Shown: piece after piece, positions 1 to 35,937 of the stretch
How positions within the stretch are numbered: the first letter of the stretch is position 1
Layout: each line of letters begins with the position of its first letter
IMG/VR virus record: IMGVR_UViG_3300032731_000065
Coordinates: 1-35,937 of that record
Length of the DNA stretch: 35,937 nt
Direction: 5' to 3' (one strand)
Source: a virus
Notes under the pieces: model-generated
What the model saw: the letters and a program-made list of their open reading frames with translations, nothing else
Databases searched by the model: none
Told to the model about the DNA's origin: nothing
Made by a program: the position numbers and the translations under genes

Positions 1-141
1 GTCCCCCCTGTCTCTAAACTTTGTGCATCAGTAGTAAAAGTTATCTTATTATTAGTATCTCCATCATGCTGTATATCAGCTGCTACTAATACATCTGAAC
101 TAAATGTAGAAGCTCCTGAGTAAGTATGAGCCCCTGTTATA
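1..141. repeat. Terminal direct repeat, left copy (circular overlap)
   Basis: Bases 1-141 are identical to 35797-35937. The overlap lies inside one uninterrupted reading frame, and joining the two ends restores a 512-codon gene. It therefore marks a circular assembly (or a circularly permuted or redundant genome), not a biological insertion. The exact length of 141 equals the largest default k-mer of the MEGAHIT assembler, which argues for an assembly overlap rather than a genuine phage terminal repeat. Confidence 0.95.
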
Positions 142-791
142 GTACTATCTAAAGCTATATCCCCTGCTGTAACAGTTATATTAGCTCCCCCTGTTACTCC
201 TGCTCCTGTACCAAACGCTGTACTAGATACTCCATCATTTGAGAAGTACCATCCATTAGAAGCTGCTACATACCTCCAGAATGGTTTATTAGCGTCTCCA
301 TTAAATGCATATACTGTTATATCGTTATTAGCAGCATTCCCTACTTGCCAATTCTCTCCCCCTGATCCTATAGTCCCTTTCTGTGCTGCTTGTATTAAAT
401 CAAAATGTATAGCTGATACATTACAGAATACTGGACTATCTTGCTCATGCTCAGCTGCTAAACTAGCTGTAGTGCTGAAATCTAATCCTGAGGTGTTTAT
501 ACCACGTACAGCGGCTGTAATGGTTAATCCGAGGTTAGTAGTGTCTGGAGTGTTTCCTGAGCCTTGTACCCCTGCTGCAGGGACGTAAACAGTCTCTGTG
601 TATCCTGCTTTGTTCTTAACTCCCATCAAGAAGGCTGCAGCTACAATCTTACCGTCCTCGTCTAGAGGAGGGTTAGTAACAGTGATTGTTGTAGCACTGT
701 CTGTTATAGGAGCTGCTAGTCGAGGATTAGCTGCTGTAGGGCGACTCCATTGAAAGAATTCTAGTGTTGGTAAAACGGTTGCATCTGCCAT
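1..791 (-). CDS. Tail fibre protein, N-terminal part (gene continues at 35796-35052)
   Basis: The reading frame opens with ATG at 791 (MADATVLPTLEFFQWSRP) and stays open to base 1. Across the circular junction it continues in frame from 35796 to the stop at 35052: 791+745 = 1536 nt, exactly 512 codons, giving 511 aa. The N-terminal half (residues 1-263) is rich in Thr, Ala, Gly and Asn with many beta-strand-like stretches, as in phage tail-fibre shafts. The start lies 11 nt downstream of the nozzle gene stop (803) in the same operon. No membrane segment or catalytic motif is visible. By composition and position it is a virion fibre or receptor-binding protein. The fibre assignment is firm as a class; the receptor is unknown. 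Confidence 0.85.
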   Translation of the reverse strand, partial: MADATVLPTLEFFQWSRPTAANPRLAAPITDSATTITVTNPPLDEDGKIVAAAFLMGVKNKAGYTETVYVPAAGVQGSGNTPDTTNLGLTITAAVRGINTSGLDFSTTASLAAEHEQDSPVFCNVSAIHFDLIQAAQKGTIGSGGENWQVGNAANNDITVYAFNGDANKPFWRYVAASNGWYFSNDGVSSTAFGTGAGVTGGANITVTAGDIALDSTITGAHTYSGASTFSSDVLVAADIQHDGDTNNKITFTTDAQSLETGG

Positions 792-802
792 TGTTTATAT
801 AA

Positions 803-2632
803 TTAAGTATTTAAATTTCTACGTCTAATTGATCCTTTATTTACTACTCTTGCCTGAAACAAATTGATTTGATGAGGTACACTGTCGTTGCTTGTAATGT
901 GAATTCGCAATCTTTGAAAATTCTTTATCCTTAATGAAGCTCCTGAAAAGTCACTAGTTAATGCATTGTTTTCTATATCCCCTCCAAATGGTGTAGCACC
1001 CCATGAAGCTGATCCGTACCCTGCAAACAATCCTTCATCTCCTGAAGCTGCCCAGTCAAAGGTTGCTTTGTTATGCACTATCTCTCCTTCTTTATCATAT
1101 ACATCAAACGCTATTGTTATCTCGCTACTCTCTGACAACTGTCCTTGTATATAGAATAACTCTAAGTCTTTACGTTCTGTAAAGTTACCTATAGGTAGTT
1201 CTTGTAAATACTCTGTCTCTATAGGAACTGTATTATCACTCTCTCCATCAAATAGCTTATATATAGTTGTAGATGTTGAATTTCCTCCGTATATTATGTC
1301 ATTGACTAACATAAACCTGTTTATATTCCATCCAGTAAACTTAACCCATGATGCATTATCTAAATCATAGACTAATACTAGATTATTAGTACTTGAGTCT
1401 TCTCTACATGTGATCATCACATTATTACGTTTAGGATCATATATAATATCTGACGCAACAAAACTTAAGTCATCTATTAAATCCGTTCCTAAAAGTAATG
1501 ATATATTCGATTCTTGTTCACTAAACGGTACATTTGTTGATCCTCCGCTAATCATTTGGAAAACCCCTCCTTCATTACAATAAAAGATTCCTTTAGGCGT
1601 TGATGCCATACCTCTTTCACCTCCAAAGTCTATCTTCTGGAAGTCTATAGCCTGTTCTTGTACCAATCCTACAGTATCTACATTAACAGACTCTATTCTA
1701 AACCCTAGTTTACCTGAATCGTAAACAGCTATTACTTGTGATCCTATTGATCCAAATCCTTGCACAGCTCCAGCATTTCTTAACCTAGCTGCTGATGGCT
1801 CACTAGGAGTAGGCTGTCCAGCAACTGCAACAGTTGTCCAATCAGTAAATGGCGGATTTGTCCCATCATCCGCTGTAGCCCATACAATAGTTGCCTCATT
1901 CCCTTGGCTGCTTTCTACAATATCTCCTGATAAATTACCAGCAAATATCCTTGAACCAGCTATATATAAGTGCTTAGCTTTAGGAGCGTCTGTTATAGAA
2001 GTGAATGTGTACCCTAATGTTCCATTAACTACTGCTGCTCCTGTAGATGAATCAGTTAAAGCTTCATCATTTGCGAAGGTGCCTGATATTTCTCCTAATG
2101 TTAATGTTCCTGTAGTTCCACTATCTGAATCTTCTAATACAATAGCTGTAGCTCCACTGGTCCCTCCTGTTACTACTAATCCAACAGCAAAGTTGCCAGT
2201 TTGTGCATCATAATCAAGCGTTTTACTAATCCTTCCGACTTTATCTCCGCCATTACATACAAAGAAGTAGTCACCGTATTTAACACCACTAAACGCATCA
2301 GTCGTTGTGAAATCACCTTTAACCACTGTTTGTGTATCTGCTGTGTCATCATGTACTGCTACGTTGTTATCATATCCATATACCCATAACGTAGAACTCC
2401 ATTTAACAAGCATTGTAACAGCTGCTCCTCCGGCTACGGTGAACTCTTGAGTCCTTCCTTCACGTTTCACAAGCCTTCCATCTGATTGGACTAAGTAATT
2501 CTTAATCTCTATAGCAAACTTAGTATCAAGCAACTGTTCATAGTCTCTTTTATTTATACCTCCTGTAGCAAACGTAGTCGTTATAGACGACGCTGCATTG
2601 CCTGACGGTGAAAATGTAAGGGGTTTGTACAT
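803..2632 (-). CDS. Tail nozzle / packaged-DNA stabilisation protein (P22 gp10-like or T7 gp12-like)
   Basis: 609 aa. The N-terminus has the layout of podovirus tail nozzle proteins: a Gly-rich start, a short 'NYLVQSDGRLVKREG' region that fits the 'N..V...G.L..R.G' pattern of the family, then repeated beta-strand blades (WVYGYD, YFFVCNGGD, GIFYCNEGGVF, VYDLDNASWVKF). Residues about 147-207 (TGGTSGATAIV, DSGTTGTLTLG, GTFANDE) look like a small inserted beta domain of a kind often spliced into phage virion proteins. The gene follows the 206-aa adaptor with a one-base TAATG overlap, which is the usual adaptor-nozzle order. The protein would form the end of the short tail. The P22 versus T7 type is not resolved from sequence alone. 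Confidence 0.75.
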   Translation of the reverse strand: MYKPLTFSPSGNAASSITTTFATGGINKRDYEQLLDTKFAIEIKNYLVQSDGRLVKREGRTQEFTVAGGAAVTMLVKWSSTLWVYGYDNNVAVHDDTADTQTVVKGDFTTTDAFSGVKYGDYFFVCNGGDKVGRISKTLDYDAQTGNFAVGLVVTGGTSGATAIVLEDSDSGTTGTLTLGEISGTFANDEALTDSSTGAAVVNGTLGYTFTSITDAPKAKHLYIAGSRIFAGNLSGDIVESSQGNEATIVWATADDGTNPPFTDWTTVAVAGQPTPSEPSAARLRNAGAVQGFGSIGSQVIAVYDSGKLGFRIESVNVDTVGLVQEQAIDFQKIDFGGERGMASTPKGIFYCNEGGVFQMISGGSTNVPFSEQESNISLLLGTDLIDDLSFVASDIIYDPKRNNVMITCREDSSTNNLVLVYDLDNASWVKFTGWNINRFMLVNDIIYGGNSTSTTIYKLFDGESDNTVPIETEYLQELPIGNFTERKDLELFYIQGQLSESSEITIAFDVYDKEGEIVHNKATFDWAASGDEGLFAGYGSASWGATPFGGDIENNALTSDFSGASLRIKNFQRLRIHITSNDSVPHQINLFQARVVNKGSIRRRNLNT

Positions 2633-3252
2633 TAATATGGGTTAATATTTAACATTGATGATATCATTGGTTGTTGATTGATATTCTTTGCTAGCTCATC
2701 TAAAGATCGAGAGAACCGAGCGTCTGCAAAGACTTCTGAGTTCTTATCTTCATCCCAGAGAGTGTAAAGAACATCTATAGCGTTTATTACATACAATCTG
2801 TACTCATCAGGTATCTGTAAGCTATTTGAAGTAGCTGTAAGAGCTGTTAGGTCTGGAATGTATCTTATGGTCAAAGTATTAGTAGCTGAAGGCTGTGGAG
2901 TTAAAACTACGTTACTACCTGATATATAATATCCATTAACTGCTGCTCCGTATCCTGTAAGAGTTAGTCTTGAAGATTCGATAGGGTCACTATTACCATC
3001 AAGATCATATAACCCTGATCCAACAACTTGCATGTTATTGAAGTCTGAAGGTAAAGCGTATGTTTCAGTACCTGATACAACACTAATTGTATCTGTTGTT
3101 AAGTTACGTCCAGGATCTATTCCATTAACTGTTCTGTAATAGAAATCGTTAATGAAGTTACACCATTCAATGAATACGGAATCAGAGACATCTGAGATAT
3201 CTCTTTTTCTGTTTTCTAACGATGTTTTAGCTGAACTTACAAGTATAGCCAT
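2632..3252 (-). CDS. Head-tail adaptor protein (P22 gp4-like or T7 gp11-like)
   Basis: 206 aa. The start (MAILVSSAKTSLENRKRDIS), a middle with VSGTETYALPSDF and a C-terminal half with IPDEYRLYVINAIDVLYTLW fit phage adaptor or tail-tubular-A proteins. In those a helical bundle binds the portal and a beta insertion contacts the nozzle. The stop codon shares its last A with the start codon of the nozzle gene (TAATG), indicating translational coupling, and the pair is conserved in order in short-tailed phages. Identification rests on pattern, size and context; no catalytic residues are expected. Confidence 0.65.
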   Translation of the reverse strand: MAILVSSAKTSLENRKRDISDVSDSVFIEWCNFINDFYYRTVNGIDPGRNLTTDTISVVSGTETYALPSDFNNMQVVGSGLYDLDGNSDPIESSRLTLTGYGAAVNGYYISGSNVVLTPQPSATNTLTIRYIPDLTALTATSNSLQIPDEYRLYVINAIDVLYTLWDEDKNSEVFADARFSRSLDELAKNINQQPMISSMLNINPY

Positions 3253-3271
3253 GATTGTTTAGTTAATGTCT

Positions 3272-3619
3272 TTATTGAACTGTAAGGAACTTCTTTTTAG
3301 CGAACCCTTCAGCTAGTTGTTGGTAGTTTTCTCCGTGTAGTTCTTTAGAGTAAACTCTAAACACTTTACCTGCTCCATCAAGAACAATTGCTTCTTCTTG
3401 AGCTTCAATTACTACATCGTCTCCTACTTCTGGAGCTGCTTCTTGTACTTCTTCTACTACCTCTTCTACTACCTCTTCTTCTACTGGATCTAATAGAGAG
3501 ATTTCAGAATTAACTATTACCTCTTCTACTACCTCTTCTTCTACTGGATCTAATAGAGAGATTTCAGAATTAACTATTACCTCTTCTACTACTGCCTGTT
3601 TTTTACGTGCTTTAGCCAT
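3272..3619 (-). CDS. Acidic repeat-containing virion-associated protein, unknown
   Basis: 115 aa. A basic N-terminus (MAKARKKQAV) is followed by two copies of a 20-residue acidic unit containing VNSEISLLDPVEEE, then an EEV-rich stretch. A non-repetitive C-terminus of about 40 residues (AGKVFRVYSKELHGENYQQL) ends in Lys-rich FAKKKFLTVQ. The DNA repeat is an exact 60-bp tandem duplication, so the repeat number probably changes by slippage. The gene sits between the adaptor and the membrane-protein cluster in the tail operon. The C-terminal part may be the functional domain. No function is assigned. Confidence 0.75.
   Translation of the reverse strand: MAKARKKQAVVEEVIVNSEISLLDPVEEEVVEEVIVNSEISLLDPVEEEVVEEVVEEVQEAAPEVGDDVVIEAQEEAIVLDGAGKVFRVYSKELHGENYQQLAEGFAKKKFLTVQ
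3459..3592. repeat. 60-bp tandem repeat, about 2.2 copies, in frame
   Basis: Bases 3481-3540 are repeated with a 60-base period into 3541-3592 without a mismatch, and 3459-3480 equals 3519-3540. The period is a multiple of three, so it encodes two exact 20-aa acidic repeats. Perfect identity implies a recent duplication. Confidence 0.95.
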
Positions 3620-3641
3620 GATTTTAAAATTTAATTAATAA

Positions 3642-4025
3642 TTATTCTACTTTTATATCATAATTGTTTAATATTGCTTGTATTTGTATTACTTTATCTG
3701 TGATGATTCCTATCTTATTATTGTTTAGATTAGTCATTGCTACTATATATCCACTTATCGCCATTATAATACCTAGAAATATGTTAAATGCCCATCTGCT
3801 TACGTATCCTTTTGAAATATCCTGTGACAACCTATTAAAATGATGAGTTTGCTCTTCCCACTTAGCTATATCTTTACTTCTAGCTACTCCTTCTTGTTTA
3901 ATTATTGATATATCTTGTTGTATGGCCTCTTGCTTATCAATAACAATGTTAATCATCTTAGTCATCTCGTTTCTTAGACTATGCCGTAGATCTCTACAAT
4001 CTTTTTCTGAAATACCTGATTTCAT
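3642..4025 (-). CDS. Coiled-coil protein with one membrane segment (possible lysis-module protein)
   Basis: 127 aa. Residues about 20-72 are strongly helical and charged (coiled coil). A hydrophobic span at about 78-97 (WAFNIFLGIIMAISGYIVAM) follows, then a short 30-residue tail. It is the third of three consecutive small membrane proteins (3642-4536) in the tail operon. Coiled coil plus a single transmembrane helix is the architecture of XhlA-type and spanin-type accessory lysis proteins. There is no specific motif, so the role is inferred from layout only. Confidence 0.7.
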   Translation of the reverse strand: MKSGISEKDCRDLRHSLRNEMTKMINIVIDKQEAIQQDISIIKQEGVARSKDIAKWEEQTHHFNRLSQDISKGYVSRWAFNIFLGIIMAISGYIVAMTNLNNNKIGIITDKVIQIQAILNNYDIKVE

Positions 4026-4065
4026 AAACGTAAGGGGTTATTGTTTCTTACGGCTTGTGGTTTGC

Positions 4066-4326
4066 TTAAGATATAAAAGGATGATTTATTAAGTATGAAA
4101 TTAGTTTTACTACTTGAGGGATAGATATACCTCCTACAATTAATGACAATCCAGCTAAAGCCCCTTTCCAAAATATTTGTTGTCTTTCTACTTTACTAAT
4201 CTTATTAGTGTTCTTTTCAGCTGCTTTAATTATTCTTTCATGCGCTTTATCATTATTCCTAAACTTTTCTAAGAACAAAGTCTCAAAAGTTTTTAGTTTC
4301 TCCAATATTAATTTGTAATCTGACAT
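4066..4326 (-). CDS. XhlA/haemolysin-like small membrane protein, holin accessory
   Basis: 86 aa. An amphipathic N-terminal helical region (residues 5-50, with regular charged heptads) leads into WKGALAGLSLIVGGISIPQ and a hydrophobic tail (about 53-80). This is the XhlA-like plan: cytoplasmic coiled coil followed by a C-terminal membrane anchor. It lies 3 nt downstream of the two-TM holin-like gene. In known phages XhlA-type proteins act with a holin. That role here is inference; the membrane topology is visible in the sequence. Confidence 0.65.
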   Translation of the reverse strand: MSDYKLILEKLKTFETLFLEKFRNNDKAHERIIKAAEKNTNKISKVERQQIFWKGALAGLSLIVGGISIPQVVKLISYLINHPFIS

Positions 4327-4329
4327 AGT

Positions 4330-4536
4330 TTATTTTTTACCTTCTAAATACTTTCTCGCTCCATTGATTGCAATAGCTGCTAAGGCTGTCACAACTGCCG
4401 TGTATGGACCGAAGTCTGTTTGAGCCATAACTTCTGCCATATAAGTGACTAATGCGCCTCCTAGAGCAAGTGATGCCCCTGTAGCTATCTTCATTAAGTC
4501 TGCTTTGTTAAACGAATACTTGTTTGAGTTTTTCAT
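4330..4536 (-). CDS. Small two-helix holin-like protein
   Basis: 68 aa starting at ATG 4536 (MKNSNKYSFNKADL). A basic N-terminus precedes hydrophobic segment 1 (about 17-36, ATGASLALGGALVTYMAEV) and segment 2 (about 44-60, PYTAVVTALAAIAINGA), ending with the charged tail RKYLEGKK. This matches a widespread family of short phage holin-like proteins. The frame is open further upstream to 4593, but that extension (residues such as MVQIQRLFQYI) overlaps the remains of another gene (4547-4673), and the start at 4536 has the usual AT-rich leader. Function as a holin is likely but not proven. Confidence 0.7.
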   Translation of the reverse strand: MKNSNKYSFNKADLMKIATGASLALGGALVTYMAEVMAQTDFGPYTAVVTALAAIAINGARKYLEGKK

Positions 4537-4546
4537 AATAAATAAA

Positions 4547-4673
4547 TTAGTAAGCATGATAATGTATTGAAATAGTCGCTGTATCTGAACCACTTGAAGT
4601 TGCTACCTTCGCTTGTATCTGTGAATTAGCGGCAATAATAGGCGTTGACAGGGGTACTTGTTATAAAAGACAT
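4547..4673 (-). pseudogene. Frameshifted mini tail-protein gene (about 41 aa if repaired)
   Basis: ATG at 4673 reads MSFITSTP and would stop after 15 codons. Removing one base from the G4 run at 4651-4654 (C4 on the coding strand) restores a continuous frame to the TAA at 4547-4549. It includes TPIIAANSQIQAKV and SSGSDTATISIHYHAY, a phrase typical of C-termini of small phage tail-fibre proteins. The interval is 127 nt, that is 42 codons plus one base, as expected for a single insertion in a homopolymer. It could be a true pseudogene, an assembly or sequencing error, or a programmed frameshift. Confidence 0.55.
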
Positions 4674-4691
4674 GTATTTAAAGTTAAATTA

Positions 4692-5621
4692 CTAATGTAT
4701 AAACCATCCAACGCCATTTGAATATAGACTGATAGAATCATAATTTCCTGATATTACAGCAGTAGCTGCTCCATCTATAGTCTCTGCTCCTTCTGTGTCT
4801 ACTGTTATATTATTAGCTGAAGCATTCCCTCCTGCATCTTTAATTGTTATACATCTTCCCGCTGTTGTCTGTGCTGTAGGAAGCGTTAAACTTGTTACTG
4901 CTGCTGTTGAGGTATATGTAACATGAAGAAAATCATCTGTTGTTAATAGATCATATGTAGCTACATTTACTGTTGTAACAGTAGTTGTGGCTGTGATTTG
5001 ATCATTAACATACCCCTGTGTTACAAGTTTGTCATTATCCCCTGCCCCTGTTGAAACACTAACTATATTAGAGGTTGCACCATTTATAGCGATAGCTAGG
5101 GAATTATCTGTACCCCAGTTTATTTCATTATCTGTATCCCTCCCTACTGCTCCTGTAGTAATAAGGTCATAAGTTGAAATGTCTATATTAGAATCAGCAT
5201 TTGAACCGTCTAAAGCTAGGAACGATCCTGAGCCAACTTCCATCCAACCTCCAGAGAAAAAAACCCAGTGCACAAGTGCCAATAACATCCATATCATCTC
5301 ACCCTCTTCTGGTACTGTTTCTACCCATGAAGACCCATCCCACTCATATACATAGTCTTCTGTCCAACCATTAGCAGTTGCATCAGATATATACCTATCA
5401 CCAACGCTAGGGCCTACTGGCAATCCGCCTGTGGGGTCATATGTATCTTCAGCAGGCGGTAACAACCAAGGACTAACTTCAGTATCTACATAAGCTTTTA
5501 TACTTTGCTGAGTAGCAAGCGCATCATCCCTGTTAGATACCATATCATCTTCATCTAGTATAGGAGTGATGTTATAAATAGCATCTCCACCATCGCCGTA
5601 ATTTTGTGTTACTCTACTCAT
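4692..5621 (-). CDS. Tail fibre / receptor-binding protein with DUF2793-like middle
   Basis: 309 aa. Residues 21-46 (ILDEDDMVSN, ALATQQSIKAYVD) are a common phage fibre motif that recurs in the 511-aa fibre of this genome. Residues about 53-130 (GDRYISDA, YVYEWDGSSWVETVPEEGEMIW) resemble the DUF2793-type module of fibres, where a 'WxxxxPxxGxxxW' patch is usual. The C-terminal 90 residues (TSLTLPTAQTTAGRCITIKD, NNITVDTEGAETIDG, ending SNGVGWFIH) form a beta-rich tip domain found on many phage fibres. The start ATG shares one base with the preceding gene's stop. It probably recognises a cell-surface receptor. Confidence 0.8.
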   Translation of the reverse strand: MSRVTQNYGDGGDAIYNITPILDEDDMVSNRDDALATQQSIKAYVDTEVSPWLLPPAEDTYDPTGGLPVGPSVGDRYISDATANGWTEDYVYEWDGSSWVETVPEEGEMIWMLLALVHWVFFSGGWMEVGSGSFLALDGSNADSNIDISTYDLITTGAVGRDTDNEINWGTDNSLAIAINGATSNIVSVSTGAGDNDKLVTQGYVNDQITATTTVTTVNVATYDLLTTDDFLHVTYTSTAAVTSLTLPTAQTTAGRCITIKDAGGNASANNITVDTEGAETIDGAATAVISGNYDSISLYSNGVGWFIH

Positions 5622-5947
5622 TATCGTAATATTTTACCAAATTGTAAATTAACTGTAGCATCACTGCCTGTTGCTCTTACGAGCTTTAACTTATGTAAAT
5701 CAGCTCCTCTAAACTGTTTGACTGTTCCTGCTTCTAATAAGAACCCTACAGTTGTAGTTGGAGTGTTGCCGTCTACTAGATACCTAACAGAATTAGCTTC
5801 TACTTGAATGTCTAAAGCATCTGCCTCATGAGGTAGTTCGAAAAATGCTGAAGCAGCTGTTGCTACTAAACTTTCAACAGTCGTAGCTGTAGCTGTCACT
5901 GTAATTTGACTAGCACCTGCATTAGGTAGCTTGATTATACTTTGCAT
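5621..5947 (-). CDS. Small tail-associated beta protein, paralogue of the 8932-9267 product
   Basis: 108 aa (MQSIIKLPNAGASQITV...). It aligns along its whole length with the 111-aa product of 8932-9267. Both begin MQ-x-x-KLPNA-x-AS, share TAAS-x(6)-LP, A-x-D-x-QV, GNTPT and end with GSDATV-x-x-Q-x-G. Beta-strand alternation and lack of membrane or catalytic motifs suggest a small beta-sandwich virion protein, perhaps a fibre cap or baseplate-like part. No named family is recognised. The two copies sit on either side of the tailspike gene. Confidence 0.8.
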   Translation of the reverse strand: MQSIIKLPNAGASQITVTATATTVESLVATAASAFFELPHEADALDIQVEANSVRYLVDGNTPTTTVGFLLEAGTVKQFRGADLHKLKLVRATGSDATVNLQFGKILR

Positions 5948-5967
5948 TATTTATTGTTAAGTAAATA

Positions 5968-6231
5968 TTATTGAGTTGCTGATATATATGCTGCACAAGC
6001 AGTTGAAAGTGCCTTAGAATCTTTCAAATCTACTCCTCCAAAATAAGTAGTAAAATCATTTTTATTAATAATTTCATAAACTGGTTCTACTGTCTTATCC
6101 GCCTCAACAGCGACCTTATTAGTAAGACTATTCTTTACATGATTAAATACTCCATAATCATTGATTGTTTCTCCATCAATTGTTCTAAAGGCTATAGAAT
6201 CAGCCGTTGAACTTAAAAGTTGATATTCCAT
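5968..6231 (-). CDS. Hypothetical tail-region protein, 87 aa
   Basis: The product begins MEYQLLSSTADSIAF and ends DSKALSTACAAYISATQ. It is mixed alpha/beta without membrane segments or recognisable motifs. The gene is tightly packed between the tailspike gene and the first KLPNA paralogue, with AT-rich 20-nt gaps on each side, so it is likely translated as part of the tail operon. Function unknown. Confidence 0.65.
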   Translation of the reverse strand: MEYQLLSSTADSIAFRTIDGETINDYGVFNHVKNSLTNKVAVEADKTVEPVYEIINKNDFTTYFGGVDLKDSKALSTACAAYISATQ

Positions 6232-6251
6232 AATAAATTATTAATTAATTA

Positions 6252-8738
6252 TTAGTAAACTGTATTAGCTGCTGTAACTGTACCTGCTCCTCCATCTACT
6301 ATTGCTGCATCTGTAGCTGTTCCTGCAATTCTTGTTCTGTTAGCTCCTGCTACAACAGTTATAGTTGCTCCTCCTCCTCCTGCTCTAGCACCTACTTTAC
6401 ATCCAACATAAGAATTATCATTCCCTGTATCATTAACATCTCCTACAATATCACAATTGCTAAACTGATTTTGATTACCCCCTGAACTAATTGTTACATT
6501 ATTTCCAAAAGCTACATTGCTTATACAATGATTATCTCCTGCCACAGTAACAGCTTCTGCCACTACTCCATTACTTATTTTTAATCTTAAACAACCAGCA
6601 TCAGATAAATCTAGCTTATCACACTCAAAATTAGTTATTGTTATATCGTCCATCCCTACTAAATCTAAATCATTTATATCATATAAATTAGACAAAACTG
6701 TCCCCGCAGATCCTACTTCGATATCTGTTGTTTTAGAGGCTGGGTTTCCATGTATATTATTAACCAATCCTGTCAATTGCAATATCATTGTAGACGTAGA
6801 CGTTACACTTATATTATCAAATATTGTTTCTCCTGCTCCAAAACAATTTATTACTTCTTGCACTGCACTATCCCATGTTCCCAATATAGTAAGATTACTA
6901 TAAGTAGTAGCCGAAGCCGTTGCTTGATAAATTGCCTCCTCACAATCTGTTCCTCCTCCATTAAACTCTATATTTTGTATAAAACTTCCATCTTTAGGAT
7001 CAATTATTCCTCCTCTAACAGTATTAGGACAATCTATAATCATATTTCTAAGTCTCATCACACATCCTGCCGCAAGAGCTGTAACAGTTGCTGTTGAATT
7101 ATTATCAAAATATATTCCATCTATATCAAGGATTGAAGCTGCTTGTGCAGCTGAATTAAATAGCTCATCTCCACTTGAAGTTTGAGTATAATCTATCTCT
7201 CCTTCACCTCTTATATATACATTTCTTGTTCCAGCATAAGTAAACTGATAAGTCACCATTGTAAGAACCACTGTTTTTTCTATAAATATGTATAAATCAG
7301 ACGCTGGTAAAGCAATATCTCCTGACTCTGTGACACTTCCTGATATAAGTATTCTAGTTTTACCATCAGCTACAGCTGCTCCTAGTGTTGTATAATCTGC
7401 TCCTGATGGCGCTACTTCTGCATCAAACTGTGAAGCTCCTCCTCCTCCTGCTGCTGCCCAACTTAACACCCCATTACCTGCTGCATCTGTTAACACTTCT
7501 CCTGCTCCTGCTACTGCTAATGGTAATGTCATTGCATAAGTTCCTGATGTCGCTCCTGCCTGTATTGTTACATTATTAGCATTTGAAGCATTCTTCATTA
7601 TTATCCCTCCTGCTGCTGTACTAGCTGTACCTAAGGTTAATGAACTAGCTGATCCAAATACACCAGTCGTTGCTCCTGTTAAGGCTCCTGAAGTAAATGA
7701 AGCTGTGCCATCTGTTACTGTCCCCCCTGATATTGTTCCTGTTGTTGTTATATTAGAAGCTCCATTATCTATAGCTCCAAATGTTGTTGTAATTGATCCA
7801 GAGGCTAAAACTCCCACTGTTGTTAAAGCCGAAACAGTCGAAGCTGCATCTAATACTGCATTCCCATTCCACTGTAAAACTCCTGCTAAACTATATGCCT
7901 TATTAGTAGTTGTTCCTGGGGCTTGATCTGCATCATTTATTCTCATACTGAACCTTGTCCCATCTAAATCTAATGCTAAATGATCTTGTGAAGAGGTTCC
8001 TGTGTCTACCTTTATAACTGTAGAAGCTGAGCCTTGAGTAGCAGTTAAAAGGAACAATGCTACTCCATTAGTTGCTGCAGCTACATTATTATTACCTTGT
8101 ACTTGCAACCCTGTACCATCAATTCCAAACTGATTAATAAACAGTCCTTGTCCTCCTATGTTTGCTGGGGTTACTGTTAGTTCACTGTTTTGTAAATATA
8201 TCCCAGTATTAGCCCCTGCTCCTGCATTTACTTCATTCGTTATACTAATAGATCTATAATCATTAGCTGAGTTTGTATTAAAATTATCTCCTGCTTCAAC
8301 CCCTATAGTTGTTCCTGTTGCTTGAGTAGCTCCTCCGTAATCTGCAACTGTTACTAAAGATCCTGTAGTAACTGTTGTTACAAACGTTCCTCCTGATATC
8401 GCTCCTGTTGTTGTTATAGCTCCTGATCCTACGTCTATTGAAGTAAATCCACTAGTTATTGATCCCGTATCTAAAGCTCCTACTGTTAATATACTCGCAC
8501 TACCAGCTAAAGGTGACTTCTCACTCTCTAACTCATCTATTGCTGCTTGTACATCTGTTGCTGCTATAGCTCCTGCTGGCGTGTTAGGTATAACCCCTGC
8601 ATCTAATCCTTTACCAAAATTGGCAAATGTTATCTTCTGACTAGCGGCTGACCCTCCTGGATCATCCACTATATAAGCTATATCTGTACCTATTGGAGCT
8701 GTATTTGCAGCCAAGGCGGTTAATTTTGCATCTGCCAT
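6252..8738 (-). CDS. Tailspike / tail fibre with C-terminal right-handed beta-helix
   Basis: 828 aa. The N-terminus (MADAKLTALAANTAPIGTD, IAYIVDDPGGS) is the standard opening of phage fibre and spike proteins. The first half is a low-complexity Thr/Ala/Gly shaft with repeated 'LTTVGVLASGSITT' type strands. From about residue 415 the sequence changes to short, regularly spaced hydrophobic turns (LYIFIEKTVVL, VYIRGEGEIDY, LDIDGIYFDNN, MRLRNMIIDC, NQFSNCDIVGD, NSYVGCKVG). This is characteristic of a parallel beta-helix of the pectate-lyase-like class used by tailspikes to bind or cut polysaccharide. No catalytic residues can be assigned by eye. It is the largest gene of the genome. Confidence 0.8.
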   Translation of the reverse strand: MADAKLTALAANTAPIGTDIAYIVDDPGGSAASQKITFANFGKGLDAGVIPNTPAGAIAATDVQAAIDELESEKSPLAGSASILTVGALDTGSITSGFTSIDVGSGAITTTGAISGGTFVTTVTTGSLVTVADYGGATQATGTTIGVEAGDNFNTNSANDYRSISITNEVNAGAGANTGIYLQNSELTVTPANIGGQGLFINQFGIDGTGLQVQGNNNVAAATNGVALFLLTATQGSASTVIKVDTGTSSQDHLALDLDGTRFSMRINDADQAPGTTTNKAYSLAGVLQWNGNAVLDAASTVSALTTVGVLASGSITTTFGAIDNGASNITTTGTISGGTVTDGTASFTSGALTGATTGVFGSASSLTLGTASTAAGGIIMKNASNANNVTIQAGATSGTYAMTLPLAVAGAGEVLTDAAGNGVLSWAAAGGGGASQFDAEVAPSGADYTTLGAAVADGKTRILISGSVTESGDIALPASDLYIFIEKTVVLTMVTYQFTYAGTRNVYIRGEGEIDYTQTSSGDELFNSAAQAASILDIDGIYFDNNSTATVTALAAGCVMRLRNMIIDCPNTVRGGIIDPKDGSFIQNIEFNGGGTDCEEAIYQATASATTYSNLTILGTWDSAVQEVINCFGAGETIFDNISVTSTSTMILQLTGLVNNIHGNPASKTTDIEVGSAGTVLSNLYDINDLDLVGMDDITITNFECDKLDLSDAGCLRLKISNGVVAEAVTVAGDNHCISNVAFGNNVTISSGGNQNQFSNCDIVGDVNDTGNDNSYVGCKVGARAGGGGATITVVAGANRTRIAGTATDAAIVDGGAGTVTAANTVY

Positions 8739-8756
8739 GATTTTAAAGTTAAATAA

Positions 8757-8930
8757 TTATGCTTCTAATAATAATAAATCTCCTGATTCTAGTAATAAGT
8801 TATCTCCTGTTTCTAGCAATAAATTATCTACTGCTGGTGCTCCTCCTGCTGCTGGTACAAAAAATATCTGTACTTCTCTGTCAGAAGGTTCTCTTAGTTT
8901 AAATCTATTATAAGATACTCTTGATTTCAT
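8757..8930 (-). CDS. Small protein with LLLE tandem repeats, 57 aa
   Basis: ATG at 8930 (MKSRVSYNRFKLREPSDREV), stop at 8757. The last 22 residues are three near-repeats of the type NLLLE(T/S)GD. Such LLLE-x-GD tails occur in short phage virion proteins. The gene starts 1 nt after the stop of the 111-aa gene and ends 18 nt before the tailspike start, so it fits the operon perfectly. Short length lowers certainty; function unknown. Confidence 0.6.
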   Translation of the reverse strand: MKSRVSYNRFKLREPSDREVQIFFVPAAGGAPAVDNLLLETGDNLLLESGDLLLLEA

Positions 8931-8931
8931 A

Positions 8932-9267
8932 TTATACTGTGTTAGTTCTTCCTACCTGAATTCTTACTGTAGCATCTGATCCTCCAGTTCGTATCATTTG
9001 AAGTTTATCAAGTGATATACCTCTAAGGCTCAACGCTTTAGTGTCATAAGTTTGTCCTGCAATTAATCCGTTAGCTGCTGTAGGCGTGTTCCCATCATAT
9101 AAGATAGTCACATCCTCGGCTGTTACTTGTAAATCAATTGCATTCAAATCTAACGGCAAAGAAACCGTCTCACTAGCAGCTGTTGAAATAGCTGTGTTTA
9201 AAGACAAGGCTGTAGTACTGACTGTTAGAACTGATGCTGCTGCATTTGGTAATTTGTATGTCTGCAT
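8932..9267 (-). CDS. Small tail-associated beta protein, KLPNA family copy 2
   Basis: 111 aa (MQTYKLPNAAASVLTVSTTA...). It is a clear paralogue of the 108-aa product at 5621-5947, sharing the KLPNA start, GNTPT centre and GSDATV-x-x-QVG ending. There is no transmembrane or enzymatic motif. Location after the HNH cassette and before the tailspike suggests a structural role at the tail. Duplication followed by divergence may serve two interfaces, but that is inference. Confidence 0.8.
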   Translation of the reverse strand: MQTYKLPNAAASVLTVSTTALSLNTAISTAASETVSLPLDLNAIDLQVTAEDVTILYDGNTPTAANGLIAGQTYDTKALSLRGISLDKLQMIRTGGSDATVRIQVGRTNTV

Positions 9268-9309
9268 TGTGAAATGTTAATTAATAATTTGTTTAAAAGT
9301 GTCTTAGTT

Positions 9310-9338
9310 GGGGGAAGGGTGCACGACGCCCCTCCCCC
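9310..9338. other. GC-rich hairpin between HNH gene and tail genes
   Basis: A 12-bp stem (5' arm 9310-9321 GGGGGAAGGGTG, 3' arm 9327-9338) with one mismatch and a 5-nt loop. It is the most GC-rich short segment in an AT-rich genome and lies 4 nt beyond the HNH stop on the minus strand. No U-tract follows immediately, so it may act as a pause or 3'-end stabiliser rather than a classical terminator. Confidence 0.7.
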
Positions 9339-9341
9339 CGC

Positions 9342-9977
9342 TTATGAACTTAATTTAATCTTGTTATTTTTTGTCATATTTTCTTTTGCTGTTATTACTT
9401 GTAAATTATTGTGAGTATGTAAACCTGTTATATTTTCTCCTTTTAACGGTATAATATGATCTACATGATATTTTTCGTTCATTATCCTCCCTAGATGTTC
9501 TGACATAAAGTAAAATACTTTTATTATGTCCTCTATCGCCCATTTTGGTGTCCTTTGCTGCTTACCTGCTTGTCTCTTCCTTGTATTAGCTAACACCTTA
9601 TATCTGTTCTCTTTCTTCCATTGTCTGCTTCTTTCATTAACATGCTCTTTATTCTCTTCTCTCCACTCTTTATGCTTTTCATTTATATCTTCACGATTCT
9701 CTTCTCTCCATATTGCCCTAAATGTTTTTACTTTATCAGGGTTCTCTTTGCGATACTTTTTTACAGCTGCTTTTACTTTCTCTGTGTTTTTCTGATAATA
9801 ATCAGCGTGGCTTTTTATACTATACTCTTTTAATCGTTCCTTATTCTTTATCCTGTACTCCTTCATATACTTCTTCTGACACTGTATACACTCATTCTTT
9901 GCTTTTCCGTTCTTCTTGTAGAAGGAAGCTATCATCCTTCGCTTCTTACATACGTAACATACTTTAGTTTTTTTCAT
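9342..9977 (-). CDS. HNH endonuclease (free-standing, homing-type)
   Basis: 211 aa. A zinc-ribbon-like N-terminus (C7-x2-C10 and C30-x2-C33) and a long basic helical linker (about 35-145) with repeated EEN/KEN motifs precede the HNH core. The core has H171-V-D-H174, H187, N190/N191 and N200 in YHVDHIIPLKG and NNLQVITAKEN. It should cut double-stranded DNA with a metal-bound ββα fold. The cassette splits coat from tail genes, has its own promoter-like sequence (10002-10030) and is bracketed by two hairpins. This is typical of a selfish or packaging-related HNH insertion. The catalytic residues are intact. Confidence 0.85.
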   Translation of the reverse strand: MKKTKVCYVCKKRRMIASFYKKNGKAKNECIQCQKKYMKEYRIKNKERLKEYSIKSHADYYQKNTEKVKAAVKKYRKENPDKVKTFRAIWREENREDINEKHKEWREENKEHVNERSRQWKKENRYKVLANTRKRQAGKQQRTPKWAIEDIIKVFYFMSEHLGRIMNEKYHVDHIIPLKGENITGLHTHNNLQVITAKENMTKNNKIKLSS

Positions 9978-9985
9978 AGTTTTTT

Positions 9986-10023
9986 AGATTAATGGAGGAT
10001 GAGGATACACCCTCCACTAATCT
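9986..10023. other. Hairpin upstream of HNH gene
   Basis: Inverted repeat 9986-9998 (AGATTAATGGAGG) against 10011-10023, 13 bp with one mismatch and a 12-nt loop. It lies between the coat stop (10039) and the HNH ATG (9977) and overlaps the promoter-like element at 10002-10030. It could attenuate coat transcripts or hide the HNH start in long transcripts. Confidence 0.7.
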
Positions 10024-10030
10024 TTGTCAA
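10002..10030 (-). promoter_or_regulatory. Candidate sigma70 promoter for HNH and tail genes
   Basis: On the minus strand: TTGACA (10030-10025), a spacer of exactly 17 nt, then TATCCT (10007-10002). The -35 is perfect; the -10 matches four of six. It has the same geometry as the stronger promoters of this genome and sits 25 nt upstream of the HNH ATG. Confidence 0.45.
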
Positions 10031-10038
10031 GCCTTTAT

Positions 10039-11220
10039 TTAAGCCGCAATATTTATCTCCACCATACGCTGAGCCCCCTCTACAAAAGTTTTGACTCCGT
10101 ATAAACTATGTACTAATACATCATCTCCAAGCTTCAATGAAGCTCTTCGAGAATCTACTGTAGGTTCTTTTTGGATAACTAAATCAATTGATCCCATTCT
10201 TCCTGCAACTGAATAAACAGTTTGTGTTGCAAATGCGTCTGTAGTATCAGTAAGAGTTTCTGATAAAGTCATTCTTCCTGCTGCTACTAGATCAAGTGTT
10301 GTTGTACCGTCAGTTGCTACTACTTTATCGTTTCTAAGTTTAGCAATGTTAGCTGCTGATAATGCAATATAATCAGTTCCCGCTGTTCCTGTCCCCATAA
10401 TACAAGCTAGAAGATTATCTACTGAAGCTGCTGCAGTACCTCCAATGTTAATTGATCCTGCTCCTGATGGAGTAGCGTTGAATGTGAAAGTAATCCCGTT
10501 GATTACAACTGTGTCTGATTCTGTAGGATTAGTTGCTAATCCTAGAGATACTGAACTTCTTAGGTTGTTTGACATGAATACTTTAAATCCAAGCCAGTCT
10601 CCTAAGAATCCGTTTCGTAAAGATAGGTCTGCTACGTTGAATCCATTAGCTATTTGTGATTGCATAATCACATTAGCCATTTTAGGATCAATTACACAGA
10701 ACCAGTCTCTATCCATTTCTACGTTATTTGACCCTAGTTCAGCATAAGCTGATCCAAAAGTGTTGATAGCGTTAGAAGATGAAAGTGAAATAGGATTTCC
10801 TGATGTTCCCCCAATATCTCCGTCGTCTATATCTAGAGCTGCATTAGTTACTTGTGCAAGTACTGTTGCGTCAATTTCTCTTGCAAGAAGATGAGCTGCT
10901 CTTGATGATAGTTCTAGCGGAGTATTGTATTTGTTTTGAATCTTATCTACATCATCAATGTAATAAGGTATTACTTTAGATTGGTCGATATCCAGAGATT
11001 CGTCTGTTGTTGCGATATCTTGAGCTGTTACTGCCGTCCCTTTTGTGTAATCAGTAGGGTAAGCATCTGAGATATACGGTCGGTGTACTACATCTCCGAA
11101 TGTCATCATTGCTTGTTCCTCTGTATTTGCGATAGCTCTAGATACTAGCTCTTTTCGTAAAAGTGCTTGTATTCTTCGGCTCCACATCTCGGGTGTGAAA
11201 TTTGTTAAATCGTTAGCCAT
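10039..11220 (-). CDS. Major capsid protein (HK97 fold) with inserted beta domain
   Basis: 393 aa. The N-terminal half (MANDLTNFTPEMWSRRIQAL, VVHRPYISDAYPTDY, KVIPYYIDDVDKIQ) and the stretch WFCVIDPKMANVIMQSQI...LGDWLGFKVFMSNNL are typical of P22/HK97-fold coat proteins. Residues about 225-333 interrupt this with a Thr/Gly-rich module (INGITFTFNATPSGAGSI, IGGTAAASVDNL). The coat resumes at YSVAGRMGSIDLVIQKEP and ends with a VHSLYGVKTF region that is usual for the P domain. The module probably forms a surface-exposed insertion. The gene follows the scaffold gene by 5 nt, the normal order. This identification is strong. Confidence 0.9.
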   Translation of the reverse strand: MANDLTNFTPEMWSRRIQALLRKELVSRAIANTEEQAMMTFGDVVHRPYISDAYPTDYTKGTAVTAQDIATTDESLDIDQSKVIPYYIDDVDKIQNKYNTPLELSSRAAHLLAREIDATVLAQVTNAALDIDDGDIGGTSGNPISLSSSNAINTFGSAYAELGSNNVEMDRDWFCVIDPKMANVIMQSQIANGFNVADLSLRNGFLGDWLGFKVFMSNNLRSSVSLGLATNPTESDTVVINGITFTFNATPSGAGSINIGGTAAASVDNLLACIMGTGTAGTDYIALSAANIAKLRNDKVVATDGTTTLDLVAAGRMTLSETLTDTTDAFATQTVYSVAGRMGSIDLVIQKEPTVDSRRASLKLGDDVLVHSLYGVKTFVEGAQRMVEINIAA

Positions 11221-11225
11221 GTTGT

Positions 11226-11933
11226 TTAATTGTTAGGTTTATAAACTTTTGGCCCTGACTGTTGCGCGTTACACCATTTAATATAGTCGTCGTCATTTAA
11301 TGACATAGGGTCTATGTTTTTGTTTTTCATGGTTATAGGCGCCCCGGTAGGGCTTAGTGCCATACGTCCTAACTGTCGTCCTCTTTTTTCTGCTTCTATC
11401 GTTTCTTCAGAGAGACCTATTAATCGTATAGCCATTGAAAGTGCTTTTGCTTGGTCAAGTCCATCTTGTCTTAAATTCTTGAACTCTTGCTTTAGCATTG
11501 CTGCTTGTTCTGAACTTAAAGATAAACTTTGAACATGCGATCGTAAGCTTTCAAACTGTTGCTCTTGTTTCAGCCTTTTAACAGCTTTGTCCACAATGGC
11601 ACCTTCGTCAAATCGTGGAGGCTCACTTGGAGCTTTTATCTTGTCTACCAAAGATTCTTGAATGTACTTAGGGTAGTCAGATAAGGATTTTTCACCAGCG
11701 TTAATCTTTTTCAAAGCAGACTTAATCTGTCCTTCTTTAGTTTGTTCTCTGGCTTCTGCCTTTTTTGGCACTTCAGTCTTAGATTCCTCCAAGAAATCTA
11801 GATCCGTTTCTTCTTGTTGTTCACTTTCAACTTGCTTAGAGTCGTCAGTGTCATCAGAAACTGCTTCATCAGACTCAACTTCGATATCGTCAAGCATTAG
11901 ATCATCGTCGCTGTTTTGAGTATAGTCAGTCAT
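11226..11933 (-). CDS. Scaffold-like capsid assembly protein
   Basis: 235 aa. The N-terminal 60 residues are very acidic (DDDLMLDDIEVESDEA, EQQEETDLDFLEES). The middle is helical and charged (VDKAVKRLKQEQQFESLRS, LKQEFKNLRQDGLDQ), and the C-terminus carries basic residues and ends GPKVYKPNN. Acidic disordered head, coiled middle and position directly before the coat gene are the hallmarks of procapsid scaffolding proteins. No protease motif is visible, so scaffold removal by exit or by another protease is open. Confidence 0.75.
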   Translation of the reverse strand: MTDYTQNSDDDLMLDDIEVESDEAVSDDTDDSKQVESEQQEETDLDFLEESKTEVPKKAEAREQTKEGQIKSALKKINAGEKSLSDYPKYIQESLVDKIKAPSEPPRFDEGAIVDKAVKRLKQEQQFESLRSHVQSLSLSSEQAAMLKQEFKNLRQDGLDQAKALSMAIRLIGLSEETIEAEKRGRQLGRMALSPTGAPITMKNKNIDPMSLNDDDYIKWCNAQQSGPKVYKPNN

Positions 11934-11975
11934 AGTAAGAAATTAAATAATATAAAATTGGAAACATAATCTGTC

Positions 11976-12029
11976 TCCACTTAGAGAATAAAAACTAAGG
12001 CGTGAGCAAGTAATTACTCTCTAAGGGGA
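11976..12029. other. Long-loop inverted repeat in the scaffold leader
   Basis: 11976-11987 (TCCACTTAGAGA) pairs with 12018-12029 over 12 positions with one mismatch, loop about 30 nt. The rest of 11934-12066 contains no credible gene. It may be a processing or regulatory element in the leader of the scaffold-coat message. Confidence 0.45.
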
Positions 12030-12066
12030 AACAATTATGTGTTAGTACGGTGTTGTAAAAGGTCTT

Positions 12067-12378
12067 CTAGAAGTTAGGAACCATTTCTTTTATATCTTTT
12101 TGTCTTTCTACTGATAATAATTTTAGTCTATGTTGTGCTTCACACTCTTGGAAAAAACTTCCTACTGATCTTAATCCTACTTTGAATATCTTTAACTCTT
12201 CACTACTGAAATTGTTATACTCACACGCTCTTAGTAATAATCCTCCTTCTATATCTGCGAATATTTCACGATTATTCTTCCACAACAACGCTGCTTTCGC
12301 TTCTCCTGCTTTCCCAAGCACTTCTTCTCCTACTGTCTCTCCTCCTCGCCTACGTTGTAATATTTTTTTTATATCCAT
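12067..12378 (-). CDS. Hypothetical protein between portal and scaffold, 103 aa
   Basis: A basic start (MDIKKILQRRRGGET) is followed by a helical body (GKAGEAKAALLWKNNREIF, LLLRACEYNNFSSEEL, FFQECEAQHRLKLLSVERQ). No membrane span or known motif is present. Its place between portal and scaffold genes suggests a capsid assembly or portal-associated accessory role. The ATG at 12378 lies 22 nt after the portal stop. Confidence 0.7.
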   Translation of the reverse strand: MDIKKILQRRRGGETVGEEVLGKAGEAKAALLWKNNREIFADIEGGLLLRACEYNNFSSEELKIFKVGLRSVGSFFQECEAQHRLKLLSVERQKDIKEMVPNF

Positions 12379-12400
12379 TAACTATAGTATAATATGTTTA

Positions 12401-14170
12401 TTAAGCTATTGCTGCTAAATCAAAGGCGCCTCCTGCTCTTTGGGTTCTTAATGCATCAGTTGCTGTAGGCTGTTGACCTATCTGTTCCGTAGGTGCTTCC
12501 CCTCCTGCTCCTGCTTGAAACCCTATTTCTTCTAATGATACTTCATTATCATCTAATGCTGCTAACTGTTGTACTAATCTTAATTGCGCAGGTGAGCCAC
12601 GCGGTAAGAACTGTAATGTCCTGCTTATCTGTGCTTGTCTCATAAGATTACTTGGTATAGCTCCACTTCGAGAGTTTACTTTAACAAAGTAATTCCGTTT
12701 CTTTATCTCGTCAGCTACCATTCCTAATGTTATATCATCCATTCGCATCTCTTGCCCGTCTACTGTTATCTTTGTTGTAAGATTTAAAGGTGTCTTATTG
12801 TTCTTGCTTATAAACTTACTTATGAAATCTAATGTTAATGTATACACAAACTTAAACTCACTAGCGTTCTGTTCAAGTATCTGTTTAACAAATAGATCTG
12901 AATTCTCTTCTTCTGCAATTATCTGTGTTGCTGTCCGTGCAGCTCCTCTGTCTACATCATCAAGATTAATCCCTAACCGTTTAATCTCTCTGTCAAACAT
13001 GTTGAACAGTCTTTCCCATTCTTGTGTCAATGCATCACTACTCAACGTTTCAATTCTAGTTTGACCTCCCGCAGGGTCAGCATTTCCATACTCGTTGATA
13101 ATAAAACCTTTACGGCCTGAGGCTCTGGCTTCTTCGGCTGACAGTATCTTGTTAAAGAACTTGGCGCTTTCACCCTGCGGAATGTTCATAATACGTATTG
13201 GATCGACATTATCCATAGCGTAGTTGGTAGCCTTATTCGAAAGCTGCCTTGTTACAATTGCAAGCTTGTATAATATATGACCCAATCCATAGTTGTAGAA
13301 CCCCTCACTTGCTGGGAACCCCATGAAATGTATGAAAGGGATATACGGCTCCCCTTTCATTACAAACGGATACTCTTTCCCCTCAAGATCTTCCAGTACT
13401 GTTAACGCACTTCCTGCAAATATTGTGTATCGTTCTTTACTTTTATTATAATAATGAGCTATTTCTATCTCTCTTTGAGAGTCTTGATTTAATTCTTGGT
13501 CTTCTGTCTCATCTAAATCTTCTAAATCAGCATCTGATCTAGGGATCTTCCCTGGTCCTCCTGTCTTTTCAAGTTCTGGATACAACTCAACTGCTTCGTC
13601 CCATGTGTATTTATAAACAGCTACTAACTCATCTACATCCTTTTCTCCTGAAGGTGTCCTCATACTTGTAGCATTAGGATCCACATACACATTCAATAAA
13701 GATGTGTTCTGAAACTTGATAGGGAACTCAGAGTCTTTGTTATCTGTTCCTACTCTTACAAACGAATCTCCGAATAATAAGAACCGGTAAAAGGCTCCAA
13801 ACTTATCTCTCAACACATTTGGGAACCCTGCTTCTGTTAACACTGTTTGCACTCCATCAGTAACAACTTTTTCTATGTCTTGGTCTGCTCCTGAACCGTG
13901 AAAAGTAGCATCTAAAGGTTTCATCTTTGATACTGTCTTATACACTGCTTGCCATAACAACTGTGACTCAAACCGTCTTGTTCCCGCTGGATTGCTAACT
14001 TCGAACCCTAACTCAAAGATTTCTTGTATTGCTTCCCACTCTGACTCTTTCTCGTCTCTTATTAACTCAGATTTCTTGATTAACTCTATAGCACTTTTAA
14101 CTGCAGGATTATCAATCCCTGATACTACATTATAATTTATCGGAGTCTTTAAATCTTGTTGATCTGCCAT
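12401..14170 (-). CDS. Portal protein (P22-like)
   Basis: 589 aa, in the usual range for podovirus portals. Typical features are the N-terminal helical region (AIELIKKSELIRDEKESEW), an SQLLWQAVYKTVSKMKPL stretch, FLLFGDSFVRVG, a VYVDPNATS motif and IPFIHFMGFPASEGFYNYGLG. A long central helical region follows (YKLAIVTRQLSNKATNYAMDNVDP, MFDREIKRLGI, RTATQIIAEEENSDLF) and the C-terminus is Gln/Gly-rich. The dodecameric ring would sit at the capsid vertex and bind the terminase during DNA packaging. It is encoded directly after the large terminase, 18 nt apart. Identification is confident at family level. Confidence 0.9.
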   Translation of the reverse strand: MADQQDLKTPINYNVVSGIDNPAVKSAIELIKKSELIRDEKESEWEAIQEIFELGFEVSNPAGTRRFESQLLWQAVYKTVSKMKPLDATFHGSGADQDIEKVVTDGVQTVLTEAGFPNVLRDKFGAFYRFLLFGDSFVRVGTDNKDSEFPIKFQNTSLLNVYVDPNATSMRTPSGEKDVDELVAVYKYTWDEAVELYPELEKTGGPGKIPRSDADLEDLDETEDQELNQDSQREIEIAHYYNKSKERYTIFAGSALTVLEDLEGKEYPFVMKGEPYIPFIHFMGFPASEGFYNYGLGHILYKLAIVTRQLSNKATNYAMDNVDPIRIMNIPQGESAKFFNKILSAEEARASGRKGFIINEYGNADPAGGQTRIETLSSDALTQEWERLFNMFDREIKRLGINLDDVDRGAARTATQIIAEEENSDLFVKQILEQNASEFKFVYTLTLDFISKFISKNNKTPLNLTTKITVDGQEMRMDDITLGMVADEIKKRNYFVKVNSRSGAIPSNLMRQAQISRTLQFLPRGSPAQLRLVQQLAALDDNEVSLEEIGFQAGAGGEAPTEQIGQQPTATDALRTQRAGGAFDLAAIA

Positions 14171-14188
14171 CTTTAGAAAGTTAACTTT

Positions 14189-15484
14189 TTAAAAATTAAA
14201 CTGTACTTCTCTTGTTGATACGTAATTGTTATAAGCTTCATTGTATTCTTCTTGCGGAGTCTCTGTCATCTGGTTAATGCTGATAGCCATATATCTGAAC
14301 GCATCTGCGTAATGACTACTCCAATCATGTAAAGGACTCGCTCTGAAAGATTGTTTCTTATCATCATACTCTCTCCTATAACTCGTTAACGCATTTAAAA
14401 GATCTTTTGCTCCTTCCTCGTTGAACCACATCTGAGGAAATAATAGTCTCGCCTGGTTGATCCCTTCTAATATACTTAAACTTGGTGTCAATTTCGCTTC
14501 TATCCCATAATCTCTAGCTACATCTATTGTACTCTTACCTGAACTCATTGGTTTTATCTTTGCATCCCATGGGAAGTAATGGTCTCCGTAGTTATACCCT
14601 TTATCTCCTAATATCTGTGCGTAATCTGCTAACGTCATTCCACTGTTACTGTACCCGTCAATTATCCTAACCTCTTTCCCGAACACTTGTGCGAATATTA
14701 TACTTGTATCATCTCTGTATCCTATATCCCAGAAGGTATGAACCTTTAACCTTTTATCATATTCGATCTTACATACTCTGTTCTCTTTAATTGCCCATGC
14801 TATATCATCTGCGTAGAAAGCTCCTCTTATTGCTGCTGTCCAACTACACTCGAACTCTTGTAAATACTCGTCCTCTGTCATCATCTTCCTCGACTCTTTT
14901 AACTCTTCTGCATCTACGTACTTTGTCTCACTTGCTTTATGTATTGCTACATACCAATCTTCATCGTCTTTTACTTTCTCATACAACTCACTGAAATGAT
15001 TCTTACCTTGAGGTGTCCCAATGAATATTGCATACCCTTTCCTATCAGCTAACGTTGGTCTTATAATCTCTGTGAACAAGTTAGGTCTTATCTGTGCGAA
15101 CTCATCCAGCACTACTCCATCTAAATATATTCCTCTTAACGCATCTGGTTTATCAGCTCCTAGTAATATGATCCTTGCTCCATTAGGTAAATCGATTCGT
15201 AACTCTGATTCGTTGAACTTTATCTGAGGTATAACGGATGAGTAATGTTTTAAGTAATCCCATACGATACTCTTTGCCATCTTGTAGGTCGGTGCAATGT
15301 ATGCATACCTAGGCCTTTCCAGTTTATTCAGTGACGCATCTTTCAGTAACTGATTGATTGTCATCACTGTCTTCCCAAACCGTCTGTGACATACAAGTAG
15401 ATTCCAACGTTTTTTCTTATTATGAAAATCTAATTGTAAAGGTCTTGGTTTATATGGGATCACTGTTCTCACGCCTTGTTCCAT
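14189..15484 (-). CDS. terL: Terminase large subunit (packaging ATPase and nuclease)
   Basis: 431 aa. The ATPase domain has a Walker A-like CHRRFGKT (residues 32-39), Walker B LDGVVLDEFA with acidic D127-E128, and the coupling motif IFIGTPQG (153-160). The RNase H-like nuclease domain shows FWDIG (D253), RIIDGY (D276), PWDAK (D307) and HDWSSHYADAFRYMA (D387/D394), the expected acidic metal ligands. It translocates DNA into the procapsid and cuts the concatemer. Both active sites look intact. The start ATG at 15484 follows an AT-rich leader. The phage packaging type (pac or cos) cannot be told from this protein by eye. Confidence 0.95.
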   Translation of the reverse strand: MEQGVRTVIPYKPRPLQLDFHNKKKRWNLLVCHRRFGKTVMTINQLLKDASLNKLERPRYAYIAPTYKMAKSIVWDYLKHYSSVIPQIKFNESELRIDLPNGARIILLGADKPDALRGIYLDGVVLDEFAQIRPNLFTEIIRPTLADRKGYAIFIGTPQGKNHFSELYEKVKDDEDWYVAIHKASETKYVDAEELKESRKMMTEDEYLQEFECSWTAAIRGAFYADDIAWAIKENRVCKIEYDKRLKVHTFWDIGYRDDTSIIFAQVFGKEVRIIDGYSNSGMTLADYAQILGDKGYNYGDHYFPWDAKIKPMSSGKSTIDVARDYGIEAKLTPSLSILEGINQARLLFPQMWFNEEGAKDLLNALTSYRREYDDKKQSFRASPLHDWSSHYADAFRYMAISINQMTETPQEEYNEAYNNYVSTREVQFNF

Positions 15485-15498
15485 ACTATTATGTTAAA

Positions 15499-15783
15499 TT
15501 ACTTTTTCTTTAACGCTTTCATTACCTTCTTATTCTCACCTACTAACCTTGTTCTTAACTCTTTCCTAAACTTTGGCATATCACTTCTTTCTCCTGGGGC
15601 TGCTTTCTTTAAAGCTGCTATAGTAGAAGTGTTTCTCTCAATAAGATTCAACATGCCTCTTTTAGTCTTAGGTAAACTAAACGGCCTCTGAGGCGTTACC
15701 TTTCTTTTGGTAAATGTCATTGTCTTTTTAGGGATCTCCATTGTTCTGGCCCTTACTTTCATTGGTCGTCTTCGAACTGCCAT
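15499..15783 (-). CDS. Small basic protein, PK-TK family copy 3
   Basis: 94 aa, extremely rich in Arg and Lys (MAVRRRPMKVRARTMEI). The segment from FSLPKTKRGMLNLIERN to RTRLVGENKKV aligns with the two upstream neighbours. Common positions are PK(S/T)K, N-x-x-TI-x-x-L, an acidic E, M-x-x-x-R-x-x-L and LR/LVGEN. The charge suggests DNA binding or condensation, or binding to packaged DNA inside the head. No named family is recognised. It immediately precedes the large terminase gene. Confidence 0.75.
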   Translation of the reverse strand: MAVRRRPMKVRARTMEIPKKTMTFTKRKVTPQRPFSLPKTKRGMLNLIERNTSTIAALKKAAPGERSDMPKFRKELRTRLVGENKKVMKALKKK

Positions 15784-15785
15784 AG

Positions 15786-16022
15786 TTATTTTTTCTTAGC
15801 GAATACTTGTTTCTTAGCTTCTCTGAACAATAACTTCCTTGTTACATGACTCTCATCTCGTAACCGTTGTCTTAACTTTATACGTCCTGTCTTCATCTTA
15901 GGCGTCTCATTCTTTACTCCTTTACTTAAAGCTTTAATCGTGTTTAAGTTATTCTTCAATAACTTCTGTCTTGCTGCCTTAGTCTTAGGCAACCGTTTCT
16001 GTTGATTAAATGAAAGAGACAT
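15786..16022 (-). CDS. Small basic protein, PK-TK family copy 2
   Basis: 78 aa (MSLSFNQQKRLPKTKAARQK...). It carries the shared core LPKTKAARQKLLKNNLNTI and MKTGRIKLRQRLRDE, followed by a Lys-rich tail ending KKQVFAKKK. It lies 2 nt upstream of copy 3 and 9 nt downstream of copy 1, so the three are one translational unit produced by tandem duplication. Predicted helical, with no membrane span; likely nucleic-acid binding by charge. Confidence 0.75.
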   Translation of the reverse strand: MSLSFNQQKRLPKTKAARQKLLKNNLNTIKALSKGVKNETPKMKTGRIKLRQRLRDESHVTRKLLFREAKKQVFAKKK

Positions 16023-16031
16023 AATATATGA

Positions 16032-16292
16032 TTATTTCTTTGGTCTTGATCTTAGTCTTGCTGCTCTTTTAGAAGCGGCTGGTGTTTTCTTCTGTGCTGC
16101 TGTAACTACTCGATTCTGTCCTCGTAGTTTCATCAGTAGATCCATTCGTCCTTCTCTCATCTTAGCAGTCTCATTAGGAAACGGTGTCTTAAGAACATCT
16201 ATAGTTCCTTTGTTTCTCATTAAAAGTGTCTTTTGTGCTGCTTTACTTTTAGGAGCTTTGAAGGCTTTACCCCTTTGACTTGTAACTGCCAT
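16032..16292 (-). CDS. Small basic protein, PK-SK family copy 1
   Basis: 86 aa (MAVTSQRGKAFKAPKSKAAQ...). The core PKSKAAQKTLLMRNKGTI and MREGRMDLLMKLRGQNRV aligns with copies 2 and 3. The C-terminus is a poly-basic tail (KKTPAASKRAARLRSRPKK). The repeated pattern of a helix with PKxK, TI-x-x-L and M-x-x-x-R makes a genuine gene family very likely. A DNA-binding or capsid-interior role is inferred from composition and position. Confidence 0.75.
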   Translation of the reverse strand: MAVTSQRGKAFKAPKSKAAQKTLLMRNKGTIDVLKTPFPNETAKMREGRMDLLMKLRGQNRVVTAAQKKTPAASKRAARLRSRPKK

Positions 16293-16317
16293 GATTTAAT
16301 TGTTAATTTATAGTTTA

Positions 16318-16431
16318 CTAGCTTTTTACAAGATACCCTTTCTTCTTCAAAGTGTTTTGCTTAGGCTTAACTTGTTTGAATGCGAAAGATGTCTTTGTAG
16401 CTGGCTTCTTTTTCTTTTTAAGTATTGCCAT
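16318..16431 (-). CDS. Tiny Lys-rich peptide, 37 aa
   Basis: ATG at 16431 gives MAILKKKKKPATKTSF, AFKQVKPKQNTLKKKG and YLVKS, stop at 16318. About one third of residues are Lys. It does not clearly carry the PK-x-K core of its three downstream neighbours but shares their composition and strand, and has the same AT-rich leader. It may be a truncated relative or an independent condensing peptide. Short length makes this a moderate call. Confidence 0.5.
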   Translation of the reverse strand: MAILKKKKKPATKTSFAFKQVKPKQNTLKKKGYLVKS

Positions 16432-16454
16432 AATACGGTTCTTAAGTAATAGAG

Positions 16455-16480
16455 TGGGGAGTTTTTAGAGAGTCTCCCCA
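16455..16480. other. GC-rich hairpin in the late operon
   Basis: TGGGGAG (16455-16461) pairs perfectly with 16474-16480 across a 12-nt loop, in the 65-nt gap between the 101-aa gene and the Lys-rich peptide. There is no clear U-tract on the minus strand, so partial termination or RNA processing is more likely than full termination. Confidence 0.55.
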
Positions 16481-16496
16481 GCCTCTGTCTTATGTA

Positions 16497-16802
16497 CTAT
16501 TTAAACTTTTTATATAAGTTTACTGTATTGTCGTCTAACTTGTTATCATCGTCTAGTTTCTTAAGCTGTTCTGTAACTAACTTAGTCTCTAGTTCAGTTA
16601 GCTCTACTTCTAGTTCATACTTAGCTCCTGCTTCGTTCCAGATTACTCTGCCTTCTTCTGCTCGGATTTCGTACTTCTCTAATTCTTTTTGAGTGATTTG
16701 TACTTTTTCAAGTACATCCTTCTTGAGGATAAGAGTGTCGAAGCTGCCTTCAGCTGGCAAAATGTTTGGGAGAATGATTCGGTCAAGGATTGTTAAGTTC
16801 AT
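16497..16802 (-). CDS. Conserved phage hypothetical protein, 101 aa
   Basis: The start MNLTILDRIILPNILPAEG is a well-recurring opening of a small phage protein of unknown role. The body alternates acidic helices and strands (EGRVIWNEAGAKYELEVELT) and ends LDDNTVNLYKKFK. I recognise the pattern ('ILP-x-EG', 'VIWN', 'L-x-x-x-L-x-x-LD', 'Y-x-KF') from phage genomes but no function is established. It is soluble and acidic, in contrast to the basic cluster that follows. Confidence 0.75.
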   Translation of the reverse strand: MNLTILDRIILPNILPAEGSFDTLILKKDVLEKVQITQKELEKYEIRAEEGRVIWNEAGAKYELEVELTELETKLVTEQLKKLDDDNKLDDNTVNLYKKFK

Positions 16803-16833
16803 AGTCGTGCGTATTAAATAATAATTATATAAA

Positions 16834-17793
16834 TTAAGATTCTGTTGCCATTAGATACATTGTTGTTCCATTGAAGGTACATCTAATCTTATGTGAGAAT
16901 TTAGTTTCGTCTGTTTCTGCTTGTACAATGTTACCTGAAGCGATAGAACCACCAGTTATAACAATCAAGCTAGCATTATCATCAAAGTCTGCAATACCTG
17001 TAGCATCTCCTCCTAGTACACATCTCAAGAATGATCCTGATCCTGATGAGATAGATGAGCTTGATCCTGCAGCGTATAGCTCAGCATTCAATGCTGTAGC
17101 TGTATTTGTGTAAGCTGCATCTCCATAAAGTACTTGAGCATCTACACCAGCTCCGAATCCACTTACTGATCCTGCTGCTGCTAAGTCAAGAGAGACATGA
17201 GCACCTCTACAAGTTGTTGCTGCTGCTGTAATTTTAGCAAAAGCTCTTAAAGCTTCACCTCCTCCACCAGCACCACTAATATCATGTCTCCAGTAAAGAC
17301 CTCTAGAGTCTCCTGAAGCTGCACTGTTCTGTGTTCTGAACTCCATAAAGATAGCACCTGCTGCTGCTGAAGTTGCTGGATTAGCTGTTGTTCCTACACC
17401 AGCAAGCAAACCTGAAGCTGAAGCAGCACCACCATTAAGTCCAAAAGTTACTTTCCCTGTTAAAGTTGTCACACCTGCAACACTTAATCCTGCAGCACCT
17501 GCTAGAATTAAATCATCAGCACTTTCGTCCCATAGACAGTAAGCACTAGCAGTAGCCCCGAAGAACTTTACATCGTACCCTGTATCATCTACACCAACTG
17601 TAAGAGTACTGTTAAGTTGAGAGACACCTGCTACTGTTAAAGTACCAGATAAAGTTAAATTTGTTGAAGTAACTGGAGCGTCGATATTTCCGTCTTTATC
17701 AATGATAGTAGTTCCATCTGAGTTGTAGATACCACCACCACTTTGACCGTTCAATTCGATTCTATTAGTTACTAGAGGATCTTTTTGCGTCAT
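16834..17793 (-). CDS. Fibre-like structural protein with TGYDVKFFG motif
   Basis: 319 aa. The N-terminus has beta-rich shaft sequence (SGTLTVAGVSQLNSTLTVG). Residues about 67-95 (GVDDTGYDVKFFG, CLWDESADDLILAG) form a motif common in phage fibre or capsid-decorating proteins. The C-terminal half is Ala/Gly/Ser-rich with WRHDISGAGGG and a final KFSHKIRCTFNGTTMYLMA strand pair. It is probably exposed on the virion. It sits unusually far upstream, beside the candidate small terminase gene, whereas all other fibre genes are in the tail cluster. Confidence 0.7.
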   Translation of the reverse strand: MTQKDPLVTNRIELNGQSGGGIYNSDGTTIIDKDGNIDAPVTSTNLTLSGTLTVAGVSQLNSTLTVGVDDTGYDVKFFGATASAYCLWDESADDLILAGAAGLSVAGVTTLTGKVTFGLNGGAASASGLLAGVGTTANPATSAAAGAIFMEFRTQNSAASGDSRGLYWRHDISGAGGGGEALRAFAKITAAATTCRGAHVSLDLAAAGSVSGFGAGVDAQVLYGDAAYTNTATALNAELYAAGSSSSISSGSGSFLRCVLGGDATGIADFDDNASLIVITGGSIASGNIVQAETDETKFSHKIRCTFNGTTMYLMATES

Positions 17794-17847
17794 AGCATAA
17801 AAAAGTTAAATAATATATTTCTCACGCCTTGTTAAGAATTATTCTAA

Positions 17848-18228
17848 TTAAGTTTCCCAGGTAAGAACCACTGGGCCATTCAGTCCACCATCTTCATTTG
17901 TAGCATCACCTCTAAACGTTGTATAACGAGTCATAGAGTGCCTATCCCACTGATTGATATCAGAGTCAGATATCTTATCAGCATTCTCTCTAAGCTTCTT
18001 TGCTTTAATCTCTTGTATTTTCTTCTGTAACTCAAAATCACCATCAGTTAGATGAATGATTCTATCGTCTTTAGTTCCGTTTTGTTCCGCTTCTTTTTTG
18101 TTTCTATTCACTGAAGCTAGTCCTAAACCTGTTGCTGCTGCTAAGTCACGTTGAGTTGCTAAAGGATTAACAGCAATAGCTGCAGCTACTTTATCAACAT
18201 TCTTTTTTTTATCAGCTCGATTAGACAA
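17848..18228 (-). CDS. Helix-turn-helix protein, candidate terminase small subunit
   Basis: 126 aa. Residues about 25-47 (TQRDLAAATGLGLASVNRNKK) are a good helix-turn-helix. A basic linker, a helical region (DGDFELQKKIQEIKAKKLR) and a beta-like C-terminus (RYTTFRGDATNEDGG) follow. N-terminal HTH, central helices and a C-terminal beta segment fit small terminases, which recognise the packaging site. It is the first gene of the late operon, as small terminase genes commonly are, although six genes separate it from the large subunit. A transcriptional regulator is the alternative. Confidence 0.6.
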   Translation of the reverse strand: MSNRADKKKNVDKVAAAIAVNPLATQRDLAAATGLGLASVNRNKKEAEQNGTKDDRIIHLTDGDFELQKKIQEIKAKKLRENADKISDSDINQWDRHSMTRYTTFRGDATNEDGGLNGPVVLTWET

Positions 18229-18297
18229 AAGTTGAGTGATTAATATACTCTAATTATTAGCATAAAAAGAGTATAAAGTAAAGAACAAATAAAATAA

Positions 18298-18318
18298 CAG
18301 AGCTCGACTAAAGCTCTG
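18298..18318 (-). terminator. Rho-independent terminator (leftward)
   Basis: Read on the minus strand, AGCAGAGCT (18320-18312), loop TTAGTCG, AGCTCTGTT, then a T-rich tail (TTATTTTATTTG). The inner 7 bp are perfect (18298-18304 with 18312-18318) and two further pairs extend it. It lies 38 nt beyond the stop of the 62-aa gene and should end that one-gene transcript before the late operon. Confidence 0.65.
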
Positions 18319-18357
18319 CTATTGTAACCTAAGAGTCTGGTTTGATTATATCTTATA

Positions 18358-18546
18358 TCATTTACTTACATCTGTCAAGTCAAAAGCTTTCTCTTGGAGT
18401 TCTTGTTTAATCATAAAGGCTCTTGTTTCAAACTCTCGCATAGCAACAGAAAACTTTTCAGCTAAGTCTTGTTTCTTTCTTTTACGTTCTGGAGAGTTAT
18501 AAGGCAACGCCATAATTTCTTCAACATCTTTTTTAAAACATTCCAT
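18358..18546 (-). CDS. Small helical protein, first leftward gene (62 aa)
   Basis: The product (MECFKKDVEEIMALPYNSPE...) is almost entirely helical and highly charged, with a basic patch (RKRKKQDLAEKF) and a regular hydrophobic spacing that allows a coiled coil. It has its own near-consensus promoter (18577-18605) and terminator (18298-18318), so it is expressed independently of the late operon. It also lies beside the iteron cluster. That placement suggests a control function, for example an early regulator or adaptor, but no HTH is visible. Confidence 0.65.
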   Translation of the reverse strand: MECFKKDVEEIMALPYNSPERKRKKQDLAEKFSVAMREFETRAFMIKQELQEKAFDLTDVSK

Positions 18547-18576
18547 AATAAAATATTAACAAATAAAAGAGATAAA

Positions 18577-18605
18577 ACTATAGTACATATCAATTACAAT
18601 GTCAA
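18577..18605 (-). promoter_or_regulatory. Leftward sigma70 promoter
   Basis: Minus strand TTGACA (18605-18600), 17-nt spacer, TATAGT (18582-18577): perfect -35, five of six at -10. It starts transcription about 24 nt before the ATG at 18546. The first TTGTAAA iterons lie just upstream, at 18634-18649. Confidence 0.8.
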
Positions 18606-18633
18606 GCTGATTTCAGACTTTTATTCCAGAGTA

Positions 18634-18904
18634 CTTTACAACTTTACAAGATTTACAGTTATAAGTAATTTCAATTATTGAGGAAAAGTCAGTTATAAGG
18701 TGAGAAGCCATTATATGTTATATATATAAAATATATGTATGTATGTATGTAAAGTTGTAAAGTACTATATAATATATATACAATACACAGTTCTAACCTA
18801 CCGATAGTATTTTACAATTTCGCTTTCCACCCCCTTGGAAAGTTGTAAAGTACTTTTGCCTAAAAACGGCTGTTTTCTTGTAAATTGTAAAGACTCTTGT
18901 AAAA
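18634..18904. repeat. TTGTAAA iteron cluster, candidate replication origin
   Basis: Eight copies of TTGTAAA(G/A/T) lie within 271 bp: minus-strand copies at 18634, 18642 and 18810, plus-strand copies at 18755, 18843, 18878, 18885 and 18897. Three sites extend to the identical 16-mer AAAGTTGTAAAGTACT (18751-18766, 18839-18854, and inverted at 18630-18645). The cluster lies between divergent promoters and beside the replication genes, as expected for a replication origin or an operator region bound by a phage protein. Confidence 0.7.
18712..18782. other. AT-rich tract with (TATG)n, possible DNA-unwinding element
   Basis: About 70 bp almost free of G and C, containing TATATATAAAATATATG and a GTAT microsatellite at 18737-18750, lying within the iteron cluster. 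An easily melted tract next to iterons is the classic arrangement of iteron-type origins. No DnaA box was seen. Confidence 0.5.
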
Positions 18905-18945
18905 TAGTCATGCTACATCCTAGAGTATATGTCTACCCAATTTTC

Positions 18946-18973
18946 TTGACTTTTCGAATATCCATTTTAGACT
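18946..18973 (+). promoter_or_regulatory. Rightward early promoter
   Basis: TTGACT (18946-18951), 16-nt spacer, TAGACT (18968-18973). It is weaker than the other promoters but is the only candidate ahead of the replication operon. It would start the transcript near 18980, exactly where the structured leader begins. Confidence 0.55.
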
Positions 18974-18980
18974 AGTTTTC

Positions 18981-19116
18981 GAACATTAATTAACCCAAAC
19001 GCGGAGATGAAGCTTTCTTTTCAACATCAATGGAGAATAGCCCTTAGGAGATTTAAAGTTTCATGTCGCGTGGATATTTAATGTTCAACTCTTAAGGGCT
19101 ATTCTTTGCGGATGTT
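18981..19116 (+). ncRNA. Structured 5' leader with long hairpin and pseudoknot potential
   Basis: A 17-bp stem with one mismatch joins 19034-19050 (AGAATAGCCCTTAGGAG) to 19089-19105. Three G-T pairs and a further 6-bp helix (AACATC 19023-19028 with 19111-19116) extend it. A second 9-bp helix pairs GAACATTAA at 18981-18989 with 19078-19086, which lies in the hairpin loop, so the two helices cross as in an H-type pseudoknot. The leader ends 26 nt before the ATG of the first replication gene and has no coding potential. Confidence 0.6.
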
Positions 19117-19142
19117 TAAACACTTAACTTTTATTAAGGCGT

Positions 19143-20555
19143 ATGATAAATAAAGTTATAAACCATTTACAGAAACAGAATCCCACAACACCACGGAGTG
19201 CTTTGGAACTTGTATTGTTTATAACTATTTCTGAAATGCTTTGTTTTAATAGAGTTAAGATAAACCTTCCTGATGGGAGAATTTTTCCTAACTTATATGG
19301 AATAACGTTTATGCCTAGTGGAGCTGGTAAAGATAAAAGTATTAAAGACTTGAAGAAATGTATTCCGTTCTTTGAAAATCAGTATGCCTTATGTTTAAAG
19401 ATATTAAAGAAAAGGAAAGAAAGGTTTGAAGAAGAAGTGTTAGATAAAATAAAAACGAATGCGGCTAAAGAGAAAAAACAAGACGAGGCTTGCCCAAGAC
19501 TAATACAGCCAACAGGAGGAGGAGGAACTATTGAAGGGTTTATAGGACAACGTGAAGAAATGGAGGTGTGTAGTATAGGACATTGTCATTTTACTAACGC
19601 TGAGTTTGGGAAGTTTTTAACAGCTCATAGTAAAGAGTCAGACCAGATCCTTAATTACCTCAACATGGTTTATGACGGGGACAGTGAAGCGAAAATAATT
19701 AAAGGGAACAAACATTCTAAACCTGTTAAAGGAGTACCTCAAACAATGTTTTCTTATTCATCATTACTAGGATTAACTGATGACGCTTTTGCAACACAGA
19801 AGCTAATGTCGTTTATAACCACAGGGCTCGGGAGAAGAAGTTTCTTATGTTTCCCTACTAAAGGAGAGTTTATGAAACCAGTTAACTTAGCAAAGATATA
19901 TAAACAGTTTTATAAAGAAGTAGACGAAGAAAGAATAGAATTAAGAGAGTTCTTTAAAAATGTATACAAAAACATAGAAATAGGAGAAGAGGTTGAAGCC
20001 CCAGTAAAAGTTGGAGATATGGTATATAAAGAGAGCCAGAAGCCTAAGAAAAAATTTATAAGACTTTCGAAAGTTATCGAAATAACAGAAGGAGCGTTTG
20101 AAGACTATCTGGAATATAGATATGAATGTGAAATAAAAGCAGAAGACCTTAAGAGCGAAGCGCTTAAAGTAGAAAGGTCTAGTAGATACTGGAAAACTAT
20201 TAAGTTAGCAGGAGTTATTACAATGATCTCTAATCCTGAATTAAAAATAACTAAAAAAATAATGCAAGAAGCTATTGCATATTCAAACAAATATGGAGAA
20301 CAAACACAAGGATTCTTTGGGACTATAGAGAAAGGAATGCCAGAAAAGATTTATGAATTCATATTTAATAATCCTAATTGTAAAAAAACAGATATCAGGA
20401 ATGCTAACTTGTCTGGGAAAAGAAGAGATGATACATGTTTTTTAGACAACATGATAAAGGAAGCTCAAGTAATCTGCGAAGAACAAGGAATGTTTTTAAA
20501 CACAGAAACTACAGGGAACTCAAGTAAATATTTTATAAGCAAAGAGCCTCAATGA
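19143..20555 (+). CDS. P-loop replication ATPase (DUF3987-like helicase/primase-type)
   Basis: 470 aa. The P-loop-like MPSGAGKDKS at residues 57-66 lacks the usual final GK(S/T) form (GKD instead), as tolerated in DUF3987-type proteins. It is followed by QPTGGGGTIEGFIGQ and a Walker B-like GHCHFTNAEFGKFL (147-159), then a sensor-like region with FITTGLGRRSFLCFP. The C-terminal part is helical with a winged-helix look (NNPNCKKTDIRNANLSGKRRDDT). It is the first gene of the early operon, overlaps the CHC2 gene by 4 nt and probably works with it at the fork. Helicase activity is inferred from family and context. Confidence 0.7.
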   Translation: MINKVINHLQKQNPTTPRSALELVLFITISEMLCFNRVKINLPDGRIFPNLYGITFMPSGAGKDKSIKDLKKCIPFFENQYALCLKILKKRKERFEEEVLDKIKTNAAKEKKQDEACPRLIQPTGGGGTIEGFIGQREEMEVCSIGHCHFTNAEFGKFLTAHSKESDQILNYLNMVYDGDSEAKIIKGNKHSKPVKGVPQTMFSYSSLLGLTDDAFATQKLMSFITTGLGRRSFLCFPTKGEFMKPVNLAKIYKQFYKEVDEERIELREFFKNVYKNIEIGEEVEAPVKVGDMVYKESQKPKKKFIRLSKVIEITEGAFEDYLEYRYECEIKAEDLKSEALKVERSSRYWKTIKLAGVITMISNPELKITKKIMQEAIAYSNKYGEQTQGFFGTIEKGMPEKIYEFIFNNPNCKKTDIRNANLSGKRRDDTCFLDNMIKEAQVICEEQGMFLNTETTGNSSKYFISKEPQ

Positions 20556-21100
20556 TACCTGATATCTTAATCAACAAAGGCGACTCTCGAAAGCTAGGAT
20601 TAATAGACCTACAATCTCTTTGGGAGGAGACAGGGAATGTCCAAGACTTCTTTGATATGATAGTTGATAAAGACCAGGAAATAAGTATCCACGAATCAAA
20701 GATTAAAAGTATGGAGCCATGCAAAACTACAAAGTATGAAGCAGTGTTAGCTTTCGGAGACATGCTCCACAATGAATGTGTGTATAAAATAAGGAACAAC
20801 GATCATGTAAAAGAATATAGAGAAACTTTTGATTTATTGAACAAGAAAAACATTGTTGATAAACATGCTGCAAAGAACACAGATATAGAAATGGTTTGTA
20901 GGATGTTAGGAAGAGAGCCTATAAGAAACAAAATATATTGTCCGTACCATGAAGAGGCCGCTCCTTCTCTACACATATATACTAAAACTAATTCATTCTT
21001 TTGTTTTAGTTGTCACAAAGGAGGAGACGTTATAGAGCTAGTAGAAGGATTAAAAGGATATTCGTTTATAGATGCAGTAAATTTATTAAATAACTTATAA
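20552..21100 (+). CDS. Stand-alone CHC2 zinc-finger primase-type protein
   Basis: 182 aa. The C-terminal 85 residues form a DnaG-type zinc-binding domain: YCPYHEEAAPSLHIY gives C130 and H133, SFFCFSCHKGGDVIELV gives C151 and C154, followed by GYSFIDAVNLL. The N-terminal 100 residues are helical and unassigned. No TOPRIM or primase catalytic domain follows in this gene or nearby, so it can only recognise template DNA and must pair with another protein (the P-loop ATPase or host primase). It overlaps the previous gene by ATGA, consistent with coupled translation in 1:1 amounts. Confidence 0.8.
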   Translation: MIPDILINKGDSRKLGLIDLQSLWEETGNVQDFFDMIVDKDQEISIHESKIKSMEPCKTTKYEAVLAFGDMLHNECVYKIRNNDHVKEYRETFDLLNKKNIVDKHAAKNTDIEMVCRMLGREPIRNKIYCPYHEEAAPSLHIYTKTNSFFCFSCHKGGDVIELVEGLKGYSFIDAVNLLNNL

Positions 21101-21104
21101 CATT

Positions 21105-21323
21105 ATGAAAACAACGTACAAACTTGTGCACAGTGATTTTGCGAATGAACTAGAAGCAATTGTTAATGAACACTTAAAACAAGGCTGGGAGCTTTACGGA
21201 AATTTTGGCTACAAGCCTAGCACAGCAAAAGAAGCCTGCTTATGGACACAGGCTTTAATTAAAGAAGAAGGGCATTCTGCGGAAGAGCTTGAAGAGATGG
21301 CTTTAGGAAAAAGATCTATTTAA
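21105..21323 (+). CDS. DUF1737-like small protein, copy 1
   Basis: 72 aa (MKTTYKLVHSDFANELEAIV...). The layout YKLV-x(8)-LE-x-x-VNEHLKQGWELYG followed by a final strand and an ACLWTQALIKE segment matches DUF1737-type small proteins, which are common in phages and have no known function. It starts 4 nt after the primase-like gene. A second, diverged copy follows directly. Confidence 0.7.
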   Translation: MKTTYKLVHSDFANELEAIVNEHLKQGWELYGNFGYKPSTAKEACLWTQALIKEEGHSAEELEEMALGKRSI

Positions 21324-21341
21324 TTAATTAACCCTTATATT

Positions 21342-21572
21342 ATGAAGTACCAAATCCTTGAAGAAACAAAAAAGAAAACGTTTGAAGCTAAGCTAGAAGC
21401 TAAGCTTAACGAAGGTTGGCAGTTATGCGGTGGGCTTAAGGTCGAAATGGAACATTCTCTAGAAGACTTCTGTCCTGCTTACTATATCCAAGCTCTTATC
21501 TTACTAGACCCTCCGAAGACAGTAACTGTAGCAGACGTTAAAAAAGAAATGAAAAACATTAAAAAGAAATAA
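21342..21572 (+). CDS. DUF1737-like small protein, copy 2
   Basis: 76 aa (MKYQILEETKKKTFEAKLEA...). The core KLNEGWQLCGGLKVEM and YYIQALILLD align with the GWELYG and TQALIKE positions of copy 1, so this is a diverged tandem duplicate. The C-terminus is Lys-rich (KKEMKNIKKK). Function unknown. It is part of the early operon. Confidence 0.7.
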   Translation: MKYQILEETKKKTFEAKLEAKLNEGWQLCGGLKVEMEHSLEDFCPAYYIQALILLDPPKTVTVADVKKEMKNIKKK

Positions 21573-21591
21573 TTATTTAACTTATATTATT

Positions 21592-21972
21592 ATGACTACC
21601 AAAGCACGATGGAACTTTAAAGTCAAAAAACAAGAAGAGGAAGAAGCAAAAACTCTTGAAGAACTCTACTTAGCAGGAGAACCTCTTGTAATCGATGGTA
21701 AAAAAATACATCTCTCCTTCGATATGTTCTTTAACGCAGGCTTTAAAAGATACTCCGCTGATATCCAAGACCAAATCAGAGACCTCCCTATGTTCATGTT
21801 CTTTCCTAAAACTAATAGAGAGAAAATGAAAGCACAGTTCCCTGATAAACCTATCCTTAAACGAACCCTGGTCTATAAAGAAAAAGCCTATAGCTTCTTT
21901 ATAGCTGATACCCTCGCCATAGAAAACGAGTTTGTACAGAGAAAACTACGTTCTGAGCAAAAAAGGTATTGA
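21592..21972 (+). CDS. Hypothetical early protein, 126 aa
   Basis: The product (MTTKARWNFKVKKQEEEEA...) has a charged N-terminus and a compact alpha/beta body (GKKIHLSFDMFFNAGFKRYS, LPMFMFFPKTNREKMK, KAYSFFIADTLAIENEF). No known motif is recognised. Its last codons overlap the -35 hexamer of the next promoter (21969), so transcription from that promoter begins just after this gene. Soluble; function unknown. Confidence 0.7.
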   Translation: MTTKARWNFKVKKQEEEEAKTLEELYLAGEPLVIDGKKIHLSFDMFFNAGFKRYSADIQDQIRDLPMFMFFPKTNREKMKAQFPDKPILKRTLVYKEKAYSFFIADTLAIENEFVQRKLRSEQKRY

Positions 21973-21997
21973 CATTTGTAAATAAGTTCTTTATACT
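21969..21997 (+). promoter_or_regulatory. Strong rightward sigma70 promoter
   Basis: TTGACA (21969-21974), exactly 17 nt, TATACT (21992-21997): perfect -35 and five of six at -10. It restarts transcription for the second early segment beginning at 22024. Confidence 0.8.
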
Positions 21998-22023
21998 TAG
22001 GTTAATCAATAAATAAAACAGGA

Positions 22024-22185
22024 ATGAAACATTCGATTATGGTTGATAAAGAAAGAGGTCTAAGTAAAGAGATTAAATGGGACAAGCAAGGAAATGTTAG
22101 GTACTTATGTATAATTGATAAAGACGAGAAGATAGAGGTTGAATGGGACAGTAAAGGAAACCGAACATTAATAAAAAACAAATGA
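22024..22185 (+). CDS. Small hypothetical protein, 53 aa
   Basis: MKHSIMVDKERGLSKEIKWD, then an internal imperfect repeat: EIKWDKQGNVR is echoed by EVEWDSKGNRT. The repeated strand-turn-strand pattern suggests a tiny beta-hairpin protein. It is the first gene behind the strong promoter at 21969 and overlaps the next reading frame by ATGA. It has an AGGA directly before the ATG, too close for a normal Shine-Dalgarno. Confidence 0.6.
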   Translation: MKHSIMVDKERGLSKEIKWDKQGNVRYLCIIDKDEKIEVEWDSKGNRTLIKNK

Positions 22186-22250
22186 AAACATTAATCAAAG
22201 TCTTACAAATATATTCTATTTATATATTTATCGTCTACTATTTAATATAA
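22182..22250 (+). CDS. Tiny membrane peptide, 22 aa
   Basis: ATG overlaps the previous stop (ATGA). The product starts MKTLIKVLQI and continues into a fully hydrophobic aromatic segment (YSIYIFIVYYLI), a single membrane span with a basic start. Coupled overlap supports translation, but the length makes it a cautious call. Confidence 0.35.
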   Translation: MKTLIKVLQIYSIYIFIVYYLI

Positions 22251-22256
22251 CCCACA

Positions 22257-22574
22257 ATGACTGAAATAGAAAAACTACAAAAACGGCTTAAGAAAGCTGA
22301 GAAGTTACAAGAAGAGTATATGAAGCGTAACTTTAACGGACCTAACGGTAAAACGCTTTTAGCTATGTTCAGTGATATGCTTCCTGTGTTCTCTCATGAA
22401 GGAGTCCCTCCTAAAAACGCAGCTAACAGGTTTGCTGAAATGTTATACGGAGAAGTGCTTGCATTAGAAGACGCTCTAGGATACGAAGAAGTAAACCAAA
22501 ACTGTTGGAGTGACCCTGAACGAGCAGTCCAAAAGATTAAAGAAGAATACATTAACTCTATTGACAATGTTTAA
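22257..22574 (+). CDS. Hypothetical protein, 105 aa
   Basis: An N-terminal coiled-coil-like helix (MTEIEKLQKRLKKAEKLQEE) is followed by a helical body (NGKTLLAMFSDMLPVF, KNAANRFAEMLYGEVLALED) and an acidic C-terminus. It has no membrane span or known motif. The next gene starts inside its last three codons. Cytoplasmic; function unknown. Confidence 0.65.
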   Translation: MTEIEKLQKRLKKAEKLQEEYMKRNFNGPNGKTLLAMFSDMLPVFSHEGVPPKNAANRFAEMLYGEVLALEDALGYEEVNQNCWSDPERAVQKIKEEYINSIDNV

Positions 22575-22857
22575 ATTCACCAAAGATAAAATCAAGAAAC
22601 TACAAGAAATAAGGAAGCTTTCGTTGCTTCCAGGAAATGGGACCACTTCTAATTGGCCTAAGTGTTTAAACGAAGAACAACTGAAGCTACATTTAGAATT
22701 CAAAGATTATTGGAAGATGATAGAACTTGTATCAGGTAAGAACATTAAGTCATATGAGTTACTACAACGACTAGAGAAATGTTTCGATAATGAAGAACTA
22801 GAAATGAATGCAATGGAATACAGAAAAATTTTAGACAAACTTTTTTTCAACAATTAA
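22567..22857 (+). CDS. Hypothetical helical protein, 96 aa
   Basis: I place the start at ATG 22567 (MFKFTKDKIKKLQEIRKLS), which overlaps the preceding TAA in the ATGTTTAA arrangement. A longer in-frame start at 22510 would run 65 nt into the upstream gene and is less likely. The body is helical (LNEEQLKLHLEFKDYWKMIE, YELLQRLEKCFDNEEL). No known family recognised. Confidence 0.65.
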   Translation: MFKFTKDKIKKLQEIRKLSLLPGNGTTSNWPKCLNEEQLKLHLEFKDYWKMIELVSGKNIKSYELLQRLEKCFDNEELEMNAMEYRKILDKLFFNN

Positions 22858-22868
22858 CCAATTATATC

Positions 22869-23555
22869 ATGAGTTTATCAGTACAAACAATCAAAAATCC
22901 TGCAACTAAGTTCATCGAATGGAAAAGTTCCAAGAAAGCTTTTCAGTATTTCGACAAAGAAGCAGGAAAAGTAGTAGAAATTAAACCCCCAATTGAATTC
23001 GTCGTACTAGACGAACTGTCAGCTATCAAAGGATGGTCTGATGAGTTTGAATGCGGGATATATAGCAATGAAATTCACAGCCTTCAGAATGAAGACTTAA
23101 ATGTTAAAGCTTTTAAAGGAGGACAGATAGTGTCAGGGAAATACTCTGAGATTAAAGACTCTATTAAAGCAGCAGGAGGTAAGTTTGCTAAGTCAGTATA
23201 TGCTATGTATGAAGGAGAGTTAGTTAACTTCCAGTTACATGGATCAGCATTATCTTGGTTCACTGATACACAGAAGATAGCTAAAAAAGAATCAGTGATT
23301 AAGATGGAGAAATCTAAAGAAGAGAAAAAAGGATCAAATAAGTATTATGTACCTGTATTTGAGTATGCTAGAAACATGGATAAAGAAATGTATGAAAAAG
23401 CTGTAGGCTTAGATAAAGAACTACAAGTTTATTTAAAAGCAAGAAAGGTTCAAGTAGCTGAAGAAGAAACAAAGACTCCAGAGACGGCAACAGCTGAGGA
23501 AGTGTTCGGAACAGGAAGCACTGATAAGACTACTATGGATTCTGTGCCATTTTAA
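22869..23555 (+). CDS. Single-stranded DNA-binding protein (phage type)
   Basis: 228 aa. The N-terminal two-thirds are beta-rich with aromatic positions suited to an OB fold (FIEWKSSKKAFQYFDKEA, IEFVVLDELSAIKGW, GIYSNEIHSL, FAKSVYAMYEGELVNFQLHG). A charged linker leads to a flexible acidic tail ending TTMDSVPF. The D-x-VPF tip resembles the conserved DDxPF tip of bacterial SSB, which docks partner proteins such as primase and exonucleases. It lies between replication genes and the RecU-like resolvase. The OB fold is inferred, not proven. Confidence 0.7.
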   Translation: MSLSVQTIKNPATKFIEWKSSKKAFQYFDKEAGKVVEIKPPIEFVVLDELSAIKGWSDEFECGIYSNEIHSLQNEDLNVKAFKGGQIVSGKYSEIKDSIKAAGGKFAKSVYAMYEGELVNFQLHGSALSWFTDTQKIAKKESVIKMEKSKEEKKGSNKYYVPVFEYARNMDKEMYEKAVGLDKELQVYLKARKVQVAEEETKTPETATAEEVFGTGSTDKTTMDSVPF

Positions 23556-23573
23556 AAACTTTAACTAAACCTC

Positions 23574-24050
23574 ATGGGTAAAAAGGAGAAAGACTTCCAA
23601 GTCGAGTTTAAAAGATCTTTTGACCATTATTTATGGACAGAAGAAAAAGACGGCCTTTATTACAAGATCCCTGATGTAGGGTTTACTAACCCTTTCGACT
23701 GTTTCATTGTTTGTAATAAGAAGTTCATGGCCCTTGAACTAAAACTATGTAAAGCCAAAGCAACCTTCAACTTCAAAACTTTCTTCCGTAACAGAGAACA
23801 TGAACTCTATGCTCTGCGTAAGGTGACCCTCTGTGGCTTCTCAGGATACGTTCTAATCAATCATTTCATCCCTAGAAAGGAAAACACTGTCTACGCTCTT
23901 AAATGGAAGGTAGCGCAAGCAATATATGATGAACAAGGAAGTATAAAATTAGAAGACTTAAAAAAATGTTCAATTAGAATCCCTAAAATAATTGGAAGAT
24001 ACGGTAAAGTATGGGATCTTTCTCCAATATTAAATAATAAACAATCATGA
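23574..24050 (+). CDS. RecU-like Holliday-junction resolvase (PD-(D/E)xK nuclease)
   Basis: 158 aa. The catalytic set is in order: E11 in the first helix (VEFKRSF), D42 in NPFDCFIV, then E55-L-K57 in FMALELKLCKA. The later REHELYALRKVTLCGFSGYVLI corresponds to the 'H-Q-x-x-L...GG-x-x-F' region of RecU-type enzymes. It would cut four-way junctions formed by recombination-dependent replication or packaging intermediates. It sits directly behind the SSB gene and overlaps the next gene by ATGA. All catalytic positions appear present. Confidence 0.7.
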   Translation: MGKKEKDFQVEFKRSFDHYLWTEEKDGLYYKIPDVGFTNPFDCFIVCNKKFMALELKLCKAKATFNFKTFFRNREHELYALRKVTLCGFSGYVLINHFIPRKENTVYALKWKVAQAIYDEQGSIKLEDLKKCSIRIPKIIGRYGKVWDLSPILNNKQS

Positions 24051-24232
24051 AAATAACTAAATGTGAATGTGATCATAATGATAAACATATTACCTGTGTA
24101 GAAGATGAAGGGTTCAGAACTATTAAAATAGGAGAAGCTATTAAACATATATCAGGAACTATTAAAGAATGTATTCTTAACCGATATAAACATGTTCAAC
24201 CAACTAAGGATAATTCAAGAGAAACGACGTAG
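24047..24232 (+). CDS. Small Cys-rich protein, KC-x-C family copy 1
   Basis: 61 aa (MKITKCECDHNDKHITCVED...). C6 and C8, plus C17 (ITCVEDEG), C42 (TIKECI), could bind a metal. The pattern KC-x-C-x(6)-I-x-C-x(2,3)-EG and the later TI-x-x-CI recur in the 80-aa product at 29754, indicating a diverged pair. Overlaps the resolvase stop by ATGA. Function unknown. Confidence 0.55.
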   Translation: MKITKCECDHNDKHITCVEDEGFRTIKIGEAIKHISGTIKECILNRYKHVQPTKDNSRETT

Positions 24233-24347
24233 AGAAAAAGAAGAAATCAAGAAGCATTGGTCAGACTCAGGGGACTGTGACAAAGTAATTAATTTGCTAA
24301 AAGAAAAAGAAAAGAATAGGCCAGATATTAAAGATTTGCCATGGTAA
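24192..24347 (+). CDS. Small charged helical protein, 51 aa
   Basis: MFNQLRIIQEKRRREKEEIK, then KHWSDSGDCD and an Lys/Glu-rich helix ending KDLPW. It overlaps the preceding gene by 41 nt in another frame and the HNH start by 7 nt (ATGGTAA). The dense overlap and a strongly charged composition favour a real gene but do not prove it. Confidence 0.45.
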   Translation: MFNQLRIIQEKRRREKEEIKKHWSDSGDCDKVINLLKEKEKNRPDIKDLPW

Positions 24348-25138
24348 AAAAATGTAAAAAATGCGGGGAAGAAAAAGACATACAAAGCTTTTATAAACAT
24401 GCAGGAATGACTGATGGGCACTTAAGTTTTTGTAAAAGCTGCGTTAAAGAAAGAGTGTTTAGATATGGAAAAACTGAAGCAGGGAAAAAAACAGCGAGAA
24501 AAAGGAACCAGAAACCAGAAAGAAAAAAATGGAAAACAGAATGGCAAAAAAAAAGAAGAAAAAAGTTCCCAGAAAAATATAAAGCAATGAGAATTATACA
24601 ATATCACATTCAAAGAGGGAGTTTAAAAAAACTAAAATGTATGAGGTGTAGTGAAAACAAGAACATAGAAGCACATCATCCCGACTACGATTTCCCATTA
24701 GAAATAACATGGTTATGCCGTAAGTGTCATAGAAAACTTCATTTTAACCAACTTGAAAATTTTAATTTAAAACCTATTGATTATTCTTATTTGGCCAGAC
24801 GAAATGAAATAAGTTTTCAAGGGAAAAGTTTCACCAAAAAACAATGGAGTGAAAAGTTAAAAATCAGCGAAGAAGCAATCAGAAGCAGGCTTAGGAGAGG
24901 ATGGTCAATAGAAAAAGCTTTTTTAACACCAGTCAAAAATAGAAGATCCTTTTTAATCAATTTAATCAATTTAAACATGAAACTAGATCCAAAGAATAAG
25001 AAGACATGGTTTTCACAAGTAAGATGTTATGTATACGAAAAAGATCAAGTAGACCATTACTGTAAAGAAAAAGATACAACTTGGGCTACCCTTGTGAGGA
25101 AAATGCTTAGGAAACAGAAAATAGTTAAAGATGATTAA
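24341..25138 (+). CDS. HNH endonuclease with C-terminal HTH-like DNA-binding repeats
   Basis: 265 aa. N-terminal zinc knuckle C5-x2-C8 / C31-x2-C34, then a very basic linker. The HNH core is LKCMRCSENKNIEAHHPDY (C100, C103, H112, H113) and WLCRKCHRKLH (C126, C129, H130, H134). The C-terminal half contains GKSFTKKQWSEKLKISEEAI and RSRLRRGWSIEKAF, an HTH-like module common in phage homing nucleases. It is intact and encoded in the early operon. It probably acts as a homing endonuclease; a role in excluding competitor phages is possible. Confidence 0.85.
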   Translation: MVKKCKKCGEEKDIQSFYKHAGMTDGHLSFCKSCVKERVFRYGKTEAGKKTARKRNQKPERKKWKTEWQKKRRKKFPEKYKAMRIIQYHIQRGSLKKLKCMRCSENKNIEAHHPDYDFPLEITWLCRKCHRKLHFNQLENFNLKPIDYSYLARRNEISFQGKSFTKKQWSEKLKISEEAIRSRLRRGWSIEKAFLTPVKNRRSFLINLINLNMKLDPKNKKTWFSQVRCYVYEKDQVDHYCKEKDTTWATLVRKMLRKQKIVKDD

Positions 25139-25226
25139 TTGCCAGCTTGCATGTGGTTAGATTTCATTGTAGGGGATTGTGGTGACTCCAAACTTTGTTT
25201 CCATAGCCACATGCAAAGTGTCAATT
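25137..25226. other. Large inverted repeat after the second HNH gene
   Basis: TTGCATGTGGTTA (25147-25159) pairs with 25204-25216 over 13 bp with one G-T. The outer AATTG (25137-25141) pairs with 25222-25226 in four of five positions, loop 44 nt. It fills the 101-bp gap between the HNH gene and the lysis-like genes. No T-tract follows. It may be a processing site, a structured RNA or a mark of HNH cassette insertion. Confidence 0.55.
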
Positions 25227-25239
25227 AACTAAAAAACAT

Positions 25240-25395
25240 ATGTCAATTTACTCAATTTATTTAATCGTAGTAGTAGCTCAGATTGTTTGTGCTGCTATCG
25301 GAATCTACCTCTTCTGGGAATGGAAAGTATTAAGATGCCTATCAATCCTTATAACTGTTGCATGTATATCAAGTTCTATATTTATTATTCTTTAA
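25240..25395 (+). CDS. Small two-span membrane protein, holin candidate (51 aa)
   Basis: MSIYSIYLIVVVAQIVCAAIG is membrane span one. A short charged turn (WEWKVLR) leads to span two (CLSILITVACISSSIFIIL). Two helices, tiny size and position directly before a spanin-like gene fit a class II-type holin. The ATG lies after an AT-rich leader and the stop is 10 nt before the next start. Confidence 0.6.
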   Translation: MSIYSIYLIVVVAQIVCAAIGIYLFWEWKVLRCLSILITVACISSSIFIIL

Positions 25396-25405
25396 TCCAC
25401 CCAAA

Positions 25406-25756
25406 ATGAATAACCTATTCCAAGAACACCAGAACAAACAAAAACGTAAACGAATCATTGAAGCTCTTATCCTAGGCCTAACCATCTTTCTAGTAGTAAT
25501 AGCTGTTGTGAGTGCCTCAGCGGGGTCTCTAGAAGACAAACTGATAAAAGAAGTAAGATTATCAGTGGATCATCAAGAACACCTACACGGACAAGCTCAA
25601 GGTATCAGAAGTGAGCTTAACGTTCTAGAAGCAAGAGTAGCTGTATTGAAAGAAGAGCTAGCACAGGTGCAAGCTATATGGAATTTCGAAAATGGGAAGA
25701 TAGACTCAATGAATATTGTTATCGAGGGTTTAGAAAAGGAGCCGCAACTCCAATAA
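25406..25756 (+). CDS. Inner-membrane spanin-like protein (coiled coil)
   Basis: 116 aa. The start at ATG 25406 (MNNLFQEHQNKQKRKR) gives a basic N-terminus, one membrane span (about 19-40, EALILGLTIFLVVIAVVSAS) and then a periplasmic-type coiled coil (LNVLEARVAVLKEELAQVQ). An upstream in-frame ATG at 25358 would overlap the preceding gene and adds an improbable extension. Its last 79 nt overlap, in another frame, the start of an exported protein, an arrangement that recalls Rz/Rz1. It suggests a Gram-negative envelope. Confidence 0.65.
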   Translation: MNNLFQEHQNKQKRKRIIEALILGLTIFLVVIAVVSASAGSLEDKLIKEVRLSVDHQEHLHGQAQGIRSELNVLEARVAVLKEELAQVQAIWNFENGKIDSMNIVIEGLEKEPQLQ

Positions 25757-26082
25757 CAACTGCAGTCTTCTTTACTTCTTATAACCCTGTATCAGCTCAG
25801 ACTGATTCAACCCCCTGCATAGGTGCCACTGGAGTTAATCTGTGTGAATACCCTTCTCGGGTCATAGCACTCTCTCAGGAGCTCGTAGGTAGACATGGAG
25901 ATAAGTTGTTTACTTACGGAGATAAAGTACGGCTCAGGAGCGATTTAAAGGACGAGAGATGTAATGGAGAGTTTACTGTATTAGATACTATGAATAAAAG
26001 ATTTACGAACAGAGGAGACATATTCACGATGGACCCAGCAGATAATGTAAGTTGTTACGCTGACCTATACACACTTAACTAA
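25678..26082 (+). CDS. Exported 3D-domain (double-psi beta-barrel) protein, lysis candidate
   Basis: 134 aa. A basic start (FRKG) and a moderately hydrophobic stretch to VSA-QT (about residues 21-42) look like a signal peptide. The domain that follows carries GDKVRL, EFTVLDTMNKRFTNRGDIF (D103, D114) and a final strand. This is the hallmark of 3D / RlpA-MltA-like double-psi barrels, some of which are lytic transglycosylases. Four Cys (47, 56, 95, 126) could form disulfides in the periplasm. Overlap with the spanin-like gene and the preceding holin-like gene support a lysis role. Confidence 0.65.
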   Translation: MEFRKWEDRLNEYCYRGFRKGAATPITTAVFFTSYNPVSAQTDSTPCIGATGVNLCEYPSRVIALSQELVGRHGDKLFTYGDKVRLRSDLKDERCNGEFTVLDTMNKRFTNRGDIFTMDPADNVSCYADLYTLN

Positions 26083-26088
26083 ATAATT

Positions 26089-26232
26089 ATGGAGGACATA
26101 ACTTGTGTACAATGTAATAATGTAATAGCAACGATATTTAAAACGCCTAAAGGAACTGTTGTATGCGATAATCCAGAATGTCCTAATTATGGATTAATAG
26201 CTATATGCCAAGAAGATATGCCTAAAACTTAA
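26089..26232 (+). CDS. Zinc-ribbon mini-protein, 47 aa
   Basis: MEDITCVQCNNVIATIF has C6-x2-C9, and VVCDNPECPNYG supplies C26 and C31, giving a treble-clef or ribbon spacing (CxxC-x16-CxxxxC) for one zinc ion. Zinc-ribbon mini-proteins of phages often bind host RNA polymerase or other proteins, but nothing specific can be said here. It has the TTAACTAAATAATT-ATG leader shared by its neighbours. Confidence 0.6.
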   Translation: MEDITCVQCNNVIATIFKTPKGTVVCDNPECPNYGLIAICQEDMPKT

Positions 26233-26251
26233 CTAAATAACTATGAAAACA
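26225..26251 (+). repeat. Duplicated gene-start cassette, copy 1
   Basis: A 27-base segment running from the end of one gene through the leader ACTTAACTAAATAACT into ATGAAAACA recurs exactly at 26764-26790. A near copy precedes the gene at 27302. The repeats place the same translation-start context before different genes and could recombine. Confidence 0.85.
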
Positions 26252-26482
26252 ACATTTGAAGACTATTTACAAGAACAGTTTATTTTAGAAGAACGTCCTT
26301 TAGATGACCTTATTCCTGACATGTTTAATGATTGGCTATGCAGCTTAGATAATGAGGAACTTATAGAATATGCTGAGAAGTGGGGGAAGTATGTTTTAAC
26401 AGAAGAACTCGGAGATGTATGGCTTTGTCGTAATTGTAGAAAGCAAAATTCAGAGATACTTAATAAATATAATTTATTTTAA
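26243..26482 (+). CDS. Small acidic phage protein, 79 aa
   Basis: MKTTFEDYLQEQFILEERPL with DDLIPDMFNDWLCSLDNEEL and IEYAEKWGKY matches a recurrent small phage protein of unknown role ('TFEDYLQE', 'DxFxDWLxxLDxEELIxYA'). The C-terminus adds one C-x2-C pair (VWLCRNCRKQN). Acidic and helical, soluble. Function unknown. Confidence 0.65.
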   Translation: MKTTFEDYLQEQFILEERPLDDLIPDMFNDWLCSLDNEELIEYAEKWGKYVLTEELGDVWLCRNCRKQNSEILNKYNLF

Positions 26483-26486
26483 TACT

Positions 26487-26609
26487 ATGAAAATAAAAGC
26501 ATGGAAACCAAAAGCAGGAGAAGATTTTTTATCAAAAGGATGGCATAAACACTTAAAAACTTACTCTATATATTTGTTTGGATATAATTTTTTAATAAAA
26601 TTTAATTAA
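26487..26609 (+). CDS. Small basic protein, 40 aa
   Basis: Start at ATG 26487 (MKIKAWKPKAGEDFLSKGWH), four nt after the previous stop. It continues KHLKTYSIYLFGYNFLIKFN. Basic with aromatic residues at the end; no clear span. An in-frame ATG at 26415 lies inside the upstream gene and is not used here. Existence is plausible from tight spacing. Confidence 0.45.
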   Translation: MKIKAWKPKAGEDFLSKGWHKHLKTYSIYLFGYNFLIKFN

Positions 26610-26624
26610 TTAATAATTTATACT

Positions 26625-26765
26625 ATGAATAAAAAAGCAGCAACAAAACTAATTTATTACATAACTAAAACAACCATGAAAACACTAAACACATTCCTAT
26701 TCGTTGCAGTGGCAATAATCATTGCATTAGAATCTGTTAGGATTATCTGGACTAACTATTTATAA
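26625..26765 (+). CDS. Single-span membrane protein, 46 aa
   Basis: MNKKAATKLIYYITKTTMKT is followed by a hydrophobic span (LNTFLFVAVAIIIALESV) and a short RIIWTNYL tail. A second start at codon 18 (ATG 26676) would leave just the membrane segment. The gene has an AT-rich leader and ends 16 nt before the next start. Function unknown; a membrane-located early protein. Confidence 0.5.
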   Translation: MNKKAATKLIYYITKTTMKTLNTFLFVAVAIIIALESVRIIWTNYL

Positions 26766-26790
26766 ACTTAACTAAATAACTATGAAAACA
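26764..26790 (+). repeat. Duplicated gene-start cassette, copy 2
   Basis: Exact 27-base copy of 26225-26251, spanning the stop, AT-rich leader and first codons (ATGAAAACA) of the next gene. Confidence 0.85.
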
Positions 26791-27285
26791 TTTATAATCA
26801 AAACACAAGAAGATTTAGATAAACATAAAGATGAATCAGGATATAAAATAAAAGGGAATGCTGAATTTGAATCGTCTTTTGAGCTTATCGGTAGATTGTA
26901 TGTTGAAGGGTTTTTATCAATCAAGGCTGGTGGGTCTATCAAGGCTGGTGGGTCTATCGAAGCTGGTAAGTATATCGAAGCTGGTGAGTCTATCGAAGCT
27001 GATGGGTCTATCGAAGCTGGAAATAGCTATGGAATATCAGCAGGATTATTAATATCTTGTAAAGGTGTATTAAAGTTTGGATTAAAATGTTTTGCTGGCA
27101 TATGTACTTGGAAAGAAATATCAGATGAAGAGAAAACTATTACTTGTAATAAATTAGAAGGAGGAATAATTGAATATGGAATACTTAAAGAAATAGGAAT
27201 AAAAGAAGATAAAGTAAAAACAACATGTGAAGGAAAAGAAGTAGAGATAAGCAGAGAAACTGCTAAGATGCTTAATCTTTTATAA
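26782..27285 (+). CDS. Beta-solenoid (hexapeptide-repeat) protein, 167 aa
   Basis: An N-terminal domain of about 45 residues (MKTFIIKTQEDLDKHKDESG) is followed by six hexapeptides of the form SI(K/E)AGG between residues 46 and 81. The rest of the repeat-like strand series is SYGISAGLLISCKGVL, and the C-terminus is TITCNKLEGGIIEY and SRETAKMLNLL. The regular 6-residue period with Ile and Ala pointing inward fits a beta-solenoid or bactofilin-like fold. Comparable repeat proteins occur in phages with unknown function. The hexads may vary in number. Confidence 0.7.
   Translation: MKTFIIKTQEDLDKHKDESGYKIKGNAEFESSFELIGRLYVEGFLSIKAGGSIKAGGSIEAGKYIEAGESIEADGSIEAGNSYGISAGLLISCKGVLKFGLKCFAGICTWKEISDEEKTITCNKLEGGIIEYGILKEIGIKEDKVKTTCEGKEVEISRETAKMLNLL
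26917..27024 (+). repeat. Six tandem 18-bp repeats (in frame)
   Basis: Consensus TCTATCGAAGCTGGTGGG repeated six times without gaps at 26917, 26935, 26953, 26971, 26989 and 27007. The first two copies carry AAG instead of GAA at the third codon and the later copies differ by a few bases. Each unit encodes one hexapeptide. Confidence 0.9.
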
Positions 27286-27301
27286 ACTTAACTAAATACC
27301 T

Positions 27302-27508
27302 ATGAGAAACAAAGCTGAAATCGAACTATACACAAAAGATATGATGGAAGTCGTAATGATGATTCCTCCTCATGCTGAAGTAACAGAAGAACATGAGTTT
27401 ATGGGTAAAATTATTATCAGAGACTGTCAACAAAAAATATCTGATCTAATAGAGGAAAGTCAAAACACAAGTCCTGCAATGTCATACTTACATACCAGAT
27501 GGCAATAA
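27302..27508 (+). CDS. Small AE-Y-D family protein, copy 1 (68 aa)
   Basis: MRNKAEIELYTKDMMEVVMM carries the family head (KAE-x(3)-Y-x-x-D-x-x-EV) found in the products at 27724, 27963 and 28187. The remainder is helical (EHEFMGKIIIRDCQQKISDL) with no known motif. It has the TTAACTAAATACCT leader. Tandem paralogy shows the array is real; function unknown, plausibly a host-takeover or anti-defence factor. Confidence 0.65.
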   Translation: MRNKAEIELYTKDMMEVVMMIPPHAEVTEEHEFMGKIIIRDCQQKISDLIEESQNTSPAMSYLHTRWQ

Positions 27509-27530
27509 TTATAATTTAACTTTAAATGCT

Positions 27531-27731
27531 ATGTTCAGCATACACGTACCAGAACTAGACACAGTAAACAAGCTACACATTGTTGGCAAAACAAACCCTG
27601 AACTTAAAAAAGAAGCTGATGCTTTAATTGAGCAGCTTGTTAGTTGTTCAATTGATCACTTTCAAGAAGTCTTGAAGCCTTTAGCTACCGCAATATTAAT
27701 AAGATCAAAACTATATGGAAACAATGAATAG
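27531..27731 (+). CDS. Hypothetical protein inside the paralogue array, 66 aa
   Basis: MFSIHVPELDTVNKLHIVGK, then a helical body (ELKKEADALIEQLVSC, FQEVLKPLATAILIRSKLYG). It lacks the AE-Y-D head of its neighbours and seems unrelated. The following gene starts within its last codons. Function unknown. Confidence 0.6.
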   Translation: MFSIHVPELDTVNKLHIVGKTNPELKKEADALIEQLVSCSIDHFQEVLKPLATAILIRSKLYGNNE

Positions 27732-27966
27732 AAAGAAAGCTGAGCTCCATTTATATACTATGGATATATCAGAAGTACAAGTAGCAATGGCACGATTATC
27801 AGAAGAAGATCCAAGTACTGAGACTTACTTTAAAGAAGCACTAGAAATTGCAAAACTTGTTAGACAAACAATCAAACAATATACTGAAGATTCTGAGTTA
27901 AAACAATGGTACTCAGACAACCATTCTACATTTTCAACTGAATCCCTTAAACACTTTTTAAAATGA
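27724..27966 (+). CDS. Small AE-Y-D family protein, copy 2 (80 aa)
   Basis: I choose ATG 27724 (MNRKKAELHLYTMDISEVQV) because it overlaps the upstream TAG as ATGAATAG and aligns with the starts of the paralogues. An ATG nine bases earlier (27715) is also possible. The head KAELHLYTMDISEV matches the family. The body is acidic and helical, ending STESLKHFLK. Its stop overlaps the next start (ATGA). Confidence 0.65.
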   Translation: MNRKKAELHLYTMDISEVQVAMARLSEEDPSTETYFKEALEIAKLVRQTIKQYTEDSELKQWYSDNHSTFSTESLKHFLK

Positions 27967-28190
27967 CACAACCAGACGTAATAAAAGCAGAATCTAAATT
28001 TTATTTCCAAGATATCGAAGAAGTACTGAAAACTATATATCATGACGAAGTATTTGAGATGGCAATTTGGGACGATCCAGTAAGAGTGCTTAATCAGTTT
28101 GAATTAGAACAATATGGCAGAAGTGTTATGGAGGAGATGAGAAAGGAAATGTTAGAACGTTTAAATTCTTTACAACTCTTTGCTAAATGA
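27963..28190 (+). CDS. Small AE-Y-D family protein, copy 3 (75 aa)
   Basis: MTQPDVIKAESKFYFQDIEE contains the head KAES-x-FY-x-x-DIEEV. The C-terminal helix (LEQYGRSVMEEMRKEMLERL) resembles that of copy 4 (IKEGVRQSMKLEVINRL), so these two are the closest pair. ATGA overlaps on both sides make translation coupled. No known family recognised. Confidence 0.65.
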   Translation: MTQPDVIKAESKFYFQDIEEVLKTIYHDEVFEMAIWDDPVRVLNQFELEQYGRSVMEEMRKEMLERLNSLQLFAK

Positions 28191-28417
28191 ACAAACCTAA
28201 CCCTATAGCTGCTGAATTTGATTTCTATAGAAAAGATCTAAGAGAAGTTTTATATATGCCATATAAAGAAAGAAAATATAATCCTGATTTACCCCACAAC
28301 TCTCCAATACGAGCTGTTTGTCCAGACCATCTAGCAAGCATAAAAGAAGGAGTACGACAAAGTATGAAACTAGAAGTTATTAATCGACTGAAGAAATATC
28401 AGAAACCTATTATTTAA
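28187..28417 (+). CDS. Small AE-Y-D family protein, copy 4 (76 aa)
   Basis: MNKPNPIAAEFDFYRKDLRE has the head AAEFDFYRKDLREV. The middle has PHNSPIRAVCPDHLAS and the end is a basic helix (SMKLEVINRLKKYQKPII). It is the last clear member of the array, coupled to copy 3 by ATGA. Function unknown. Confidence 0.65.
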   Translation: MNKPNPIAAEFDFYRKDLREVLYMPYKERKYNPDLPHNSPIRAVCPDHLASIKEGVRQSMKLEVINRLKKYQKPII

Positions 28418-28427
28418 TTTATTTATT

Positions 28428-28610
28428 ATGAATGCACGACCCATTCCCAAAGAAACTTTAACAGTTGTTGTTAAATCTTACGCCGAAAAGAAAAGACAGC
28501 TTGAAACAACAGCATTTAATTGTGGGACAGAATATAATAAAGCTTTAACAATACTTAATACCTACAAAAGAATGATTAAAAGAATAATGAAAGCCCCTCT
28601 TAAAAACTAA
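28428..28610 (+). CDS. Small basic helical protein, FNC family (60 aa)
   Basis: MNARPIPKETLTVVVKSYAE, then RQLETTAFNCGTEYNKALTI and LNTYKRMIKRIMKAPLKN. The segment L-x-T-x-x-FNC-x(8)-I-x-x-Y-x-x-x-I-x-x-I also appears in the 81-aa product at 28797 (LQTMNFNC...YRLYIQTI), pointing to a second small paralogue pair. Function unknown. Confidence 0.6.
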   Translation: MNARPIPKETLTVVVKSYAEKKRQLETTAFNCGTEYNKALTILNTYKRMIKRIMKAPLKN

Positions 28611-28621
28611 CCTTATTTCTT

Positions 28622-28783
28622 ATGAAGTTTAATTTAATAGTAAATTCAGAACAACAAGATGGCTTCAAGCTTTCTATTCAAGCTGATAATGAAAAAGAGT
28701 TAGCTGTTTGTAAGGCGCTCACTACTTTACTTATAGATAAAATTACAAAAATAGAAGTGAAAGTCCAAAATGGAGAATATTAA
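28622..28783 (+). CDS. Small hypothetical protein, 53 aa
   Basis: MKFNLIVNSEQQDGFKLSIQ forms strand-turn-strand, then a helix (NEKELAVCKALTTLLIDKI) and a last strand (KIEVKVQNGEY). The compact beta-beta-alpha-beta look and clean leader support a real mini-protein. Function unknown. Confidence 0.55.
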   Translation: MKFNLIVNSEQQDGFKLSIQADNEKELAVCKALTTLLIDKITKIEVKVQNGEY

Positions 28784-28796
28784 TTAATTTATAACA

Positions 28797-29042
28797 ATGG
28801 AATCAAACAACTTCCTAGACAACTTAAAAGAAATGTATGAACATGATCTTGAAGAACTTCAAACAATGAACTTTAATTGTCCTAAAAAAACTCAGGAGAT
28901 TAATCGTCAAATTAATAAGTATAGACTTTATATACAAACAATCACTAACATTAAAACCAATGGTAGAAAAGACCCCTATTCGAGTGATCACTCAGAAATG
29001 TCTAAAGCTCGAAAGAGATTTAGATCTGATGATTATAGCTGA
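28797..29042 (+). CDS. Small helical protein, FNC family (81 aa)
   Basis: MESNNFLDNLKEMYEHDLEE, then LQTMNFNCPKKTQEINRQIN and KYRLYIQTI, related to the 60-aa product at 28428. Its C-terminal third (GRKDPYSSDHSEMSKARKRF) overlaps the next gene in a different frame by 83 nt. The conserved first 55 residues support this frame. Confidence 0.6.
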   Translation: MESNNFLDNLKEMYEHDLEELQTMNFNCPKKTQEINRQINKYRLYIQTITNIKTNGRKDPYSSDHSEMSKARKRFRSDDYS

Positions 29043-29313
29043 GAAAAACTTAATCAAAGAAAAGTTTGATCTAGCAAAAACTCTTCGGTCTAAAGAACAA
29101 ATAATTAGATACCATAAGAAACAAACTCTTTTATCTAGAGAAGCTTTAGAAACTCAGAAACATTTATATAGTAATGCAATATACAACTGTACAGAACAAG
29201 TTATTTATAACAAAGCCCTTAATAAAAGAAAACGTAAGTATAGACATAGACTCTACTTCATGTATATATCCTTCTTAATTATGTTAATACTGTTTTTTAT
29301 AAAATGGCATTGA
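28960..29313 (+). CDS. Coiled-coil protein with C-terminal membrane anchor, 117 aa
   Basis: A long charged helix (LKLERDLDLMIIAEKNLIKE, FDLAKTLRSKEQIIRYHKK) leads into a basic segment (KALNKRKRKYRHR) and a C-terminal membrane span (YFMYISFLIMLILFFIKW). The start overlaps the upstream gene by 83 nt. ATG 29029 would shorten it by 23 residues and reduce the overlap to 14 nt. The membrane anchor and coiled coil are clear; function unknown. Confidence 0.6.
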   Translation: MVEKTPIRVITQKCLKLERDLDLMIIAEKNLIKEKFDLAKTLRSKEQIIRYHKKQTLLSREALETQKHLYSNAIYNCTEQVIYNKALNKRKRKYRHRLYFMYISFLIMLILFFIKWH

Positions 29314-29338
29314 CTTTTGTTTTTAATTAGTTTATAGT
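29310..29338 (+). promoter_or_regulatory. Rightward sigma70 promoter
   Basis: TTGACT (29310-29315), 17-nt spacer, TATAGT (29333-29338). Its -35 overlaps the stop of the preceding gene and it starts transcription about 25 nt before the ATG at 29370. Confidence 0.75.
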
Positions 29339-29369
29339 AACATCTTCTTATTTATTAATCAAAAACACT

Positions 29370-29720
29370 ATGAACATCTTTAAAGAGCTACAAGACAATT
29401 TAATGGAAGTAGCAAAAAAATCAGACAAAAGAATCTTAACAGGGCCAGAAATGAAAGAAGCCCTGCATGGACCAACCGCTACCAAAGAAGAGGTAGCTGA
29501 GCTTCTGGAAGTATCAGAAGAAAAAATAGGCTTAACTACAATAAAAACTATATGTTGTTATTGTCAGGATAAGATTAGGGAGATTACTGTTAAAAGTAAT
29601 TTGCCTAAAAATGTAGTCTCTCATGGAATGTGTGAGTCTTGTTTTAAACAAGATGTTTATAAACTTGGGGGAAAAGAGCTGTATGATTTTGTTGAATCTC
29701 ATAAAAAAAATGCAGCATAA
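29370..29720 (+). CDS. Zinc-finger early protein, 116 aa
   Basis: An N-terminal helical part (MNIFKELQDNLMEVAKKSDK) with EEVAELLEVSEEKIGL precedes a treble-clef-like metal site: ICCYCQDKI and GMCESCFKQDVY. The spacing is C-x2-C-x(23-25)-C-x2-C. A C-terminal helix ends the protein. It is the first gene after the promoter at 29310. It may bind nucleic acid or a protein partner; no family is recognised. Confidence 0.65.
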   Translation: MNIFKELQDNLMEVAKKSDKRILTGPEMKEALHGPTATKEEVAELLEVSEEKIGLTTIKTICCYCQDKIREITVKSNLPKNVVSHGMCESCFKQDVYKLGGKELYDFVESHKKNAA

Positions 29721-29753
29721 TTAAAAAATAATTAAATTTTAAAACTTTATATT

Positions 29754-29996
29754 ATGCACGAACAAAAATGTAAATGTAACGCGTTTGGTAAAACTATTGA
29801 ATGCGAACAAGAAGGCTGGACTAGAGTTAGTACAATTAGAACCAGTACCTCGACCATTGTCGAAAGGACGACTGATACAATAGGTGACTGTATCAACGCT
29901 TTAATTAAATCAATAGAAACTGAGAATATAGGGTCTCCCTATTATGGAGGAGCAACTAAATGTGTACTACCTATACACAAGCCCAGAAAAAACTAA
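29754..29996 (+). CDS. Small Cys-rich protein, KC-x-C family copy 2
   Basis: 80 aa (MHEQKCKCNAFGKTIECEQE...). KCKC, TIECEQEGW and TIGDCINALI match the pattern of the 61-aa product at 24047. The centre is Thr/Ser-rich (STIRTSTSTIVERTTDT). It is the last gene of the rightward block; the next genes are on the other strand. Function unknown. Confidence 0.55.
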   Translation: MHEQKCKCNAFGKTIECEQEGWTRVSTIRTSTSTIVERTTDTIGDCINALIKSIETENIGSPYYGGATKCVLPIHKPRKN

Positions 29997-30013
29997 TTAA
30001 CTTAAAAATTTAG

Positions 30014-30139
30014 CTACTTCTTTAACAGTTTAGTATAAAGTACTTTAATAAGCTTTATTACAGGTATTAAGATAACTATACATAGCGCTATCATTAAGAT
30101 AGAGATAACTGAGCCAACAATAATATTAAATGGAAACAT
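30014..30139 (-). CDS. Small membrane protein at the end of the late operon, 41 aa
   Basis: ATG at 30139 gives MFPFNIIVGSVISILMIALC, then IVILIPVIKLIKVLYTKLLK and K, stop at 30014. One long hydrophobic span is followed by a basic tail. It lies 28 nt downstream of the cysteine peptidase gene and is convergent with the rightward block. The rest of 29997-30167 holds nothing else recognisable. It could be a holin or pinholin-like partner of the peptidase. Confidence 0.5.
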   Translation of the reverse strand: MFPFNIIVGSVISILMIALCIVILIPVIKLIKVLYTKLLKK

Positions 30140-30167
30140 ACATAGTTTTAGTTAAGGTTGCATAGTT

Positions 30168-30842
30168 TTATTCCTCTCTTAAGTAATACCCTGATGGGAA
30201 CATTACACTATTAGCTACAAGCTTACTAAGCCCTCTATGATTAATCTTTGTTTCTTTATACTTATAATCAGGACCATAATTATCTAAGTAATACATCCTA
30301 CTTAATAAAACATAATGTAACTTATTCATTATACAAATAAGATGTCCGTACTTAACAGCTCCCCATGCAATATCATCATCCCCTATCTCTTTATCAAACC
30401 TATCAGTCCAGAACCCTTCACGTCCTTGATACCCTGTAACAACTAACCATCCTAACGCTGCAAACTTCCTAAACTCTTCCCAGCCTATTCTTACCTTCTC
30501 TAATCTAATAGCTTTATTAAGCTTACACCAATCAATTACATGTTGTACTCCAGTATCCATATACCATCCCCAAGCAGGAGAATACCCTTTAGGAATAGCA
30601 GTAGATATAATATCAGCAATCTCATCTTCTGAAAAATCAATACTATAATTATTAGCTATCGCATGTATAGGAGCAAACATACTACAAGCGTTCTTACCAT
30701 TCTTAAACGATGCCTGATTATACACCTTATCTTTATTTAACTTTCTTAACTCATCATACGTAGTAGGAGGACTAGGTAACGCAAAATAAATAGGCCTAGC
30801 ATCGTTTCCTACTCTATACACTGTACTTTTAGTTTGTTCCAT
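30168..30842 (-). CDS. Papain-like cysteine peptidase (Cys-His-Asn)
   Basis: 224 aa. NGKNACSMFAPIHAIANNY places C53 at the head of a helix as in papain-fold peptidases (compare the 'CWAFA' motif). KYGHLICIM provides H167 on a strand, and YYLDNYGPDY provides N188 in the position of the papain 'NSWG' Asn. The order and spacing of Cys, His and Asn are those of the papain clan (C1/C39-like). It is expressed at the end of the late operon behind two internal virion proteins and before a small membrane protein. It may process virion proteins, cleave host targets or act as an unusual endolysin; no signal peptide is visible. Confidence 0.65.
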   Translation of the reverse strand: MEQTKSTVYRVGNDARPIYFALPSPPTTYDELRKLNKDKVYNQASFKNGKNACSMFAPIHAIANNYSIDFSEDEIADIISTAIPKGYSPAWGWYMDTGVQHVIDWCKLNKAIRLEKVRIGWEEFRKFAALGWLVVTGYQGREGFWTDRFDKEIGDDDIAWGAVKYGHLICIMNKLHYVLLSRMYYLDNYGPDYKYKETKINHRGLSKLVANSVMFPSGYYLREE

Positions 30843-30869
30843 ACTTCAATATTAAATAACAAAACACTA

Positions 30870-30898
30870 TTGACAGAAGTTTAGTTTTATGATAATAT
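30870..30898 (+). promoter_or_regulatory. Candidate sigma70 promoter of the lone plus-strand gene
   Basis: TTGACA (30870-30875), 17-nt spacer, TAATAT (30893-30898). The -35 is perfect and the -10 matches four of six. It lies 25 nt upstream of the ATG at 30924, against the direction of all surrounding genes. Confidence 0.55.
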
Positions 30899-30923
30899 AT
30901 TTATACACTTTAATTATTACACT

Positions 30924-31091
30924 ATGTTTTACTTAACTATCTTTACAGTTCTCTTGTTCATCTCTCCAGTAGCAGCGTTCTTAGGACTTATTGTTTTTAT
31001 TGTAATAGACGGACTTAGTTTCTTTAAAGATCAAGAGGATGCAGCAGAGGCAGCGGATGAGATGGAGTCATATAATCCTTATGAAGGCTAG
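30924..31091 (+). CDS. Moron-like single-span membrane protein, 55 aa
   Basis: MFYLTIFTVLLFISPVAAFL and GLIVFIVIDG form a hydrophobic N-terminus (one or two spans), followed by an acidic tail (FFKDQEDAAEAADEMESY). Its stop overlaps the stop of the convergent late gene in the shared CTAG at 31088-31091. A private promoter, opposite strand and membrane product are the marks of a moron, a gene often used for superinfection exclusion or host modification; that role is inference. Confidence 0.6.
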   Translation: MFYLTIFTVLLFISPVAAFLGLIVFIVIDGLSFFKDQEDAAEAADEMESYNPYEG

Positions 31092-32815
31092 AGTTCTTCA
31101 GGAGTTTCAAAACCTGGTAGCGCTGGAGGGATAGCTCCTGTTGCTAGCTCTGGGTTTTTCAGTATGCTTATAATTGTTTGTCTAAGAGGCCCTGAGACTA
31201 TAGCTTTACCTGCTTTAAACCCTAATAAAGAAGGAAGGCCTATTTTTAGCATTCCAGCTAATATATCAGGTCTTAGGATAGCAAGCGTTGTCCCTATCAA
31301 TCCTGTAGCTACTTCTCCTTTGAATCCTAAAGTGTTATGAATATCTTGGATTGTTCTTCCTATTGGTCCTTTAGCTTCAGCAAATGCTTTAGAAGCCAGG
31401 TTTTCTTCAGCTTGGAATAATCTCCTCATTTCAGTTAATTCATTTCTAACTCTAACATCTTTAGCTGTTTCTCGAAGCATTTGATTAACTTCGTTTCTAA
31501 CAACTTTTAATGCTGCTATTTTAGCGTTTTGTTGAGGAGCATCAAACTTAGCACCTCTTTGCTTAGCCCAAGCGTCAAGTTGTTTACGTGCTTGCCATAA
31601 ACTAATAGCTTTATTTGGCTTCTCTTTCATAAACTCTTGGAACTTGTCTATCATTATATTTCCTACTTTTTCTTGATTAACTAAATCTACTTCTTCAGCT
31701 AATTGTTTTCTTATTTTTCCTAACCTACTATCAAGTTGTTTCTTAGTAAAGATCCCTCCTTTAGTTTTTAAATCTTTTTCAAACCTAGGGAAAGCAACCT
31801 TTGTCTTATGGTCCTGTATAGCTTTAAGGTTTTGAGCTAAAGATTTATTAGAACTAATTCCTTTTATATTTTCTACAGACTTCGCTACTTCTATTTCTTC
31901 TTTGGGAGCAACTCTTACGGTTTTCCTTCCTTTAATTTCAAACTTTCCAGCTTTAGTCTCAGCAATAGCTTGCTTCTTAGTTAGTTCAGGCCTTACAAGC
32001 CTCTGAGCAAACTTAGTCTTGCTTTCTAATCCTTTAACTGCCTTAGCTAATACTGGCTTAACAGCTACAGCTGTTTTCTTTATCCCTGTTCTAATAGCTT
32101 TACCTCCAACTAACTGCGAAGCTAACTGACCAGCTTCTATAGCACTTTGTCCTATCTCACTCTCAGGATCACCTCCTGTTATCTTTATAAGAGCTTCTGT
32201 TCCTTTTGCTCCTAAAGACCCTAAGAACTCGAAAACTTTCGTTACAGGCTTTTCTATGAAGTCTGGAGCTAATGCTGGGAATGGAGATACTGCTGTTTGT
32301 ACTGCTCCTGTTAAAACATCAACCACTGCTCCAAATTGATTCTGTAAGTTAGCCGCCATTTCATCTGTTAGTGTTGGCTCTCTTAATCCTGTATCAGGTA
32401 TAGTGAAGAATTGCTTAACAGCATTCTTTACTTTAGCTACCCCTGAGGTTGCTAACCCTAATGATTTATGTATATCTCCAGTTAATGTATCTTCAAACTC
32501 TTCTCCTGTTTCTACCTTCTCTTTTTGTTCTATAGCGAACCTTCCAAACTCTGCTTGTCTAGACCCAGTTCCTATAGGGAATTCTGTTCTTTGTAATCTA
32601 GCATTTTCAACAACAGGCGTAGTAGTAGCAGGGGTTACAGTAACTTCCTGAGCTTCTGTTATAACTTCTGGAGCAGGAGCAGGCGTAACAGGAGTAATTC
32701 TTTCCTGCATCATTCTTTGTCTAACCTGCGAAAGAACATCAATAGCCTCAGCTTTTGTTCTTCCTTCGTCTCTTAGTTTTTCCATTAACTCAATTTCTCT
32801 ATCTGTTAAAGCCAT
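31088..32815 (-). CDS. Large internal virion / DNA-ejection protein, 575 aa
   Basis: The N-terminus (MALTDREIELMEKLRDEGRT) is helical, then a Pro/Thr-rich linker, and then long helical segments with low-hydrophobic amphipathic stretches (GAVVDVLTGAVQTAVSPF). Near the C-terminus is a glycine-rich hydrophobic region (ATGLIGTTLAIL, LPSLLGFKAGKAIVSG). These features fit the ejection proteins of short-tailed phages, which are stored in the head and form a channel across the envelope. It is paired with the M15-containing protein upstream by 24 nt. No enzymatic motif is visible. Function by class and position. Confidence 0.65.
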   Translation of the reverse strand: MALTDREIELMEKLRDEGRTKAEAIDVLSQVRQRMMQERITPVTPAPAPEVITEAQEVTVTPATTTPVVENARLQRTEFPIGTGSRQAEFGRFAIEQKEKVETGEEFEDTLTGDIHKSLGLATSGVAKVKNAVKQFFTIPDTGLREPTLTDEMAANLQNQFGAVVDVLTGAVQTAVSPFPALAPDFIEKPVTKVFEFLGSLGAKGTEALIKITGGDPESEIGQSAIEAGQLASQLVGGKAIRTGIKKTAVAVKPVLAKAVKGLESKTKFAQRLVRPELTKKQAIAETKAGKFEIKGRKTVRVAPKEEIEVAKSVENIKGISSNKSLAQNLKAIQDHKTKVAFPRFEKDLKTKGGIFTKKQLDSRLGKIRKQLAEEVDLVNQEKVGNIMIDKFQEFMKEKPNKAISLWQARKQLDAWAKQRGAKFDAPQQNAKIAALKVVRNEVNQMLRETAKDVRVRNELTEMRRLFQAEENLASKAFAEAKGPIGRTIQDIHNTLGFKGEVATGLIGTTLAILRPDILAGMLKIGLPSLLGFKAGKAIVSGPLRQTIISILKNPELATGAIPPALPGFETPEEL

Positions 32816-32839
32816 GTTAAGTTTTTTTAAATATTTATA

Positions 32840-35026
32840 CTATTCTGAAAAAATGTTGTCTAACAACCCTACCTCTTCTTCTGTAACTAAACTTGAAGCT
32901 CCTTGTGATATAAAATCAAACGCTTCATCTACTGTTGTTTGTTCTTTTCTATTAATAAGCTTCTGTATATCAGGCGTTAAGATCGCATCTTCGTTTAATC
33001 CAAATCTTTTTATTTGTACTTTAGTTCTTGTTGCAAAGTTGACTAATGAGTCTTCGTATCCTTTCATAAACTCTTCTGCTGTATCTACAAACTCTTCTAA
33101 GTCATCCACTGTTACACCAGCCCCACCAACTAATAGTCTTTCAAATTGTCCTTTTGCTTGGCCAATCAATGATAACCCTTGTCCCGAACGAGCATACTCA
33201 CTCTCTCTAACAACTGAAGTAGGATCAAGCATCTTTTGGAATGGTACTAATATACCCTGAGATACTGCATTTATACTTCCCCCACTTGCTTGTTTTACCT
33301 TAGCTAATGCAAACGCTTTTCTTATAATATCAATCTGTTGCAACGCTTGTCTTGGTTCTTTAGCGAATCCTTCAAAGTCTTTCTTTAACTCTCTTTCAAA
33401 AGTAAATTGTTCTTTAGTTCCTAAAGCTATTTCAGGCTCTGTTGCAACTACTCCTGTGAATTCAAAATGTCCTGCATCAGCTCCTGGTATAGGCTGTGTC
33501 CATCCGTTCTTTTCCATGAATGGCTTAATTTGTGCTATATATTCTTGGTTAGGGAACACATCTACTGCTAATCCTTTCTCATGCATACTTCCTCCTACAT
33601 TAGCTACTGCTATTCCTAGATCTCTTAACTGCTGCGCTGTCTCATTAGGATTAACTTCATTGAAACCTATATTAGTTCTTTGAGCTATTTGAGCTATTAC
33701 GGAGGCTTGATTATCTCTGAATGATGATGATGATATAGCCCCTGTATCAAACTCTCCAAATCCTGCTTTAACTAATGCCCCGTTAACATTAGACAATGAA
33801 GCTAGCGCTGCACTATCAAGAGTTACAGGCTTACTATTAAAGACTGCTGTTGCTATCTGCCCTGTAGGCATTAAGTTATTATTTCCACTAGAATCAACCA
33901 CTTTTTCTGTAGCTCCTGTCTTAGCATTAAATGTATAAACATCTTCTCCTACTTTTATAGACTGTAAACTAGAATCTTTAGTTATCCCCGCAAACGCTTC
34001 AAACTTAGTTCGAGCATCTCCTTCTAACTGTTGAGCAAACATAAAGTTCTTTTGATCTGTTGTTAAGTTATTAGTAGCTTCTCCTTGTATATCTCTTAAA
34101 GTTTTAGCTAAATTAGCCTGTGCTTGTGCAAACGCTATCTGATCTTTCTTTTGCTCAGCTTCAGCTACTTGAGTTTGTCCATACTTGAAAGCAAATCCTA
34201 AACTAGGAGATATTCCTGCTTGATCAAATAAAGAAGCAACAGTCTGATCCTCCATTACAGCTATTGACTGAGCAGGCATTGATTGTAATATATCAAATAA
34301 CCTTTCTTGTTTTTTAAGAGTTTCTCCTTCCTGAGCTGCTTGTAGCCCTGCTACACGTTCTTCAGAAGCAGCTATCTCCAGTTGTATAGCTCTTTCTCTT
34401 TCTATATCAGCTGATACTAAGTTTTGTCTTCTTGCAGTTTGAGCTTCTTTTAACTGAGTTTTCAAAGCTCCTTGTTCAGCAAACATATCTTGTATCTGTA
34501 GTTGAGCTATCTGTCGTTGAGTCTGTACTCCTCTTTCAAAGGCTGCTGGAATCGCTGTTTGAGAAGTTGTTTCAGCTCCTTCTCTTCCTCCTCCAAAAGC
34601 TACTTGAGCGCCTGATATTCCTCTTTCTTCTTGTTCTATCTGGGCCCCTCTCTGAAGAGCTACTTGTTTTCTTTGTCTATCAATCTGTTGTGAAAGTAAA
34701 GACGTTTCAGTCTTCTCTCTTTGTTTGATATCAGCGGTTTGTTCTTCAACTGTATTAAATAAGTCTTCATCAAACATCTCTTGACTTCTTAAGTTAGCTG
34801 CTTCAGTTGCTGTTGTTATATCAACTGGTGTACTTGGAGCAGTAAACACTCCAGGCTTAGTTTCGATATGAGTCACTCCTCCTATTTGCCTTGTGGCAGG
34901 TGCTGGTAGAACCTTAGCCTTAGTCTTAGGCTTAGCCACAGTTGGTGTAGGAGCTTTCCTAGCAGCTTGCTTCTTTCGAAGAGAGCTTAATTTAGCCTGT
35001 GTACTTGCTGATAATTTTGTTGCCAT
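32840..35026 (-). CDS. Internal virion protein with M15-type peptidoglycan peptidase domain, 728 aa
   Basis: A basic N-terminus (MATKLSASTQAKLSSLRKKQ) and long coiled-coil region (about 80-320) are followed by a zinc peptidase domain. GGSMHEKGLAVDVFP supplies H482 and D489 (the HxxGxAxD motif), and PGADAGHFEF supplies D517 and H520, matching M15 L-alanyl-D-glutamate or D-Ala-D-Ala peptidases. The Asp three before the last His is as in M15C enzymes. The C-terminal 200 residues are helical. As a virion component it would open peptidoglycan during DNA entry. The metal-ligand set appears complete. Confidence 0.75.
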   Translation of the reverse strand: MATKLSASTQAKLSSLRKKQAARKAPTPTVAKPKTKAKVLPAPATRQIGGVTHIETKPGVFTAPSTPVDITTATEAANLRSQEMFDEDLFNTVEEQTADIKQREKTETSLLSQQIDRQRKQVALQRGAQIEQEERGISGAQVAFGGGREGAETTSQTAIPAAFERGVQTQRQIAQLQIQDMFAEQGALKTQLKEAQTARRQNLVSADIERERAIQLEIAASEERVAGLQAAQEGETLKKQERLFDILQSMPAQSIAVMEDQTVASLFDQAGISPSLGFAFKYGQTQVAEAEQKKDQIAFAQAQANLAKTLRDIQGEATNNLTTDQKNFMFAQQLEGDARTKFEAFAGITKDSSLQSIKVGEDVYTFNAKTGATEKVVDSSGNNNLMPTGQIATAVFNSKPVTLDSAALASLSNVNGALVKAGFGEFDTGAISSSSFRDNQASVIAQIAQRTNIGFNEVNPNETAQQLRDLGIAVANVGGSMHEKGLAVDVFPNQEYIAQIKPFMEKNGWTQPIPGADAGHFEFTGVVATEPEIALGTKEQFTFERELKKDFEGFAKEPRQALQQIDIIRKAFALAKVKQASGGSINAVSQGILVPFQKMLDPTSVVRESEYARSGQGLSLIGQAKGQFERLLVGGAGVTVDDLEEFVDTAEEFMKGYEDSLVNFATRTKVQIKRFGLNEDAILTPDIQKLINRKEQTTVDEAFDFISQGASSLVTEEEVGLLDNIFSE

Positions 35027-35051
35027 GTGTATATATTAAAAATGATTTTTA

Positions 35052-35937
35052 TTAAGTCTTTGATATTCTAGCTCTTGAGTTCCAACTAACAGATTTAGCT
35101 ACATTCTCTGTAGTCTTTACTCCTATCCCGCAACTTATTGATCCTCCTCCTACTCCATCAGGGATATTAGTTGAATGAGTAGTCTTAAGAACTCCATTTA
35201 CATAGAACTTACAATCTGTTCCTACAGTTAACACTATTCTATAAGTATTGAAGTTTGTTAATGTTATACCAGTTACTGATTGATCCTCTTCTGTTGTCCC
35301 GTCTCCAGTTGATGATTCCAGTGTCCCATTAGTCGATTTAAAGTAAGCTTTATCATTTACAACTGTAACATCAGTAACCATATCAGCTATATCAACAAAT
35401 CCTATAACTAAGTCTACAGCTGAGTTACTAGCTGTTAATACTGTGAACTCTACATCTATAACATCTCCATTACTTAACATTGCGAAAGTTAAAGGCCCTG
35501 CCTCTCCTTCTCTTGCTTGTAAGAAACTTGTGTAATTAATCCTGTCATTTGTTGATGCAGCTGAAGTATGAATATTATATAATCCTGAAGTAACTAACGT
35601 TCCTGACCCTGTTTCTGTATCAACCATCTGGGCTGGATAAGCAAAGAACAATGAATCAGCATACGCTTTAATACTTTGTTGTGTTGCTAATGATGTCGCA
35701 CTGTCACTTACTAAACTATCCTCATCTAATACTGTAGTAACCCTAGCATTAGCTGCTCCTAGTCTTACTCCTGAATCACTTATATCTATTCTACTAGTCC
35801 CCCCTGTCTCTAAACTTTGTGCATCAGTAGTAAAAGTTATCTTATTATTAGTATCTCCATCATGCTGTATATCAGCTGCTACTAATACATCTGAACTAAA
35901 TGTAGAAGCTCCTGAGTAAGTATGAGCCCCTGTTATA
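35052..35937 (-). CDS. Tail fibre protein, C-terminal part (start lies at 791 across the junction)
   Basis: The frame is open from the window end to the stop at 35052 and continues, through the circular junction at 35796/1, from the ATG at 791 to give 511 aa. Bases 35797-35937 duplicate 1-141. The motif VLDEDSLVSD and SLATQQSIKAYAD (about residues 286-311) is shared with the 309-aa fibre at 4692-5621. The last 190 residues are a beta-rich domain (VIDVEFTVLTASNSAVDLVIG, YRIVLTVGTDCKFYVNGVLK) resembling a concanavalin/LamG-like lectin, ending SVSWNSRARISKT. It probably binds a surface glycan. A TTG at 35651 is not the start. Confidence 0.85.
   Translation of the reverse strand, partial: ITGAHTYSGASTFSSDVLVAADIQHDGDTNNKITFTTDAQSLETGGTSRIDISDSGVRLGAANARVTTVLDEDSLVSDSATSLATQQSIKAYADSLFFAYPAQMVDTETGSGTLVTSGLYNIHTSAASTNDRINYTSFLQAREGEAGPLTFAMLSNGDVIDVEFTVLTASNSAVDLVIGFVDIADMVTDVTVVNDKAYFKSTNGTLESSTGDGTTEEDQSVTGITLTNFNTYRIVLTVGTDCKFYVNGVLKTTHSTNIPDGVGGGSISCGIGVKTTENVAKSVSWNSRARISKT
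35797..35937. repeat. Terminal direct repeat, right copy
   Basis: Exact copy of bases 1-141; see the left copy. It duplicates part of the tail-fibre gene and should be trimmed when the genome is treated as a 35,796-bp circle. Confidence 0.95.

Follow-up and report, generated by a model that had tools for sequence, protein, structure and literature searches.

A set of four small paralogous ORFs with a shared N-terminal head in the genome of an uncultured bacterial virus

Four small open reading frames (ORFs) near the distal end of a plus-strand gene block were found, judged from their sequences, to share common ancestry and to be real duplicated genes. They belong to an uncultured bacterial virus, and the window, that is, the whole stretch of DNA analyzed, is its 35,937-base record IMGVR_UViG_3300032731_000065. 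With middling confidence, we regard the four paralogs as small, probably two-helix, accessory proteins of an early-type operon, which would have one docking or core helix in common. The set is undescribed but of a common general kind. The ORFs of the locus, and two others that came to bear on the family, are as follows.

27302-27508, plus strand: copy 1 (p1), 68 aa, acidic, pI 5.0; head KAEIELYTKDMMEV; own leader AACTTAACTAAATACCT-ATG
27531-27731, plus strand: intervening ORF, 66 aa, without the head; own TTAA leader
27724-27966, plus strand: copy 2 (p2), 80 aa, pI 5.6; head KAELHLYTMDISEV
27963-28190, plus strand: copy 3 (p3), 75 aa, pI 4.6; head KAESKFYFQDIEEV; model helices 6-32 and 45-74
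28187-28417, plus strand: copy 4 (p4), 76 aa, basic, pI 9.6; head AAEFDFYRKDLREV; model helices 6-28 and 46-72
28797-29042, plus strand: possible divergent relative, MYEHDLEELQTMNFNCPKK; HMM E 0.03-2.5, depending on the omitted copy
18358-18546, minus strand: possible divergent relative within the minus-strand block, CFKKDVEEIMALPYNSPERKRKK; HMM E 0.03-0.9

The original prediction, made from the DNA alone, had described a tandem array of four small ORFs starting at 27302, 27724, 27963, and 28187 and coupled by ATGA overlaps. All four ORFs were present and lay close together, but the array was not contiguous, since the 66-aa ORF separates copies 1 and 2; pairwise comparison and blastp revealed no similarity between this intervening ORF and the four copies. 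Likewise, ATGA overlaps were seen at the junctions of copies 2 and 3 (27963) and of copies 3 and 4 (28187), but not elsewhere. A gap of 22 nt separates copy 1 from the following ORF. The first 8 nt of copy 2 coincide with the last 8 nt of the intervening ORF (ATGAATAG), and copy 2 would be 83 aa long if its start is the ATG at 27715. The overlapping unit is made up of the intervening ORF, which comes first, and copies 2, 3, and 4. Copy 1 has its own leader and lies outside this unit, and is therefore probably initiated separately.

The head common to the four ORFs takes the form AE-x-x-[FL]-Y-x-x-D-x-x-E-V. At the DNA level, the corresponding pattern, GCNGARN6YTNTAYN6GAYNTN4GARGT, had exactly four matches in the window (27314, 27739, 27987, and 28211), one in each copy, and none in 100 dinucleotide-preserving shuffles of it, bearing out the common head that had been proposed. 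A profile search, named beforehand as the check on similarity among the four, recovered every omitted copy: in leave-one-out HMM searches the omitted copy ranked first among non-members in all four tests (E 2.7e-5 for copy 1, 1.4e-3 for copy 2, 7.3e-4 for copy 3, and 2.7e-4 for copy 4). The true copies scored 13.9-19.4 bits, and the top-scoring ones among 44,900 shuffled decoys reached 10.7-17.7 bits. In the copy 4 test, one decoy (17.7 bits) scored above the true copy (16.1 bits), and the family claim therefore draws on all four tests combined and on pairwise scores; a single leave-one-out test is suggestive, while the set of four makes a convincing case for one paralogous family. Pairwise z scores were 13.9 for copies 3 and 4, 6.6 for copies 1 and 2, 5.4 for copies 1 and 4, and 3.3 for copies 1 and 3. 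Copies 3 and 4 were homologous over their full length (72 aligned residues, 29% identity, blastp E 1.7e-7), while for copies 1 and 2 it was mainly the head that connected them with one another and with the remaining copies. The proposed divergence beyond the head thus applies to copy 1, copy 2, and the copy 3/4 pair relative to one another, but not within that pair.

Conservation of the head was found to act at the protein level. Across its 18 codons, third positions matched least in all six pairwise comparisons, and invariant residues were encoded by differing codons (GCT/GCA, GAA/GAG, TAC/TAT), that is, with synonymous changes, so that it is the protein that appears to have been conserved. 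Codon log-odds favored the reading frames given above for copies 1-3. For copy 4 they were 0.11 in frame versus 0.12 in one antisense frame, which does not settle this copy by itself, but its frame is supported because it is homologous to copy 3. These codon patterns also bear on whether the conserved stretch could be a nucleic-acid element, such as a regulatory RNA or a repeat, rather than a protein head. The stretch does lie at a similar distance after each start codon, and some genes of the block do have a conserved leader. Specifically, a 20-nt leader, AACTTAACTAAATAnCTATG, was near-identical before four genes including copy 1 (26072-26091, 26226-26245, 26765-26784, and 27285-27304; four matches versus 0.08 expected when up to three mismatches were allowed), and that of copy 1 was nearly the same as the leaders of the 26243 and 26782 genes. 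However, this leader is absent before copies 2-4, and together with the poorly conserved third positions and the different codons for invariant residues this makes a nucleic-acid element highly improbable.

AlphaFold models, which cover copies 3 and 4 and were both built from one shared four-row alignment, consisted of two helices each at low confidence (mean pLDDT 71, pTM 0.35-0.37), values at which the placement of the helices relative to each other is untrustworthy. The invariant residues of the head, six in all (A, E, Y, D, E, and V), gathered on one side of a helix more than expected by chance (R 0.65, permutation p 0.02), which is weakly suggestive of a packing core or, alternatively, a docking face. 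If the former, the copies could be partly redundant duplicates, in which the head is needed solely for packing inside a helical hairpin while the tails drift under weak constraint. The two-helix model is compatible with such a core, the tails of copies 1 and 2 had no clear similarity to the others, and the genome carries several paralog sets. Yet all four frames have stayed open, three of the four keep a clear coding signal, and the invariant polar E, D, and E exceed what a packing core needs, and we consider redundancy of this kind rather unlikely. A Foldseek search against BFVD returned no match below E 5.8.

Two further ORFs of the genome weakly resembled the family, and we retain them solely as candidate divergent members. 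The ORF at 28797 had z scores of 4.35 to the ORF at 18358 and 4.45 to that at 28428, and the ORF at 18358 had a z score of 4.8 to copy 4.

The locus lies within what is most likely a complete circular assembly of a phage genome of about 36 kb, since a 141-base exact repeat is present at both window ends. The GC content was 35.8%. Among the matches listed, the large terminase subunit (TerL) was 45-49% identical to those of HTVC010P-type Pelagibacter phages over 92-96% of its length; these were its closest relatives, and the terminase can be termed HTVC010P-like. As in the window, the genomes of HTVC010P-type phages are of similar size (34-37 kb) and contain many small uncharacterized genes. In contrast, Shine-Dalgarno-like sites occur in at least one third of the longer ORFs of HTVC010P, HTVC024P, and HTVC106P, whereas the window is nearly devoid of them (1 of 60 plausible genes had one in the 20 nt upstream). 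The structural and packaging genes are on the minus strand. The plus-strand block starts at 19143, where a gene of DUF3987/primase type and one for a zinc-finger primase come first, and by analogy may be termed early-type. Elsewhere in the window, two adjacent small proteins (21105-21323 and 21342-21572) each matched Pfam DUF1737, and the protein encoded at 26782-27285 contained a stretch of short internal near-repeats (SIKAGGSIEAG...) and had no family match. The 22869-23555 protein matched phrog_6706 at 7.9e-40, and tblastn against the phage collection turned up relatives in Mycobacterium phages only, of about 110 kb among the matches listed, an odd pairing with an HTVC010P-like terminase.

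An unusual TTAA signal lies upstream of most genes in the window, for example at 26226-26245, 26765-26784, and 27285-27304. TTAA occurred within -20 to -5 of 46 of the 60 genes, versus 21.5 expected by shuffling, and there were 38 occurrences starting at -15, -14, or -13; possibly, this is a non-Shine-Dalgarno initiation signal. It was not seen in nine related IMG/VR loci, one metagenome-assembled genome (MAG) contig, or three Pelagibacter phages. The window upstream regions recall those of Flavobacterium johnsoniae, with an A at -3 and A-rich positions from -14 to -11, while TTAA is not mentioned there (PMC6847099); beyond this translation paper, our literature search found no precedent. The scarcity of Shine-Dalgarno sites is compatible with a Bacteroidota host. 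That assignment was not adopted, because the TAHHTTTG promoter element was unenriched (16 found, about 29 expected) and the TTAA position was less sharp in two Cellulophaga phages than in the window. A TerL scan of genome contigs led to a Nitrosomonadales MAG contig and a Mesorhizobium locus, neither of which settles the host.

The family has, as had been anticipated, no recognized counterpart in Pfam, PHROGs, NCBIfam, PADLOC, or PDB, in which all matches were weak, differed from copy to copy, and yielded no consistent significant family. The weak N-terminal alignment of phrog_8699, a family of unknown function, was to copy 3 alone (E 0.034); the other five candidates had no match to it, its model found nothing in the genome at E 10, and it was treated as chance. 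Searches by tblastn of copies 1-4 against phage genomes gave only matches at E 0.2 or worse. IMG/VR pattern scans with copies 2 and 3, and with the [LM]PYNxP motif from the 18358 ORF, retrieved nothing, and neither the 63 pattern matches from the four-copy alignment nor the anchor scans with the neighboring genes at 22869 and 30168 led to a confirmed relative. The exact head motif occurred in 22 IMG/VR stretches, none convincing as the head of another small ORF; these IMG/VR searches are blind to relatives with one altered fixed residue. One apparent fifth copy (MNPHLVAELQFYNKDIQEV, in L088, profile E 9.4e-6) is a 28-codon open stretch lying out of frame within a 481-aa ORF, and was therefore rejected as chance; it warns that a match selected out of an entire collection can reach a head-only E of about 9.4e-6 by chance. 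The family profile found nothing in 27 TerL-related virus records, drawn from the 80 TerL-anchored loci kept and representing distant relatives (at most about 49% TerL identity). Unlike the window, HTVC010P, HTVC024P, and HTVC106P had no match to the family profile. That the profile search did not detect the family in these 27 records and three Pelagibacter phages is as expected of accessory genes with fast turnover.

The original prediction had read the locus as a possible anti-defense or host-takeover array in an arms race with host targets. In such an array, the head would bind a common partner while each tail would neutralize a different host target and be kept diverse by the arms race. 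The conserved head with diverged tails, the distal early-type position, the lack of database relatives, and the fact that copies 3 and 4 carry opposite charges are all in keeping with this reading. However, neither PADLOC nor any other resource returned a match, and family library searches of the neighbors (26782-29313) recovered no known anti-defense gene or Aca-type HTH regulator, although these searches leave room for unknown ones. Moreover, the retention of diverging tandem copies, which had been taken as a sign of an arms race, is not special in this genome. Three tandem paralogous basic small proteins adjoin TerL (15499-16292, minus strand; blastp E about 7e-5 to 9e-9), and the minus-strand virion-gene block holds a paralog pair (5621-5947 and 8932-9267) that is 45% identical over 105 residues. 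Such clear paralog sets, the virion-side pair among them, were duplicated with no evident arms race; duplication is thus commonplace in this genome and does not constitute arms-race evidence. An anti-defense array consequently seems unlikely, though it merits consideration.

We therefore return to the reading of the four copies as small accessory paralogs. The four arose by duplication near the distal end of the early-type block. The head would form a helix with its invariant residues (A, E, Y, D, E, and V) on one face, which may pack against the second helix or dock on a single partner common to the copies. The second halves would have diverged or specialized, with net charges of about -7 for copy 3 and +6 for copy 4. 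Their role is most likely accessory, host-specific, and early, possibly directed against the host; rather than acting as enzymes, they would bind or block a protein of the host or the phage, which is a guess based on how small they are, where they lie, and their absence from related phages. Presumably, they belong among the small early accessory phage proteins, which they resemble in size, early-type position, and non-conservation between related phages, while sharing no sequence family with them. A more specific version, in which a constant docking helix is combined with interchangeable second halves and the proteins, with further divergent members at 28797 and 18358, are expressed as a set that acts on several host targets, strikes us as doubtful. 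Should the copies dock through their common helix on a single partner, with tails aimed at different targets, they would be a compact and easily tested example of modular phage effectors. As it stands, they constitute one more orphan family among the many uncharacterized small early genes of phages.
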